From an uncultured bacterium (GTDB lineage Bacteria; Cyanobacteriota; Vampirovibrionia; Gastranaerophilales; Gastranaerophilaceae): a stretch of 64,000 nt of DNA. Made by a program: the position numbers and the translations under genes. This document shows positions 1 through 64,000 of this stretch, one piece after another (position 1 is the first letter of the stretch; each line of letters starts with the position of its first letter). The notes below the pieces were generated by a model that was given only the letters and a program-made list of their open reading frames with translations, made no database searches and was not told the origin of the DNA. Location: assembly GCA_949298805.1 (NCBI GenBank), contig CASFXY010000017.1:1-64000 (forward strand), written 5' to 3'.

Positions 1-58
1 ATATTCTTAAAATTGCAAATTTGCTCATTTATTTAATATTTCAAATTTATGTTGCCCA

Positions 59-98
59 AAATAATCAAACCATGTGGAACAAATAATCAAACCATGTG
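59..98. repeat. 22-bp tandem direct repeat in the leading intergenic region
   Basis: An 18-base word (aaataatcaaaccatgtg) occurs at 59-76 and again at 81-98, a 22-bp period with a 4-base spacer. It lies about 150 bp upstream of the large repeat-protein gene. It could be an operator or simply a local duplication. Apart from it, positions 1-252 show only AT-rich DNA, with an AGGA ribosome binding site at 243-246. Confidence 0.6.
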
Positions 99-252
99 TT
101 CTTTTACACCTAAGACACGGCAAATTTTTGTTTATATATTCGCACAAGTATTTTTTATTAATTTGTATAAATTTGTAAATAAAGTTTTCTAAAAACTAAA
201 GTTCTTTAAAAGTAGGACGTTTTTTTTAGCATATTGTGAAGCAGGATTGGTT

Positions 253-3200
253 ATGGAAATTTTTAGCAGAATTAAGACTTCCCTTGCTGGTTATTCCAAC
301 ATAAGCAAAAATGAAAAGAACAATTGCAAGGCAATATCTTTTTTGGGGGAAACTAATTTAAGTTCAACTTTAGCTGTAGAAAGTATAGCAAAAGCAAAAA
401 TAAATATGGATAGTACTCACATCGGTCCATTATCTTATCAAGACAAAATTGCAATATTAAAAGAAAAACAAATTCCGGAAGAATATTTTGAACTCTTTAT
501 ATCTCAAAATGACGAAGAATTTAAAATAATGGTTAATTATATAGACTCAGGATTAAAACCGGAACAAATTAATTTAATTTATACCAACCCTTTTGGTAGC
601 AAGTTATACAAAAAGGCAGCAGAATTATCAAGTTATAATATCCCTTTTGATTTTGCAAAAACTTTATATTCATACGATAGTATTCCGGAAGAACGAATTG
701 AATTTTTAAAACAGGCGAAATTTGATTTTTCACCAGACAAAAAAAATTTTAAAATAAACACATTCGAACTTAAAAATACTTTGCGCGTGGATGAAAAATT
801 CAGAAAACTCAATTCCATATACCAATTTGGAGTAGATGCCAATGTCGCGCTTGCAGCCACAAAATTAAATGAAGACGAATATCAAAAATTATCAAAAATT
901 CTTAGAGAAGATAAGAAATTAAACAATTCTGCAACTGCTGCATATTTTCTTTTAGGATTTACACAAGAAGAAAAAGAAAAAATTATAGAGGTATCAAAAA
1001 CATGTAATTTAGATTTTAATAATTATGATTTTTGGATAAATGTAAAAAACTGCAGGGGAATAAACAATGCTGTTGAGCTTTTAAATTCCGGAATTCCTGC
1101 TGAGTGTCTTGAGAAAAATGTTTATTTGGATAATGCTCAAATGACAGATGCATTGTCTCTTGCCAAAAAATACGGTATTTCCGAATCTGATGCCATGGAT
1201 ATATATCAATATACAACAGATGATGAACAGAGGAGAGAAAAAACTTGTAAAATTTTTAAAGAACAAAAATTGGATATTAGAACTTCGTATAATTTATCAT
1301 ATTATGACGAAAATATTATAAATTCCGTGCTTGGTTACATTGCAACAGGTATAGATTTTAATAATGCTTTGTATCTTGCATCTTTAAAAAAAGACATTTC
1401 ATACAAGGAAAAAATTATTGAATTATTAAATGTATTCAAAAATGCAAGTGATGCGGAAGCTTTTTTGAATATGGATTTATCTCCTGAAAATAGTGCAAAA
1501 TTCTTGGATTTGGTAAAAAGGGGGGCAAATTTATATTTTGCAAGTTCTTGTATTGAATCACCTGATTCATATAAGAAGGCAATTTCCCTGTGTGAATCAG
1601 GCGCATGTGAATCTTTAGACGGTTTATATGGGGGAACTGAAGAAGAAGTGCTAAGGGAACTTGAATATGTTGGTTATGGAGTTCCGAGAAAAAATATTTA
1701 CTCTTTCTTAAATATAGCAACTCCCGAACAAATCGAATTACTTAAAAGCGGAGTAAAATATGAAGATTTAAAGCCTTTAAAAGAATATGAAGAAAAAGGG
1801 AATGATTCTTCTATAATTAAAGAATATTTAAAGAAAGGCGCTTCTTTTAAAACTGCTCTGGAACTTAAAGAAATTTCAGAATCTGAAGATATCCCTTATG
1901 ATATTTTAAAAGATAATATTTATCCTTCTTTGAGTGCAACAAAAATAGTTGCTTTGGTAAATCTGCAAAAAAATAGAGGGTTAAAGGGGATTAGCAGTGA
2001 AGAAAGGGATTTATTAATTGAATTCATTAGAATAATTAAAGATACAAGAAATCTTGAAGAATTTATTGATTCAGGATTATTAAATAAAAAAGCTTTAATT
2101 AACTATCGAGAATTTGCAAAAAGGGGGATTTTAGAAGCAGAATCAGACAATGCACTTTTTCTTTCTCAATTAGATTATTATGACTCTGCCCAATACGATA
2201 GAGCAACAGAATTGCTAAAGAGAAATATTCCATTTGATGTATTGTTATTTTCAACAAAAGACAATAAATCATTTATTAAAGCAATTAATGGCGCGGGCAA
2301 ACAAGAAGATTATCGATACAGTTGTAATTCAGCATTGAATTTGAGTCTTATTAAATTTTACCAACTTGGATTTAATGCACAAGAAATACATTATATCGCA
2401 GAAAACTGTCGTTATTTCGATAAAGAAAATTTTGCAGGTGTATTGGAATATATTAATAAGGGGCACAATTTAAGTGATGCAATTAAAATTTTGAAATATG
2501 TATGCTATAGCGACAATTCAATTGCGAAAAATAAAGAAAAAACAGTTAAAAATAGAGAAATTATTTCTGATTTAATATTGCTAGGTTGTAATTTTGACTT
2601 TATAAAAAACTTGTTGTCCAACTCAAAAAAGGTGCAAAGATTGCAAGAACTTATAAGGCAGGGAGTTGAACCGAAATTAGCTGCAAAAATGGCAATGTAC
2701 AATATTGATATTGGAAATAAAGAAAAAATAGCTAAAATTCAGGAAATGGATGAATCAACTATAAAGGAAGATATAAAAAAAACATGTGGCAATGCTGCTT
2801 TACACCCTTTTATTGATGAATTATATTCATTTAATATTTACAACGCTTATCAGTATGGGAATATTCTGAAATCAAATGTTTCTTTGCAGGATATTGCAGA
2901 CAGTGCGAAGATTTTTGTTAAATCTCCGCTTAAACAGGCAATGAAAAGACCTCAAGCTTACTTAAGCGGTATTCCAATCGAATTCACTGAAAAAGTAAAC
3001 GGTCAATATCCAAGGCTACCGGATGAAAAAATGCAGAAATACCAACATAAAATGTTATCATTTTTCAAATCTAACATGGTTGAAATCACAAGAGCACTAA
3101 AATATTTAGATATAGATACTTTTAATCAACTTATGGACAAAAGGACAAATAATTTTTCCGAACAACTTGAAATGCTTAATAAAATGGATGATAAGCATTA

Positions 3201-4437
3201 TACCCTTGCTTCTAAACTTATAAAATGCCGTCATAAGGAAGGTGGAAAATCATTAAGCAGTAAAGAAAAAATTGATTTGGCCAAGATTGTTTTGTATCAT
3301 CAGTTAGGATATCTCGATACTTCTTATTTGGAAGATATAGCAAAAGCCGGAACTGTTGATATTATAAATTTGCGAAAAATGCTGTTCGAAAAATTAATGA
3401 ACATTATCGGATTAACAGAAGAAGATGTTCAAAAATATGCTGACAGATTGGATTTTGATGAAGAATATATGTATCTTTTGTTAAGAACGCAAAAGAGTGC
3501 CGATTTTATGTGGATTAAAGAGGCCATGGAAGATGAAACTCAAATGGCAACAGAAATATCATTTCTCGAAAATCTGTTATCCAATCCTGAAGAACTTGCA
3601 CACAACGGGCTGACAAAAGAAAAAACCATCGCTTTATTAGATTTATTAAAAAGAGCAAATTCAATGGAAGAAAGAGATGTCTATAAAGAGTATTCTAAAA
3701 TTTCACCGTTTGAATCTATTGGTATTACAGCACATGACATAGCACTAATTGCAATAAAAGAAGATTTTAAATCATATATTCAAGATGTTTCAAATCCAAT
3801 AGGCAAGGTAAATGCGCAAACAAAGGAACAGTTTGAAAAATTTGGTTTAAATTATGAACAGTGGCTAAACTTCTCCGAAAAAGATTCAATTGAATTTGAC
3901 GGACATAAATTTGATATTCAGCTATGGAGTAGATATCCGCAAAAAGATTTGTTTATGGGCAACAGGACTTCTTGTTGTACTGCTTTAATAGATGGCGGAA
4001 ACGGTAAGGCAACTCCTGTATATCTTTCAAATACGGCTTTTAATGTTGTCGAGGTTAAGGATGAAAACAATAATATTGTTGCTATGTCCAGAATCTTTGT
4101 AGGGATTGTTGATGCACAACCGTCTTTAATAGTGGAAAATATAGAAATAAGCAATTCTTTCATAAAAGATAAAACGCCTGAAGAATTAAAACTATTACGC
4201 GATAGAATATTTTCGTATATAAGAAATCTGGGGACTGTTATTTCGAACAACGAAGACATAGACATTTATTTTTCAAGGAATTATTCACATGTACCCATGG
4301 ATGATTATTCCGTTCAACAAAAGAACATTGATTTTGTAGGTTCAATATCTTCCGAAAATATATATCTTAATACAAAGCCCGGCTGGATTAATCCTTGCGA
4401 TTTGAAACGTCAGGTTTGTGATTTATATTTAATATAA
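253..4437 (+). CDS. Large helical-repeat protein with C-terminal GN-x3-CC domain, function unknown
   Basis: A 1394-residue protein I do not recognise. ATG 253 is preferred to an in-frame TTG at 247 because AGGA at 243-246 sits six bases upstream of it. There is no signal peptide or membrane segment. An ISFLG motif lies near residues 28-32. Roughly residues 40-1150 are charged and helical, with recurring 30-40-residue units containing a small turn such as SGIPAE, YGISES, TGIDFN, RGANLY or QGVEPK; this resembles an alpha-solenoid that may bind protein partners. From about residue 1170 a different globular domain appears, with GNRTSCC near 1236-1242, a hydrophobic strand region, IVENIEI, and a later RNYSHVPMDD. 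Adjacent cysteines plus a downstream histidine could be catalytic or redox-active, but no family is assigned. The gene stands alone and faces a convergent neighbour. Confidence 0.75.
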   Translation: MEIFSRIKTSLAGYSNISKNEKNNCKAISFLGETNLSSTLAVESIAKAKINMDSTHIGPLSYQDKIAILKEKQIPEEYFELFISQNDEEFKIMVNYIDSGLKPEQINLIYTNPFGSKLYKKAAELSSYNIPFDFAKTLYSYDSIPEERIEFLKQAKFDFSPDKKNFKINTFELKNTLRVDEKFRKLNSIYQFGVDANVALAATKLNEDEYQKLSKILREDKKLNNSATAAYFLLGFTQEEKEKIIEVSKTCNLDFNNYDFWINVKNCRGINNAVELLNSGIPAECLEKNVYLDNAQMTDALSLAKKYGISESDAMDIYQYTTDDEQRREKTCKIFKEQKLDIRTSYNLSYYDENIINSVLGYIATGIDFNNALYLASLKKDISYKEKIIELLNVFKNASDAEAFLNMDLSPENSAKFLDLVKRGANLYFASSCIESPDSYKKAISLCESGACESLDGLYGGTEEEVLRELEYVGYGVPRKNIYSFLNIATPEQIELLKSGVKYEDLKPLKEYEEKGNDSSIIKEYLKKGASFKTALELKEISESEDIPYDILKDNIYPSLSATKIVALVNLQKNRGLKGISSEERDLLIEFIRIIKDTRNLEEFIDSGLLNKKALINYREFAKRGILEAESDNALFLSQLDYYDSAQYDRATELLKRNIPFDVLLFSTKDNKSFIKAINGAGKQEDYRYSCNSALNLSLIKFYQLGFNAQEIHYIAENCRYFDKENFAGVLEYINKGHNLSDAIKILKYVCYSDNSIAKNKEKTVKNREIISDLILLGCNFDFIKNLLSNSKKVQRLQELIRQGVEPKLAAKMAMYNIDIGNKEKIAKIQEMDESTIKEDIKKTCGNAALHPFIDELYSFNIYNAYQYGNILKSNVSLQDIADSAKIFVKSPLKQAMKRPQAYLSGIPIEFTEKVNGQYPRLPDEKMQKYQHKMLSFFKSNMVEITRALKYLDIDTFNQLMDKRTNNFSEQLEMLNKMDDKHYTLASKLIKCRHKEGGKSLSSKEKIDLAKIVLYHQLGYLDTSYLEDIAKAGTVDIINLRKMLFEKLMNIIGLTEEDVQKYADRLDFDEEYMYLLLRTQKSADFMWIKEAMEDETQMATEISFLENLLSNPEELAHNGLTKEKTIALLDLLKRANSMEERDVYKEYSKISPFESIGITAHDIALIAIKEDFKSYIQDVSNPIGKVNAQTKEQFEKFGLNYEQWLNFSEKDSIEFDGHKFDIQLWSRYPQKDLFMGNRTSCCTALIDGGNGKATPVYLSNTAFNVVEVKDENNNIVAMSRIFVGIVDAQPSLIVENIEISNSFIKDKTPEELKLLRDRIFSYIRNLGTVISNNEDIDIYFSRNYSHVPMDDYSVQQKNIDFVGSISSENIYLNTKPGWINPCDLKRQVCDLYLI

Positions 4438-4504
4438 TCTGAAGATTAATAGCAAGGTGTTAGACTCTTGATAGGGTAAAACCATACGTTATTTATGCTA
4501 ACGC

Positions 4505-5461
4505 TTAAAGGGCATCATTATTTTTAGGATTGTGAACAAGTAAGCCCATATCGTTAAGTTTTGACATTATTGTTAAATTGTAAATTTTTGCACTTTCGTA
4601 ATGACGTTTTACTATTAAAGGTAGCAAATGCAATCCGCTGTAATGTAAATGTCCGAGTCCTCCGTAATAGCTTCCGATTGATGATGTTAAATAATAGCCG
4701 ATGTAATAACTTGCAAGACTTGTATCGTCAAGTCCGAGCGATTGCATTACTACTGCATCGCAATAGTTTTTTTGTCCGATTTTGTCTTTTAAAGACGTGA
4801 TATCTTTGCTTAAACTGCGAAAGTCAACCTGACCTTCGGGCAATTTTAATCCGTTTAACATTAAGTCCTTAAAGACATTTAATGATGCGCCTGTATTGGT
4901 ATAATCATAAAAAACATAAGTTTTATCACCTTTTTTAATTGTTTCTTTCTCAATTCCTTGTTCTTCAATGAATTTTTTATAATTTTCAAAATAAGGATTT
5001 TCCGTAATTTCTTGAATGTTTTTAATGTTGCTTAAGCCTGAAACAGGTATATATTTTGTTTCAACGCCCATAAATTCAAAAACTCTGGCTATGGGTGCAG
5101 GCGATGTTCCTATTGAAACAAATACATATTTGTCCTTGCCATATTTTTCATCCAAGAATTTTTTTAAAGACATTGCAATTGTTATATTTTCGTTTGCTGC
5201 ATCATCCATATTTTCTGTTTCACGCCAAGTAAGAAAACTTTTGATTTTTTGTGGCGTAAGTTCATAAAATTCTTTTGGTGTTATTTTTCTTTTAAGCTCA
5301 ATATTGTCTTTTACATAATAATAATCATCAAGCTGTTGGCTGCGTTTAAAGGTATCGCTACAAGTACCTTTAAAGTTTACGGGTATTTTTCTTGATGTAT
5401 TTTTGTTATAAGAAGCATTGAAAGTTCTTTGTATTAAGGGGAATGTTATTTGCATATACAT
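4505..5461 (-). CDS. Orphan protein with phosphoribosyltransferase-like motif
   Basis: A 318-residue soluble protein without signal peptide. Residues 25-32 read KIPVNFKG, the short N-terminal F-x-G motif shared by several unrelated accessory proteins here. The centre has two strand-loop motifs: an IGTSPAPIARV stretch at about 117-127 and YVFYDYTNTGASL at about 182-194. The second resembles the PRPP-binding loop of type I phosphoribosyltransferases (acidic pair followed by a TGxS/T loop), and the first could be the substrate loop. That resemblance is the only functional clue, and no substrate is suggested. ATG codons at 5461 and 5455 are both possible and neither has a clear ribosome binding site. 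It converges on the large repeat-protein gene. Confidence 0.6.
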   Translation of the reverse strand: MYMQITFPLIQRTFNASYNKNTSRKIPVNFKGTCSDTFKRSQQLDDYYYVKDNIELKRKITPKEFYELTPQKIKSFLTWRETENMDDAANENITIAMSLKKFLDEKYGKDKYVFVSIGTSPAPIARVFEFMGVETKYIPVSGLSNIKNIQEITENPYFENYKKFIEEQGIEKETIKKGDKTYVFYDYTNTGASLNVFKDLMLNGLKLPEGQVDFRSLSKDITSLKDKIGQKNYCDAVVMQSLGLDDTSLASYYIGYYLTSSIGSYYGGLGHLHYSGLHLLPLIVKRHYESAKIYNLTIMSKLNDMGLLVHNPKNNDAL

Positions 5462-5662
5462 ACTAAGTACGTAAATATTTTTTTTGAACTCAATTAAATC
5501 AATTTAACATAATTTAACAATATTAATTTTTGTAAATTTCAATTTTTCCTTGCTATGTTTGCTTTTTAGCCGTATTTTTAAAAACCGACAATAATATTGC
5601 GTAAAGGCAACACTTAACTTGTCGATATTCCTATTGCACAAAATATAAAAACAAGGAGTAAG

Positions 5663-7384
5663 ATGATGAACATTGGTGACGTTTCAAGTACAACCGGGGC
5701 AAATATTTCAAAATTGACTTCAAAAACCTCAGAAGCCAATTCCAGGGTTGAAGATTTGGGTTTTACTATTTCAAATTTAGAAACTGACAATTTTGTCAGT
5801 ACAACAAAAACAGGTGCTAAGGATTTAGATAATATTAATTCGACGACATCAACCAATTCTGCAATGAGCCCTGAAGAATTATCAACTTTAATTGAAAAAT
5901 ATGAGCAAGAAATTGAACAGCTCGAAGAAGATATTAAGGAATATGAAAGACAAATATCAAATTATGAAATTCAGTTAAGAAGCGAAAAATTGATATTAAC
6001 AGAAAAACAACAAAGCTTAACTGATGCTCAGGCAGAACTTGCTCAGTTAAACGAAGAATACGAGGCAAAACAAGATTCTTATGCATCAATTGTTGCTTCA
6101 ATCGAAAATGCAACACGCAGTGCTGAAGCTGAGGCTCAAAGAAACCAGCAGCGTGCAATTTTTGAAGCCATGATGAATTATAATGAAGAAGAAGACGGAG
6201 ATTATAATTCATATTTGCAAGAATGCCTTGCAGGCGTAATGCCTGATACATCTATTAATGGCTTGATTGCCGACCTTCAGGGGCAATCTGTCAGCCTAAT
6301 GCGAGAATTAGGAACCATTAAAACAGATATTGATGCAAAAACAACTGCGGTAAATATATATCAAAACCAAGTAACTATTACTGAAGGTAATATTGCTACT
6401 TTGGAAGATAAAATTAATAATACCAATACAATGAAAACAACCGCAAGTTTACAGGTAGAAGATTTAAATGGTAAAATCGGTACTGCAATTTTATCTCAAA
6501 TATCTGATGAAGAAAAAGCTCTTGTAAAAGCAAATAATATTGATTTAACGGAAACTTTCCCTGATGGTTCTCCAAAATATATAATTGCACCAGGTAAATC
6601 TGATAATAAATTACATATTTACGAAATGGACGGTCCTAATTCAAATAGTGCTACAACTCTGGCAAGAAAATACGGTGAGGGTGGCGGCTATGATATAGTA
6701 GCATCAGGAAACGGTTATATGAGAAATCTTTCTTGCGCAGATGCTTGTTCAGGTACAAGTGTATATAATTTAACTTGCGTAAGTGATGATTTAACTACAT
6801 GTAAGTTTGATTCAAGAAATATGGATTACTGCACATCTTCTCCTCTTTCATTTGACTTAAATGGCGATGGAGTCAAGACTTCCGATGAATTAGTACAATT
6901 TGATATAGATGGCGATGGAAAAATAGATACAATAAACAATTCAGCAGATGCCGTATTAGTATTCGATGCTGACGGTGACGGTATATCAGGCGAAAGCGGT
7001 CTTGAATGTTTCGGCGATAATACTGATTTAGACGGTGATGGTAAAGCCGATGGCTTTAGCAATGGTTTTGAAGCCTTAAAAGCATTAGCACAGAAAGAGA
7101 ATTTAATAAACGGTATCGATGATAACAAGCTTGATGAAAATGATATCAAAATACTTGAAGAAAAATACGGGCTTAAAATTAAGACCGAAGGCTATAATTC
7201 GGATGCAGTTTCACTGTTTGATGTAGGAATAACTGAAATTAATTTGTCCACAACAGATGATGTTGAATTGCAAAAGAACTATGACGGCAATCAAAATGAC
7301 TTAATGACGCAAGAGGGTGCAACATTTGTACAAAATGGCGAGTTAAAAGAATATGCGGATATATGGCACTCGAAAAAAGACTAA
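5663..7384 (+). CDS. Coiled-coil protein with DxDxDG calcium-binding repeats
   Basis: A 573-residue protein without recognisable signal peptide. After a Ser/Thr-rich head of about 70 residues come two long charged heptad stretches (about 70-165 and 200-270), predicted coiled coils. A cysteine-containing segment (C358, C362, C372, C380, C390) leads into four acidic loops of EF-hand or dockerin type: DLNGDGVKTSDE near 398, DIDGDGKID near 414, DADGDGISG near 435 and DLDGDGKAD near 455. Calcium binding is a strong inference from those loops. AAGGAG at 5653-5658 is 4 bases from ATG 5663 and 7 from ATG 5666, so translation may begin at the second. An intrinsic terminator follows. Two other proteins in the window (25382-26155, 38348-38803) carry similar loops. 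Confidence 0.75.
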   Translation: MMNIGDVSSTTGANISKLTSKTSEANSRVEDLGFTISNLETDNFVSTTKTGAKDLDNINSTTSTNSAMSPEELSTLIEKYEQEIEQLEEDIKEYERQISNYEIQLRSEKLILTEKQQSLTDAQAELAQLNEEYEAKQDSYASIVASIENATRSAEAEAQRNQQRAIFEAMMNYNEEEDGDYNSYLQECLAGVMPDTSINGLIADLQGQSVSLMRELGTIKTDIDAKTTAVNIYQNQVTITEGNIATLEDKINNTNTMKTTASLQVEDLNGKIGTAILSQISDEEKALVKANNIDLTETFPDGSPKYIIAPGKSDNKLHIYEMDGPNSNSATTLARKYGEGGGYDIVASGNGYMRNLSCADACSGTSVYNLTCVSDDLTTCKFDSRNMDYCTSSPLSFDLNGDGVKTSDELVQFDIDGDGKIDTINNSADAVLVFDADGDGISGESGLECFGDNTDLDGDGKADGFSNGFEALKALAQKENLINGIDDNKLDENDIKILEEKYGLKIKTEGYNSDAVSLFDVGITEINLSTTDDVELQKNYDGNQNDLMTQEGATFVQNGELKEYADIWHSKKD

Positions 7385-7395
7385 TAAATATATGC

Positions 7396-7426
7396 AAATC
7401 GCCCCTTTTAAAGGGGCGATTTTTTT
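7396..7426 (+). terminator. Intrinsic terminator after the coiled-coil/EF-hand-like gene
   Basis: The arms AAATCGCCCC and GGGGCGATTT pair around a short TTTTAAA loop and are followed by a T tract up to 7426. It lies 12 bases after the stop codon of the upstream gene and is a textbook Rho-independent terminator. Confidence 0.9.
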
Positions 7427-7472
7427 ATGTTTGCTTAAATTATTTTTCTGCTTAATATTCTTTTAAAAATAA

Positions 7473-7501
7473 GCAATTGTTTATAAAAAATATACTTTAT
7501 A
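7473..7501 (+). promoter_or_regulatory. GCAATT-N12-TATACTTTATA box upstream of RelA/SpoT-like gene
   Basis: GCAATT (7473-7478) is followed 12 bases later by TATACTTTATA (7491-7501). The same arrangement with identical spacing occurs at 11474-11502 before the glucosaminidase-like gene. TATACT matches the -10 consensus in five of six positions and would start transcription about 20 bases before the ATG. No normal -35 is present at 17 bp, so GCAATT may be an activator site or an alternative -35. Confidence 0.4.
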
Positions 7502-7525
7502 GATATATCAGGAATTAAGGGAAAA

Positions 7526-9673
7526 ATGGAAAATACAAGCATACTTAACGGTTATGGTTCTGTATTGTCTACGCAGGTAAAAGCCGAATCAGCAAGTAAA
7601 AACTCTGAAAATAATTATACCAATATACCTGTTTTTAACTCGAAAAGTGTTAATAACGATGTTTTTGAGAAAAATATCGAAAATCTTAACGAGGAATTTC
7701 AACTTGCACAAGATAAGCAAGGATTTTTTGGGAAACTTTGGGACGGTTTTAAAAATATTACTGGCTTGGGTCTTAGTTCTGATGATGTTGAAAATAAGAT
7801 TAAACAGTATGAAAGCGGTAAAATAACCTACGATGAAGCAATAAAAAGTATTGAAAGTTTTGAGGAAAAACAAAACGGCGCAGTTAATATAATTGCGAAT
7901 ACATTTACAGGGTTGGCAACAGCCACTCTTGCGGTTGCAACCGGAGGCATTGGTGCAATTTTTGCAGGAGTGCTTATCGGTGGCGCAACAAAAATGGGGA
8001 TTAAAACTTTAGACAGAGCTACAAATAATGTGCAAGGAGATGCTCTTGATGCTAAACAATTAATAAAAGATGCGGTTTCGGGTGCTGTCGATGGTGCTGT
8101 TTCTGCCGCTACGGCAGGTTTACTGAAAGCGCCGGTTGCGGGACAAGCTGTAAAAGAAAGCATAAAACAGGGTGTAATCCAAGGTGCCAAAGCAGGTGCA
8201 ATATCCGGTGCGACAACAGGTGCTGCTGATTATACAATTGATGTCGCACTTGAAGATGATAAGGAATTTGAATTTGATGATTTATTGATTACAACTGTGC
8301 AAAATGCGACAGCAGGTGCAGTATTTGGTGGTATTTTTGGTGGTATCGGTTCAGGTATAAGCCAAAGAAATCTTAACGAAAAAGTAAAAATCTCTCATAA
8401 TGCAGAACTTGGCGCCCCTGTTGACAATACTGCCCAAGCTGTTGATTATATTGAAAATTTCAACAGAAGTAATCCAAACAGTGCAATTTTAGAATCTGAT
8501 GAATTAACAAGTATGACAGATACATTGACTCAATTGTCAAAAAAATCTGAGCAATTGGCACTCAGGTTTGATTCTCAAGTTGATGAAGCAACGGAACAAA
8601 TTAACAAGGTTTTTTCAGATAAAACGGAAATAGAATTTTTAACTGCAAGAGCAAAAAGCCAGAAGTCCATATTTTCAAAACTTGCCAAGAAAAGCATTAA
8701 CGGTTCGTCTTTATCTGATATGGAATCATGCTATGATGCAATAGGCGATGCAGTAGGAATAAGATTGCAAATGAAATCCCTTGATGTTTCGTACACACAA
8801 GAAGTTGTTGAAAGTACACTAAAGAAAAATGGAATTAATGCAAGCTTTGATGATTTTATAAGATACTTGAATGATGATACTTTTTCTCAAACACAAACAG
8901 GAAAGATGCTCTCGGGGGTTCGTGACGAGATTATCGATGCTTTAAAAACAAAACAATCGCAAAATGTTGTTGACCAATTAACTCAGGGAATCAAGACGGG
9001 AAAAATAAAAATTACCGAATTAAATAACTATGGCAGTGAGTTGACCTCTTATTTTACTGATGCCCAAATTGCCCAAATTATCGATGCGTACGACTTTGCA
9101 ATTGCTAATAATGTAATTGGAAACGACGATGTTTTTAAAATTGTAAGTCAAAACAAAATCTTTGACGGTGGCAATTATGATATTACCGATGGTGGCATTA
9201 CTCAAATACCTTCAAAAATAGATGATGAAATTACAATATCGGTAAAACAAAAAACTTCAAGCGCAATAAAAGATTCAGGTTATACATCTTCGCAAATGAA
9301 TACAAAACATACTCTTTCCGATGGTTCGGTTGTAAACGGCGAGCTACAAATAAGGGGTTCAAGGGTTAATTCTTTTGCAGATGTTGAACACATACCCTAT
9401 GATATAAGGACAGGCAAAATAAGCATTAACGATTCTAGATATACGGATATTTATAAAATAATTGAAAATATGTCCGATGTTGATTATGCAAATTATAACA
9501 GATATCTTTCAGATACATATAAGGCATTAAGAATGAAAGAATTAGGCTTGCTTCCAGACAGTGCTAAATTGCCTGAAATTAGTGAATATATTAACGATGA
9601 AATAATTTCTCAAGCTGACCTTTCTTTGCTTGATTTGGACGGTCTTATTGAAATTAGCAAGAGGGGACATTAA
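7526..9673 (+). CDS. Glycine-rich protein with RelA/SpoT-like nucleotidyltransferase domain, putative effector/toxin
   Basis: A 715-residue protein without classical signal peptide. Residues 118-160, 183-232 and 255-282 are Gly/Ala-rich hydrophobic segments, like the membrane-inserting or glycine-zipper regions of polymorphic toxins. Residues 370-630 carry the landmarks of the RelA/SpoT synthetase fold in order: RAKSQKSIFSKL at 375-386 (substrate-binding R/K/S), IGDAVGIR at 406-413 with the metal-binding Asp D408, SGYTSSQMNT at 584-593 (GYxSxH-like) and GELQIRG at 605-611 with catalytic-type E606 and Q608, then EHIPYD. About 85 residues follow. There is no HD hydrolase, TGS or ACT domain, so this is not a housekeeping Rel. 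By family knowledge it would transfer pyrophosphate to a nucleotide or RNA. The insertion between D408 and G585 is longer than in small alarmone synthetases. A role as a toxin is inference; a small orphan gene follows after 54 bp. Confidence 0.65.
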   Translation: MENTSILNGYGSVLSTQVKAESASKNSENNYTNIPVFNSKSVNNDVFEKNIENLNEEFQLAQDKQGFFGKLWDGFKNITGLGLSSDDVENKIKQYESGKITYDEAIKSIESFEEKQNGAVNIIANTFTGLATATLAVATGGIGAIFAGVLIGGATKMGIKTLDRATNNVQGDALDAKQLIKDAVSGAVDGAVSAATAGLLKAPVAGQAVKESIKQGVIQGAKAGAISGATTGAADYTIDVALEDDKEFEFDDLLITTVQNATAGAVFGGIFGGIGSGISQRNLNEKVKISHNAELGAPVDNTAQAVDYIENFNRSNPNSAILESDELTSMTDTLTQLSKKSEQLALRFDSQVDEATEQINKVFSDKTEIEFLTARAKSQKSIFSKLAKKSINGSSLSDMESCYDAIGDAVGIRLQMKSLDVSYTQEVVESTLKKNGINASFDDFIRYLNDDTFSQTQTGKMLSGVRDEIIDALKTKQSQNVVDQLTQGIKTGKIKITELNNYGSELTSYFTDAQIAQIIDAYDFAIANNVIGNDDVFKIVSQNKIFDGGNYDITDGGITQIPSKIDDEITISVKQKTSSAIKDSGYTSSQMNTKHTLSDGSVVNGELQIRGSRVNSFADVEHIPYDIRTGKISINDSRYTDIYKIIENMSDVDYANYNRYLSDTYKALRMKELGLLPDSAKLPEISEYINDEIISQADLSLLDLDGLIEISKRGH

Positions 9674-9727
9674 CAAGGCAATAAATATTATTTTTACTTT
9701 TTATTATGGTAAAATAAGGAGATAAGA

Positions 9728-10165
9728 ATGAATTTTGTTTATAATAATAAATGCAACTTTGTTGCTTTTGGCACAAATAAGAAGGTTGAGGGCATGCAAA
9801 ATAAACCTGAAGCAATTAATGAACTCACAAATAAACTCAGAGATATTTTATCTCAGCGTGCCGAAAGAGAAGTCCCTCAAAACGGGAAATTTTCGCCCGT
9901 TTCTGTCTCATTCACAGTTCCTGACACACAAAACAAAGCAAAAGTTGCAATAGAGCCGGATTTTATTAATCCAAAAAATTCAAGAAGGCTTTCTGTGGCA
10001 TCTTACAGAATAGGCAGCGACAGATTAATTTCAAGCTACATTTTCAAAGGCACAAAGCAAGAAATAATCGATTATTTACATAATTCTGAATCTCAGGACA
10101 GAATTATAAAAATCATAAAACATTTATCAGATAGTGTTGATGAATATTATCGTGAAAATTTTTAA
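9728..10165 (+). CDS. Small orphan protein downstream of the RelA/SpoT-like gene, possible immunity protein
   Basis: A 145-residue basic/acidic mixed protein without signal peptide, with its own ribosome binding site (AAGGAG about seven bases before ATG 9728). Residues 9-15 read CNFVAFG, the N-terminal F-x-G motif. A helical segment is followed by a beta-rich region (VSVSFTV, LSVASYRIG, LISSYIF) and a C-terminal helix. No homologous family is recognised. It starts 54 bases after the RelA/SpoT-like gene on the same strand. That position and size suit an immunity or antitoxin partner, but only the context supports this. Confidence 0.6.
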   Translation: MNFVYNNKCNFVAFGTNKKVEGMQNKPEAINELTNKLRDILSQRAEREVPQNGKFSPVSVSFTVPDTQNKAKVAIEPDFINPKNSRRLSVASYRIGSDRLISSYIFKGTKQEIIDYLHNSESQDRIIKIIKHLSDSVDEYYRENF

Positions 10166-10192
10166 TTGATTTTCTTTATACACAGAATAATC

Positions 10193-10208
10193 TGCTATAA
10201 TTAGTTAT
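10193..10208 (+). promoter_or_regulatory. Extended -10 promoter abutting the acetyltransferase start
   Basis: TGCTATAAT at 10193-10201 is a perfect extended -10 element. It ends seven bases before ATG 10209 and there is no ribosome binding site, so the transcript would begin at or next to the start codon (leaderless mRNA). Confidence 0.6.
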
Positions 10209-10799
10209 ATGGATAATAAAGAAAAAATGCTTGGCGGTTATCTTTATGATGCAACAGACTTAAGTCTTTGCAAAGAACGTCTGCGTGCAAAAGATTTGTG
10301 CTTTAAATACAATAATTTAAAACCCTCTGATACTAAGTCCAGAAGGAAAATAATACTTAAACTTTTTGGAAAAGTTGGAAATAATTTTAATATTGAATCT
10401 GATTTTTGGTGTGATTACGGCTATAACATAGAAGCAGGAAATAATTTCTATGTCAATCATAACTGTGTTATGTTAGACTGCAATAAAATCAAATTTGGGG
10501 ATAATGTTTTAATTGCACCTAATTGCGGTTTTTATACTGCAGGACATCCTCTGGATGTTGACAATCGAAATAAGTGGATAGAATATGCCTACCCCGTAAC
10601 TGTTGGAAGTAATGTTTGGTTTGGTGCAAATACAATAGTTTTGCCCAATGTTAAAATCGGAGATAATGTTGTAATAGGCGCAGGAAGCGTTGTGTCAAAA
10701 GACATCCCTTCCAATGTTTTGGCATACGGCTCTCCATGCAGGGTTATAAGAGAAATTACCGAGGAAGATAAAAATAAATATATAAAAGCGGAGAAGTAA
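10209..10799 (+). CDS. Sugar O-acetyltransferase, maltose/galactoside acetyltransferase family
   Basis: A 196-residue LacA/Maa/NodL-type acetyltransferase that moves acetyl from acetyl-CoA to a sugar hydroxyl in the cytoplasm. The N-terminal Mac domain (MLGGYLYDATDLSL..R.R) leads into a left-handed beta-helix of hexapeptide repeats, with YNIEAGNNFYVNHNCVMLD, the TAGHPLD catalytic-histidine motif (His near residue 117), then GSNVWFGAN, VLPNVKIGDNVVIGAGSVV and GSPCRVIRE. Length is normal for the family. The start follows a perfect extended -10 with no ribosome binding site. Four bases separate it from the CDF transporter gene, so the two probably form an operon. The natural acceptor sugar cannot be told from sequence. 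Confidence 0.88.
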   Translation: MDNKEKMLGGYLYDATDLSLCKERLRAKDLCFKYNNLKPSDTKSRRKIILKLFGKVGNNFNIESDFWCDYGYNIEAGNNFYVNHNCVMLDCNKIKFGDNVLIAPNCGFYTAGHPLDVDNRNKWIEYAYPVTVGSNVWFGANTIVLPNVKIGDNVVIGAGSVVSKDIPSNVLAYGSPCRVIREITEEDKNKYIKAEK

Positions 10800-10803
10800 T
10801 ATA

Positions 10804-11448
10804 ATGTATAGTGCTGCAAAAAATAAAACTTTGCTTGTGATTATCCTTACAATTGTAACAATGATTTTTGAAATATCATTCGGAATGATAACGCGCTCTA
10901 TGGCGTTAACTGCGGACGGTTGGCACATGGGGACACATGCGTTTGCTCTTTCTGTTACATTTTTTGCTTACGTTTTGTCCGCTAAATTTTCAAAAAGCGA
11001 AAAATTTTCCCTTGATACCGATAAAATAGGAACTCTGGGAGGATATACAAGTTCTGTTTTGCTTGGAATTACAGGTGTTTGGATTTTATTTGAATCAATA
11101 ATGCGTTTTTTAAGTCCTTATCAAATTAATTTTAATGATGCAATTATTGTTGCATTAATAGGTTTGTTTGTGAATCTTTTAAGCATATTTATAATGGGTG
11201 TCAAAACTCATAGCTGTGAACACAAACATGAACATAAAGATTATAATTTTATTGCAGCCTACATGCATATTATGGCAGATGCGCTTACTTCTCTCTTTGC
11301 CATATTCGCGCTTTTTGCAGGAAAATATTTCGGGCTTGTTTTTCTTGATCCTTTTGTGGGCGTAATTGGCGGTATAATGATTTGTATATGGGCTTTTAAT
11401 TTAATTAAATCAACATCAATGATATTGCTTGATGTTAAAAGTAAATAA
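10804..11448 (+). CDS. CDF (DmeF-like) cation efflux protein lacking the C-terminal domain
   Basis: A 214-residue membrane protein with about six transmembrane helices. MALTADGWHMGTH contains the D-x3-H metal-site pair of helix 2, and HIMADALTS contains the second H-x3-D pair of helix 5. A histidine-rich loop (SCEHKHEHKD) lies between helices 4 and 5, typical of DmeF-type Co/Ni/Zn exporters. The protein stops at SMILLDVKSK, just after helix 6, where homologues usually continue with a cytoplasmic metal-binding domain. The transport sites are intact, so this may be a natural short form. It closely follows the acetyltransferase gene, and an AT-rich palindrome lies after its stop (about 11450-11471). 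Confidence 0.85.
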   Translation: MYSAAKNKTLLVIILTIVTMIFEISFGMITRSMALTADGWHMGTHAFALSVTFFAYVLSAKFSKSEKFSLDTDKIGTLGGYTSSVLLGITGVWILFESIMRFLSPYQINFNDAIIVALIGLFVNLLSIFIMGVKTHSCEHKHEHKDYNFIAAYMHIMADALTSLFAIFALFAGKYFGLVFLDPFVGVIGGIMICIWAFNLIKSTSMILLDVKSK

Positions 11449-11473
11449 TTTATAAAATATTTATTTTATAAAG

Positions 11474-11502
11474 GCAATTTTTTTTATTATATATACTTTA
11501 TA
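11474..11502 (+). promoter_or_regulatory. GCAATT-N12-TATACTTTATA box upstream of glucosaminidase-like gene
   Basis: GCAATT at 11474-11479 and TATACTTTATA at 11492-11502, with 12 bases between, repeat exactly the arrangement found at 7473-7501. It lies 33 bases before the start codon. The shared geometry suggests a common promoter class for these two accessory genes. Confidence 0.4.
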
Positions 11503-11534
11503 TAATATATATATGATATAAAGAAAGAGTTAAC

Positions 11535-12260
11535 ATGTCTGTAAATCCTTTTGAATATTTATCAATAAGCAAGGGAACAATCAACCTTAGCGGTAATAAT
11601 TCCTCGACAGAGGAAGATGTCGAGTCGCAAGATAAAATACCTGATAAAAAAAATTATACAAGCACTTCTGAAGAATGGTATTTGCAGGCTGATTTTGATG
11701 ATAATTTTGATGATGTAATAGAAATGGCTTCTCAAACAAGAGAGGCTCTTGTAAATCAAGCAAAATCAGCTTTTGAGAATAAATTAAATGCCAATAATCT
11801 TGCATCTGCGACAAATTATCAAAGCACATCTTCAATAACTCCTCTTAGCAATGATTTTGCGGATAAGCTTAATGATAAGTTTAAGGGTGCTCTTGCGGGC
11901 ATGGGTGAAATAATTGTGGGTGCCGCACAAAAATACGGTCTTGACCCTGCATTATTGGCGGCAATTATGGCGCTTGAAACCGGCTGGGGAACTTCAAGTG
12001 CGGTAAATAATCAAAATAATCCGGGCGGACTTATGGACCCTGCTTCAAATTGGATGAAGCTTCAAAGTTTTTCATCTATTGAAGAAGGCATTGATGCTAT
12101 GGCAAAAAATCTTAAAAACGGTTATATAGATAAAGGACTTACAACAATTGCGCAAATTGGTAATAAATATTGTCCCGTAGGTGCGGCAAATGACCCTAAC
12201 GGAACAAATGCGGGTTGGATACCTTCTGTAACTTCAATTTATAATCAACTTAAAGCTTAG
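11535..12260 (+). CDS. Glucosaminidase/FlgJ-type peptidoglycan hydrolase without signal peptide
   Basis: A 241-residue protein. Residues 1-110 are polar and low-complexity. Residues 115-241 are a GH73-type glucosaminidase domain: AQKYGLDPALLAAIMALETGWGTS with probable catalytic Glu148, NNPGGLMDP in the position of the usual NN-x-FGLK, SFSSIEEGIDAMAKNL, and a C-terminal WIPSVTSIYNQL helix. Such enzymes cut the glycan strand of peptidoglycan. No Sec signal or lipobox is present, so it needs a non-Sec route, a phage-like system or lysis to reach the wall. It overlaps the convergent orphan by four bases. Expression probably comes from the box at 11474-11502. Confidence 0.78.
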   Translation: MSVNPFEYLSISKGTINLSGNNSSTEEDVESQDKIPDKKNYTSTSEEWYLQADFDDNFDDVIEMASQTREALVNQAKSAFENKLNANNLASATNYQSTSSITPLSNDFADKLNDKFKGALAGMGEIIVGAAQKYGLDPALLAAIMALETGWGTSSAVNNQNNPGGLMDPASNWMKLQSFSSIEEGIDAMAKNLKNGYIDKGLTTIAQIGNKYCPVGAANDPNGTNAGWIPSVTSIYNQLKA

Positions 12261-12748
12261 TTTGATTTGCCCAATGATAACCTTGCCATTTCATCGGATG
12301 AAAAACAGGCATGAACTTTGTTTATTTTACTTTCTATGTTTTTGGGAGGGTTTTTGACTTGTTTATATATTGCCCAGAATAATGCTTTTGAAAGACCGAG
12401 AGAAAAACAGGTTATTCTTTTTGCGCAAAGTTTTCCGTTTATCGGATTTGCAAGCATAATTTCACAATCGTACCCTTTTGCATCGTTTGGAAAAACAGGC
12501 GTTATTGATTTTGAAACAAACGGTATGTCAACCCATTTTAATCCGTCTATTTTAATCAACAAAAAAATTATTTCTTCACGAATAAATATCTGGAAAAATA
12601 TTTCATTATTTTCAAATATTTTTACTGTTTCAACATCGGGATTTTTTCTAAGTATGGTAATTACTGCTTTTTTGCCGTCAAAAGAAAGTCTTTGCCCCTC
12701 GCGAAGATTTATAAATTCGTTGTAGTTATTGCCTGTTAAATATTCCAC
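12257..12748 (-). CDS. Hypothetical protein
   Basis: A 163-residue soluble protein of unknown function. The start is GTG 12748; TAAAAT lies exactly six bases upstream of it with no ribosome binding site, so it may be leaderless. The N-terminal half is beta-rich (LSFDGKKAVITIL, NEIFFQIFI, IIFLLIKID) and the C-terminal half contains an aromatic helix and a CFSSDEMARLSL segment. No catalytic motif is recognised. It overlaps the convergent glucosaminidase-like gene by four bases. Confidence 0.55.
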   Translation of the reverse strand: MEYLTGNNYNEFINLREGQRLSFDGKKAVITILRKNPDVETVKIFENNEIFFQIFIREEIIFLLIKIDGLKWVDIPFVSKSITPVFPNDAKGYDCEIMLANPINGKLCAKRITCFSLGLSKALFWAIYKQVKNPPKNIESKINKVHACFSSDEMARLSLGKSN

Positions 12749-12766
12749 AACATTATTTTAACACAA

Positions 12767-13048
12767 TTAACCGTTTATACTTTTCATTACTATTGCTGCA
12801 GGGTCCTTGTGAGAAGGTGAGTTGATATTTTTGGCAATTTTAGAAACTGCTGCTTCAGGATTTGATATTTTTTTTATTATTGCTTTAAAAATATCTATAA
12901 TACCTCCGACAAGTCCTCTTGTCGCTTTTGATTTTTTTTCGATGTTTACTTGTGCTACAGTATTTTGTATTGCAGCGGTTGTTTTTCTTGCTTTTCCGGC
13001 AATGTTTGATGATGAAATTTTTGGTGTAATTGTTAATGCTTTTGTCAT
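12767..13048 (-). CDS. Small hypothetical protein
   Basis: A 93-residue, very basic protein with a central hydrophobic helix (RGLVGGIIDIFKAIIKKI) flanked by Lys/Ser/Ala-rich arms. A good ribosome binding site (AAAGGAA, about eight bases from the ATG) supports the reverse-strand frame over the overlapping forward one. It could be a membrane-associated peptide. Function unknown. It is transcribed away from the arginine operon. Confidence 0.5.
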   Translation of the reverse strand: MTKALTITPKISSSNIAGKARKTTAAIQNTVAQVNIEKKSKATRGLVGGIIDIFKAIIKKISNPEAAVSKIAKNINSPSHKDPAAIVMKSING

Positions 13049-13149
13049 AAATTTTTCCTTTTACAAATATATTAAAACACTTGATAAAATCTAATTGTTG
13101 ATTTATTAAGGAATATTTACATTAATCGTGTAATAAGTACAATTAATTA

Positions 13150-13178
13150 TTGACAACTTTTAAAAAAAATGATGTAAT
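13150..13178 (+). promoter_or_regulatory. Arginine operon promoter
   Basis: A perfect -35 TTGACA (13150-13155) is followed after 17 bases by TGTAAT (13173-13178), five of six -10 matches. It is the best sigma-70 promoter in the window and would start transcription near 13185, just ahead of the leader ORF and about 170 bases before argC. Confidence 0.8.
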
Positions 13179-13203
13179 AAACGTAAAGGAAAAAGGAAAC
13201 ATA

Positions 13204-13266
13204 ATGAAAAAACTTTATCTAGCAATTATAATCCGCCGACGCTTAATAAGACAGGAGTCTTATTAA
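13204..13266 (+). CDS. Arginine-rich leader peptide of the arg operon
   Basis: A 20-codon ORF (MKKLYLAIIIRRRLIRQESY) begins 19 bases after the predicted transcription start, with AAGGA at 13193-13197 as ribosome binding site. Codons 11-13 are CGC CGA CGC and codon 16 is AGA, so four arginine codons cluster in its second half. CGC and CGA appear rarer than AGA in the surrounding genes, which would make translation sensitive to charged tRNA-Arg. The ORF ends inside a perfect hairpin, and a terminator follows before argC. This is the layout of amino-acid leader peptides such as trpL or hisL. The regulatory role is inferred. Confidence 0.7.
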   Translation: MKKLYLAIIIRRRLIRQESY

Positions 13267-13268
13267 GC
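13241..13268 (+). promoter_or_regulatory. Leader hairpin overlapping the Arg codons and leader stop
   Basis: GCTTAATAAGAC (13241-13252) and GTCTTATTAAGC (13257-13268) are perfect 12-base complements around the loop AGGA. The stem starts in the third arginine codon of the leader and ends just past its stop. A second perfect pair, AAAACTTTAT (13209-13218) with ATAAAGTTTT (13279-13288), encloses it. A ribosome stalled on the arginine codons would cover the 5' arm. The same 5' arm (GCTTAA) can alternatively pair with TTAAGC at 13300-13305, at the base of the terminator. Confidence 0.7.
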
Positions 13269-13301
13269 TTATTTTGCATAAAGTTTTAAAATAAATTTTT
13301 T

Positions 13302-13342
13302 AAGCCTCCCTTTTATGGTATAGCCTGCAAAGGGAGGCTTTT
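13302..13342 (+). terminator. Attenuator terminator before argC
   Basis: AAGCCTCCCTTT (13302-13313) pairs perfectly with AAAGGGAGGCTT (13329-13340) across a 15-base loop and is followed by TT then G, so the T tract is short. It lies between the leader ORF and argC, only 16 bases before the argC start, where a constitutive terminator would make no sense. Conditional termination is therefore likely. Confidence 0.75.
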
Positions 13343-13358
13343 GTATAGAAAGGCAGAT

Positions 13359-14393
13359 ATGATTAAAGCATCAATAATAGGCGCAACAGGATACTCGGGA
13401 GTGGTACTTGCAGGGATTTTGTCTTCACATAAGGATGTAGAAATTGTTTCCCTTACAAGTCAAAGTTATAAAGGGCAATATTATAGCGATATATATAAAA
13501 ATTTTAAAGGTGTGCTTGACATAAAGCTTGAAGAAGAAAATATTGATGAAATTTCAAAGAAATCCGATGTTATTTTTCTTGCTTTACCACATGGAATTGC
13601 TTCCAAGAAAATTACTCAAGATGTTTTAAAACAAGCAAAAGTTATTGATTTAGGTGCTGATTTCAGACTTAAAAATATAACAACTTATCAAGCATGGTAT
13701 AATACTCAACACTTTGGCGAAAATCTGCTAAATAAAGCTATTTACGGTTTACCGGAGTGGAATAAAGAGCAAATCAAAACTGCATGTCTTGTTGCTAACC
13801 CGGGCTGCTATGCAACTGCTTCAATTTTAACAGTCGCACCTTTATTAAAAGAGGGGGTTATACATTCCGATGATATTATAATTGATGCGAAATCAGGAGT
13901 GTCGGGTGCTGGCAGGGGGCTTAGCATTGATACTCATTTTTGCGAATGCAATGAAACCATCAAAGCATACAAGGTTGCAACCCACAGGCATACACCTGAA
14001 ATAGAACAAGTCTTGAGTGATATTTCAGGCAATAATGTTCTTTTGAATTTTACACCCCACCTTGTGCCTATGAATAGAGGAATTTTAATAAGTGCATATT
14101 TGAATTCCAAAAAAGATATATCGATTGATGAATTAAAACAAGTTTATAAAAAATATTATTTAGATAAACCTTTTGTAAGACTTTTTGATGATGTTGTACA
14201 AACAAGATGGACAAAAGGTACAAATTATTGTGATATAAGCGTGTTTAAAGACGAGCGAACGGGACGAATTATTGCCTTTGGTGCAATAGACAATTTATAT
14301 AAAGGTGCATCAGGGCAAGCGGTGCAAAATATGAACATAATGTTTGGTTTGGACGAAAAGACTTCACTTCAAAATACAGCGGTATTCCCGTAA
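13359..14393 (+). CDS. argC: N-acetyl-gamma-glutamyl-phosphate reductase
   Basis: Third step of arginine synthesis: NADPH-dependent reduction of N-acetylglutamyl phosphate to the semialdehyde, in the cytoplasm. ATG 13359 with AAAGG six bases upstream gives 344 residues beginning MIKASIIGATGYSG; a TTG at 13341 lies inside the terminator tail and is unlikely. The Rossmann motif GATGYSG, the catalytic cysteine in NPGCYAT, and the PHLVPMNRGIL and YKGASGQAVQNMN motifs are all present. Length is normal. First gene of the seven-gene arg operon, controlled by the upstream leader/terminator. Confidence 0.95.
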   Translation: MIKASIIGATGYSGVVLAGILSSHKDVEIVSLTSQSYKGQYYSDIYKNFKGVLDIKLEEENIDEISKKSDVIFLALPHGIASKKITQDVLKQAKVIDLGADFRLKNITTYQAWYNTQHFGENLLNKAIYGLPEWNKEQIKTACLVANPGCYATASILTVAPLLKEGVIHSDDIIIDAKSGVSGAGRGLSIDTHFCECNETIKAYKVATHRHTPEIEQVLSDISGNNVLLNFTPHLVPMNRGILISAYLNSKKDISIDELKQVYKKYYLDKPFVRLFDDVVQTRWTKGTNYCDISVFKDERTGRIIAFGAIDNLYKGASGQAVQNMNIMFGLDEKTSLQNTAVFP

Positions 14394-14406
14394 AAAAGGA
14401 GAAAAA

Positions 14407-15648
14407 ATGTTTAATACAAAAGAAAAGATAAAGAAGATTAACGGCGCTATAATTGCACCCCAAGGGTTTGAGGCTGCAGGTATAAGAACGGGTGTGAAGA
14501 GAAGAAGAAAAGATTTGGCGATAATATATACAAAAAAAAGTGCTGTTTGTGCAGGTGTATATACAACCAATGTCGTAAAAGCAGCGCCCTTGCTCGTTAC
14601 TAAAGATATTGTTGAAAAAGGTACTTCTGTGAATGCTGTAATTATTAACAGTGGTAATGCAAATGCCTGTACCGGTGCAAAAGGGCTTACAAATGCGTGG
14701 GCAATGGTAGAAAAAACGCAAAAAGTTCTTAATTTACCGCAAAGAAGTGTTTTAGTTGCTTCGACCGGTGTTATAGGTGTAGAGCTTCAAATGGATAAAA
14801 TTTTAGACGGTATTGAAGAAATAGTAACTCAAATGGGCAATAATGAACAAGCTGCGCTTAATGCTGCCGAGGGTATCATGACTACAGATACTTTTGTAAA
14901 AGGTGTTGCTTATGAATTTGAAATAAGTGGAAAAATTGTTAAAATTGGTGCAATTGCAAAAGGGTCAGGCATGATTCATCCTAACATGGGAACCATGCTT
15001 GGTTTTATCACAACCGATGCGGTAATTTCAAAAGAAATGCTGCAAAAAGCTCTGTCGGAAAGTACTAAAAATACTTATAACATGATTTCGGTTGACGGTG
15101 ATACTTCTACAAATGATATGGTTCTTGTGCTTGCAAACGGTTGTGCTCAAAATAAACCTATTGAGAGCGAAACACAAGATTATAAAACTTTCGCAACCGC
15201 ACTTGATATGTTAAATAAGCACTTGGCAAAGCAAATAGTTTTGGATGGCGAAGGGGCGACGAAATTTATTGAAATTAATGTTTCCGGTGCAAGTGATGAG
15301 GAGTCGGCCAGAATTCTTGCAAAATCCGTAATGACTTCAAATCTTGTAAAAACCGCTTTTTTCGGCGAAGATGCAAATTGGGGCAGAATTCTTGCCGCAT
15401 TGGGATACAGTGGAATTAAATTTAATCCCGATAATGTTTCAATTGAATTTTGTGCCGGAGATTTATCAATGTACTTGATGAAAGCTGGTGTGCCGCAAGA
15501 ATTTAGCGAAGATAATGCCCATGAGCTTCTAAAAAATAAAGAAATAAGTGTAAATATTTATTTAAGCGAAGGTGAAGCTAAAGCTACGGCGTGGGGTTGT
15601 GATTTAAGTTACGAGTATGTAAGAATTAACGGCGAATATAGGACATAG
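14407..15648 (+). CDS. argJ: Bifunctional glutamate N-acetyltransferase / ornithine acetyltransferase
   Basis: ArgJ recycles the acetyl group from N-acetylornithine to glutamate. ATG 14407 follows a GGAG ribosome binding site and gives 413 residues. The self-cleavage region KGSGMIHPNMGTMLGF is intact, with the Thr that becomes the beta-subunit nucleophile. The C-terminal half has GEDANWGRILAALGYSG. Its presence next to argB, argC and argD with no argE in the cluster indicates the cyclic acetyl pathway. It starts 13 bases after argC. Confidence 0.95.
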   Translation: MFNTKEKIKKINGAIIAPQGFEAAGIRTGVKRRRKDLAIIYTKKSAVCAGVYTTNVVKAAPLLVTKDIVEKGTSVNAVIINSGNANACTGAKGLTNAWAMVEKTQKVLNLPQRSVLVASTGVIGVELQMDKILDGIEEIVTQMGNNEQAALNAAEGIMTTDTFVKGVAYEFEISGKIVKIGAIAKGSGMIHPNMGTMLGFITTDAVISKEMLQKALSESTKNTYNMISVDGDTSTNDMVLVLANGCAQNKPIESETQDYKTFATALDMLNKHLAKQIVLDGEGATKFIEINVSGASDEESARILAKSVMTSNLVKTAFFGEDANWGRILAALGYSGIKFNPDNVSIEFCAGDLSMYLMKAGVPQEFSEDNAHELLKNKEISVNIYLSEGEAKATAWGCDLSYEYVRINGEYRT

Positions 15649-15662
15649 TGTGAGGGATACTA

Positions 15663-16523
15663 ATGAAAGAATACGTTCAAAAAGTAAGAATTTTAACAGA
15701 GTCTTTACCTTATATAAAAGAATTTACCGGTAAAACCGTTGTAATAAAGTTGGGCGGTGAAGCTCTTAAAGATGAAACCGTTTCAAAAACATTAATGGAA
15801 GATGTTGCACTTATGAAATATATCGGAATAAAACCCGTTATAGTTCATGGGGGCGGTGTAGAGATTACTGAAACCTTAAAAGAAATGAATGTTAAAACGG
15901 AATTTGTAGATGGGTTAAGAAAAACGGATAAAAAAACTGCCCAAGTTGTTGAAATGGTTCTTGCGGCAAGTGTAAACAAAAAAATTGTGTACGATATTCA
16001 AACCCATGGGGTTGAAGCTATAGGGATTTGCGGATGTGATACAAATTTGTTCGAAATACAAAAAATTTATCCAAACGGCAAGGATTTGGGTTACATAGGT
16101 GAGGTTACAAAAGTAAACGAGAAAATATTAAATGTGCTTATTGATAATTCTTATATACCAGTGATAGCACCTGTTTCAAAGGATAAAGAAGGAAGTATAT
16201 ATAACATAAATGCAGATTATGCAGCAGTTTCGGTCGCTTGCGCTTTAAAGGCACAAAAACTTGTATTTTTAACGGATATCGAAGGGGTTATGAGGGATAA
16301 ATTTGACCCAGCATCAGTCATCTCTACCCTTAAAATTTCTGAAATTAATAAATATATTGATGAAAAAATCATTGAAGGCGGAATGATTCCAAAAGTACAA
16401 AGTTGTAAATACGCAATTGAAAACGGAGTAGAGAGTGTTCATATCCTTGATGGCAGGTTGGAACATTCTTTGTTGCTTGAAATATTTACTCATCATGGAA
16501 TAGGGACGATGGTGGAAAAATAA
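15663..16523 (+). CDS. argB: Acetylglutamate kinase
   Basis: A 286-residue amino-acid kinase that phosphorylates N-acetylglutamate with ATP. The nucleotide-binding VVIKLGGEAL and the acetylglutamate-binding PVIVHGGGVEI are clear, as are YNINADYAA and EGGMIPKVQSC near the C-terminus. The N-terminal extension of about 20 residues (YVQKVRILTESLPYI) is the type found in hexameric, arginine-inhibited ArgB, so feedback control is likely. The stop overlaps the argD start by one base. Confidence 0.95.
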   Translation: MKEYVQKVRILTESLPYIKEFTGKTVVIKLGGEALKDETVSKTLMEDVALMKYIGIKPVIVHGGGVEITETLKEMNVKTEFVDGLRKTDKKTAQVVEMVLAASVNKKIVYDIQTHGVEAIGICGCDTNLFEIQKIYPNGKDLGYIGEVTKVNEKILNVLIDNSYIPVIAPVSKDKEGSIYNINADYAAVSVACALKAQKLVFLTDIEGVMRDKFDPASVISTLKISEINKYIDEKIIEGGMIPKVQSCKYAIENGVESVHILDGRLEHSLLLEIFTHHGIGTMVEK

Positions 16524-17692
16524 TGAATAATGAATTTATAATGAAAACATATTCAAGATTTGATGTAACATTTGACCATGGAAAAGGTTGTTATTTGTAC
16601 GACACCAATGGCAAAAAATATATTGATTTTGCAGCCGGAATCGCTGTTAATTCTCTGGGTTATGCCAATGAAAAACTCGAAAATGCTATTTTAAGTCAAT
16701 CTAAAAAACTTTTGCATTGTTCAAATTTATATTGGAGTCAACCTCAAATAAACCTTGCAAAAAAACTTTGCCAAAACAGTTCCTTTGATAAGGTGTTTTT
16801 CTGTAACAGCGGCGCTGAAGCAAACGAAGCTGCATTAAAACTTGCAAAAATATATGCTAAAAAAAATAAAAATGAAAATTGTACAAAATTTATAGCTTTT
16901 AGAAACTCTTTTCATGGTAGAACAACAGGTTCTTTGAGCCTCACAGGACAGGACAAATATCAAAAGAACTTTACTCCGTTAATGCCTGATGTTAAATTTG
17001 CCCTATTTAATGATATTGAATCCGTAAAAAAATTGCTTGGTGCAGATATTTGTGCAATTTTTCTGGAACCTATTCAGGGCGAGGGAGGTATAGTTCCTGC
17101 AAAACAAGAGTTCCTGGCTGAAATCAGAGAAATTTGTACAAAAAACGATATTGTACTTGTTTTTGATGAAGTTCAATGCGGAATTGGTAGGTGTGGCAAG
17201 CTTTTTGCGCATCAGGTTTATGGTATAAATCCTGATATTGTGACTTTGGCAAAAGCAATAGCTGGTGGCTTACCCATGGGTGCAATGCTTGCAACCGATA
17301 AAATAGCATCATCATTTAGTGTCGGTGATCACGCAAGTACTTTTGGCGGCAATCTTCTTGCGTGCGCTTGTGCAAATGCGGTAATCGAGGAAATTGCGAA
17401 TGATTCTTTTCTTGAAAATGTAAGTCAAATGAGCAGTTATTTTATTTCGAAGCTTAATACATTTAAGGAGAAGTACTCTTTTATCAAGGATGTAAGAGGC
17501 ATAGGGCTAATGCTTGGAATTGAACTTGATATTCCTCCAAAAGATGTTGTAAATGCGGCATTTAAGGAGGGGTTATTAATATTAAGTGCAGGGGCTAATG
17601 TTATCCGATTTGTGCCACCATTAATTATTGATAAAAAGGTGGCTGACGAGGGTTTTATTATTTTAAATAAGGTTTTTGAAAGTATAAAATAA
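16523..17692 (+). CDS. argD: Acetylornithine aminotransferase
   Basis: A 389-residue class III PLP aminotransferase that converts N-acetylglutamate semialdehyde to N-acetylornithine with glutamate. It shows CNSGAEANEAALKLA, FHGRTTGSLS, the EPIQGEGG region, DEVQCGIGRCGK with the PLP-contacting Asp, and the Schiff-base lysine in LAKAIAGGLPMGAM. Length is normal. Its ATG overlaps the argB TAA (TAATG), giving translational coupling. Confidence 0.94.
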   Translation: MNNEFIMKTYSRFDVTFDHGKGCYLYDTNGKKYIDFAAGIAVNSLGYANEKLENAILSQSKKLLHCSNLYWSQPQINLAKKLCQNSSFDKVFFCNSGAEANEAALKLAKIYAKKNKNENCTKFIAFRNSFHGRTTGSLSLTGQDKYQKNFTPLMPDVKFALFNDIESVKKLLGADICAIFLEPIQGEGGIVPAKQEFLAEIREICTKNDIVLVFDEVQCGIGRCGKLFAHQVYGINPDIVTLAKAIAGGLPMGAMLATDKIASSFSVGDHASTFGGNLLACACANAVIEEIANDSFLENVSQMSSYFISKLNTFKEKYSFIKDVRGIGLMLGIELDIPPKDVVNAAFKEGLLILSAGANVIRFVPPLIIDKKVADEGFIILNKVFESIK

Positions 17693-17704
17693 AAGGAGAA
17701 AAAT

Positions 17705-18916
17705 ATGAAGGAAAAAGTTGTATTGGCATATTCGGGCGGTTTGGATACCACTGTTTTAATTCCTTGGTTAAAAGAAACTTATGATTATGATATTATTGCT
17801 GTCTGTATTGATGTCGGTCAGGGCAAAGAAACTGACGGACTTGAGCAAAAGGCTATAAAAACCGGTGCTCAGAAGTTCTATTTGTTGGATGTAACGGAAG
17901 AATTTCTAAAAGATTACGCTTGGCCTACCCTTAAGGCAGGCGCTGTTTATGAAAGTAAATATCTTTTAGGTACATCAATAGCAAGACCAATAATTGGCAA
18001 ATGTCTTGTAGATATAGCAAAAAAAGAAGGCGCGGTTGCCATCTGTCATGGTGCTACAGGTAAGGGCAATGACCAAGTAAGATTTGAACTTGCAATAAAA
18101 GCTCTTGCGCCCGAACTTAAAATCATAGCACCTTGGAGAATTTGGGATATAAAATCAAGAGAAGATGAAATTGAATATCTTGAAAAAAGAGGTATTGAAG
18201 TGCCGATGAAAAAGGATGATTCATACTCCAGAGATAAAAACCTGTGGCATTTGAGTCATGAAGGCTTGGAGCTTGAGGACCCTGCGCTTGAGCCCAATTT
18301 TGATAAGCTTTTACAAATGTCTGTTACACCCGAAAAAGCACCTGATAAGCCTGCTTATGTTGAAATTGAATTTGAAAAAGGTATTCCTGTTGCTATTAAT
18401 GGTACAAAGACAAGTGCAAAAGAACTGCTTGAAACCGCAAATAAATTGGCAGGCGAAAATGGTATAGGTATAGCGGATATTGTTGAAAACAGGCTTGTAG
18501 GAATGAAATCAAGAGGTGTATATGAAACTCCGGGGGGAACTTTATTGTATCAGGCACATGAATATCTTGAGCATCTTTGCCTTGATAGGGATACTTATCA
18601 ATATAAATTAAATATTGCAAATGAATTTGCAAAATTAGTGTATAACGGATTGTGGTTTAGTCCTCTAAGAGCTGCTTTGAGTGCTTTTGTGGATGAAACA
18701 CAAAAAACAGTTACCGGTAAAGTTAAATTAAAATTATACAAAGGAAATATTATATATGCAGGCGCAATTTCGCCTTATTCGTTGTACAGTGAGAGTTTAG
18801 CAAGTTTCACTACCGGAGATTTGTATAATCATAAAGATGCAGAAGGATTTATAAATTTATTCGGTCTGCCCTTAAAAGTAAAAGCTATGTTAATTGGAGA
18901 TAAAGTTAATGGCTAA
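17705..18916 (+). CDS. argG: Argininosuccinate synthase
   Basis: A 403-residue enzyme joining citrulline and aspartate with ATP. The P-loop-like [11 protein letters not shown] is at the N-terminus, followed by [15 protein letters not shown] and [13 protein letters not shown]. It starts 12 bases after argD with an AAGGAG site. Its last eight bases overlap the argH start. Confidence 0.95.
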
Positions 18917-20297
18917 TGATAAACTTTGGGGCGGAAGGTTTTGCGCCAAAACAGATGAAATGACCGACGATTTTAATTCATCGATAAGATTTGACAAAAG
19001 ACTCTATCTGGAAGATATCGAGGGTTCGCTTGCTCATACAAGAATGCTTGAAAAACAGGGGATAATTTCCCCTGTTGAGTCAAAGTGTATTCAAGATGGT
19101 CTTAAGAAAATTTTGACGGATATTGAAACAGGAAATGTTACCTTTGATGTTTCTTGTGAAGATATTCACATGAATATTGAAAAACTATTGACTGATTTAA
19201 TCGGAGAAGCAGGAAAAAAATTGCATAGCGCAAGAAGCAGAAATGATCAGGTTGCACTTGATACAAAAATGTATGTTAAAAAAGAACTTCTAAATATTAA
19301 AAAATTACTTTTAGTGCTTGAGGAAGTTATTTTGAACAAAGCAAAAGAGAATTTGGACACTGTTATGTCAGGGTTTACGCATTTGCAAAAAGCTCAGCCA
19401 ATTACTTTTGCACATCATATTTGTGCTTATTTTGAGATGTTCAAACGAGATATCTCTCGTTTAGAAGATGCATACGACAGGGCGGATACTTGCCCATTGG
19501 GCGCTTGTGCTCTTGCGGGTACAACATATAATATTGACAGATATTACACATCGGAACTTTTGGGATTTAAAATGCCAACCTTAAACACAATTGATGCTGT
19601 TTCCGATAGAGATTTTGTAATAGAAACAATAAGTTGTATTTCTTTTATAATGATGCATTTGAGCAGATTTTGCGAAGAGATAATTATATGGTGTTCTCAA
19701 GAATATAATTATATAAAACTTGACGACAGTTATTCGACCGGTTCAAGCATTATGCCTCAGAAAAAAAACCCTGATATTGCCGAACTTGTTCGCGGAAAGT
19801 GTGGCAGAGTTTATGGCAATTTGATGGGTATTCTAACTGTTATGAAAGGCTTGCCTTTGGCATACAATAAAGATATGCAGGAAGATAAAGAGCTTTTGTT
19901 CGATTCTATTGATACGGTTAAAATGTGCCTTGAGATTTTTACAAAAATGTTTCAGACTTCCTCGGTGAATAAATCTGTTATGCTCAAATCAACAAAAAAC
20001 GGCTTTTTAAATGCAACCGATGTTGCCGACTATCTTGTTAAAAAAGGTTTGCCGTTTAGGGATACTCATAAAATAGCAGGCGAACTTGTATTTTATTGCA
20101 TACAAAACTCAAAAAATCTTGAGGATTTAGAACTTGATGAATTCAAGAAGTATTGCGAACTGTTTGAAAATGACATCTATGATGCAATTTCGCTTGAGAA
20201 TTGTGTGCAAAACAGAAAAACGACGGGTGCGCCTTCAAAAGAAGCCATGAAACCGATTATTGAAATTTACGAAAAATATATAAAGGAGAAAAAATGA
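18909..20297 (+). CDS. argH: Argininosuccinate lyase
   Basis: The last step: argininosuccinate to arginine and fumarate. ATG 18909 gives 462 residues beginning [11 protein letters not shown], the family's usual N-terminus; the in-frame upstream start lies inside arg[29 protein letters not shown] and the fumarase/lyase signature [12 protein letters not shown] with its catalytic Ser are present. It overlaps argG by eight bases and argF by four. Confidence 0.95.
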
Positions 20298-21223
20298 ACT
20301 TAAAGGGTAGAGATTTTTTGACTTTAATGGATTTTACGAAAGATGAAATTTTATATCTTTTGGATTTTGCGCAAGAAATTAAAAAAGATGTTAAAAGCGG
20401 ACATTTTTTGCCAATTTTGAAAAATAAAAATTTAGCTCTAATATTTTCAAAACCTTCATTAAGAACGCGTGTAAGTTTTGAAATAGGAATGAGGCAGCTT
20501 GGCGGAAACTCTCTGACATTAAAACAGGATGAAATTAATCTTGGTATCAGAGAATCAATAGCCGATACCGCAAGAGTACTGTCCGGATATGCTGATTGCG
20601 TAATGATAAGAACTTTTGCGCATAAAGATGTTGAAGAATTTGTCCAATATGCAACAATTCCGACAATCAACGGTCTTACTGACGATTGTCACCCATGTCA
20701 GATTATGGCAGATTTACTCACAATAAAAGAACATTTTTCTAAGCTTGAAGGATTAAAACTTACCTATGTTGGCGATGGGAACAATGTTGCAAATAGTCTT
20801 TTGGTCGGGTGTGCACTTGTAGGTATCAATGTTGCAATTTCATCTCCAAAGGGCTATGAACCAACGGGAAGGTTTTTAAATTTTGCAAAAGAAATTGCCA
20901 AAACAAGCGGTATCAAGGTAGAAATACTAAACGAGCCGGAACTTGCCGTTGATGGCGCAAATATAATTTATACCGATGTTTGGGCAAGCATGGGACAAGA
21001 GAGTGAAGCTCAAGCAAGAAAAGAAATATTTAAGCCTTATCAAATTAATGCTCAACTTTGTTCTTTTGCCTCAAAAGATGTTATTGTTATGCACTGTCTT
21101 CCTGCTCACAGAGAAGAAGAAATAACTCATGATGTTCTTGAAAAATATGCAGATGTTATTTTTAGACAGGCAGAAAACAGAATGCATGCTCAAAAAGCAA
21201 TTATGGCAAGTATTATAGGTTAA
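20294..21223 (+). CDS. argF: Ornithine carbamoyltransferase
   Basis: A 309-residue enzyme making citrulline from ornithine and carbamoyl phosphate. The carbamoyl-phosphate loop SLRTRVSFE, the HPCQIMADLLT motif and the ornithine-site HCLPAHR are intact. Its ATGA overlaps the argH stop, and AAGGAG sits just upstream. Last gene of the operon. It converges on ridA with a four-base overlap and no visible intervening terminator. carAB is not in the window. Confidence 0.94.
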   Translation: MNLKGRDFLTLMDFTKDEILYLLDFAQEIKKDVKSGHFLPILKNKNLALIFSKPSLRTRVSFEIGMRQLGGNSLTLKQDEINLGIRESIADTARVLSGYADCVMIRTFAHKDVEEFVQYATIPTINGLTDDCHPCQIMADLLTIKEHFSKLEGLKLTYVGDGNNVANSLLVGCALVGINVAISSPKGYEPTGRFLNFAKEIAKTSGIKVEILNEPELAVDGANIIYTDVWASMGQESEAQARKEIFKPYQINAQLCSFASKDVIVMHCLPAHREEEITHDVLEKYADVIFRQAENRMHAQKAIMASIIG

Positions 21224-21597
21224 TTTTTAATTGCAATAATTTCAATTTCAACAAGAGCACCCTTTGGAAGTTCTTTTGCCGCAATGCATGATCTGGCAGG
21301 TTTTGATGTGAAATATTCACCATATACCTGATTGAAAGATGTGAAATCTTCCATGTTTTTCAAAAAGCAAGTTGTTTTAATGACATGCTCAAAACCAAAA
21401 CCTGCTTCTCTTAAAACTGCAGCTAAGTTTTCAATTACTCTTTTTGTTTGTTGTTCAATGTTTCCGCCAATAAATTCATTGTTTTCAGGATTTATTGCAA
21501 TTTGTCCTGATGTATACAATATATTGCCGCACAAATATGCTTGAGAGTATGGACCTATAGCATCAGGCGCATTTTTTGTATAAATAATTTTATTCAT
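21220..21597 (-). CDS. ridA: RidA family enamine/imine deaminase
   Basis: A 125-residue Rid protein that hydrolyses reactive enamines such as 2-aminoacrylate to keto acids. It shows NAPDAIGPYSQA at the N-terminus, TSGQIAINP, the conserved arginine in KPARSCIAAKELP and the C-terminal VEIEIIA. It begins eight bases after ilvA, whose reaction makes exactly these enamine intermediates, so the pair is functionally coherent. Confidence 0.93.
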   Translation of the reverse strand: MNKIIYTKNAPDAIGPYSQAYLCGNILYTSGQIAINPENNEFIGGNIEQQTKRVIENLAAVLREAGFGFEHVIKTTCFLKNMEDFTSFNQVYGEYFTSKPARSCIAAKELPKGALVEIEIIAIKN

Positions 21598-21605
21598 ATT
21601 TTCTC

Positions 21606-22808
21606 CTAGAAAGTCGATGAAATTTTATATCCTTTTTTAATAAAATCTTGTTTTATTTCTTCTAAATGTTGCGCATTTTTTGTTTCAAGGGTAACGGATA
21701 AATAACATTCGTTAATCTCTGTACCTTGTCCTCCTTGATTATGTCTTACACGTATAACATTTGCGCCGTGTTGCGCAATTATTGTTGATACATCTCTCAA
21801 TTGTCCCGGCTTGTCGAGCAATTCAATTGTAAGGTCACTTAATCTTCCTTCTTTCATAAGACCGCGGTTTATTACACGCGAGAGTATATTCACATCAATA
21901 TTACCGCCTGACACAAGACATACCGTCTTTTTGTTTTCTATCGGTAATTTATTAAACATTGCTGCTGCAACACTTAGTGCGCCTGCGCCTTCAGCTATTA
22001 ATTTTTGCTTTTCCATAAGAGATAAAACTGCGCCTGCTATTTCATCTTCGCTTACCGTTGCAACTTCGTCAACATATTCTTCACATATTTTGAAAGTATT
22101 TTCTCCGGGTAACTTTACGGCGGTCCCATCTGCAAATGTCGATACTTTTGGCAGTTCAATTCTTTTGTGTTCGTGCAGCGAGTTTGCCATACTTGAAGCG
22201 CCACTTGCTTGCACGCCATATACTTTGCAATTAGGATTTAACATTTTGAGAGTATATGCCACGCCCGAAATTAGACCGCCTCCTCCTATAGGCACAATAA
22301 CGGCTTCCATGTCGCTTAATTGTTCCATAAGCTCAAGAGCAATAGTTCCTTGCCCTGCAATTATATCAACATCATCAAACGGGTGTATAAATTCTCCCTG
22401 TGTTTCTTGTTGATATTTTACCGCTGCCTGATATGCATCATCGTATACCCCATCTACAAGCATAATTTGCGCACCGTATTTTCTGGTTGCCTCAATTTTT
22501 GATATAGGCGCGGTACTGGGAATAAAAATTGCGGATTTTATATTATTCTTTTGTGCACTAAGGGCAACACCTTGAGCGTGATTTCCTGCAGAACATGCTA
22601 TAATCCCGCGTGCTTTTTGCTCATCGCTCAATCTTGCGATTTTATAATATGCCCCGCGAACTTTAAACGAACCTGTTGTTTGCAGGTTTTCGGCTTTTAA
22701 ATATATATCCGCTTTGTCGCAAAGGGCAGGTGCGTGTATAAGGTCGGTTTTTCTTATATTATCTTTCAAAACTCTTTGTGCATCGTAAACTTTATCAAGT
22801 GTTAGCAT
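21606..22808 (-). CDS. ilvA: Threonine ammonia-lyase (threonine dehydratase) with ACT domain
   Basis: A 400-residue PLP enzyme converting threonine to 2-oxobutyrate and ammonia. The Schiff-base lysine is in SFKVRGAYYK, the phosphate loop in VPIGGGGLISG, and SAGNHAQGVA is present. Residues from about 325 form one ACT-like regulatory domain (LTIELLDKPGQLRDVSTII), the arrangement of the roughly 400-residue TdcB/IlvA type. The ribosome binding site is GAGAGG. It lies 33 bases after hydE on the same strand, with a TATACT box in the gap, and is followed by ridA. Confidence 0.93.
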   Translation of the reverse strand: MLTLDKVYDAQRVLKDNIRKTDLIHAPALCDKADIYLKAENLQTTGSFKVRGAYYKIARLSDEQKARGIIACSAGNHAQGVALSAQKNNIKSAIFIPSTAPISKIEATRKYGAQIMLVDGVYDDAYQAAVKYQQETQGEFIHPFDDVDIIAGQGTIALELMEQLSDMEAVIVPIGGGGLISGVAYTLKMLNPNCKVYGVQASGASSMANSLHEHKRIELPKVSTFADGTAVKLPGENTFKICEEYVDEVATVSEDEIAGAVLSLMEKQKLIAEGAGALSVAAAMFNKLPIENKKTVCLVSGGNIDVNILSRVINRGLMKEGRLSDLTIELLDKPGQLRDVSTIIAQHGANVIRVRHNQGGQGTEINECYLSVTLETKNAQHLEEIKQDFIKKGYKISSTF

Positions 22809-22841
22809 TTTTACCTCTCTCGCTATGGTATAAGTATAGCA

Positions 22842-23843
22842 CTATAAGTCCTTTTGGGCTATAAAATTTTTGCTTGTACCAAAGTCTTTTGAAATTACAT
22901 CGCCAATAGAAGCTATTTCATTTTTTAAATTTTCCAGTTCATTTATATTGTTTGCACTTACTCCTTGTTTATTGGGATAAATGGAATAATTTTCCTTTGC
23001 AAAATTTGGTGTAATATTTGGCATAACCACGTTTGCACCGCTTTTCAGTGCTATTTTTCTTCCGTTTTTTAAAAGTGTTTCTAAGGCTGTCGTTGCGGGG
23101 ATATTAATATTTGGCATTAATATTCTTGTTATGGCAACAGTTTTTAGGGCGAGTTCAAAATTGCCACAGGGATAGTTTTTCATAACTGTATCAGGATGAG
23201 GTATAAAAGGACCTATGCCAATCATATTTGCATTAAATTTTTTAAAAAATAATATATCGTCTGCAATTGAATTAATACTTTGCTCGGGCAATCCTGTCAT
23301 AATTCCCGTACCTGTTTCATAATTTAATTCTTTGAGAGTATAAAGGCATTTTAACCTGTTTTGAAAATCTGCATTGGGATGCATTTTTTTATATAGCTTT
23401 TCATTGGTTGTTTCAATTCTTAGAAGATATCTGTCTGCGCCTGAGGCTTTGTATGCCTTATATTCTTCTTTTGTTTTCTCTCCAAGACTCAATGTAAGTG
23501 CGACATTAAGTTCTTTTATTTTTTCAATAATGAAACACATTTTTTTGATATCAAAATAGTCATCCTCTCCGCTTTGAAGGACTATTGTTTTAAAACCCAG
23601 ATTAGCTGCTTGTTTTGCTGTTTTTATTATTTCATCTTCACTTAGCCTGTATCTTTTTATTTTTATATTTTTTGAATTTATGCCACAGTATAAGCACTGT
23701 CTTTTACAAAAATTACTAAATTCTATAAGTGCACGCAAATGAACAATGTTGCCGCAATATTTGCGCCTGATTTCATCTGCTTTTTGAAATATCTCCGATG
23801 TATTATTGCTTTTTAATATTTCTATAATTTCTTTTTTATTCAT
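22842..23843 (-). CDS. hydE: [FeFe]-hydrogenase H-cluster maturation radical SAM protein HydE
   Basis: A 333-residue radical SAM enzyme of the HydE/BioB group. The cluster motif CKRQCLYC (C-x3-C-x2-C) follows LRALIEFSNF. YRLSEDEI, VLQSGEDD, LRIETTNEKLYKKMHP, GTGIMTGLPEQ and GIGPFIPHPDT match HydE. HydE takes part in making the di-iron site of [FeFe] hydrogenase, so the organism probably makes H2, although hydrogenase, HydF and HydG are not in the window. TATAAT at 23850-23855 ends six bases before the ATG with no ribosome binding site, so the mRNA is probably leaderless. Confidence 0.9.
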   Translation of the reverse strand: MNKKEIIEILKSNNTSEIFQKADEIRRKYCGNIVHLRALIEFSNFCKRQCLYCGINSKNIKIKRYRLSEDEIIKTAKQAANLGFKTIVLQSGEDDYFDIKKMCFIIEKIKELNVALTLSLGEKTKEEYKAYKASGADRYLLRIETTNEKLYKKMHPNADFQNRLKCLYTLKELNYETGTGIMTGLPEQSINSIADDILFFKKFNANMIGIGPFIPHPDTVMKNYPCGNFELALKTVAITRILMPNINIPATTALETLLKNGRKIALKSGANVVMPNITPNFAKENYSIYPNKQGVSANNINELENLKNEIASIGDVISKDFGTSKNFIAQKDL

Positions 23844-23888
23844 AAAATAATTATAGATTTTTTTTATTAGTTCGTCGATAATAATTTT
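23844..23888. promoter_or_regulatory. Divergent, overlapping leaderless promoters for hydE and the ThiF/MoeB-like gene
   Basis: On the reverse strand TATAAT (23850-23855) ends six bases before the hydE ATG, and TCGACG, a partial -35, lies 17 bases upstream of it. On the forward strand GATAAT (23877-23882) ends six bases before ATG 23889. The hydE -35 candidate overlaps the forward -10, so the two promoters would compete. Neither gene has a ribosome binding site. Confidence 0.6.
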
Positions 23889-24617
23889 ATGAGCAGATAC
23901 GAGAGAAATATTTTAATTGACAAAATCGGACCTGAAGGTCAAAATAAATTAAATAATGCGCGTGTTCTTGTTTGCGGCGCGGGCGGTTTGGGTTCGAATG
24001 TTATTTTAAATCTTGCATCCTTGGGTGTTGGTCATATTGCAATTTTGGATAATGATAAAGTAGAGCTTTCAAATCTCAACAGGCAATATATTCATAAAAT
24101 GTCGTCCCTTGGTTTAGATAAGGTTTTAAGTGCTCAAAAATCGGTTAAAGAATACAATCCTGATATTGAGGTTGTGCCTTACAAGGTAAGATTGGAGAGA
24201 GAAAACGTTGTAGAGTATTTTTTAAATTATGACTTAATAATTGATTGTTTCGACAATTATTATTATAAATTTATTCTCTCCGACACAGCTGTTAAAACCG
24301 GTAAAACTTTAATCCATGGCGGCGTTGAGGAGTTTCTGGGTCAAGTTTGTGTAATAGGGAAAAATACGGCTTGTCTTGCCTGTTTTGTTCCCGAGTTGTA
24401 CAATTGTTCAAAAAATGTCGGCATAAAAAAAGGCATAATTAGTCCTGTTGTATCAACAATTGCCTCAATTCAGTCCATGGAAGCATTTAAAATAATAACC
24501 GGTATAGGAAACATTCTTGAAAATACTTTATTAATTTATAACGGACTAAATCAAGAATTTAGAAAAATATACACACAAAAAAATATTAATTGCCCCTCTT
24601 GCTCGCATATTAATTAA
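23889..24617 (+). CDS. ThiF/MoeB/HesA family adenylyltransferase (E1-like)
   Basis: A 242-residue E1-like enzyme that adenylates the C-terminus of a ubiquitin-like sulfur carrier such as ThiS or MoaD. RYERNILIDKIG leads into the nucleotide motif CGAGGLGSNV. DNDKVELSNLNRQ contains the catalytic Arg/Asp set, followed by DCFDNYYYKF. Two CxxC pairs (CLAC and CPSC) bind structural zinc. No rhodanese domain is present. No sulfur carrier gene is adjacent, so ThiF and MoeB cannot be separated. It overlaps the convergent pgeF by eight bases. Confidence 0.85.
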   Translation: MSRYERNILIDKIGPEGQNKLNNARVLVCGAGGLGSNVILNLASLGVGHIAILDNDKVELSNLNRQYIHKMSSLGLDKVLSAQKSVKEYNPDIEVVPYKVRLERENVVEYFLNYDLIIDCFDNYYYKFILSDTAVKTGKTLIHGGVEEFLGQVCVIGKNTACLACFVPELYNCSKNVGIKKGIISPVVSTIASIQSMEAFKIITGIGNILENTLLIYNGLNQEFRKIYTQKNINCPSCSHIN

Positions 24618-25314
24618 GCTTTAAAATCGCACTTATTCTGCTTGTTGTTTTATTTTCCTTTCTGTATGAAAAAAATAAATCATTATTGCAGCAGGTGCAA
24701 TATGGGCATATATCAATTTGTTCAACCCCCTTTTCTCTTAGTTGTCTTTCGTTAATTCCTTTTAAGTCTGCATATCTGTCAGAAAAAAGTCCGTCGGTAT
24801 TTTTTATTGTTTTTTTAAGTTCCAAAATTACATCGTAATTTGTTTCAAAGCATTTGTAACAAATGCAAGGTCCAATTATCGCCTTAATATCTTTGGGATT
24901 TGAGCCCATTTTATCAAGGGTTTTTGTCACAATAGATTTTGCCGTTCCGCGCCAACCCGCATGTATGAGTGCGCCTATATTTTGTTTTTCGTCATACAAT
25001 ACAACAGGAGTGCAATCGGCATAGTTTAAAAATATTGCAAAATTCTTGCTTGTAACTATCAGTGAATCAGTATCGGAATATTCTTTTAATTTTTCTGCCA
25101 CTGCTATGTTATCGCCGTGTATTTGTTTTGGGCTGACAAGGTGTTTCGTATTTAAAAAATTGCTTATATCTTCCTTATTTTTTAATACTTGTTGTATTAA
25201 ATTTTTATCTTTTGTTTTTATAAAGCTTTCTTTTGTGGTGAAAAAAATTTCTGCTTTGTTTATTAAATCAGATTTTAAAATTTTTTTTGAATTAATTTTT
25301 TCAAAATAGAACAT
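24610..25314 (-). CDS. pgeF: Peptidoglycan editing factor PgeF (YfiH, purine nucleosidase/laccase-domain family)
   Basis: A DUF152 multicopper-oxidase-like protein of 234 residues, counted from ATG 25314, where GGAG lies six bases upstream. The annexed upstream ATG at 25344 falls inside a perfect hairpin and is unlikely. Metal ligands are visible: His in KQIHGDN, Cys in NYADCTPVVLYD, His in LIHAGWRGT, plus GPCICYKCFE and the C-terminal FFSYRKEN. Family members act on UDP-MurNAc carrying the wrong amino acid or on purine nucleosides. Confidence 0.88.
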   Translation of the reverse strand: MFYFEKINSKKILKSDLINKAEIFFTTKESFIKTKDKNLIQQVLKNKEDISNFLNTKHLVSPKQIHGDNIAVAEKLKEYSDTDSLIVTSKNFAIFLNYADCTPVVLYDEKQNIGALIHAGWRGTAKSIVTKTLDKMGSNPKDIKAIIGPCICYKCFETNYDVILELKKTIKNTDGLFSDRYADLKGINERQLREKGVEQIDICPYCTCCNNDLFFSYRKENKTTSRISAILKLN

Positions 25315-25323
25315 GTATACTCC

Positions 25324-25366
25324 AAAATAACAAGCATTTATCATTATGATAAATGCTTGTTATTTT
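25324..25366. terminator. Perfect 20-bp hairpin between the EF-hand gene and pgeF
   Basis: Positions 25324-25343 are the exact reverse complement of 25347-25366, with a three-base TTA loop; the GC content is low. Read on the reverse strand it follows the EF-hand gene by about 15 bases and ends in TTTT, so it probably terminates that gene. However, the pgeF ribosome binding site begins directly after it. It may therefore also shape pgeF translation or read-through. Confidence 0.65.
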
Positions 25367-25381
25367 ATTATAAATTAAAAA

Positions 25382-26155
25382 TTAATCATTGTATTGGTCG
25401 TATATTTCTTGTGCAACGTTTGCAATCTTGCTATTTTTCATATCAATTATTGCTTCGGCTTCATCTGAGCTTATAACACCATCAGAGTTTCCCATTTTAT
25501 CTACGGCAACAATATAGCTTGCATATTCTTCTGCAGTTATTTTGTCTTTGCCGTCCCCTAAATTAAGCTCTATAATCGCATCTCGTGTATTTCCGTCAAA
25601 ATTGATATAAGAACCGACTTCTCCTGCTTCAAGTTTTCCGTTTTTATTTGATTCCACATACGCCATTGAGTGCGCTTTTTCGATTGCGGCAATATCAGCT
25701 TTTGCAAAATTCAGAGCGGATTCGTATAAATCATCGCCTTCTTTTGCATATCTTATTCCGTTATTTTTGGCATAATCACTTTCAAATATGTCATTTTGGA
25801 ATATATTGCCTTCTTGTTTTACCAGTGCTTGACCGTCTTTGCTTTTAAAGATATTATCAGGTTTGCAGCCGAATATGCTTGCAATATTTTCAAAAAATGA
25901 CAGTTTTGTATCTTCGCTGTCTATATTTGATGAATTAAAACCGTTAAAACCTTGTGTTGTTTTTGTAAAGTCTTCAAGAGCAATTGTAATTGCAGATTTG
26001 TTTTCGGTTTCGTCAGCTTTCTTTTGAGCTAAGTCAATTATGCTTGTATCATCTGTTTTTTGCCAATCATATTTTATATGTGCCTTTTTAATGCCTCTTA
26101 AAATTTGATATGCACCGTTGTCTTTGTAATCATTAATGCTAAAATCGCTTGACAT
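25382..26155 (-). CDS. EF-hand-like calcium-binding protein
   Basis: A 257-residue acidic protein without signal peptide, counted from ATG 26155, which follows GGGGAG by six bases. The C-terminal third has EF-hand-like loops: ESNKNGKLEAGEVGSYI, a DGNTRDAIIE loop, LGDGKDKITAEEYASYI and KMGNSDGVISSDEAEAI, the last being a good match to the 12-residue D-x-D-G-x-I-x3-E loop. The N-terminal two thirds have no recognised domain. It is the second of three EF-hand-like accessory proteins in the window. A 20-bp hairpin follows. Confidence 0.72.
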   Translation of the reverse strand: MSSDFSINDYKDNGAYQILRGIKKAHIKYDWQKTDDTSIIDLAQKKADETENKSAITIALEDFTKTTQGFNGFNSSNIDSEDTKLSFFENIASIFGCKPDNIFKSKDGQALVKQEGNIFQNDIFESDYAKNNGIRYAKEGDDLYESALNFAKADIAAIEKAHSMAYVESNKNGKLEAGEVGSYINFDGNTRDAIIELNLGDGKDKITAEEYASYIVAVDKMGNSDGVISSDEAEAIIDMKNSKIANVAQEIYDQYND

Positions 26156-26227
26156 AAATTCTCCCCTTTTTTCCTCTTGCATTAATAAAAAAATATTTAA
26201 TGCAAAAATTGCGGAGAAATTTTATTG

Positions 26228-26923
26228 TTATACTGCTTCTTCTTGGTATTCTTGACTTTCGACCATACTTAATATAATTTTACAAAGTTCTTTTGTTGTG
26301 TTTGCGCTGTAGTGTGCAAAGTTTAAGTTTCCTCCATAGCCGTAGTTTGCGGCAATACTCTTGATACCATTTTTATGTGCTGCTTCAATATCGGTTATGG
26401 CATCTCCTGCCATAACGCATCTTTTGCAATCTATTGAATGTTTTTTTATTAGAAATTCAACAATATCAGTCTTTGTGCAGTTGTTTTCGTATATACTAAC
26501 CCAAGTCGGGAGTTCTGTCGGTGTAATTAAATCTTCATAAAGACCCTTAAAATACTTTTCAAGAATTTTTTGTGAAAATATTTTCGGCTTATAAGTTGCG
26601 ATATAAGTTTTAATGTTGTACTCTTTTAAGGTTTTTAGTAATTCTACCACTCCACCAAAGGGTTTAGATACCGGCAAATCATATTTATGGTAAGCATCTC
26701 TAAAAGTTTCCGTTATTTTTTCTATCTTATTTTCTGAAATATTTGGAAATATGCTTAATATTGTATCACGCAATGGTGGACCTACAGGTATTGTTTTGTC
26801 TTTGGGAAGTATCAGCCTGCATTGTTTAAAAGCGTTTTTTAGACCGTTTACTATACCTGTTTTGGAATCTATCAGTGTTCCGTCAAGGTCAAATATTACA
26901 GATGTTATTGTGTTAATGCCCAA
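26228..26923 (-). CDS. HAD-superfamily hydrolase, phosphoglycolate phosphatase-like
   Basis: A 231-residue HAD phosphatase. Motif I is VIFDLDGTLIDSK with the nucleophile Asp and DxD general acid, followed by a helical cap of the Gph type. Motif II is YIATYKP (T in place of S/T), motif III a lysine in SQKILEKYF, and motif IV is VMAGDAITDIEAA. The start is TTG 26923, with GGGGA six bases before it. The substrate is unknown; phosphoglycolate or a nucleotide is usual for this subgroup. Confidence 0.82.
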   Translation of the reverse strand: MGINTITSVIFDLDGTLIDSKTGIVNGLKNAFKQCRLILPKDKTIPVGPPLRDTILSIFPNISENKIEKITETFRDAYHKYDLPVSKPFGGVVELLKTLKEYNIKTYIATYKPKIFSQKILEKYFKGLYEDLITPTELPTWVSIYENNCTKTDIVEFLIKKHSIDCKRCVMAGDAITDIEAAHKNGIKSIAANYGYGGNLNFAHYSANTTKELCKIILSMVESQEYQEEAV

Positions 26924-26993
26924 GTATTTCCCCTTTTTATTTACAAAAAAATATTACCATAAAATTTTTACATTATAAAATTTCTTTTTGTTG

Positions 26994-27013
26994 TATAATT
27001 TTTTAGAGGGAAA
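26994..27013 (+). promoter_or_regulatory. Promoter and RBS of UDP-glucuronate decarboxylase gene
   Basis: A perfect TATAAT (26994-26999) is followed by AGAGGG (27005-27010) and ATG 27014. Transcription would start at the ribosome binding site itself, giving a very short leader. Confidence 0.5.
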
Positions 27014-27961
27014 ATGAAGAAAATTTTAATTACGGGCGCAGCAGGTTTTATTGCCTCTCATCTAATAAAAAAATTTTTAGATGAAGGGGAAAGTGTAATT
27101 GGTATTGATAATTTCTATACCGGTTCAAAGGATAATATTAAACCTTTTTTAAGTGAGAAGAACTTTGAATTTTTTGAACATAATGTAATTGACCCGTATT
27201 ATTTTGATGTTGATGAAATTTATAATCTTGCCTGCCCTGCAAGTCCGCCTCATTATCAGCGTGATCCTATATTTACTTTTAAAACTTGCGTTTTTGGCAT
27301 AATTAACGCACTTGACCTTGCAAAAAAAACCGGTGCAAAACTTCTCCAAACTTCAACAAGCGAAGTGTATGGCAATGCGCTTGTTTGCCCACAGGATGAA
27401 AAATATTTCGGCAATGTTAATCCTAATGGCATCAGAGCTTGTTATGATGAAGGAAAAAGAGCTGCAGAAGCTTTGATTTGCGATTACAACAGGTTATATG
27501 GTCTAAACGCTAAAATTGCAAGGGTTTTTAATACCTATGGTGAAAACATGGATATAAACGATGGCAGAGTTGTATCAAACTTTATAGTTCAGGCTCTTGA
27601 AGGCAAAGACATTACTATATATGGCGATGGTTTGCAAACAAGGTCTTTTTGCTATGTTAAGGATTTAATTGAAGGACTTGTATCATTTATGCAAAGTGAC
27701 TTTGCAGGGCCTTTGAATTTGGGTAATCCTTGCGAGTTTACTATAAAAGATTTTGCACAATATATTATTAAGTTAACATCTTCAACTTCAAAATGTATTT
27801 ATATGCCCCTCCCGCAAGATGACCCTTATAAGAGAAAACCCGATATTTCTCTTGCAAAAGAAAAAATCGGATTTTCTCCAAAATATAAAATTGAGGACGG
27901 TCTTGAAAAAACAATAGAGTATTTTAAGAAAAAAATTTCTTATAAAAATACTTCTGTTTAA
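27014..27961 (+). CDS. UDP-glucuronate decarboxylase (UDP-xylose synthase) family epimerase
   Basis: A 315-residue extended short-chain dehydrogenase acting on a nucleotide sugar. The NAD motif is [47 protein letters not shown] and the catalytic YDEGKRAAE (Tyr/Lys) are diagnostic for UXS-type enzymes. [10 protein letters not shown] and [17 protein letters not shown] follow. It would produce UDP-xylose for surface glycans. The gene converges on rubrerythrin with a four-base overlap. Confidence 0.88.
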
Positions 27962-28506
27962 TCGTAGTTTTGTTCCACAACAAAAAAGTATGATTTTGGA
28001 TGAGAACAAACTGGGCAGAGTTCTATTGCTTCTTCTCCGTCATATCTGAAACCGCAATTTCCACATTCCCAAACTACTTTGTTGTCTTTTTTGAAAACTC
28101 TTTCGTTTTTTATGTTTTCAAGAAGTTTTTTATATCTTTCTTCATGATGTTTTTCTATTCCTGCAACTTTTTCAAAGAGAAATGCAATTTTGTCAAATCC
28201 TTCTTCTTTTGCTTCTTTTGCAAATTGTGCATACATTTGTGTCCATTCGTAATTTTCGCCCTGTGCTGCTTGGGTTAAATTATTGATAGTATCGCCTATT
28301 GAACCGCCGTTAAGTAGCTTAAACCATATCTTTGCATGTTCTTTTTCATTGTTTGCAGTTTCTTCGAAAACCTTTGAGATTTGGACATAACCGTCTTTTT
28401 TTGCTGCAGAGGCAAAGTAGGTGTATTTGTTTCTTGCGCCGGATTCGCCTAAAAATGCTTCAATAAGATTTTTCTCGGTTTTTGTGCCTTTCAAATCTTT
28501 TTCCAT
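27958..28506 (-). CDS. rbr: Rubrerythrin
   Basis: A 182-residue non-haem iron peroxidase protecting anaerobes from H2O2. The di-iron domain has [31 protein letters not shown] and [14 protein letters not shown]. The C-terminal rubredoxin domain has [10 protein letters not shown] and [11 protein letters not shown]. The ATG at 28506 is preferred because AAGGAG is nine bases upstream; a TTG at 28515 is in frame. It supports an anaerobic or microaerobic lifestyle. Confidence 0.93.
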
Positions 28507-28625
28507 ATTTATCAACTCCTTTTTTATCCTATTTATTTAGAATACATTTTTGTTTTTAAGTTGTCAAAAAAAATCTTGTATGCTTTTTATAATGTTATAT
28601 AATTAAAAAAACAAACGGTTACGAT

Positions 28626-29759
28626 ATGGCAAAGATACAAATTTCGCAAATTAACTTGGCTGCACCGAGCTTTAAGAATATTACCGTTCCCAAAGAAAAA
28701 GTTGTCTTAAAATGGCTTATAGATTGGGTTAAATATTCAATCGAGTCAAATGTAATACAATATGAAGATTTTTTGCCCGAGAAAAGTAAGCTCGCAAAAT
28801 ATTTAAATGTTAGTGCGGGTACTTTGCAAAATGCAATAAGGCAAGCCGAAGATATGGGTTTTTTTCAATCCAGACAGTCTGTAGGCACAGTTGTAATAGA
28901 TCCGAATTCAAGTAAAAAAATATTTGAGAAAACGTTTTCAAAAAAAGATAAAGCCGTATCATTAATTAAAAAATATATAATCGATAACAAATTAAAGTTG
29001 GGCGCAAAATTACCTTCTGCAAAACAACTTTCTCAAATTACACAGATGGGGGATAACACCGTAAGACTTGCATTAGATGTGCTTGTTATGTCAAAAAACC
29101 TTTCTGTTTTAACGCTTAAGGGCAACAAATCCTGCTGGATTTACAGTGCATCTTTCAAAGATTCTGATTTTAATTTTTCCGGCAGCGGATTGGTTGATGT
29201 TGTTGCTAAAAAAATCAAAAATTACGTTGCGCAAAATTATGCACTTGGAGATAAAATTCCCTCCAACGGTACTTTTGCGGACATGTTTAATGTAAGTATA
29301 AGAACAGTTAATGAAGCAACTAAAATTTTAAACGAACAAAAAATTATTCTTTCGCGAAGGGGACGTTACGGAACTATTTTCTTGAACAGTCCTCAAAAAA
29401 TTATGAAACAAAAAGAAAGAGAAGAAAAATCTCTTTTTATGAGCAAAAATAAAGCAGAAGTTTTGCATCAAAATTATTTGTACAGCTGGGAAAAAACTTT
29501 GGATGCGTTAAAAAAATATATCATTCAAAACCATGAAGTCGGCGATAAAATTCCTGCTATGAGGACTCTTTCGAGCATTTTAAATGTTAGCACAAATACA
29601 ATAAAACGTGCGATTTCAATTCTTTGTGATGAAGGGTACCTTATTGCCCAAAGAGGTAAATATGGCGGTGTATTTATATTGGAAATGCCGCAAAAAGAAC
29701 AAGAAGCCTTTGCTTGGCTTGCTCTTAATCCGGATGTTGTAAAAATTAAGCAAAAATAG
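28626..29759 (+). CDS. Transcriptional regulator built of four GntR-type winged helix domains
   Basis: A 377-residue protein in which four GntR-like winged-helix units follow one another: about residues 25-92 (SKLAKYLNVSAGTLQNAI), 106-173 (AKQLSQITQMGDNTVRLAL), 188-254 (GTFADMFNVSIRTVNEAT) and 286-352 (RTLSSILNVSTNTIKRAI). Each has the preceding helix with K-x-P and the following G-Y/F wing (RRGRYGTIF, QRGKYGGVF). There is no FCD, UTRA or aminotransferase effector domain. The usual GntR protein has one such unit plus a ligand domain, so this looks like a tandem-DNA-reading protein. Targets are unknown. It is monocistronic and abuts the lepA stop. Confidence 0.78.
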   Translation: MAKIQISQINLAAPSFKNITVPKEKVVLKWLIDWVKYSIESNVIQYEDFLPEKSKLAKYLNVSAGTLQNAIRQAEDMGFFQSRQSVGTVVIDPNSSKKIFEKTFSKKDKAVSLIKKYIIDNKLKLGAKLPSAKQLSQITQMGDNTVRLALDVLVMSKNLSVLTLKGNKSCWIYSASFKDSDFNFSGSGLVDVVAKKIKNYVAQNYALGDKIPSNGTFADMFNVSIRTVNEATKILNEQKIILSRRGRYGTIFLNSPQKIMKQKEREEKSLFMSKNKAEVLHQNYLYSWEKTLDALKKYIIQNHEVGDKIPAMRTLSSILNVSTNTIKRAISILCDEGYLIAQRGKYGGVFILEMPQKEQEAFAWLALNPDVVKIKQK

Positions 29760-31562
29760 TTATTCATCATTCAGGCTTAAAACAGCCATAAATGCTTCTT
29801 GTGGTATTTCAACTTTTCCAACTGATTTCATACGCTTTTTGCCACGTTTTTGTTTTTCAAGCAGTTTTCTTTTTCGAGTGATATCTCCGCCGTAGCACTT
29901 ATCCAAGACATTTTTTCGCATCGCTTTAATTGTTGTTCTTGCAATTATTCTGCCGCCTATTGCTGCTTGAATAGCAACTTCAAACATTTGTCTGGGTATA
30001 ATTTCCTTTAATTTAGCCGCAAGCTTTTGTCCGATGTTATAGGCACTATCCTTATGGCAAATTACGGAAAGGGCATCAACTATTTCTCCACCCAGAAGAA
30101 TATCCATTTTAACTAAATCCGAACGCTTGTATGCATAAAAATCGTAATCAAGACTTGCGTAGCCTTTTGAGCGTGATTTTAATTGGTCGTAAAAGTCTGT
30201 TATCACTTCGCTCAATGGTATGTGATATTCAAGGTTTACGCGAGTTTTATCTATATATTGCATATTTATAAAATCTCCGCGTTTGCCTTGACAAAGTTCC
30301 ATTAAAGAACCCACAAAGTCATTTGGGGTAAAAATATTAACTTTGACATAGGGTTCTTCAATATAGTCGCGATACTGTGGTGCAGGTAAGTTTGCGGGGT
30401 TATCAATTTCAACTATACTGCCATCTGTTTTATACACTTTATAAATTACACTGGGTGCGGTTGTTATAAGTGAAAGATTATATTCTCTTTCAAGTCTTTC
30501 TTGTGCAATTTCCATGTGCAGCATTCCCAAAAAACCGCATCTGAAACCAAAACCTAATGCAGAAGATGTTTCAGGTTCAAATGTAATTGAGCTGTCATTT
30601 AGTTTAAGTTTTTCAAGTGCTTCTTTTAAATCGTGATATTGGTCGTTATCAACAGGGTAGAGCCCTGAAAATACCATCGGCTTTGCTTCTTTGTATCCCT
30701 CAAGTGCTTCATTTGCAGGATTTTCTGCCTGAGTGATGGTATCCCCCACAAAGCGTGTAATTTCTTTTATAGAGCCTGCAAAATAGCCTACTTCCCCTGT
30801 TTTAAGCTCTCGCACCTGTACACGGTTAGGGTTTAAAAATCCTAATTCAACAACTTCAAACTCTTTTCCTGTTGCCATAAATTTAATTTTGTCGCCAAGT
30901 TTAATTGAGCCGTCAACTACTTTGAAAAAACAAACCGTGCCTAAATACTGGTCATACGCACTGTCAAAAACCAAGGCGCGCAGAGGTTTATCCGATGTGT
31001 CATCAGGGGGCGGAATATGTTTTACAACTGCTTCAAGCACTTCTTCAATGCCTGTGCCTTCTTTTGCGCTGACAGGTATTGCCATTGATGCATCGATGCC
31101 CAAAACATCTTCTATCTCTTGTTTTACCCTCTCTACGTCTGCTGATGGAAGGTCAATTTTATTTATTATGGGAATAATTTCAAGGTTTTGTTCCATTGCA
31201 AGATATACATTCGCAAGAGTTTGAGCTTCTACACCTTGAGTTGCATCAACTATCAAAAGCGCACCCTCGCAGGCTGCAAGCGAGCGTGAAACTTCATAAG
31301 AAAAGTCCACATGCCCTGGTGTGTCAATTAGATTTAATATGTAACTTTTGCCGTCATTTGCCTGATAATTCATTTTTGCGGCATTAAGTTTGATTGTAAT
31401 GCCGCGTTCACGCTCAATATCCATAGTGTCGAGCAGTTGATTTTGCATATCGCGTTCAGATATTGTACCTGTACGCTCAAGCAATCTGTCCGCAAGCGTT
31501 GATTTGCCGTGGTCTATATGTGCTATTATGCTAAAATTTCTTATATTTTCTATCTTTTTCAT
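29760..31562 (-). CDS. lepA: Elongation factor 4 (LepA)
   Basis: A 600-residue GTPase that remodels ribosomes stalled during elongation or initiation. The G motifs are [33 protein letters not shown] and SAKEG. The LepA-specific C-terminal domain ends with [14 protein letters not shown]. Length is typical. TATAAT (31569-31574) ends exactly six bases before the ATG and no ribosome binding site is visible, so the mRNA is probably leaderless. Confidence 0.96.
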
Positions 31563-31568
31563 AAAGAC

Positions 31569-31574
31569 ATTATA
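31569..31574 (-). promoter_or_regulatory. -10 box of leaderless lepA
   Basis: On the reverse strand TATAAT is followed by six bases and the lepA ATG (31560-31562). With a start point six to seven bases after the -10 element, transcription would begin at the start codon. Confidence 0.6.
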
Positions 31575-31585
31575 ATATAAAAAAA

Positions 31586-32128
31586 TTATCTTTGATACAA
31601 AGCAGTTATTGTAGCGCTTGCAAGTGCATGTTCTTTAACAATTTTTTCTACTTCATTTGGGTCTGTATCAATTGTAACGTCTAGACTTTCTATATCCAGA
31701 GCGTATATTGTAAAATTATAATGATGCACACCATGACCTTTTGGAGGACATGCCCCGCCATAACCGGTGTTTTTAAAATCAGTTACAGTTTCCAGTATTG
31801 GTAAAGAAAGTTTTTCCCCTTTTTTAAGTTCGGTTTTATTTGAGGGTATATTTAGAACAAGCCAGTGCCACCAGCCTGTGGGTCTTGGCGCATCAGGATC
31901 ATGTACTAACAGGGCAAAACTTTTTGTGCCTTCAGGTGCGCCTTGCCATTTTAAGTCAGGTGATATATTTTCTCCGGTGCAACCAAATGAATTTAATACT
32001 TGTTCATTAGGAAGTGTTTGGTTGTTTTTAATTGTTTCACTGGAAAGCGTAAATGTTGAATTTGCCATTATTACCCCCACACTTGCAATAAATATTATCA
32101 ATAATATAAATAAAGTCTTTTTAAGCAT
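31586..32128 (-). CDS. YbhB/YbcL family PEBP (Raf kinase inhibitor-like) protein, exported
   Basis: A 180-residue phosphatidylethanolamine-binding-protein fold. Residues 1-22 are a Sec-type signal peptide (KK, hydrophobic core, then MANS). The family motifs [16 protein letters not shown], the [23 protein letters not shown] stretch and the C-terminal [10 protein letters not shown] are clear. The role of bacterial members is not well defined; ligand binding in the periplasm is likely. Its promoter lies within the 3' end of the upstream prenyltransferase gene and gives a leaderless mRNA. Confidence 0.88.
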
Positions 32129-32134
32129 GTTAAA

Positions 32135-32163
32135 ATTATACTTTTATTTTAAATAGCAGGCAA
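32135..32163 (-). promoter_or_regulatory. Leaderless promoter of the PEBP gene
   Basis: On the reverse strand TTGCCT (32158-32163), 17 bases, TATAAT (32135-32140), six bases, then ATG 32128. The -35 lies inside the coding end of the prenyltransferase gene. This is the cleanest complete example of the leaderless pattern in the window. Confidence 0.65.
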
Positions 32164-33127
32164 TACCTGCAATCATGCAAAATAAAAAGCATAAATTTCT
32201 TGCCAGATAGAACCTGTACATAAAGAAATCCATACGCACGTTTTTTATGTTTTCCCAATCCTCCATTGGACCCATCCACCATGCCGGAATAAACTTAACA
32301 TTTTTGATGTTTATATAATCTTTAATTGACTTAAAGAGCTCAACTGCTATAGGTAATGTTAAAAGCGCATAAAGTGCATTAGGGTGCAGCCATCCGGTTA
32401 GTGTGAAGTAAATTACATTAATATATGCTGCCCATACAATTGCTTTTAGTGCATATATTGCATTTTCTTTTGTCTTGAAAAGCCTGCAAAATGTATTTTT
32501 TCCGACTGTGCAGTCGTATTCCCAGTCCATAATTGCATGTGTATGCAACAGTGCTGCGGTTAAAAGTCCTACTGATATCGACATTATTAAAATTCTGGTG
32601 GATATAAGCCCGCAAAGTGCATAATAAGTTCCGCTCATAAGTAGTGGACCAAAAATTACACCTACAATTAGTTCGCCGGAGTAAAATTTGGTGGCAAAAG
32701 GATACAATAGGCATAAAACTCCGCTAATTGCCATAATTGCTAAAATCCACCCCCCCTGAAGGACTGTGTAATATATTCCTATAATTAAAGCTATGGCATA
32801 CAATACTGAAATTATTGTAACAACTTGTTTAAGCGAATATGTACCGTTTAAAATCAATTTTGCTTTGTTGTTAATTGCACCAAAATCTATATTTTTAAGG
32901 GTCTTTCCGGATTTTATTTCTTTTTTGACATCAATATAGTCATCAAAAAGATTTGTGCCAAGGTGTACGCAGACTATGCCTATAAAAGTCTGAAACACGT
33001 CTTTTATTGGCGGCAAATATATTTGTGCCCACATTACGGTCAAAAACCAGGGTGCAACACTCATGAGAACCGAATAACCCCTTGTGAGTTCAAAAAAGTT
33101 TGATATCTTTAATTTTGCATTTTTCAT
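32144..33127 (-). CDS. UbiA family prenyltransferase
   Basis: An integral membrane prenyltransferase of about 327 residues with eight or nine transmembrane helices. The first Asp-rich motif is NLFDDYIDVKKE and the second lies in HAIMDWEYDCTVGK, the loops that bind Mg-prenyl diphosphate. MenA-, UbiA- and chlorophyll-synthase-like enzymes share them, so the acceptor is uncertain; a quinone precursor is most likely. Met at 33127 is chosen because a TATAAT box (33137-33142) overlaps the codons between the upstream ATG 33178 and this one. No ribosome binding site is seen at either start. Confidence 0.8.
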   Translation of the reverse strand: MKNAKLKISNFFELTRGYSVLMSVAPWFLTVMWAQIYLPPIKDVFQTFIGIVCVHLGTNLFDDYIDVKKEIKSGKTLKNIDFGAINNKAKLILNGTYSLKQVVTIISVLYAIALIIGIYYTVLQGGWILAIMAISGVLCLLYPFATKFYSGELIVGVIFGPLLMSGTYYALCGLISTRILIMSISVGLLTAALLHTHAIMDWEYDCTVGKNTFCRLFKTKENAIYALKAIVWAAYINVIYFTLTGWLHPNALYALLTLPIAVELFKSIKDYINIKNVKFIPAWWMGPMEDWENIKNVRMDFFMYRFYLARNLCFLFCMIAGIACYLK

Positions 33128-33353
33128 AGCATTAATATTATATGTAAATTTTAGTTTGGTCAAATTCTCCAAGTGCATATTTATTTATGTAAATATAAGA
33201 TATATTAAAAACTTTACAATTTGTTACAATAAATACCGAAATACTAATAAAAATAGGTATTTATACTGCTTTATAAATACTAAATATACCCTATCTTTAA
33301 AAAAACAAAATTGATAAATCCCCGAAAATGGCAAAAAACTTAATCAAAACCCC

Positions 33354-33381
33354 TTGCATTGAAAAATTTAACATGTATGAT
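33354..33381 (+). promoter_or_regulatory. Promoter of the infA-rpsI ribosomal operon
   Basis: TTGCAT (33354-33359), 16 bases, TATGAT (33376-33381), about 30 bases before infA, whose ribosome binding site AAAGGA follows. The preceding 170 bases (33179-33353) are AT-rich with no gene or clear structure. Confidence 0.55.
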
Positions 33382-33410
33382 TTTTAATATCAAAAATATA
33401 AAGGAAACTA

Positions 33411-33626
33411 ATGTCAAAAGACGTAATCGAATTTGAAGGAACAATTTTAGAATCACTGCCAAATGCAATGTTTAGAGTTGAACTTGAAAATGGTCATGAA
33501 ATTTTGGCTCATATATCGGGGAAAATCAGAAAAAATTTCATAAGAATTCTTCCCGGTGATAAGGTAAAAGTTGAAATGACACCATACGACTTAACAAGAG
33601 GCAGAATTACATACAGATTAAAATAA
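33411..33626 (+). CDS. infA: Translation initiation factor IF-1
   Basis: A 71-residue OB-fold protein beginning [14 protein letters not shown], with [37 protein letters not shown] and the C-terminal [10 protein letters not shown], all standard IF-1 motifs. It heads the operon; secY, adk and map, often just upstream, are absent. Confidence 0.96.
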
Positions 33627-33640
33627 TAAAGGAAAATAAA

Positions 33641-33754
33641 ATGAAAGTAAGAGCATCAGTAAAACCTATTTGCGACAAATGCAAAGTTATCAAAAGACGC
33701 GGACGTGTTACAGTAGTTTGCGAAAACCCTAAACATAAGCAAAGACAAGGCTAA
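33641..33754 (+). CDS. rpmJ: Ribosomal protein L36
   Basis: A 37-residue protein, [17 protein letters not shown] then [20 protein letters not shown]. It keeps the full zinc ligand set C-x2-C, C and H, so it is the zinc-binding C+ form. It starts 14 bases after infA with an AAAGGA site. Confidence 0.97.
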
Positions 33755-33785
33755 TTAGTAAATAATCAATAGGAGAATAAAATAA

Positions 33786-34070
33786 ATGGCAAGATTGGCT
33801 GGGGTTGATTTACCCCGTAACAAAAGAATGGTTATAGCTTTAACCTATATCGACGATATCAAAAAGTTGAGAAATGAAATCTCTCATTACACCATAGAAG
33901 GTGACTTAAAAAGAGAAGAATCACTAAATATAAAACGTTTGTCGGAAATTAATTCTTATCGCGGAGTTCGCCACAGAAGAAAACTCCCTGTAAGAGGTCA
34001 AAGAACAAAAACTAATGCAAGAACACGCAGAGGTAAAAAATCCGGACCTATCGCTAACAAGAAAAAATAG
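33786..34070 (+). CDS. rpsM: Ribosomal protein S13 with a 28-residue internal deletion
   Basis: Only 94 residues, where bacterial S13 has about 118-126. The N-terminal [22 protein letters not shown] and everything from about KLRNEISHY through [41 protein letters not shown] and the basic tail are good S13. Against E. coli S13, the roughly 32 residues between ALTSI and TLRDEV are here only four (DDIK). This removes most of the helix-two-turn-helix part of the N-terminal domain that contacts the 50S subunit. The reading frame is intact. It may be a lineage trait or a sequence error. Confidence 0.9.
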
Positions 34071-34121
34071 AATAATTATATCGGCGTAATTTAAGGAAAT
34101 AACTAAAAGGAAGATAATATA

Positions 34122-34508
34122 ATGGCTAAACCTACAAAAACTAAAAAGAAAGAAAGAAAGAATGTATTACAAGGTGTTGTGCATATTCAATCTACATTCA
34201 ACAACACTATTGTAACTTCAACCGATACACAAGGTAATGCTGTTGCTTGGGCTTCAGCAGGTGCTTGCGGTTTTAAAGGTGCCAGAAAAGGTACACCTTT
34301 TGCTGCTCAAAGTGCTGCCGAATTGGTTGCTAAAAAATCAGTAGACCAAGGTATGAGAAAAGTTGAAGTATTTATAAAAGGACCAGGTTCCGGCAGAGAA
34401 ACAGCTATCCGCGCAATTCAAGCTGCGGGTTTGGAAATTACATTAATCAAGGACGTTACCCCTATTCCTCACAATGGTTGCCGTCCTCCAAAGAAACGTA
34501 GAGTATAA
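34122..34508 (+). CDS. rpsK: Ribosomal protein S11
   Basis: A 128-residue platform protein. Motifs [49 protein letters not shown] and [16 protein letters not shown] are canonical and the length is normal. Confidence 0.97.
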
Positions 34509-34528
34509 TAACAAAAGGAGCTATAAAA

Positions 34529-35131
34529 TTGGCTAGATATACAGGACCCACAAATAAATTATTTAGAAACTTCGGTGTCAAGGATTTGTCCAACCGTAAA
34601 TTGACATCTTCGATGAGGCAAAATTCCTCTGGGCAGCATGGTGCGGTTAGAAAAAAAGCTTCTGACTATGCTCTCCAATTAAAAGAAAAACAAAAAATTC
34701 GTCTTACTTACCTTGTGTCAGAAAAGCAGTTTGCAAAGTATTATGAAACAGCTTCAAGGAAAACCGGTGTTACAGGTACAATAATGTTGCAAATGCTTGA
34801 ATCAAGACTTGACAACGTTATTTTCCGTGCAGGTTTTGCTGTTACAAGAAGACAAGCAAGACAAATAGTTAATCATGGACATGTTCTGGTTAACGGTAAA
34901 AAGGTTGATATTCCCTCCTATTTGCTTAAAGCAGGAGATGAAGTCACTGTTAAAACAAACAGTCAAAATTACATTAAAAATGTTCAGGAAACAATTGATT
35001 TGGCGCTGTCATTCGCTTGGTTAAATGTAGATAAAGCAGCGCAGAAGATTGTTTTTGACAGAGTGCCACAAAGGGAAGAGATGGATCCCGAGTTCAAAGA
35101 ACAACTTGTTATTGAGTACTACTCTAAATAG
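34529..35131 (+). CDS. rpsD: Ribosomal protein S4
   Basis: A 200-residue protein starting at TTG 34529, with AAAGGAG seven bases upstream. The N-terminal region lacks the zinc cysteines (C- form). The S4 RNA-binding domain is near residues 90-150 ([35 protein letters not shown]). S4 is usually the autoregulator of this operon, so its place between rpsK and rpoA is sensible. Confidence 0.96.
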
Positions 35132-35144
35132 TAATTAGGAGAGA

Positions 35145-35180
35145 ATGAAGAATATGGAACTTAAAATATATGGAACTTAA
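35145..35180 (+). other. Upstream mini-ORF created by a 16-bp tandem duplication at the rpoA start
   Basis: AGGAG at 35137-35141 serves ATG 35145, which encodes MKNMELKIYGT and stops at 35178-35180. The 16-base unit at 35152-35167 is repeated exactly at 35168-35183. Because 16 is not a multiple of three, the copy nearest the ribosome binding site is out of frame with rpoA. The mini-ORF overlaps the true rpoA ATG (35170) by 11 bases. Confidence 0.8.
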
Positions 35181-36147
35181 AATTAAAAACGTTAATACAA
35201 CAACAAGCTCAGATGGTTCTCAGTATGGCAAATTTGTAATTGAGCCGTTAGAAAGAGGTTATGGTGCAACAATAGGAAATTCTTTAAGAAGGGTTTTGCT
35301 ATCCAGCCTTGAAGGCGCCGCGGTTACATCTGTCAGAATCGAAGGCATAACTCATGAATACACATCCATACCGGGAGTTGTTGAAGATGTTATCGATATT
35401 ATGCTTAATTTAAAAGGCTTAGTTGTAAAAACCGACAGTAATGATGTTCAACATCTCAGACTGGATGTTACAAGACCGGGTCCGGTTCTTGCTTCCGATA
35501 TCGAGTTGCCTTCAGGTGTAAAAATAGTCAATCCCGACTGTTTAATTTGTACTCTTGCCGATGGTGGCTCAATACATGCTGATATCGTTGTAGAAGTTGG
35601 CAAAGGTTACGTTACTCAAGATGTATTAAAAGAGCAAAAAAATGGCATGCCTATTGATATGCTTCCGATTGATGCTGCTTTTATGCCAATTAAACGTGTA
35701 AGTTACATTGTTGAACCTGCTCGTGTAGGTGAAAACCTTGATTTTGACAAATTAACTCTTGAAATTTGGTCAAACGGCTCGATTGATGTAACTCAAGCAT
35801 TATCAAAAGGTGCAAATCTTCTTATTGAGCACTTCTCTCAAATTGCTGCAATTACCGGTACTCCTGTAAGTGTTAGAATCGAAGAAGAAACTAAGGTTGA
35901 ATCAGTGCAGGATGATGCCCCGGCTTTCACAATTGAAGATTTAGAATTGTCAGTCCGTGCTTATAATTGCTTAAAGAGAGCAAGCATAAACTCGATGGCA
36001 GAGCTTCTTAAAAAATCGGAACATGATTTGTTGAATATTAAAAACTTTGGCAAAAAGTCTTCTGATGAAGTAATAGAAAAATTGCATCAACTGGGTTTGG
36101 ACCTTCAACCAAATCCGGAAGGTGTAGATGACTTAGAACTTATATAA
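35170..36147 (+). CDS. rpoA: DNA-directed RNA polymerase alpha subunit
   Basis: A 325-residue alpha subunit. The N-terminal dimerisation domain has FVIEPLERGYGATIGNSLRRVLLSSLEGAAVTSVRIEGI. The C-terminal domain after about residue 245 has IEDLELSVRAYNCLKRASINSMAELL and LNIKNFGKKSSDEVIEKL, which bind UP elements and activators. Length is normal. The only ordinary in-frame start is ATG 35170, but its ribosome binding site is 28 bases away and serves the upstream mini-ORF. Translation therefore probably depends on reinitiation or coupling. Confidence 0.96.
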   Translation: MELKIKNVNTTTSSDGSQYGKFVIEPLERGYGATIGNSLRRVLLSSLEGAAVTSVRIEGITHEYTSIPGVVEDVIDIMLNLKGLVVKTDSNDVQHLRLDVTRPGPVLASDIELPSGVKIVNPDCLICTLADGGSIHADIVVEVGKGYVTQDVLKEQKNGMPIDMLPIDAAFMPIKRVSYIVEPARVGENLDFDKLTLEIWSNGSIDVTQALSKGANLLIEHFSQIAAITGTPVSVRIEEETKVESVQDDAPAFTIEDLELSVRAYNCLKRASINSMAELLKKSEHDLLNIKNFGKKSSDEVIEKLHQLGLDLQPNPEGVDDLELI

Positions 36148-36162
36148 TAAAAGGAAAATAAA

Positions 36163-36591
36163 ATGAGACACCAGTGTAAAAGACACCATTTATCAAAAGC
36201 AGCAGACCAAAGAAAAGCGCTGTTACGTTCTTTGGCTACAGAGTTGTTCTTGCATGGCGAAATTACAACTACAATGGCAAGAGCTAAGGCTTTGCGTCCT
36301 TATGCCGAAAACGTTATCACTTTTGCTAAAAAAGGTGATTTGGCTTCTCGTCGTCAAGCTGCAAAATATATCTTCGATAGAGAAACATCAAAATATATGA
36401 ACCTTGAAACAGGTGAGATTTTTGATACGCCTCAAGAAGGTCAAAAATTACCTTCGCAAACAGTTTTAAGACAACTGTTTAGTGTAATTGGTAAAAAATA
36501 CGCTACACGTAACGGTGGTTATACAAGAATTTACAGGCTTGCCCCAAGGCGCGGCGATGCTGCCGAAATGGCAATGATTCAACTTGTGTAA
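36163..36591 (+). CDS. rplQ: Ribosomal protein L17
   Basis: A 142-residue L17, longer than the 116-127 usual. MRHQCKRHHLSKAADQRKALLRSLATELFLHGEI and the C-terminal GGYTRIYRLAPRRGDAAEMAMIQLV are canonical. The extra length is a roughly 20-residue segment around DRETSKYMNLETGEIFDTP before LRQLF. Its stop shares one base with the truA start. Confidence 0.95.
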   Translation: MRHQCKRHHLSKAADQRKALLRSLATELFLHGEITTTMARAKALRPYAENVITFAKKGDLASRRQAAKYIFDRETSKYMNLETGEIFDTPQEGQKLPSQTVLRQLFSVIGKKYATRNGGYTRIYRLAPRRGDAAEMAMIQLV

Positions 36592-37361
36592 TGACTCGAT
36601 ACGCTCTGCATATTCAGTATCTTGGAACGAACTATCGGGGTTCACAAAAACAGCCTCAAGAGAAAACGATTCAGGATGAAATTGAAAAAGCACTTTGTAC
36701 ATTGATAAAAACAAAAATAAGCACTATATTTTCCGGCAGAACCGATGCACTTGTCAGTGCGTACCATCAGGTTTTGCATTTTGATACAGCAAATCATATT
36801 AATAAATATAAGTTTATTAATTCAATGAACGGTATTTTGCCTGAGGATATAAGGGTTTTTGATGTAGAAATTAAAGATAATAATTTCCATGCTCAAAAAT
36901 CTGCAAAATTTCGTCATTACAAATATGTAATCAGAAACGATATTATTAAATCGCCTTTTGATACAAATGTTTTTTTCTGCCGCTATAAGCTAAATGAAAA
37001 GCGGATGAATGAAGCCTTGAAATATTTGCTTGGCGAACATGATTTTAGTGCTTTTAAGTCCCGTTCAGATAATCCTGCAAAGGTTTGTAAAATATATCTT
37101 GCGCAAGCTAAACGTAGTGCTGACGGGAAATACATAATTATTGATATTGTAGGTGACAGGTTTCTCTACAATATGGTAAGGACAATTGTCGGAACGTTAC
37201 TTTTGATTGAAAAAGACAATCTTGAACCGCTATCAATGTTGAATATTTTAAAATCAAAAAATCGTTCAAACGCAGGTGCTACAGCTGATGCAATTGGTTT
37301 GACACTTGTACATGTCGGCTATGATGATTGTTCTGATTATTTGAAACAAATAAATACATAG
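36591..37361 (+). CDS. truA: tRNA pseudouridine synthase A
   Basis: A 256-residue enzyme that forms pseudouridine at positions 38-40 of tRNA. IQYLGTNYRGSQKQPQEKTIQDEIE is the N-terminal signature. The catalytic aspartate lies in FSGRTDALVSAYHQV. FRHYKYVI, GEHDFSAFKS and GDRFLYNMVRTIVGTLL follow. It overlaps rplQ by one base. Confidence 0.94.
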   Translation: MTRYALHIQYLGTNYRGSQKQPQEKTIQDEIEKALCTLIKTKISTIFSGRTDALVSAYHQVLHFDTANHINKYKFINSMNGILPEDIRVFDVEIKDNNFHAQKSAKFRHYKYVIRNDIIKSPFDTNVFFCRYKLNEKRMNEALKYLLGEHDFSAFKSRSDNPAKVCKIYLAQAKRSADGKYIIIDIVGDRFLYNMVRTIVGTLLLIEKDNLEPLSMLNILKSKNRSNAGATADAIGLTLVHVGYDDCSDYLKQINT

Positions 37362-37374
37362 GAAAGGTACATAA

Positions 37375-37815
37375 ATGAAAACATTTAGCGCAAAGCCGCT
37401 TGAAGTTGAAAGAAAATGGTATATTGTTGATGCTCAAGGTCAAACGCTTGGACGTTTAGCAGTTGCCGTTGCAAATATTCTTCGCGGCAAACATAAACCT
37501 CAATATACGCCTAACGTTGATACGGGTGATTTTGTTATTGTTATAAATGCTGCTCAAATTCAGGTAAGCGGTAAAAAAGAAACAGACAAATTATACCGTT
37601 CTCACAGCGGTTACCCGGGTGGTTTTAAAGAAATAAGCTTTAAGGTCTTAATGGAAAAAGACCCGAGAAGAGCTATTGAAAAAGCAGTTAAGGGAATGCT
37701 TCCTCATAATACTCTTGGCGCACAACAATTTACAAAGCTAAAAGTTTATGCTGATGCAAAACATCCTCATGAAGCACAAAAACCTGAAAAATATGAAATC
37801 AAAGGAGATAAGTAA
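37375..37815 (+). CDS. rplM: Ribosomal protein L13
   Basis: A 146-residue protein: [34 protein letters not shown], the GDFVIVINA strand, YRHSGYPGG-like [10 protein letters not shown] and [21 protein letters not shown]. The order truA-rplM-rpsI after rplQ is common in Cyanobacteria and Firmicutes. Confidence 0.96.
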
Positions 37816-37817
37816 TA

Positions 37818-38219
37818 ATGGCAGATGCTAAAACGCAAGTAGTTAAAACCGGCAGAAGAAAATGTTCTATCGCTGTTGCAAAAGTGGCATCAGGTAAAGG
37901 CAGAATCTTTATCAACGGTAAAACTCTTAAAGGATATTTTGGAAACCGTCCATCGCTTGAGATGGCAATCTATCGCCCGCTTGTTCTGACTGACAACCAA
38001 GATAAACTTGATGTTAGAGTTAAAGCAGTTGGCGGCGGTGTTTGTGCCCAAGCTGATGCAATTAAACATGCAATTTCTCGCGCTTTGCTTGAAATGAATG
38101 AAGAATTCAAACCCGTATTAAAACAAGAAGGGCTCTTAACTCGTGATGCAAGAGTTAAAGAACGCAAAAAATACGGTCGCAAAAGAGCAAGAAAAAGATT
38201 CCAATTCTCAAAAAGATAA
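37818..38219 (+). CDS. rpsI: Ribosomal protein S9
   Basis: A 133-residue protein with KTGRRKCSIAVAKVASGKGRIFINGK, GGGVCAQADAIKHAISRALLEMN and the basic tail ending FQFSKR, which reaches the P-site tRNA. Two bases separate it from rplM. A terminator follows. Confidence 0.96.
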   Translation: MADAKTQVVKTGRRKCSIAVAKVASGKGRIFINGKTLKGYFGNRPSLEMAIYRPLVLTDNQDKLDVRVKAVGGGVCAQADAIKHAISRALLEMNEEFKPVLKQEGLLTRDARVKERKKYGRKRARKRFQFSKR

Positions 38220-38235
38220 TTTTATTTTTTATTCA

Positions 38236-38268
38236 AAAATGCCGCCTTTATATTATTGGCGGCATTTT
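38236..38268 (+). terminator. Terminator of the ribosomal operon
   Basis: AAAATGCCGCC (38236-38246) pairs with GGCGGCATTTT (38258-38268) across an 11-base loop, 16 bases after rpsI. The tail is TTTT. It is symmetric and may work in both directions. Confidence 0.88.
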
Positions 38269-38347
38269 AGTATGCAAAATATTGTATACTTTTTAGCGGA
38301 TTTAAAAACTTTCTCCTTGTGCAATAATTCTCAATAAGGAGGTTAAA

Positions 38348-38803
38348 ATGGTAGATTCTATTGGCGGAAATGACAGTCTTTATGGTGCATTGGGTATAGG
38401 TGCTTATTCTATTGGTACTTATTCGCAAGTTGATAAAACAGACACAGAAGTCTTCGAAGATGTTTTTCAGGACGCACTTGAAGCTGTCGACGACAAAACA
38501 CAAGAACAAGCTATTTCAAGAATAGACGAAAGTTCCCTCGGTATTCCTGCGGGTATGGAAATTGAAGGCATTTATAACATTGAGGATGTTGCACAAAGTG
38601 ATACTACTCAATCGGGTGGCGCTTCATCATCAGAGGAGGATGACGAGGAATATGACGAAATGGATTTAAATCAAGATGGTACCGTAACATCTGCAGAAAT
38701 GATTATTTATGAAATGACACATGGTTCGTCAAGTGGTGGTGATAGTCAAACTTCGTTACCTGGCGCAACATTGACAGATGTAATAAGCGCTTATGCAGCA
38801 TAA
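38348..38803 (+). CDS. Small acidic protein with one EF-hand-like loop
   Basis: A 151-residue protein with strong AAGGAGG ribosome binding site. The N-terminus is Gly/Tyr-rich (GNDSLYGALGIGAYSIGTYS), the middle acidic, with an EEDDEEYDEMDLNQDGTVTSAE stretch near 97-118 that contains a canonical D-x-N-x-D-G-x-V-x3-E loop. A Ser/Gly-rich linker and a short C-terminal helix follow. It has no signal peptide. It is the third EF-hand-like accessory protein here. Function unknown. Confidence 0.65.
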   Translation: MVDSIGGNDSLYGALGIGAYSIGTYSQVDKTDTEVFEDVFQDALEAVDDKTQEQAISRIDESSLGIPAGMEIEGIYNIEDVAQSDTTQSGGASSSEEDDEEYDEMDLNQDGTVTSAEMIIYEMTHGSSSGGDSQTSLPGATLTDVISAYAA

Positions 38804-38840
38804 GATGCACTGTGTCATTTTTTGCCTGTTAGGTATTCTG

Positions 38841-39959
38841 CTACTTTTTAAATCTCTTAATAATTGCCTCAGCAATTCTTTTAGAGGCAAGTCCGTCGCC
38901 ATAAGGGTTTGCAGCTTGTTTCATGGAGTTATAAAATTCCTTATCATTAAGCAATTTTTGAACCGTTGATACAATTTTATCTTTATGTGCGCCAACAAGT
39001 TTAACACATCCGTATTCAAGTGCTTCAGGGCGCTCTGTTTCATCCCTTAATACAAGGACGGGCACTCCTAGAGATGGCGCTTCTTCCTGAACTCCGCCGG
39101 AGTCTGTTAAAATTATGTGAGATTTTTTCATCAATGTTGCAAACGGTGCATAATCAAGCGGGTCAATAAGTTTCACCCTTTCAACCCCTTCAAGCTTTGC
39201 CCTTACGGTGTTTTGCACATTTGGGTTTAAATGGACCGGATAAACAATTTGTATGTCTTTATTTTTTTGAATTAGCTCTAAAACGGCATCGCAAATTTCT
39301 TCAAGAGGTTTGCCAAAATTTTCGCGTCTGTGCGAAGTTAAAAGAATGGTTTTTAAATCGGGGTCTAAACCTATAAAATCAAGATTTACTTCTTTGTTGT
39401 TAACAGTATATAAAAGCGCATCAATTACAGTGTTTCCTGTTTTATAAATTGAATTTGGTGTTTTAATGCCTGAATTTTTAATGTTATCAACAGAACCCTG
39501 AGTTGGACAAAAATGCATATCACTAACAGCATCAGCTAAAACCCTGTTAATTTCCTCGGGGAAAGGATAATCTTTGTTAAAAGTTCTTAAGCCCGCCTCA
39601 ACATGACCTATTGGAATTCTTGCGTAATAAGCACTCAAGGCGGCAGCGCCTGCTGTTGTTGTGTCGCCATGTACAAGAACAATGTCAGGTTTTACTTTTT
39701 CAAAAATTTCTTTTGTTTGCAAAAGTACATCGGATGTTAGTCCCCAAAGGTTTTGGTTTGGTTTCATTAAATTTAAGTCATAATCGGGCGTAATTTCAAA
39801 AAGTTCAAGTACTTGATCAAGCATTTGTCTGTGCTGTGCTGTAACAATAGTTATGGCTTGAAGTTCTTTTCTTGATTGAACTTCTTTAACAAGAGGTGCC
39901 ATTTTAATCGCCTCGGGGCGTGTGCCAAAAACTACGGCAACTTTAATTTTCTTTTCCAT
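38841..39959 (-). CDS. wecB: UDP-N-acetylglucosamine 2-epimerase (non-hydrolysing)
   Basis: A 372-residue enzyme that interconverts UDP-GlcNAc and UDP-ManNAc for surface polysaccharide. VVFGTRPEAIKMAPL, HGDTTTAGAAALSAYYARIPIGHVEAGLRT, TSHRRENFG and SGGVQEEAPSLGVPVLVLRDETERPEA are diagnostic. ATG 39959 is chosen: on the reverse strand TTGTTT, 17 bases, TACAAT, six bases, ATG gives a leaderless promoter, whereas ATG 39965 would lie inside it. The gene is divergent from gyrA. Confidence 0.93.
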   Translation of the reverse strand: MEKKIKVAVVFGTRPEAIKMAPLVKEVQSRKELQAITIVTAQHRQMLDQVLELFEITPDYDLNLMKPNQNLWGLTSDVLLQTKEIFEKVKPDIVLVHGDTTTAGAAALSAYYARIPIGHVEAGLRTFNKDYPFPEEINRVLADAVSDMHFCPTQGSVDNIKNSGIKTPNSIYKTGNTVIDALLYTVNNKEVNLDFIGLDPDLKTILLTSHRRENFGKPLEEICDAVLELIQKNKDIQIVYPVHLNPNVQNTVRAKLEGVERVKLIDPLDYAPFATLMKKSHIILTDSGGVQEEAPSLGVPVLVLRDETERPEALEYGCVKLVGAHKDKIVSTVQKLLNDKEFYNSMKQAANPYGDGLASKRIAEAIIKRFKK

Positions 39960-39965
39960 ATACAA

Positions 39966-39994
39966 ATTGTATAAAAATTGTATTTAAAAAACAA
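39966..39994 (-). promoter_or_regulatory. Leaderless promoter of wecB
   Basis: Reverse-strand TTGTTT, a 17-base spacer and TACAAT end six bases before ATG 39959. No ribosome binding site is present. The promoter region overlaps the gyrA upstream region on the other strand. Confidence 0.55.
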
Positions 39995-40067
39995 GCTTAT
40001 TTTGTGTTTGTCATGCCCTTTTGTTTGTTGTAAAATATTATTATTAGGCAGTTTAGGAGTTTTAATT

Positions 40068-42596
40068 TTGAGTCAGACTAATTTATTTGACCATGGAAAA
40101 ATAGTTCCCGTTAATATTCGAGATGAAATGAAACGTTCATATATCGATTACGCGATGAGTGTAATTGTGGGACGTGCACTACCCGATGTTCGTGATGGAT
40201 TAAAGCCTGTCCATAGACGTATTTTATTTGCTATGAATGAACTTGGAATGACACCTGACAAACCGTTTAAAAAATGCGCCAGAATTGTCGGGGAAGTTCT
40301 CGGTAAATATCACCCACATGGTGACTCTGCGGTTTATGAATCTTTGGTGCGCATGGCTCAAGATTTCGCAACAAGATATTTGACAATTGACGGTCATGGT
40401 AATTTTGGCTCTGTTGACGGTGATTCTGCCGCTGCAATGCGTTATACCGAGGCAAGAATGCACAAAATTACAACTTCCATGCTTGCTGATATTGATTGTG
40501 AAACAGTTAATTTCACTCCAAACTTTGATGGTTCATTGCAAGAGCCTTCCGTGCTGCCTGTAAGATTGCCAATGCTATTGTTAAACGGTGTTTCTGGCAT
40601 TGCTGTCGGTATGGCAACAAATATCCCTCCGCATAATTTGTGCGAAATTGTCGATGGTACAATTGCTATGATTGATAATCCCGAAATTACCGTGGAAGGT
40701 TTAATGCAGTATATCAAAGGACCTGATTTTCCTACTGCAGCAACAATTATCGGTACATCCGAAATAAAGAAAGCTTATGAAACAGGGCGCGGTTCAATTA
40801 AAATGTCTGCCGTTTCATCTATTGAAGAACTCCCCGGGGGGAACGGTCGTCAGGGTAGAACTGCAATTGTCGTTACGGAAATTCCTTATCAGGTAAATAA
40901 AGCGGCACTAATTGAAAAAATTGCTGACCTTGTTAAAGAGGGTAAAGTACAGGGTATTTCTGATATTCGCGATGAATCTGACCGTGACGGGATGAGAGTC
41001 GTTATCGAGCTTAAACGCGATGCTAAACCTGACGTTGTGAGAAATAATTTATATAAACAAACTGCATTAATGACAAGTTTTGGTGTCAATATGGTTGCAC
41101 TTGTCGGGCAACAGCCAAGACTTTTAAATTTATATGAAGTTTTAAATGAATTTATTGAGCACAGGGTGGATGTAATAACAAGAAGGACTATTTTCTTCTT
41201 AAAAAAAGCAAAAGCTCGTGCTCATATTTTAGAAGGTTTAATGATTGCACTAAATGCCTTGGATGAAGTTATTGAACTTATTAAAAAGTCTAAAAACACC
41301 GAGGAAGCTCGTAACGGTTTGATGTCCAGATTTGGACTTGATACCGAGCAGGCTAATGCAATCCTTGAAATGCAATTAAGACGTTTAACGGGTCTTGAGC
41401 AAGATAAAATAAGAGCCGAATACGATGATTTAATCAAGAAAATTGCCGAATATGAAGCAATTCTTGCTGATAGAAATAAAGTTCTTGCATTGATTAAGGA
41501 AGAACTTAAGGAAGACAAAGAAAAGTATGGTGACGACAGAAAGACACAAATTTTGCCCGAACAAGGAGAATTGAATATTGAGGACTTAACGCCTAATACT
41601 GCAATGGCTGTCTTTATTACTCGTCAGGGTTATATTAAGCGCATTTCCTTAGATACTTTTGAACGTCAAAATCGTGCAACGCGCGGTAAGGGCGGAATGA
41701 AGACAAAAGAGGATGATGATGTCGATCATTTCTTTACAGCAATGATGCATGACAAAGTTCTTTTCTTCTCCTCTAAAGGAGTTGTTTACAGCTTGAATGT
41801 TTATGATTTTCCTGAGGGTTCTCGTCAATCAAAAGGTCTGCCAATAATAAACGTCCTGCCGATTGAACAGGATGAACAAATTACTGCTGTTGTTCCGGTT
41901 AGTGAATTTAGTCCGAATACAAATCTTATTATGTTAACAAAGAAAGGTTACATAAAACGTATAGGTCTTGATAATTTTAATAACATCAGGCGAAACGGAA
42001 TTATCGCAATAGGATTAGAAGATGGCGATACGCTAAATTGGGTTAAACTGGCTCAAAATAATGACGAAATTATAATAGGTACGTCTTGTGGCATGGCAAT
42101 AAGATTTGCAATCGAAGATTTAAGACCTCTTGGTCGTTCTGCCCGCGGTGTTAATTCTATGAAACTAAGGGCGGGCGATACTCTTATCGGGTGTGATGTT
42201 GTGCCAAGGGATTACGATGCAGATTTACTTGTTGTTACATCCGACGGATTTGGTAAGCGTTCAAAGTTAAGCGAGTTTCGCCCTCAAAATAGAGGCGGCC
42301 TTGGTCTTATTGCTACTAAGTTTAAATCTGCCGCTTCAAGGCTTGTTGCTCTTACAATTGTTGATGAGCATGACGACATAATGGTTGTCACGGCAAACGG
42401 TATTGTAACTAGGGTGAGCGCTGCCGACATTTCTCGTCAGGGTAGACCTGCGACAGGAGTTAAGGTTCAAAATCTTGTTGACAATGACACTGTTGTATCT
42501 GTTAACAAAATAGTTAATCCTGATGAGGAGGACGAAGAACCTCAAAAAGAACAATTTGATGACAGTTCATCACAAGGTAGTCTTGATTTGCAATAA
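40068..42596 (+). CDS. gyrA: DNA gyrase subunit A
   Basis: An 842-residue protein from TTG 40068, which has TAGGAG eight bases upstream; the longer in-frame extension would add a non-homologous hydrophobic stretch. [42 protein letters not shown] is the start of the cleavage domain, and the active-site Tyr is in [11 protein letters not shown]. The C-terminal domain has six beta-pinwheel blades with a GyrA box variant [10 protein letters not shown], close to the cyanobacterial form, which supports wrapping DNA as a gyrase rather than ParC. Length is normal. Confidence 0.95.
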
Positions 42597-42619
42597 TATA
42601 TCAATATATTAAATAATAA

Positions 42620-42652
42620 AACAAACTGCAGGTTAATCGTCTGCAGTTTGTT
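42620..42652. terminator. Bidirectional terminator between gyrA and bamA
   Basis: AACAAACTGCAG (42620-42631) pairs with CTGCAGTTTGTT (42641-42652) around a nine-base loop. Both convergent genes end nearby, and on the reverse strand the stem is followed by TTTTATTATTT. Confidence 0.8.
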
Positions 42653-42678
42653 ATTGTGATTATTTATATTATTTATAA

Positions 42679-44685
42679 TTAGTACATCTCGCCCATACCA
42701 AAAGTAAAGAAGCCGTTGCTGCGGTCTTTTCCACCGGTATTTGTAAACGGTATTGCATAGTCAAGATTTATAGGACCCAAGCCCGGAATAAATACCCTCA
42801 AACCAACACCTGCGGTAATTGCGTATCCTGGACGGTCATACAATTTGTTTGTAAGTGTATCCCCAAAAATTGTACCTGCATCCATAAAAGCTGCAAGTCT
42901 TACATTGTTTAAGAATGTGTTTGTTGTAAGTCTGTCCATAAATGGAATTGGAGTTCTAAACTCGGCACTGCCCATCATAAAACCGTTGCCTGTACCAACT
43001 TCGGATATATTAAAACCCCTTATGCTGTAAGGTCCGCCAAGAGCAAATGCTGCAAATTCCGGCATATCGCCATGTATTTTTCCGCCTGCGCGTGCAGCAA
43101 ACACCAATGTAGATTTTCTTCCGACAGGTACGAATTTCTTTAATATACCATATAGTTTTCCGAATGAATCTGCACCAAAACCTATGGATTCTTCAAGGCT
43201 TAAACGTGCCAATATCCCACGTCTTGTGTTTACAATTGTATCTCTTGAGTCGTAAGTAAGCGCGGGCGTAATTTTTGCGTAAATTCCGCCGTCAAGTTGC
43301 TTGTTTCTTTCGGCATAGCTTATGCCTCTGCTTGCAAATATTTGTCTTGCTTTCCACTCATCGCCTTCTTCAAGGTCAACACTTTCTCCTCCAAAACTTA
43401 TACTTCCGCTAAGATTTTTAAATGCCTTAAACTTTCTTGTAAGTGTTATATCTGCACCGTATCGTTTTTCAATTGCAAGAGGAACTTGGTAACTTCCAAA
43501 ATTCCTTGCAAATGCTCTAAAGCCTAGAGATTGGTTTTCGGATTTAAAATGAGGTTCAATAAAACCAAGTTCTGCCTGTAAATTTGGCCTGTTAAGGACA
43601 GAGCTGTCGTTCATAAGTATACCGGTACCTGCCATAAAGTTGATGCTGAGTTTTTGCCCCAATCCTCTAAAGTTGTTTTCGGAAAAGCCTACCGAACCAA
43701 AGAAACCGGATACGGAATCTACACCTACACCAAGCGAGATTTTACCTGTTCTTTGCTCATCCAGCGAAATTGTTATATTGTATTTTCCGGTTTGTTCATC
43801 CATTTCAATGTCACGTTTAACATCCTTGAAAGCTTGTGTTCCCATTAATCTTAAGATGTCATCGCGCATGATATTTTCATTGTATACAGTGCCCGGTTCA
43901 AGTAAAATATTTCTTTTTACAATAAAATCTCTTGTTTTGTAATTACCTTCGACTATAACGTCATTAATTATGCCTTCATCAATCAGAATGTTGACTATGC
44001 CATCGGGGTCATCTTGTACCGAAATAACGCGTGCAAGAATATAGCCTTTCATGCTGTACATTTCTTGAATTTGTTCTATGGCAGAGTTAATATTTAGGAT
44101 ATTTTGCGGTTGACCTTCGTATTGAGAAAGTATTGTCATAATATCTTTTGTTGCAACAACATTATTGCCCTCAATCGTAAAACCTTGTATAGGAGGGTTT
44201 TCTTCAACAATAATTCTAAGACGAATACCGCCTTCTTCGGCTTTAAGGGGAACTGCTCTAATGTTTTGAGTAAAATAACCCGTTTTATATATTTTGTTTA
44301 AATCTGCAGAAATTGTCTTTCTATCGTATAAATAACCTTCTTTTGCGCTTAATAAATCTTTTATAAAGGATGTTTCAACAATGTTGTTTCCAAATATTTC
44401 AACTTGTCTTATATAAACAGCTTCCTGCTCACTATCTTCCGAGTTATTTGTTGTGCTTTGTATAAAAGTTTCATCCGTTTCATTTTCTTGATTATCTTCA
44501 TGCGGGTTTATTTCGGATTCATAAACTTCCTGTTGCCGTTGCTCTTTATCCTGTTCTATCTTTTTTTCTTTTTTTGATTTAAAGAATTTAGGAAATTTGA
44601 AATTAAAAGCGGCATAAGAAGGTTGCTGGACGAGTAAAATCCCCAGCGCGGTATAAATCAATAACAGCTTTTTTATATTTCTCAT
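42679..44685 (-). CDS. bamA: Outer membrane protein assembly factor BamA (Omp85 family)
   Basis: A 668-residue Omp85 protein. Residues 1-25 are a signal peptide ending at SYA, followed by a charged Glu/Gln-rich linker. Three POTRA domains lie at about 85-320 (VRQVEIFGNNIVETSFI, GFTIEGNNVVATKDI, DVIVEGNYKTRDFI). A 16-strand barrel follows, with FGSVGFSENNFRGLG and the lid motif GGPYSIRGF, ending in an aromatic residue. Three POTRA domains is the cyanobacterial number. It inserts outer membrane proteins and proves a diderm envelope. TATAAT (reverse strand, 44721-44726) is its likely -10. Confidence 0.93.
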   Translation of the reverse strand: MRNIKKLLLIYTALGILLVQQPSYAAFNFKFPKFFKSKKEKKIEQDKEQRQQEVYESEINPHEDNQENETDETFIQSTTNNSEDSEQEAVYIRQVEIFGNNIVETSFIKDLLSAKEGYLYDRKTISADLNKIYKTGYFTQNIRAVPLKAEEGGIRLRIIVEENPPIQGFTIEGNNVVATKDIMTILSQYEGQPQNILNINSAIEQIQEMYSMKGYILARVISVQDDPDGIVNILIDEGIINDVIVEGNYKTRDFIVKRNILLEPGTVYNENIMRDDILRLMGTQAFKDVKRDIEMDEQTGKYNITISLDEQRTGKISLGVGVDSVSGFFGSVGFSENNFRGLGQKLSINFMAGTGILMNDSSVLNRPNLQAELGFIEPHFKSENQSLGFRAFARNFGSYQVPLAIEKRYGADITLTRKFKAFKNLSGSISFGGESVDLEEGDEWKARQIFASRGISYAERNKQLDGGIYAKITPALTYDSRDTIVNTRRGILARLSLEESIGFGADSFGKLYGILKKFVPVGRKSTLVFAARAGGKIHGDMPEFAAFALGGPYSIRGFNISEVGTGNGFMMGSAEFRTPIPFMDRLTTNTFLNNVRLAAFMDAGTIFGDTLTNKLYDRPGYAITAGVGLRVFIPGLGPINLDYAIPFTNTGGKDRSNGFFTFGMGEMY

Positions 44686-44838
44686 CTAATTCTATACAAG
44701 TCCAGCTTATCTCTTTTAATATTATATAACCAAAAATCACCTCCTGCAAACCCGTCAAATAATGTAACAATAATGTAAAAAAATATATAATATTTTAAAT
44801 ATATTTTATGATATTATCTGGTATGTGAGGTTTATAAA

Positions 44839-45471
44839 TTGAACGCGGAACAAAGAGAACTAATTGAAAGTATTATAAAAGAAAATCCTTCTTATGGCGG
44901 AGATTCTGATTTAATGAATCAAATTTGTGCTGAAGTTTACAAGAAGTCATATTTGCTCTTGGATTCGGTTTCAAATATGGAAAATTTAAGAAATTATCTT
45001 GTAAAAGTTGTAGATACTTCAATTAATGCAATTTTAAAAGATAACAACTTGAAAAATAAATCTTCTGCCTCAAAAGAGTTCACGAATATAAAAATTAAGC
45101 ATGAAAAAACTTTTCAAATCAATGAAAATAAGCCAGAAACCGATATATCTCCAATCAGGGATTTTAAGCCTCAACCCTTGCCGCTAAAAGCGAAAAAAAC
45201 TTCTTTAATAAATCCTTATGAAGGACTTATTGACCCTTTGGAACTTGTTTGTGAAAAACCTATTAATCAAGCCCTTGTTCGCAATATTGTTGATGCTGTT
45301 CAAAAATTGCACACTAAAGAGCCAAATAAAAAATTTATGGATATTTTTACTATGAGATATGTGCAAAATCTTGACCAGAGTGCTATAGCAAGAAATTTAA
45401 AGCTTTCACAATCTGATTTAAGTAAAAGATTTTACGAAATGGTTAAGCTTGTTAGAGAAGAAATATTATAA
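44839..45471 (+). CDS. Sigma-70-like region 4 helix-turn-helix protein
   Basis: A 210-residue protein starting at TTG 44839, eight bases after GTGAGG. Residues 20-70 are helical and may be a remnant of sigma region 2. A polar linker follows. Residues 150-210 form a sigma region-4-like HTH (FMDIFTMRYVQNLDQSAIARNLKLSQSDLSKRFYEMVKLVREEI), in which the turn QSAIARNLKLSQSDLSKR resembles a recognition helix. It may be a divergent ECF-like sigma factor or a sigma-like regulator. No anti-sigma gene is adjacent. It is divergent from bamA. Confidence 0.65.
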   Translation: MNAEQRELIESIIKENPSYGGDSDLMNQICAEVYKKSYLLLDSVSNMENLRNYLVKVVDTSINAILKDNNLKNKSSASKEFTNIKIKHEKTFQINENKPETDISPIRDFKPQPLPLKAKKTSLINPYEGLIDPLELVCEKPINQALVRNIVDAVQKLHTKEPNKKFMDIFTMRYVQNLDQSAIARNLKLSQSDLSKRFYEMVKLVREEIL

Positions 45472-45475
45472 TTTT

Positions 45476-46033
45476 TTAAATTTTCATTCCGTGATTTTTT
45501 GAAAAACTTACATAATTGCTTATATTAAGCGGTTGTTTGTCAATATTTTTTTTGAAAAAAGGCTGATAATAAGGATTGTATTTAAATTCATCCATGTTTA
45601 TTTTTTGGTACATTTCCTTTCTGTGCGTAGCAATGCCACCGAGTTTATTTCTTATAATAGGTGTAATTATATTGCAGGATAGTACCGCGCCTGCAAAAGA
45701 TGCCAAAACTCTTGCGCCGCCTTTAATATTGTCAAATTTGGGTGTATTTTTCTGTACGTTTGTAAATGAAATAATGCCTTTATCAATTAATTTTTCGGTA
45801 TTTTTAATTAAAGGTGCTGTTATGAGTGCATACAATCCTATGTTAACAGCGCCGTCAAGTATTTCTTGCGGGATGAGAAATTTTTTGTCTTTTTTGTCTA
45901 TATCTTTGTTTACAATTATGCCAAAAGTTTGTGCTGCGCTTGCAAGAAACCAGCCTATCGCAGCTGTTATAAATAAAAATTTTGCATTATCGTTTGCAAA
46001 ATTTGCAATTATTTTTTGTCCGAGGTTAGCCAT
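45476..46033 (-). CDS. Membrane protein of a two-gene family, second partner
   Basis: A 185-residue protein with about three hydrophobic helices (FLFITAAIGWFLASAAQ, NIGLYALITAPLI, GGARVLASFAGAVLSCNIITPII) and a polar Asn/Tyr-rich tail. NKDIDKKDKK at 42-51 follows the first helix, matching NKEVDKDTRK of the neighbouring protein in the same place. No known family is recognised. It overlaps the preceding gene by eight bases, so the two are made together. Confidence 0.62.
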   Translation of the reverse strand: MANLGQKIIANFANDNAKFLFITAAIGWFLASAAQTFGIIVNKDIDKKDKKFLIPQEILDGAVNIGLYALITAPLIKNTEKLIDKGIISFTNVQKNTPKFDNIKGGARVLASFAGAVLSCNIITPIIRNKLGGIATHRKEMYQKINMDEFKYNPYYQPFFKKNIDKQPLNISNYVSFSKNHGMKI

Positions 46034-46625
46034 TTGCTTTACCTCCGTTTTCTTTTATTAAATATTTTTTTGTAATTTTTTCAAAAAAGTCACTCGTTTT
46101 GTTTGTAAGTGGTGCATCTATCAAAAAGTTTGTGCCAATCATTATAAATAATGCTGCTAGTGTTCCGACAACAGAAGGGGTCCTTTTGATTGCTTCAGAT
46201 AAGGCATTGTTGTCAAGATTAAGTTTGTCAAATCCTTTACCGAACGATTTTCTTACTTTATTTTTGTCTATAACAATTTTTCCGGCTTCACGAATTATCT
46301 TGCCGGCACTATCTTTTTTTGCATATTTAAGTTCGGCAGCCTTCATGCAGGCACCGCGTATTACAATGCCTGTTGCTGTTCCTACTATAGCTTTTGCAGC
46401 ACTTCTTACTGCAGAAACTTTTCTTGTGTCCTTGTCTACTTCTTTGTTTCTTAAATCTATAAAAGGTTGTATGAGAAATGCGCTTGCACCTATGGCAAGT
46501 CTTTGATGTACGCTTGAAAGATTGTTTGCCTTAGTAAGTATGTTTTGTGCCATGTTTCCTAATTTTAACGGTTTAAGCGCACAAAAATTCGTTGTGTTGT
46601 TAGTGCTTTGTATCTTTGTAATCAT
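46026..46625 (-). CDS. Membrane protein of a two-gene family, first partner
   Basis: A 199-residue protein. Residues 11-17 read TTNFCAL, a variant of the N-terminal motif. Hydrophobic segments lie near 43-56 (LAIGASAFLIQPFI), 76-92 (AAKAIVGTATGIVIRGA) and 152-170 (GTLAALFIMIGTNFLIDA), with NKEVDKDTRK at 60-69 between the first two. The layout resembles the downstream gene product, pointing to an old duplication that now forms a pair. Function unknown; a heteromeric membrane complex is a reasonable guess. Confidence 0.62.
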   Translation of the reverse strand: MITKIQSTNNTTNFCALKPLKLGNMAQNILTKANNLSSVHQRLAIGASAFLIQPFIDLRNKEVDKDTRKVSAVRSAAKAIVGTATGIVIRGACMKAAELKYAKKDSAGKIIREAGKIVIDKNKVRKSFGKGFDKLNLDNNALSEAIKRTPSVVGTLAALFIMIGTNFLIDAPLTNKTSDFFEKITKKYLIKENGGKANG

Positions 46626-46785
46626 ATACCTTCTTTTACCAAGTTTTTAACGTTAATGATAAAAATAAATTGCTAAAAGCAGAAAAATTACATTTAATAA
46701 AAATTTACAATAATGGTGATTTGTCATCAATTGTTGTTTGTTTTACAATTGTACCACACATGTTTTGAAAACGGAATAACAATAT

Positions 46786-48306
46786 ATGAAAAGCCCATTT
46801 TTTTATGACATTACTCTGAGAGACGGTAATCAATCGCTAAAAAAGCCATGGCAATTGAATGAGAAGCGTTTTATTTTTGAAAAACTTCATGAATTAAATG
46901 TTCAAGCTGTTGAGGTGGGATTTCCCGCATCTTCACACATGGATTTTGAGGCTTGTAAAACACTTGCTGATATGGCATGGGACAACCTTGTTGTTTCGGC
47001 TCTGGCAAGAACGGTGCAATCCGATATTGACAGTGTTATTAGTTCAATCGGGCATGCAAATATCCCAAGAGTTCACACTTTTCTAACTCTAAGCCCTTTT
47101 CACATGAAATATGTTCTGAATAAAGAACCTGATTACTGCGCAAAAAAAGCAGTTGAAGCCGTTAAATATGCTTATGAAAAAGTAAAGAAGATAAACAAAA
47201 ATGCTCAGGTTCAATTTAGTGTAGAGCATTTTGGTGATTGTGCGGAAAATATTGATTTTGTTATTGATACACTTAAAAAGATTGTTGATGCAGGCGCAAG
47301 TATAATAAACTTACCAAACACGGTTGAACGTACACGTCCAAAAGTATTTATAAATCTTATCGAAAAAGTAAAAAATTCATTGCCTGATGATGTTGTTATT
47401 TCTTTGCACAATCATAACGACTTGGGAATGGCAACTGCTACTACTGTTGAAGGTTATTTTGCAGGTGCAATTCAGCTTGAATGTTGTATAAACGGGCTGG
47501 GAGAACGGGCAGGAAACACGGATTTTGCACAAGTTGCGGTTGCGCTTCATAATAATGGTGTTAAAGTACCTGTTAATCTTGAAAAAATTTATGAAACTTC
47601 TATGATTATTTCGCAAATGGCTAAGGTAAAAATATATGAAAAAGCCCCGTTGATTGGACCCGAAGCCCTTGCACACAGAAGCGGAATTCATCAAGACGGT
47701 GCCATTAAAACAAAAGATATGGATTTCGGTGCCTACAGACCTATTAAGCCTTCTTTGATTGGTAGGGATGATGATGAGAAAATAGGTTTTACTTCTCAAT
47801 CTGGAAAAACTGCAGTATTTGAAATTATCAATAATGCGGGCTACCCTATTACTATTCAAGAGGCTGTTCGCCTTACTCCCCTTGTAAAGGAAGTTTCCGA
47901 GCAAAAAGGTGAGCTTGGCAGCGATGAAATTTTGCAAGTTTATTTTAAGGAAATTCTCAATATTAAGGGTGCATTTGAATTTGTTTCATTTAAATTTTTG
48001 GGTGCAGATAAATTTAAACTTTCTTTTAAATATAAGGGAGAATTAAAAGAGTTCGAAGGTTGTGGTAACGGTCCTTTGGATGCTTGTCTTGATGCTCTTA
48101 AGAATGCAGGTTTTCACAGAAAACTTTCGTTTTACAAACAGTATGCACTTGATGAAGATAAAATGGGTTCGGGTGCGAGTGCCATGAGTGTAATAAATCT
48201 TGTAGGCAAAGGCGGAGAGGAAATTATCGGACGAGCAATTGACCAAAATACTGCAAGAGCTAATGTCAAAGCTATATTTAATGCTCTTAATCAAGTGTAT
48301 AAATAA
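46786..48306 (+). CDS. leuA: 2-isopropylmalate synthase (LeuA family)
   Basis: A 506-residue DRE-TIM metallolyase condensing 2-oxoisovalerate with acetyl-CoA in leucine synthesis. YDITLRDGNQS has the metal-binding Asp, with GNQ where many have GEQ. VEVGFPASSHMDF, ISLHNHNDLGMATA (the His-x-His metal site) and HRSGIHQDG follow. The C-terminal regulatory domain with GNGPLDACLDAL and GSGASAMSVINLV indicates leucine feedback. Related citramalate synthases cannot be fully excluded. No strong ribosome binding site is present. It converges on the aldolase gene with no gap. Confidence 0.88.
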   Translation: MKSPFFYDITLRDGNQSLKKPWQLNEKRFIFEKLHELNVQAVEVGFPASSHMDFEACKTLADMAWDNLVVSALARTVQSDIDSVISSIGHANIPRVHTFLTLSPFHMKYVLNKEPDYCAKKAVEAVKYAYEKVKKINKNAQVQFSVEHFGDCAENIDFVIDTLKKIVDAGASIINLPNTVERTRPKVFINLIEKVKNSLPDDVVISLHNHNDLGMATATTVEGYFAGAIQLECCINGLGERAGNTDFAQVAVALHNNGVKVPVNLEKIYETSMIISQMAKVKIYEKAPLIGPEALAHRSGIHQDGAIKTKDMDFGAYRPIKPSLIGRDDDEKIGFTSQSGKTAVFEIINNAGYPITIQEAVRLTPLVKEVSEQKGELGSDEILQVYFKEILNIKGAFEFVSFKFLGADKFKLSFKYKGELKEFEGCGNGPLDACLDALKNAGFHRKLSFYKQYALDEDKMGSGASAMSVINLVGKGGEEIIGRAIDQNTARANVKAIFNALNQVYK

Positions 48307-48906
48307 TTAATGTTTTGCTTGGGCTACCGCTTCTTTTGCGCTTTCAACTATTTCGTAATAATTTTTATTGAGGTATAATTCCCGACCCATGCCTATTGCA
48401 CATGAACCTGCTTTAAGCAATGGTTTAACGTGTTCAATTTTAACACTGCCACATGGCATTACATTTAAAAATTTCATTGGTCTTAGTAAGTCTTCAATGT
48501 AAGTTGCGCCTCCAAGGTCTTTTATTGGAAATATTTTTATTATGGGAACTCGTACCTTCCATGCGCTATATGCTTCATTCGGTGTTGTTGCGCTTAATAT
48601 AAGCGGAATTTTACTGCTTGAGGAAACTTTTGTTAATCCCATTTGTAAAATTGGGGATACCAACAGTTTTGCGCCGGCATTAATTCCTAAATGCGCTTGT
48701 TCTGAAGTTATTATTCCGCCTTGAGCAACATATATTCCCTTCAATTCCGAAACTTTTTTTATTGTTTCTATGCTTGAATTAATTTCCACAACTTTAATAC
48801 CGCCTTCAAGATACGCGTTTGCAATCTCAAGTGCCTTTTGTGGTTCATCTTCTCTAATAATGCCGTATATTCTCGATTTAAAAATTTCTTTAATTGCTTC
48901 GCTCAT
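48307..48906 (-). CDS. KDPG/KHG aldolase family protein
   Basis: A 199-residue class I aldolase-like TIM barrel. IYGIIREDEPQKALEIANAYLEGGIKVVEIN matches the Eda N-terminus, the Schiff-base Lys is in IIKIFPIKDLGG, and MPCGSVKIEHVKPLLKAG and CAIGMGREL follow. The usual LRT after the catalytic glutamate is SSI here, so substrate preference may differ from KDPG. It overlaps the small downstream gene by four bases. Confidence 0.85.
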   Translation of the reverse strand: MSEAIKEIFKSRIYGIIREDEPQKALEIANAYLEGGIKVVEINSSIETIKKVSELKGIYVAQGGIITSEQAHLGINAGAKLLVSPILQMGLTKVSSSSKIPLILSATTPNEAYSAWKVRVPIIKIFPIKDLGGATYIEDLLRPMKFLNVMPCGSVKIEHVKPLLKAGSCAIGMGRELYLNKNYYEIVESAKEAVAQAKH

Positions 48907-49166
48907 TTTATTGCAAATACCTTGTCATTTCTTTGTTTTTCTTTAATTTCAAATTCCATATTCTTTAACATTAAAGACGATATTAATTTTTTTGTTTCTT
49001 CATCTTTTACCGACCAACATATTTTTTTATCCGGATATTTAATAAATAGTTTTGTTGAATATAAAACTGCAGTTTTGGCTGCTTCAAACAAATTCATATC
49101 GCTTATATCTATAAATGTTTTTTCTTCTTGTGTTTCTATGAGGAAATTTTTAATTTTTTCTGTCAT
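48903..49166 (-). CDS. Small hypothetical protein upstream of the aldolase
   Basis: An 87-residue protein with alternating helices and strands (TFIDISDM, AVLYSTKLFIKYPDKKICWSV, MEFEIKEKQ). The four-base ATGA overlap shows co-translation with the aldolase gene. No family is recognised. Confidence 0.6.
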   Translation of the reverse strand: MTEKIKNFLIETQEEKTFIDISDMNLFEAAKTAVLYSTKLFIKYPDKKICWSVKDEETKKLISSLMLKNMEFEIKEKQRNDKVFAIK

Positions 49167-49315
49167 TTTAATTGTTATTTCTTTTGTCCGTAGTTTTTGC
49201 CATGTATTGCGTATATTGTATATCTCGGTGTATTTTTGTAATTTTTTATGACAAAATTTAAAATCTAAACCTTTTAGTGTATAATTTTAAATAATAATTT
49301 TGTGAGGCAAATTTT

Positions 49316-50305
49316 ATGCATAATTCTGCAATTGTTAATACGTCAGAGCTAATTGACAGCGCAAAAGAGGTTTTTGACATTGAGGCAAATTCAATTTTTA
49401 AACTTAAAGACCGTATTGATAATTCTTTTGTGCGCGCGATTGATATTATTTACGCCTCAAAGGGCAAAGTCGTTGTAACCGGCATGGGTAAATCCGGTCT
49501 TATAGGACGCAAGATTGCATCAACCCTCTGTTCTACAGGTACTCCGGCAGTTTTTTTACATCCTGCCGAATCTACTCATGGTGATAGCGGAATTATTTCG
49601 CGTAATGATGTTGTTATTGCCATTTCAAACAGTGGTGAAACTCAAGAGCTTTTAAATTTATTGCCGCTTATTTTGCGTTTTGGAGTACCTTTAATAGGTA
49701 TTACCGGTAAGATAAATTCAACACTTGCTCATAAAAGCGATGTTGTTTTGGATATTTCTGTTGAAAGAGAGGCATGCCCGTTAAATAAAGCCCCGACCGC
49801 AAGCACTACGGTTACTCTTGCCATGGGGGATGCAATTGCAGTGTGTCTTTTAAAAAAGCGCGGTTTTTCTTATGATGATTTTTTGCTTTATCATCCTTCA
49901 GGTTCACTAGGTAAAGGCATATTGTACAAGGTTGATGAATTGATGATAAAAGGTGAAATGCTGCCTGTAATTTCGCAAAATGTAAGTTTTAGCGATGCTA
50001 TTAAACTTGTTAGCGAAAAGCGTTTGGGAACAGTACTTTTAGTCGATGATAATTCAAAATTAACAGGCGTTTTAACCGACGGTGATATTAGACGTGCGGT
50101 TATAAAACATCCTGATGTAAGGAATTTAAAAGTTAAAGATGTAATGACTTATAATCCAAAAACAATTGATATTAATGACCTTTGTGCAAAAGCACTTTCA
50201 ATTATGGAAAAGTATTCAATAACTTCACTTGCTGTTGTTGATGATAACAATTGTCCGATAGGGCTTTTGCATATTCATGATTTACTTCGTGCAGGAGTGG
50301 TATAG
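49316..50305 (+). CDS. kdsD: Arabinose-5-phosphate isomerase (KdsD/KpsF)
   Basis: A 329-residue SIS-CBS enzyme that makes D-arabinose 5-phosphate for KDO. The SIS domain (about 30-170) has VVTGMGKSGLIGRKIASTLCSTGTPAVFLHPAESTHGD and ISNSGETQELL. Two CBS domains follow from about 205. A TATAAT box and a GTGAGG site precede it. The stop overlaps the kdsC GTG by one base. Confidence 0.93.
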   Translation: MHNSAIVNTSELIDSAKEVFDIEANSIFKLKDRIDNSFVRAIDIIYASKGKVVVTGMGKSGLIGRKIASTLCSTGTPAVFLHPAESTHGDSGIISRNDVVIAISNSGETQELLNLLPLILRFGVPLIGITGKINSTLAHKSDVVLDISVEREACPLNKAPTASTTVTLAMGDAIAVCLLKKRGFSYDDFLLYHPSGSLGKGILYKVDELMIKGEMLPVISQNVSFSDAIKLVSEKRLGTVLLVDDNSKLTGVLTDGDIRRAVIKHPDVRNLKVKDVMTYNPKTIDINDLCAKALSIMEKYSITSLAVVDDNNCPIGLLHIHDLLRAGVV

Positions 50306-50841
50306 TGTACGATTCTCTTGAATTAAAATTAAAAGCAAAAAAAATTAAACTCGTCGCTTTTGATGTTGATGGTGTTATGACAGACGGGTCATTAATATAT
50401 TTGCCTGACGGCACACAAGCAAAAACATTTGATGCAAAGGATGGCTTGGGTATAGTTATGTTAAATACTGCGGGTTTTTTGAGTGCTATCATTACTGCAA
50501 AAGAAACAAATGTTGTAAAACAAAGAGCAAAAACTCTGGGAATTACTAAGCTTTTTATGAACCAAAAAAATAAAATGCTTGCACTTGAAGAACTCTGCAA
50601 GGAATTTTCTTTAACTTATGATGAAGTTATGTATATGGGTGATGATTTACCGGACATTGATGTTCTAAAAACGGTTGGTTTGAGTGTATGCCCTAATGAT
50701 GCAATTGAGAGCGTTAAGCATATTTGCGATATTGTCACGTCAAAGGATGGTGGCAAGGGTGCTGTTAGGGAAGTTTGCGACTTTTTGTTGTCCTCAAAAG
50801 GCATTACTTTTGAGGATTTAAGAAAGCCCTATAAACAATAA
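50305..50841 (+). CDS. kdsC: 3-deoxy-D-manno-octulosonate 8-phosphate phosphatase
   Basis: A 178-residue capless HAD phosphatase in the KDO pathway. It starts at GTG 50305 behind CAGGAG. LVAFDVDGVMTDGSL has the nucleophile, TAKET is motif II, and GDDLPDIDVLKTVGLSVCPNDA is motif IV with the KdsC-specific continuation. Together with kdsD it shows LPS-type inner core synthesis. Confidence 0.92.
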   Translation: MYDSLELKLKAKKIKLVAFDVDGVMTDGSLIYLPDGTQAKTFDAKDGLGIVMLNTAGFLSAIITAKETNVVKQRAKTLGITKLFMNQKNKMLALEELCKEFSLTYDEVMYMGDDLPDIDVLKTVGLSVCPNDAIESVKHICDIVTSKDGGKGAVREVCDFLLSSKGITFEDLRKPYKQ

Positions 50842-50944
50842 TTTAATTATTAATTTTTGTTAATTTTATTGTTATTTTTGTCAATTTATTTCTCTGAATA
50901 AACTTTATTAATATAACAATAGTTTAATGAGAGAATTATATATT

Positions 50945-51148
50945 ATGACTGAAATTGAACTAAATACGATTTTTAATATCGTTTGTGACCCCGAAAAAAA
51001 TGTTTACAAATTGGATAGCATTAAGAAAATCCAAGAAGTGCAACGTATTGCAAGAATTTTTAATATAGCAAATGAGCAACGCGAAACTTCAAAACAAATT
51101 TCAGCTAGAGCTCTTGTTGCTTTTAAAATGCTTGTTAGCAATAATTAA
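50945..51148 (+). CDS. Small hypothetical helical protein
   Basis: A 67-residue protein from ATG 50945, ten bases after GAGAG; an in-frame ATG at 50927 lacks a site. Helices IELNTIFNIV and LDSIKKIQEVQRIARIFNIANEQ precede a basic C-terminus. No family is known. It overlaps the convergent receiver-like gene by four bases. Confidence 0.55.
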   Translation: MTEIELNTIFNIVCDPEKNVYKLDSIKKIQEVQRIARIFNIANEQRETSKQISARALVAFKMLVSNN

Positions 51149-52476
51149 TCGGAATTTTTTATATAATTTTTAAATTCAACATAAAGCTCGTCAAGAATTT
51201 GTGATAATTTTTGAAAATTAAGTTGCACAAAATCCAAGATTATCGTGTTTGTGTTTTTGACAACATCGAAACTCACTACTGATGTATCTATGCGTGCTTT
51301 ATATAATCCTCCGTATGTTATTGAAAGAATAGCACTTACGTTATTTTTTGCCATTACAAATTTTGTTTTTTCTACGGTTACATCAAATTTTGTTTTGACG
51401 TCTTTAATTTTTGTATTTATATAATTTTGGTATTTTTCGAAAACAGGCTCAAAGACTATTTTACATTTTTGTCTGTAAGCTTGCCTGTATAATTTTGATT
51501 TTTTTTCATCGTTTAGAGCAATATCTGTTTTTTGCGCTAATTTTTCGGGGCTTATTTTTTTATCAGGTTCGCTTAAAGCTTGTTTTGCAAGATTTTTACC
51601 GGCATTTGGATCTTTTGAATAAGCACCGGATGCTACAATTAGCGCGTTTGTGTCTTCTTTTGCCTTATTTAATGCTTCCTGTAAAAGTTCTTTTACGGTT
51701 TCAAATTTTTCTTCTTTAATTTCGATTACCGAAGCATTTGCACCGCAATCCACCCCCAAATTATTATTTATTCTTTCAAAAACAGGATATACTCCGTTTA
51801 ACTTTGTTTTTGGTAAGAATATGTAAAATTCGTCTATATCTTTAATTGCAACACTATCATTTAACCTTATTGACTTGTTAATGACATCAAGAAATTCTTT
51901 AGGGTTTTTGTATCCGGGATATTTTGAATCAGGAGTAATTAATACAAGACAGGCATGTTCTTTGCGATTGTTGACTCGATCCAGTTCGTTTTTTAAAAAT
52001 TCTTCACAATATTTTTGAGTATAAACACCTGTGTCAGCTTGAGTTATACCTAAAAGTTTCATAAATTCCTTTTGAGTGTGCCTGTTGGTGTTTATTTCAT
52101 CTTTCTGTATACACCAAATTGTACGTATCAAAAGTTCATAATCTTGCGCAGGATGTCTTAAAATATCACTTATTCCTGCATCGAATGCATCAATAATGGT
52201 TTCTCTTGAACAAAATTCATCTAAAAACAATATGGGCGATTGCGCAAGAATATTATTTTCTTTGATTTCTTTTATGAGTTTAAGGGCATCCGGATTATCA
52301 TTGGCGCAGTGAATAATTATAACATTTGGCAATTGATTTTTTAAAGTTTCCATTGCATTATCAAATGAGCAATTGGTAACTTTATCTAAATCTCTTAAAA
52401 GTACCAGTTTTGAGGTAATTTGCTCTATTTGTTCTTCGTTGTTGCTTATTAGTGTTATGGTGTTTGTGAACCCCAT
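51145..52476 (-). CDS. Pseudo-receiver fused to a degenerate GGDEF-like domain
   Basis: A 443-residue cytoplasmic protein. Residues 1-125 look like a response-regulator receiver (TLISNNEEQ, LPNVIIIHCANDNPDALKLIKEIKEN, SPILFLDE, FDAGISDILRHP). The phospho-acceptor Asp position is HCAN, so it cannot be phosphorylated in the usual way. Residues 155-260 follow the diguanylate cyclase pattern (SIRLNDSVAIKDIDEFYIFLPKTKLNGVYPVFERINNNL) with KDIDEF instead of GGDEF, so cyclase activity is unlikely. The last 130 residues are unassigned. A good AAGGAG site is present. Confidence 0.7.
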   Translation of the reverse strand: MGFTNTITLISNNEEQIEQITSKLVLLRDLDKVTNCSFDNAMETLKNQLPNVIIIHCANDNPDALKLIKEIKENNILAQSPILFLDEFCSRETIIDAFDAGISDILRHPAQDYELLIRTIWCIQKDEINTNRHTQKEFMKLLGITQADTGVYTQKYCEEFLKNELDRVNNRKEHACLVLITPDSKYPGYKNPKEFLDVINKSIRLNDSVAIKDIDEFYIFLPKTKLNGVYPVFERINNNLGVDCGANASVIEIKEEKFETVKELLQEALNKAKEDTNALIVASGAYSKDPNAGKNLAKQALSEPDKKISPEKLAQKTDIALNDEKKSKLYRQAYRQKCKIVFEPVFEKYQNYINTKIKDVKTKFDVTVEKTKFVMAKNNVSAILSITYGGLYKARIDTSVVSFDVVKNTNTIILDFVQLNFQKLSQILDELYVEFKNYIKNSD

Positions 52477-52586
52477 TTTGTAACTCCTTTGGAATTTATA
52501 TTACAATGAAAAATATTATTTTTCCACTTTTTTAATTTTTTTAAAGAAAATGACAAAGAGAAAAAGTTTTGCTATGCTTTTATATT

Positions 52587-54269
52587 ATGAAAAATAATCA
52601 TTTGTTATATCTTATTTTAATTATAATTTTAGGACTTTTACTCCGTCTGTGGAATATTGATAAGCCCGAGGGTATGTGGAATGACGAGTATTTAACATGG
52701 TCGATTGCTAATTTGAAATTTCCGCAGGATTTTTTTAAAGGAGTTGCAAACAACTGCCATGCGCCTTTGCATTATTTTTATTTAAAGGGATGGATGGCAA
52801 TTTTTAAAGATTCCGATGTTTCATTAAGATTTTCATCCCTTGTTCCGGGCGTTATTTCTATTTTTACAATGTATCTTTGCGCAAAAGAATATCTTGTCAA
52901 AAAGCATGGTGAATTGTGCGCGCTTGCTGCCGCATTTCTAACTTCGGTAAGTGCTTTTTTAATTTATTTTTCTCAAGAAGTAAGAATATATTCACTGACC
53001 TTTTTAATTTCTTCATTGGTGCTTTATTATTCCCTCAAGGTTTTCAATAATCCTTCCAATAAAAATTGTTGGTTCTTAACGCTTTTTTCCGTTCTGTTAA
53101 TTTTTGAACACACTATAGGGTTTGTTTTTGTTGCATTTAATATGTGCGCACTAATTGCGTTTATGCAAAGGAAAAAGAAAGAAAACAATCTTGTTAACAA
53201 TATATTTGCCATTATTATTTTATCTTTGCCCTTGATTCCATTCTTATATGGTCTTTTTGCTCACCCTAAGTATTTTAGTCAGTGGTGGGCACCATTTAGC
53301 TGGTCTAAACTTTTATTTTATTTTACTGATTTGTTTTCGCCGGTACTCAAAAATATTTCAAATGCACCTCCAAGTTTTCTGACACAAATTTTTGACAATG
53401 CAAGCGTAAATATCGGCTTTATAATTTTTGCCCTTGTGCCCTCATTTATATGCTTGGGGCTGGCAATAAAAGCATTTCAAAATGGCAGGAGAGTTAACTT
53501 TTATTTGCTTACGGTTTTTGTCGCTACTTTTTTAACCGTTCTTATAGCTGCTCTTTTTGGCAAATTAATATTTTTAACCAAGTACCTGATTGAACTTTAT
53601 CCTATTTTGATTTTACTTGTTGCAGTAGGTTGGTCAACAATGCAGCTTAAGGCGCTTAAGATATCTTTAGCAACCATATTTGCCGTTATTACTCTTTTTT
53701 ATATTATTGTTTCTTATACTTCGCCTGTAAGATTAGTGCGTGAAGAAGGGCAAAGGTTGCCGATTAGCATACTTTGTGACTTAAATATAAAAAAAAACGA
53801 CAGGGTTTTGTATCTGTATTACCCTCCCTCAAGGTTTGAAAAATATGTAAAAGAAAACAATCTTTTTTTTTACGCAAATTCTATAGACAAGTATAATTTT
53901 CCATCCGTTATATATCCGACAAAATCAGACACTTATGAGGCTTTTAAGGACGGAAAAAGACTTTATAGGGATATATTTTTATTAAAATACAATAAAAAAC
54001 TTGCAGATTTTTTGAATGATAATTATTACTCAAAGATGAGAAAAGGTGATAAGATGTTCATTGTTGAACTCAAGACAGTTTCTTTTTTCAATGAAGAACG
54101 TCTTGAAAATATTGTGTTAGACACAAAATCTTATCAAAGAATACCATTTCTCTACCTTGTAAGTTCTTATGCAAAAAATTATTCCTTAAAAGAATCCTCT
54201 TTAAGACTTGGATATAAAGGGCAATTTGAAAGCGGCAGTTGGCGTATTTATTTATTTGAAAAAGTTTAA
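52587..54269 (+). CDS. Membrane glycosyltransferase, GT39/ArnT-like
   Basis: A 560-residue protein with about ten to twelve transmembrane helices, from ATG 52587. After the first helix comes [21 protein letters not shown], with the Asp-Glu pair of polyprenol-phosphate-dependent glycosyltransferases, then [12 protein letters not shown] and [10 protein letters not shown]. Such enzymes transfer sugars from lipid carriers to protein or lipid A on the outer face of the inner membrane. Acceptor unknown. TATGCT ends eight bases before the ATG with no ribosome binding site. Its end overlaps clpP by four bases. Confidence 0.8.
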
Positions 54270-54883
54270 CCTTTGTCTTGCACATCATCTCTTGATATGA
54301 TTCGGTCAATTAACCCGTATTCAAGAGCTTCTTGTGCTGTCATAAAATTATCGCGTTCTGTATCTTTTTTGATTTTTTCTACTTTTTGTCCTGTATGCTC
54401 TGCCATAAGCTCATTGAGCATGGTTTTCATTCTTAAAATTTCTTTTGCTTCGATTTCAATATCTGTTGCTTGCCCTTTTGCGCCACCTAGGGGTTGATGT
54501 ATCATAATCCTTGCATTGGGCAGAGCAAGACGCTTTCCTTTTGTGCCTCCAGAGAGTAAAAATGCACCCATTGATGCTGCATCTCCAAGGCAAATTGTCG
54601 ATACATCGGCTTTTATCAGTTTCATTGTATCGTAGATAGCCATGCCGGCAGTAATAACCCCTCCGGGTGAATTTATATATAACATAATATCTTTTTCAGG
54701 ATTTTCACTGTCTAGTAGTAAAAGCTGTGCAACAATAGAATTTGCAACATCATCGTCAATCTCGGAACCCAAAAAAATAATTCTTTCTCTTAAGAGTCTT
54801 GAAAATATGTCAAAAGATCTTTCTCCTCTTGACGATGATTCAATTACGGTCGGAACATAATCTATTATTTTATATTCGTTCAT
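54266..54883 (-). CDS. clpP: ATP-dependent Clp protease proteolytic subunit
   Basis: A 205-residue serine protease. [30 protein letters not shown] is the N-terminal signature, INSPGG the oxyanion region, GDAASMGAF contains the catalytic Ser, [13 protein letters not shown] the His, and the Asp lies in KKDTERDNF. No clpX is adjacent. An AAAGGG site precedes the ATG. Confidence 0.95.
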
Positions 54884-55037
54884 TTTTTACCCTTTAAAAA
54901 ATATTACTTGCTTATTATATTATTAAAATTGTTAAAAATTCAACCTTAAATCTTTTTAAATAATTTGTTTGTTGTATAATGTGATTTGGTGACTTTCACT
55001 ATAAGTATGGCATGAAGATAATAAGGAAGTTTTGAAT

Positions 55038-56411
55038 ATGTATAATGTTGCTATAATAGGCGGCGGTCCCGCAGGAATTTTTACGGCGCTTGAAATTACC
55101 AAATTAAAACCAGATTGGAAAGTTCTTTTAATTGAAAAAGGTCCAAGGATTGAAAACCGCAAGTGCCCAATGCGCGAAGGTTTAAAACAATGTGTAAGCT
55201 GTAAAAATTGCGGTTTGCTTTGCGGGTGGGGTGGCGCAGGTGCATTTTCTGACGGTAAACTTACCTTAACACCCGATGTCGGCGGTCATCTTGTTGATTA
55301 TATGTCTTATAGTGACGTTGAAGATTTGATTGAATATTGTGATAAATTATATTTAGAGCATGGTGCAACTGAAGTTGTGTATGGTACAAATAGGGAAGAA
55401 TTTGCTGATATCGAGCGTGCCGCAACTCTTGCCGAGTTAAAACTTGTCCATTCTCCGGTAAGACACCTTGGTACAGAGCGTTCCTTACATGTTTTAAAGC
55501 ACATGCAGGATTATTTGAATGAAAAGATTACCATTATTAATAATCAAAAGGCGGAAAGTCTTATTGTAGAAAATAATCTTGTAAAAGGTTTTGTAACAAA
55601 TTCAGGTGATAAAATTCTTGCGGATTATATCGTAATTGCGCCTGGTAGAGAAGGTGCAGATTGGCTTACTCATGAATTTGCAAAAAATAAAATAGGTATG
55701 GTGAATAACGCTGTCGATGTTGGTGTTAGGGTTGAGCTTCCTGCAGCAGTTATGGAACCTATTACATCGAGGTTATATGAATCAAAATTAATATATCATT
55801 CTCCTACTTTTGGAGATGAAGTAAGAACTTTTTGTATGAATCCGAACGGTGAAGTTGTAAATGAAAACTATAACGGCATTTCAACGGTTAATGGTCACTC
55901 TTATGCAAATAAGAAAACAGATAATACAAATTTTGCACTTTTGGTGTCAAAGAAATTTACCGAGCCCTTTAAAGAACCAATCAAGTACGGACAACATATT
56001 GCCAGTCTTGCAAATATGTTGGGAGGAGGCATTTTAGTTCAAAGATTTGGAGATTTGCTTGACGGCAGGCGCTCTACAGCTCAAAGAATTAAAGAAAGTA
56101 TTATCACTCCGACACTTACTTGTGCAACACCTGGGGATTTGAGTCTTGTGCTTCCCTACAGGCAATTGTTAAGTATTATTGAAATGCTCTATGCACTCGA
56201 TAAAATTGCACCGGGTGTAGCTTCAAGATATACTCTTTTATATGGTGTGGAAGTTAAATTTTACTCTGCAAGAGTGCTTTTAACAAATGAATTGGAAACA
56301 CAAGGCGTTAAAAATCTTTTCACAATAGGGGACGGCGCAGGTGTTACAAGAGGACTTATGCAAGCAAGTGCATCCGGAGTACATGTTGCAAGGGTAATAG
56401 CATCAAGGTAA
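55038..56411 (+). CDS. FAD-dependent oxidoreductase, COG2509-like dehydrogenase
   Basis: A 457-residue flavoprotein. VAIIGGGPAGIFTALE is the dinucleotide fold, followed by LIEKGPRIENRKCPM, a Cys-rich CVSCKNCGLLCGWGGAGAFSDGKL and ADYIVIAPGREG; FTIGDGAGVTRGLMQASASG closes the FAD site. The family is widespread and its substrate is undefined. ATG 55038 is ten bases from AAGGA; TTG 55032 is also possible. Confidence 0.8.
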   Translation: MYNVAIIGGGPAGIFTALEITKLKPDWKVLLIEKGPRIENRKCPMREGLKQCVSCKNCGLLCGWGGAGAFSDGKLTLTPDVGGHLVDYMSYSDVEDLIEYCDKLYLEHGATEVVYGTNREEFADIERAATLAELKLVHSPVRHLGTERSLHVLKHMQDYLNEKITIINNQKAESLIVENNLVKGFVTNSGDKILADYIVIAPGREGADWLTHEFAKNKIGMVNNAVDVGVRVELPAAVMEPITSRLYESKLIYHSPTFGDEVRTFCMNPNGEVVNENYNGISTVNGHSYANKKTDNTNFALLVSKKFTEPFKEPIKYGQHIASLANMLGGGILVQRFGDLLDGRRSTAQRIKESIITPTLTCATPGDLSLVLPYRQLLSIIEMLYALDKIAPGVASRYTLLYGVEVKFYSARVLLTNELETQGVKNLFTIGDGAGVTRGLMQASASGVHVARVIASR

Positions 56412-56475
56412 CTTATTAAGCAATTGACAAGTAAATATAAAAACTCTAAACTTATAAAAATGCAAGGGGAATATC

Positions 56476-56919
56476 ATGGAAATATTTAAAATATGGGCAA
56501 TTTTGGGTTTTGTATTTTTGTTCGTAGAAATTATGGCTCCGTCCATGTTTTTTCTGCCCCTTGGTGGTGCGGCTTTTTTCGCTGCGATTGCAGCTTTTAA
56601 ATATCCCGATAATTACTGGATTCAGGGTGCAATGTTTGCATTGTTTGCAATAATCTTCTTTCTTGTTACACGTCCTTTTATGCAAAAAAAACCTCAAAAA
56701 TTTGAGCAAACGGGAGTTGAGGCAAAATATATAGGGCAGCAGGCACAGGTTATAAAGGATATTGCTGTACCTAATACTGACGGTATTGGTGTTATAAAAA
56801 TTTACGGAGAAACATGGCAAGCAAAATCTGTTGACGGCTGTGAAATTAAAACGGGTGATATGGTTAAAATTATAAGAAACGAAAGCCTGATTATGTTTGT
56901 TGAGAAATGTAAGGAGTAA
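56476..56919 (+). CDS. NfeD family membrane protein
   Basis: A 147-residue short NfeD: three or four transmembrane helices in residues 5-70 (ILGFVFLFVEIMAPSMFFLPLGGAAFFAAI) and a C-terminal OB-fold (GQQAQVIKDI, GVIKIYGETWQAKS, GDMVKIIR). Short NfeD proteins normally partner a stomatin/SPFH protein, and that gene follows after two bases. Confidence 0.88.
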   Translation: MEIFKIWAILGFVFLFVEIMAPSMFFLPLGGAAFFAAIAAFKYPDNYWIQGAMFALFAIIFFLVTRPFMQKKPQKFEQTGVEAKYIGQQAQVIKDIAVPNTDGIGVIKIYGETWQAKSVDGCEIKTGDMVKIIRNESLIMFVEKCKE

Positions 56920-56921
56920 AA

Positions 56922-57890
56922 ATGATTTTATTTTTAATTTTTGTTGTTCTTGTTGTAGTATTCTTTCTTAGCGGTTTTAAAATCGTTAATCAGGCGCAAG
57001 TAATGATAATAGAGCGTTTGGGGCGTTTTAATCGTATATTACACCCGGGGTTGCAGTTTATAATTCCTTTTGTCGACACTGTACGCGGTGTTCATTGGAA
57101 GGATACGGTCAGGCTTGCAACCGGTGAAACATACAGTGTATATAGGACTGTAGATAAAATAGATTTAAGAGAAAGCGTGTTTGACTTTCCCCGACAAAAC
57201 GTGATTACAAAAGATAACGTTACAATTTCTATTAATGCGCTTTTATATTTCCAAATAGTTGACCCTAAAAGTGCTGTTTACGAAATTGAAAATTTGCCCG
57301 AAGCTATTGAAAAGTTGACCCAAACTACCTTAAGAAACGTAATAGGTGAAATGGATTTAGACACAACTTTTACTTCTCGCGATATTATTAATGAAAAATT
57401 AAGAGCTATTCTTGATGATGCAACAAATAAATGGGGTGTTAAAATTAACAGGGTTGAACTTCAAGATATTATCCCTCCCAGAGAAATTCAAAATGCCATG
57501 GAAAAGCAGATGAAAGCAGAGCGCGACAGACGTGCAGCCATTCTTGAAGCAGAAGGTCTTAAAAAAGCTGCAATACTTGAAGCAGAAGGTATTAAAGAGA
57601 GTCAGATAAATAAAGCGGAAGGTGAAAAGCAGGCAGAAATTCTTGTTGCAGAGGGTAAGGCTCAAGCTCGAATAAGAGAGGCTGAAGGTGAAGCGCAAGC
57701 AATAAGAAATATAATTGAAGCACTGAGCGGCAACGGACAGCCCGATAAATATCTTATTGCAATGAAATATATTGAAACCTTACAGGATATGACAAGCGGT
57801 AAGGACAATAAAGTTGTTTATATGCCTTATGAAGCAACAGGAATTTTAAGTTCGGTTGATGGCATTAAGCAAATGTTTGATAAAAAATAA
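56922..57890 (+). CDS. SPFH/stomatin family protein (QmcA-like)
   Basis: A 322-residue membrane-anchored band-7 protein. Residues 1-20 are the anchor, then VNQAQVMIIERLGRFNRILHPGLQFIIPFVD begins the SPFH domain. Residues 200-260 are the Ala/Glu-rich coiled coil (AERDRRAAILEAEGLKKAA and similar repeats) that oligomerises. With NfeD it forms a membrane microdomain complex. Confidence 0.92.
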   Translation: MILFLIFVVLVVVFFLSGFKIVNQAQVMIIERLGRFNRILHPGLQFIIPFVDTVRGVHWKDTVRLATGETYSVYRTVDKIDLRESVFDFPRQNVITKDNVTISINALLYFQIVDPKSAVYEIENLPEAIEKLTQTTLRNVIGEMDLDTTFTSRDIINEKLRAILDDATNKWGVKINRVELQDIIPPREIQNAMEKQMKAERDRRAAILEAEGLKKAAILEAEGIKESQINKAEGEKQAEILVAEGKAQARIREAEGEAQAIRNIIEALSGNGQPDKYLIAMKYIETLQDMTSGKDNKVVYMPYEATGILSSVDGIKQMFDKK

Positions 57891-57906
57891 CAGAAGTTGA
57901 AGAAGT

Positions 57907-58629
57907 ATGACAAAGACAAATAAAAGACTTCTCGTCGTTGATGATGACGAGCAAATAAGAGAACTTTTAACATTCGACATTGCGCAAAGCGGCTATGTTG
58001 TTGATAGCGCTAAAGATGGCGAAGAAGGCTTAAAGAAAGCACTTGAGAATAACTATGACCTTATCTTGCTTGATGTCATGATGCCAAAAATGAACGGTTA
58101 TGATGTGTGCAAAAACATAAGGCTTGTTAAACCAAATGTTCCAATTCTTATGTTGACCGCAAAAGGTACAATTAGTGACAAAACAGAAGGTTTTGATTGT
58201 GGCGCGGATGATTATTTGGTTAAACCATTTGATGTTCAAGAAGTATTGTTGCACATAAGGGCATTGTTACGTCGCTTGGAGCCTTCATGTGAACAAACAA
58301 ATTCAAAAGAAGTATTAAGGGCAGGTGATATTGAAATTTTACCCGATTCGTTAGAGACGGTAATTTTAGATAAAAAGATTAAACTTACACCTACCGAATT
58401 TGAAATCTTATATTGTTTAATGCAGCACTTGAATAATCCTGTCACTCTTGCAACCCTTCTGGACGAAGTTTGGGGCTACGGTTCGGACGAGGATGTCAGA
58501 ATGGTGCGAGTTCATGTTGGTTCTTTGAGGCAAAAAATAGAAACCGATACAAGGAACCCGAAATATCTTCATACGGTTACCAATGTTGGTTATAAACTTA
58601 CACCCTTTGGTATTCTGGAGGATATTTAA
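57907..58629 (+). CDS. OmpR-family response regulator
   Basis: A 240-residue regulator. The receiver has the acidic pocket VVDDDEQ, phospho-acceptor D56 in LILLDVMMP, T/K in MLTAKG, and GADDYLVKPF. The winged-helix DNA-binding domain (about 130-235) has LTPTEFEILYCLMQH and VRVHVGSLRQKIE. Its stop overlaps the kinase ATG by one base. Confidence 0.94.
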   Translation: MTKTNKRLLVVDDDEQIRELLTFDIAQSGYVVDSAKDGEEGLKKALENNYDLILLDVMMPKMNGYDVCKNIRLVKPNVPILMLTAKGTISDKTEGFDCGADDYLVKPFDVQEVLLHIRALLRRLEPSCEQTNSKEVLRAGDIEILPDSLETVILDKKIKLTPTEFEILYCLMQHLNNPVTLATLLDEVWGYGSDEDVRMVRVHVGSLRQKIETDTRNPKYLHTVTNVGYKLTPFGILEDI

Positions 58630-60281
58630 TGCAAAGATTAAAGATTGCGCAACAAATTATTATTGTACTTTTGTTTGCGGTTTTAATTCCTTTTGTGACA
58701 ATCGGATTAATAATATCCAATATTCAACAGCAAACATTAAGGCGCGAGTTAAACTACAGTGCGTTGGAAATGTCCCGTACAATAGGCGAAAATATTCAAA
58801 GTTATCTGTTAACTGCTCAAAAAAAACTTAATGAGGCTGCATGCGCTTTGACTTATATGCCTTATGCAACTGATAGAGCGGATTTTTTGAGTGAAATTGA
58901 GCGCAATGATAAAACTTTCAAAGGTTTAGAAATAGTTTTAAATTCAGATATTCCAAAAGAATCTTACGCTTTTGATAAAACGGAAGCAGTTGTTAAGCTA
59001 TGCAGCAATGTTAATGATGAGTATTCTCTTTGCACAAAATTAGACACTGCATATATGCAAAATGCTGTGTCAGAGCGTTATAAAGATGAAAAAAGAGAAA
59101 TTTATATTCTTGCAAAGGACAACTCTTTAGTTGCAACCAATACGGCAAATATTTCAGAGCTTAATAATTTAATTCAAAACCTTCCTATCAAGAAGAATCT
59201 TGAAACAGCAGATTTATTTAATAAATATAAAAACCAGCCAAGTGCATATTATGCGCTTGAAAATCCGGACTGGACCGTAATTGTCAATACGACAGAAAAC
59301 ATAACAAATGCAACTATAGATAAGGCCCGCTTTAGGATTATATTGGCATTGTCCCTTGCTGCATTTTTCATAATTGCAATTGTCGGCATCTATACTTTTT
59401 ATTTGTATATCAATATTAGGCAGTTGTTCAAGGGCATTATAGCTATTTCAAAGGGGAGTTATGAGCGTAAAATCCACCTGTTAAAAAGTGCCTTTACTCC
59501 GCATGAAATTGTTTTTCTTGCCAAGGAATTCAATTACATGGCAAGAAAAATTCATCAATCTTATCAGGATTTATCGGAAAAAAATGTTGAACTGGAACGT
59601 CTTAACGAGTTTAGAACCAATCTTGTTAATGCTATAAGTCATGAGTTTAGAACTCCTTTAACAAGTATTGTCGGTTATTCAAGCAGATTGTTAAGGCATG
59701 ATATAAAAATTGATGATGAAACCAGAATAAAATCATTAAAAATAATTAAGCAGCAAGCTCAAAGGCTTTCGAGAATGGTGGAGGATTTACTTGTTGTTCC
59801 TGAAATAGAAAGTTTTAGCATTCAACTTAATAAGGTTGAGATTAATCTTGGTGAAGCATTAGAAAATTCTATTTTGTATGCTAATTCAAATAATTCAAAT
59901 TTTGAACTTAATATAGCTGACGATTTAAGGCTTGTTTATGCTGATTCCGACAGGTTAGAGCAAATACTCATAAATCTCTGTGATAATGCAGTTAAATATA
60001 ACCAAAATAATGAAACAATAAAAATCGTTGCAAAAAATGTAGCAGGACGTCCTTGTATTTCTATAAAAAATAAGTCCTTGCCTATACCTGAAGACATGAA
60101 AGAAAAGCTTTTTGATAAATTCATTCGTATGGATTCTCAATTAACAAGAACAACTCGCGGCACCGGACTTGGCTTGTATATTGTAAAAGGGCTTTGCGCT
60201 GCTATGAATATTGATATTGTTCTTGAATGCGAAGATGATTACTTTAATATAATGCTGATTTTTAATGATTATGTCGAATAG
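58629..60281 (+). CDS. Sensor histidine kinase
   Basis: A 550-residue membrane kinase paired with the regulator before it. TM1 is about 10-32, an extracytoplasmic sensor of about 205 residues follows, TM2 is about 238-262, then a HAMP-like linker. The H-box is NAISHEFRTPL with His338. QILINLCDNAVKYNQNN is the N-box and TRGTGLGLYIVKGLC the G-box. The stimulus is unknown. Confidence 0.93.
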   Translation: MQRLKIAQQIIIVLLFAVLIPFVTIGLIISNIQQQTLRRELNYSALEMSRTIGENIQSYLLTAQKKLNEAACALTYMPYATDRADFLSEIERNDKTFKGLEIVLNSDIPKESYAFDKTEAVVKLCSNVNDEYSLCTKLDTAYMQNAVSERYKDEKREIYILAKDNSLVATNTANISELNNLIQNLPIKKNLETADLFNKYKNQPSAYYALENPDWTVIVNTTENITNATIDKARFRIILALSLAAFFIIAIVGIYTFYLYINIRQLFKGIIAISKGSYERKIHLLKSAFTPHEIVFLAKEFNYMARKIHQSYQDLSEKNVELERLNEFRTNLVNAISHEFRTPLTSIVGYSSRLLRHDIKIDDETRIKSLKIIKQQAQRLSRMVEDLLVVPEIESFSIQLNKVEINLGEALENSILYANSNNSNFELNIADDLRLVYADSDRLEQILINLCDNAVKYNQNNETIKIVAKNVAGRPCISIKNKSLPIPEDMKEKLFDKFIRMDSQLTRTTRGTGLGLYIVKGLCAAMNIDIVLECEDDYFNIMLIFNDYVE

Positions 60282-60705
60282 TTTTATGAAAGCTGCAATA
60301 AATCAAGCAATATTGTCCGAGCAGGATATTCCGGTAGGATGTGTTATTGTGTATAAAAATCAAATAATTGCCGCTGCTTGCAATGAACGTGAAAAGAATA
60401 ATGATATAAGTGCCCATGCTGAAATAATCGCACTTAAAAAAGCATCAAAAAAACTTAATAATTGGCGCCTTAGTGAATGTAGTTTATATGTTACTCTTGA
60501 GCCTTGCCCAATGTGTGCTTGGGCAATTTTAAATTCAAGAGTCAGAGAGGTTTATTTTGGTTCTTATGATTTAAAATATGGTGCTTTTGGCTCTAAGATA
60601 AATCTTTGTGAAATTTCCGAAAATAAAGTTAAAATTTTTGGTGGAATAATGGAAGACCAATGCAATAATGTATTAAAAAAATTTTTTGCGAGACTCAGAA
60701 AATGA
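60271..60705 (+). CDS. tadA: tRNA-specific adenosine deaminase TadA
   Basis: A deaminase of about 144 residues making inosine 34 in tRNA-Arg(ACG). The zinc/catalytic motif is SAHAEIIAL and EPCPMCAWAILNSRV, with DIPVGCVIV at the front. Several ATGs (60265, 60271, 60286) are possible; 60271 is taken. The 5' end overlaps the kinase gene in another frame. Confidence 0.9.
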   Translation: MSNSFMKAAINQAILSEQDIPVGCVIVYKNQIIAAACNEREKNNDISAHAEIIALKKASKKLNNWRLSECSLYVTLEPCPMCAWAILNSRVREVYFGSYDLKYGAFGSKINLCEISENKVKIFGGIMEDQCNNVLKKFFARLRK

Positions 60706-61454
60706 AGGAATATCTTGATAAACTTGTAGAAAAATATGAAACAAAAGAATTTATAAAAAGCGATCCTGTGCAGTTTCCTCATAAATTTAACAATAAAAAC
60801 GATGTTGAAATCGTCGCTTTTATTTCGGCGTTGTTTTCTTTCGGTAAGCGTGAAGCGTTTATTCAAAAACTAAAATTACTTTTAAAAATTATGGAAAATG
60901 AGCCATACAACTTTGTCTGTAATTTTAATTCTTCAAATGCGGATAACTTAAATGCTTTTGTATATAGATTTGTAAAAGGTGTGGATGTTATTTGTCTTTT
61001 GGAGGCATTAAATAAGCTTTATAATATTGATAATTCATCACTCGGTGAATTATTTTTTGAAGGAAAACAAAAAAATGATATTTTTGCTCATGTAAGCGAT
61101 TATTTTTATTCTTGCTTAAATTGTAATCCGGAACTTGGTTTTTGCCATTTATTTGCACGACCGCAAAATGGTGGTGCTATGAAAAGAATGAACATGTTTT
61201 TGCGCTGGATGGTGCGCGGCGGTCCTGTTGATTTAAATATGTGGGATTTCATCAAGCAAAGCGAGCTTTTAATTCCCCTTGATGTTCATGTGGGTAATGT
61301 TTCTCGTGCTTTAGGGTTACTGAAACGTAATTCTAATGATTATAAAGCAGTTTTGCTATTGACGGAAAAACTGCGGGAGTTTGATTCCAATGATCCTATA
61401 AAATATGATTTTGCTCTTTTTGGTGCGGGTATAAATTTCCTAAATAGTAAATAA
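60702..61454 (+). CDS. TIGR02757 (DUF2400) family protein
   Basis: A 250-residue protein of a conserved family of unknown function. FISALFSFGKREAFIQKL, FARPQNGGAMKRMNMFLRWMVRGGPVDLNMWDFI, LIPLDVHVGNVSRALGL and KYDFALFGAG are diagnostic; the HhH-like region resembles DNA glycosylases, though activity is unproven. Its ATG overlaps the tadA stop by four bases. Confidence 0.88.
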   Translation: MKEYLDKLVEKYETKEFIKSDPVQFPHKFNNKNDVEIVAFISALFSFGKREAFIQKLKLLLKIMENEPYNFVCNFNSSNADNLNAFVYRFVKGVDVICLLEALNKLYNIDNSSLGELFFEGKQKNDIFAHVSDYFYSCLNCNPELGFCHLFARPQNGGAMKRMNMFLRWMVRGGPVDLNMWDFIKQSELLIPLDVHVGNVSRALGLLKRNSNDYKAVLLLTEKLREFDSNDPIKYDFALFGAGINFLNSK

Positions 61455-61504
61455 AATATTTGTAAATATCATGGAATTGGCAAATATTTGTATTAAAATA
61501 TTAT
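61454..61504 (+). promoter_or_regulatory. nadB promoter with repeated operator-like words
   Basis: TTGGCA (61477-61482), 16 bases, TATTAT (61499-61504) form a good promoter. AAATATTTGTA occurs at 61454-61464 and again at 61482-61492, one copy upstream and one overlapping the spacer. AAATATTTG (61454-61462) and CAAATATTT (61481-61489) also form an inverted pair. This suits a repressor or activator of NAD synthesis. Confidence 0.5.
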
Positions 61505-61544
61505 CAGGGTAAAGTTAATATTATCGCTTAATCAAAGGATAAAA

Positions 61545-63191
61545 ATGAAATATTCCAAATATTCAGTAGTAATAATCGGTAGCGGCATTTCCGGTTTATA
61601 TCTTGCTCTTAAGGTTGCATCACAAAAGCATCTCAATGATGGCATACTTGTGATTACAAAATCAAGAATGCAGCAGTCATCTTCATATCTTGCCCAAGGT
61701 GGTATTGTTGCCGTATTGCCTGAGGTCAATAAGGATGATTCTATCAGTTCACATGTTAGTGACACAATTAAGGCGGGATGTGGACTTAATGATTTTAATG
61801 TTGTTAAATTTGTTTCGCAAAATTCATCTTGCGTTATTCAAGATTTGATAAATTTAGGTGTTGAATTTGATAAAACCCCTGATGGCAAGTTAAGTTTTGC
61901 GCTTGAAGCCGCACATAGTATTCCGAGGATTTTACATGTTAAGGACCAAACCGGCAAGGCAATAGAGGATGTTTTGTGTGAAAGAGTAAAAAATACCCAA
62001 GAAATAGATGTATATGAAAATACACATGCAGTCGAGTTGCTTGTAGATAGTCAAAATTGTGCAAAGGGTGTCATTGTGTACAATCGTGAAACTGACTCTT
62101 ATGAGGCCGTATATTCTAACGCGGTTGTTCTTGCAACAGGAGGAATAGGACAGCTTTTTGCGCATACGACAAATCCTGAAGTTGCAACCGGAGATGGCAT
62201 TGCACTTGCTTATCGTGCCGGCGCAAAAGTAAAAAATATGGAATTTGTACAATTTCATCCAAGCGCACTTGCTGTTACAAATAAGCTTGTTATGCCCCTT
62301 GTATCAGAAGCGGTTCGAGGCGCAGGTGCAAAATTGTGTGATTCAAAGGGTAATTATTTTGCAAAAGATTTTGATGAGCGCGGTGAGCTTGCACCAAGAG
62401 ATATCGTTGCCAGAGCAATTTATTCTACAATGCTCAAAAATGGCTACGACAGTGTCTTTTTGGATATTTCGCAAATGGGAATTGAATATTTTAGAAATCG
62501 TTTTCCAAATATTTCAAAAAGCTGCGAGGAAAACGGGGTTGATATTTCAGACGGCTTAATCCCGATAGCGCCTGCTGCACATTATTTTATGGGTGGCATT
62601 GAAACTAATGTCAGTGCAGAAACATCTGTTGCAAATCTGTATGCAATAGGTGAATGTGCTTGCAGCGGTTTTCATGGTGCAAACAGACTTGCTTCAAATT
62701 CTTTATTGGAGTGTGCTGTTAGTGCTTATGAACTTGCAGAATTGCTTTTTGATAAGAATCTTGATGCACCTAAAAACTTTGACGAAAAAATTAAAGAACG
62801 CTTAAACAGATATGAACAGGATGTCGAGACATCTTGCGATTTTGAAGAAGTTGACATTGAAGATATAAAAAATCAAGTACGTGAAATTATGTGGGAGTAC
62901 GCAGGTATTTCCAGAAGCAAGAATAAACTGGAAATCGCAGCAAATAAACTGAGGAGTTTGATGAATGCTACAAATTCTTCAAATTGTGCACATATAAGCG
63001 ATTGTTATGAGGTAAAAAACATGATACTTATTTCTTCCCTAATTGTTCAAAGTGCTCTTAAGAGAGAAAATTCAATCGGCGCACATTTTAGAGAAGATTT
63101 CCCAAATGGTGACAACAAAACGGCTGCAGAACCTGTAGCGAGCAATATTGAAGATTTTGGAGTTAAAAATGGCAAAATTTTTGTTGAATAG
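61545..63191 (+). CDS. nadB: L-aspartate oxidase
   Basis: A 548-residue flavoenzyme oxidising aspartate to iminoaspartate, the first step of de novo NAD synthesis. VVIIGSGISGLYLAL is the FAD motif. SSSYLAQGGIVA, RILHVKDQTGKAI, MEFVQFHPSAL, RGAGAKL and HYFMGGIETN follow, and GANRLASNSLLECAV is diagnostic. AAAGGA precedes the ATG. It overlaps nadC by 23 bases; nadA is not in the window. Confidence 0.93.
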   Translation: MKYSKYSVVIIGSGISGLYLALKVASQKHLNDGILVITKSRMQQSSSYLAQGGIVAVLPEVNKDDSISSHVSDTIKAGCGLNDFNVVKFVSQNSSCVIQDLINLGVEFDKTPDGKLSFALEAAHSIPRILHVKDQTGKAIEDVLCERVKNTQEIDVYENTHAVELLVDSQNCAKGVIVYNRETDSYEAVYSNAVVLATGGIGQLFAHTTNPEVATGDGIALAYRAGAKVKNMEFVQFHPSALAVTNKLVMPLVSEAVRGAGAKLCDSKGNYFAKDFDERGELAPRDIVARAIYSTMLKNGYDSVFLDISQMGIEYFRNRFPNISKSCEENGVDISDGLIPIAPAAHYFMGGIETNVSAETSVANLYAIGECACSGFHGANRLASNSLLECAVSAYELAELLFDKNLDAPKNFDEKIKERLNRYEQDVETSCDFEEVDIEDIKNQVREIMWEYAGISRSKNKLEIAANKLRSLMNATNSSNCAHISDCYEVKNMILISSLIVQSALKRENSIGAHFREDFPNGDNKTAAEPVASNIEDFGVKNGKIFVE

Positions 63192-64000
63192 TTTTTTAAT
63201 AGAAGAACATGTAAAAAATGCGCTTGCCGAAGATATTGGTTATGGCGATATCTCTACAGATTCAATTTGTTGTGCTCTAAGTGACGATGTTAATTTCGAA
63301 GTTTTTTTAACAACAAGAAATGATGGTGTTTTCTGCGGTCGTGATGTTTTTGAAGCGGTTTTTGAAGTTCTTGCAAAAGATAAGGTAAAGATTGAATTTT
63401 ATTGTAATGACGGCGATGAAATTAAAAAAGGTGACAAAATTGCAAAAATTTCGGGCAGTGCAAGATATATATTAACAGGCGAAAGACTCGCGCTAAATTA
63501 TATTCAAAGGATGAGCGGAATTGCAACTTTTACAAGAAAATTTCAAAACATTGCAGAAAAATACGGTGTCAGGGTTGTTGATACCAGAAAAAATACCCCT
63601 AATTTTAGGATTTTTGAAAAGTATGCCGTTAAGGTTGGGGGCGGCTATCTGCACAGGTTTAACCTATGCGACTGCGTGATGTTGAAAGATAACCATATCG
63701 CATTATTGGGCGGCTCTATTAAAGAGGCAGTAAAAAAAGTGCGAGAGAATATTTCTCATGCCCATAAAATTGAGGTAGAATGCGATAAAATTTCTCAGGT
63801 TAAAGAGGCGCTTGAGTGTAAAGCAGATATTATTATGCTTGATAATATGACACCCGAACAAATGAAAGAATGTGTCAATATTATTAATAAGCAGGCTATT
63901 GTTGAGGCAAGCGGCGGGGTGACAATTGAAACCGTTGAGGAAATTGCAAAAACCGGAGTTGATATAATTTCAACAAGTGCTATTGTCGCTAAAGCGCCAA
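63169..64000 (+). CDS. nadC: Nicotinate-nucleotide pyrophosphorylase (partial, cut by the window end)
   Basis: An open frame from ATG 63169 runs to the window end (277 codons, no stop). It encodes a quinolinate phosphoribosyltransferase: ALAEDIGYGDISTDS at the front, RLALNYIQRMSGIAT, the signature DTRKNTPNFRIFEKYAVKVGGG, HRFNLCDCVMLKDNHIAL, KIEVECDK and IIMLDNMTPEQ. It converts quinolinate and PRPP to nicotinate mononucleotide. The start lies within nadB, giving translational coupling. Confidence 0.93.
   Translation, partial: MAKFLLNSFLIEEHVKNALAEDIGYGDISTDSICCALSDDVNFEVFLTTRNDGVFCGRDVFEAVFEVLAKDKVKIEFYCNDGDEIKKGDKIAKISGSARYILTGERLALNYIQRMSGIATFTRKFQNIAEKYGVRVVDTRKNTPNFRIFEKYAVKVGGGYLHRFNLCDCVMLKDNHIALLGGSIKEAVKKVRENISHAHKIEVECDKISQVKEALECKADIIMLDNMTPEQMKECVNIINKQAIVEASGGVTIETVEEIAKTGVDIISTSAIVAKAP

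Follow-up and report, generated by a model that had tools for sequence, protein, structure and literature searches.

The DNA analysed here is a 64-kb window (by which we mean the whole stretch examined, on contig C17) of a 1.68-Mb genome that is ~95% complete. The window comes from a Candidatus Gastranaerophilales genome and carries an arginine biosynthesis operon. In the public collection, the named genomes nearest to it are Candidatus Gastranaerophilales MAGs, whose ArgC proteins are at most 77% identical to the one encoded here by the first gene of the operon, argC. Ahead of argC lies a leader with its own promoter, a short Arg-rich ORF and several potential RNA helices (Table 1). A first-pass annotation of this DNA had described the promoter, the ribosome binding site, a 20-codon ORF containing CGC CGA CGC and a later AGA, a 12-bp hairpin, a 10-bp pairing enclosing it and a 12-bp terminator stem 18 bases before argC. 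All of these elements are present where it had placed them, and together they exceed chance expectation. Hairpin 1:2 begins within the third Arg codon of the run, and its 3' arm contains the leader stop codon. When the RNA spanning positions 13185-13358 was folded and compared with shuffled versions of itself, it reached a z score of -4.2, and none of 200 shuffles was as good.

Table 1. Leader elements and operon, with positions in the 64-kb window.
Feature	Position	Strand	Details and support
Predicted sigma-70-type promoter TTGACA-N17-TGTAAT	13150..13178	+	Read from sequence; hexamers at 13150-13155 and 13173-13178, spacer 17; both hexamers kept in 11 congeners
Ribosome binding site AGGAAA of leader ORF	13194..13199	+	Sequence; purine-rich site ahead of start in most relatives
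Leader peptide ORF MKKLYLAIIIRRRLIRQESY	13204..13266	+	ATG at 13204, 20 codons plus stop; open in 11/11 congeners; Arg-rich leader ORFs in 13 further genomes of the order
Stem 0	13209..13287 (13209-13218 / 13278-13287)	+	10 bp; ORF start with linker, hairpin 1:2 enclosed
Control codons CGC CGA CGC (Arg 11-13)	13234..13242	+	CGC 13234, CGA 13237, CGC 13240 (later AGA at 13249); kept as Arg with synonymous change
Hairpin 1:2	13241..13268 (13241-13252 / 13257-13268)	+	12 bp; all pairs kept in 11 congeners
Region 2, antiterminator 5' strand	13254..13276	+	Pairs with 13287-13309 under a ribosome placed on the Arg codons
Region 3, antiterminator 3' strand	13287..13309	+	Overlaps terminator 5' arm
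Intrinsic terminator	13302..13343 (stem 13302-13313 / 13329-13340, T-rich tail)	+	Fold; conserved in genus; stem 12 bp, 18 nt between stem and argC ATG
Regulated operon argC-argJ-argB-argD-argG-argH-argF	13359..21223	+	ORFs and Pfam matches

Promoter, ORF, Arg-Arg-Arg run, hairpin, antiterminator and terminator are all kept in the 11 argC-bearing congeners examined (11/11), and the N-terminal residues of the leader peptide vary among them while the Arg run is constant. The first-pass annotation had expected an alignment of related upstream regions to reveal conserved Arg codons and covarying stems. The first expectation was borne out. As for the second, the terminator shows one compensatory change, and covariation was sought within the genus in the antiterminator helices and not found, because there is almost no sequence variation among congeners. 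Leaders that had kept the stems and lost the Arg codons were looked for among relatives, and none was found.

Beyond the genus, 13 further genomes of the order carry leaders of dissimilar sequence and identical layout. These leaders, located by inspecting the sequence ahead of the first operon gene, come from other genera (g9, two genomes; g27, five; g19 and g22, one each) and from three other families (f2, two genomes; f4 and f7, one each). Their peptides include ELRRRNLF (f7), QLRRSRSNQ (g9), NRTRRC (f2), NNRRNRC (f4), and ELRRQGLR (g27), the weakest case being G040 (g27), with two Arg codons that lie near each other but are not adjacent. A hairpin is predicted just 3' of the Arg codons and a terminator of different sequence occupies the same position. 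From one family to another, four in all, the sequence around the Arg codons changes and the codons themselves persist. The operon itself is rotated between genera, reading argCJBD-GHF here and argFGH-CJBD in g9, g27, and f7. In the latter three lineages the leader precedes argF instead of argC; as it always stands ahead of the first arg operon gene, the element belongs to the operon head and not to one gene.

An RNA model built on the genus was also used to search the order, and it recovered one further clear Arg leader (G059). Among the other matches that were read, two were rejected as Arg leaders: the one in G238 lies in other sequence, and the one in G395 is a His-rich case. In the latter (G395:C73, L141:848-998), a terminator follows a leader-like ORF rich in His (MNNLIINKIHHLHHLHNIPKGLLS), and the gene downstream encodes a 413-aa protein that has no Pfam match; the regions ahead of hisG in 15 relatives yielded no ORF of this kind.

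The leader ORF differs in composition from the genes around it. In 14 neighbouring genes, 2.5% of the codons specify Arg, and at this frequency the chance of three consecutive Arg codons anywhere in a 20-codon ORF is ~3e-4. AGA or AGG make up 83% of the Arg codons in the neighbouring genes; the leader run is nonetheless CGC CGA CGC, CGC and CGA each representing ~4% of local Arg codons. Four tRNA-Arg genes were found in the genome, one each with anticodons ACG, CCG, UCU, and CCU. Given this gene set and inosine decoding, the CGC and CGA codons of the leader are read by the ACG tRNA. The rarity of these codons would also suit a leader that senses general translation speed, slowed by rare CGN codons, but the control codons are always Arg codons in the lineages examined (CGA/CGC, CGT, and even AGG in f2), the operon makes arginine, and neither argS nor carA of the same genome is preceded by such a leader. 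We consider this explanation very improbable.

Regarding the antiterminator, the first-pass annotation had suggested that GCTTAA (13241-13246) pairs with TTAAGC (13300-13305). This pairing was discarded, as it joins region 1 to region 3, and the pairing of region 2 with region 3 (13254-13276 with 13287-13309) is longer and conserved. In the genus alignment, 94% of the region 2 x region 3 pairs hold, versus 35-61% when the partner is slid by one to three bases. The AUAAAUUU stretch ahead of the terminator is invariant in the genus, although it is unpaired in the terminated fold. The CUCC of the terminator arm has its pairing partner in a GGAG located in and beside the loop of the hairpin. With region boundaries set by the analyst after inspection, the antiterminator pairing energy of 11 distinct leaders yields a combined z score of -11.2 against dinucleotide shuffles of the upstream region (tested singly, some leaders, namely f2, f7, and L008, are not significant), and cognate region 2 x region 3 combinations outperform those made by exchanging partners between lineages, with 6 of 2000 permutations as good.

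Whether the two folds switch with ribosome position depends on how the transcript is modelled. When full transcripts were folded at equilibrium with ribosome masks, no switch was seen, and the terminator was always more stable; thus, the decision must be kinetic. Kinetic control is accepted for known attenuators. Transcripts cut just beyond the terminator 5' arm were folded with ribosome masks placed either on the Arg codons or on the stop codon. With a ribosome stalled on the Arg codons, the terminator arm pairs upstream in 14 of 14 leaders, with a mean probability of 0.62-0.82. With the ribosome at the stop codon, this upstream pairing is lower or abolished (14 leaders), the freed arm retaining some weak upstream pairing in several of them. 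The masked folding suggested by the first-pass annotation thus reveals a switch in transcripts cut at the decision point and none in full transcripts at equilibrium. According to these folding models and shuffles, antiterminator and terminator exclude each other, and a ribosome positioned at the control codons frees the former.

A further helix, stem 0, corresponds to the enclosing 10-bp pairing. It has a p value of 0.008 in the sequence of this genome and a combined z score of -4.7 over 12 leaders (several single lineages are not significant), and none of 2000 permutations was as good as the cognate pairs when these were compared with swaps between lineages. Pairing between the start of the leader ORF and the linker is present in many leaders. 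In the absence of translation, stem 0 would hold the transcript in its terminating form; a block of further initiation on the leader by the same stem is a guess.

Altogether, we consider it very probable that the leader is a trp-type attenuator, in which the position of a ribosome decides on transcription, and that it senses arginine via charged tRNA-Arg. That the operon senses charged tRNA-Arg had been proposed in the first-pass annotation, and the proposal is supported by the conservation of the Arg codons, the antiterminator statistics, the simulated switch, and the undetected ArgR (see below); leader translation, ribosome stalling, and the direction of the response are what we infer. When arginyl-tRNA is ample, the ribosome would pass the Arg codons and reach the stop codon within region 2; with region 2 covered, the terminator (13302-13340) would form and transcription would end ahead of argC. 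When arginyl-tRNA is scarce, the ribosome would stall on CGC CGA CGC, covering region 1, so that the free region 2 could pair with region 3 and take the terminator 5' arm, and polymerase would enter argCJBDGHF. On transcripts that are not translated, stem 0 and hairpin 1:2 would form, making the terminator the default. A short, Arg-rich leader peptide is also what would be expected of nascent-peptide arrest, in which the Arg-Arg-Arg peptide would stall the ribosome when free arginine is abundant, as the fungal arginine attenuator peptide does; some known arrest peptides are leader peptides containing Arg. However, only the Arg residues next to the stem are conserved in the peptide, and with this RNA layout a stall at high arginine would switch a biosynthetic operon on, which is the wrong sign. 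Such arrest is thus highly unlikely here.

Arginine operons of other bacteria are normally governed by ArgR/AhrC, and control of this operon by a repressor at its promoter, with terminator and ORF playing minor roles, would be conceivable if a divergent repressor escaped detection. Yet no ArgR exceeded the family cut-off in any of 117 genomes of the class, this genome included, whereas 8 of 14 control genomes exceeded it in the same search. Moreover, promoter control would leave the conserved Arg codons and the alternative helices unexplained, and we give it only a very small chance. Nor does control by a T-box or another riboswitch acting directly on tRNA-Arg or arginine fare well: arginine T-boxes are known in Firmicutes (PMC1262725), but no Rfam family, T-box and leader families included, matched at gathering score, a permissive scan gave only noise, and the ORF with its Arg codons would be left unexplained. 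We regard such a riboswitch as extremely improbable. Of the readings compared, leader-peptide attenuation has the best support.

A convincing argC match was found in only ~38 of 383 sampled Gastranaerophilales genomes; this route to arginine is probably closed to most of the order. A scan of 69 other argC loci of the genome collection for an Arg-rich ORF with a terminator returned one chance-like match, plus the duplicate record of a congener. In the other families of the class, no Arg leader was seen ahead of argC. Separate argG or argF genes yielded none that was convincing. Ten genomes, nine from family f3 (G072, G078, G082, G085, G087, G088, G090, G091, and G092) and G073, have scattered arg genes, no Arg leader, and no detectable ArgR; in family f3 and G073 arginine is made with no such leader, which speaks against the attenuator reading. 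In one of them (G090:C81 and G090:C122; L250, L260, L262, L263), the matches to argG and to argF are each broken into two or three separate pieces, suggestive of gene decay or of errors in the assembly.

As in the attenuators of the trp/his/leu/thr type known from Proteobacteria and from some Actinobacteria and Firmicutes, the control codons lie at hairpin 1, the stop codon lies in or near region 2, pairings 1:2, 2:3, and 3:4 compete, and an intrinsic terminator stands ahead of a biosynthetic operon. Tandem codons for the operon's own product occur in a short ORF (Arg-Arg-Arg in 11 congeners, Arg-rich in 13 genomes), and the terminator is located between this ORF and the first structural gene. 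What differs is the use of Arg codons, the Gastranaerophilales lineage, and the stem 0 helix.

Among leaders with Arg codons, the nearest is that of Salmonella orf34-speF, a short leader ORF with consecutive Arg codons on which ribosome pausing responds to arginine; it controls an ornithine decarboxylase via Rho, translation, and RNase G, with no intrinsic terminator (PMC6386406), whereas the present leader has an intrinsic terminator and precedes a biosynthetic operon. We found no HIRRT-type peptide core upstream of ornithine decarboxylase among the present leaders: between lineages, their peptides have nothing but Arg residues in common, and the gene that follows is argC or argF. The Firmicutes T-box (ARG) would have in common with the present leader a control at the RNA level by tRNA-Arg charging, but it works without a leader ORF, by direct binding of uncharged tRNA. 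RNA-level control by arginine in bacteria has been credited to T-boxes (PMC1262725). The ArgR/AhrC regulon involves the same genes and the same signal, but through a protein repressor acting at the promoter. A leader peptide likewise precedes carA of P. aeruginosa, an arginine (and pyrimidine) synthesis gene for which attenuation has been suggested; the attenuation there is ascribed to pyrimidines, with arginine acting at transcription initiation (cited in PMC4997734).

The mechanism class is old, and it is the Arg specificity and the lineage that appear to be new. As of 2010, Proteobacteria and Actinobacteria were the groups with known leader-peptide systems, and a His leader extended the list to Firmicutes (PMC2965389). 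Our literature search retrieved no arg operon controlled by a leader-peptide attenuator with Arg codons, and none for this lineage; as most of the subscription literature lay outside its reach, the novelty of the Arg specificity is provisional.

In the literature searched, arginine represents a gap among the leader-peptide attenuators of biosynthetic operons, and the Arg-specific series described here spans four families of an order made up largely of uncultured cyanobacterial relatives from the gut, whose class has yielded no ArgR. A broader scenario, which we put forward tentatively and to which we give somewhat less than an even chance, is that in those Gastranaerophilales that keep arginine synthesis, Arg leader attenuators take the place of ArgR in the main control of the arg operon, follow the operon head through changes in gene order, and rewrite their sequence while keeping their logic. 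They may be tuned to tRNA-Arg(ACG) via CGN codons in an AGA-using genome, and the conserved stem 0 may shut off further initiation, so that the pioneer ribosome alone would decide. As helices turn over between lineages while Arg codons are held, these leaders constitute a natural data set on attenuator evolution. Finally, CGN control codons in an AGA-rich genome offer a direct test of whether leaders use the isoacceptor that is most sensitive to starvation.
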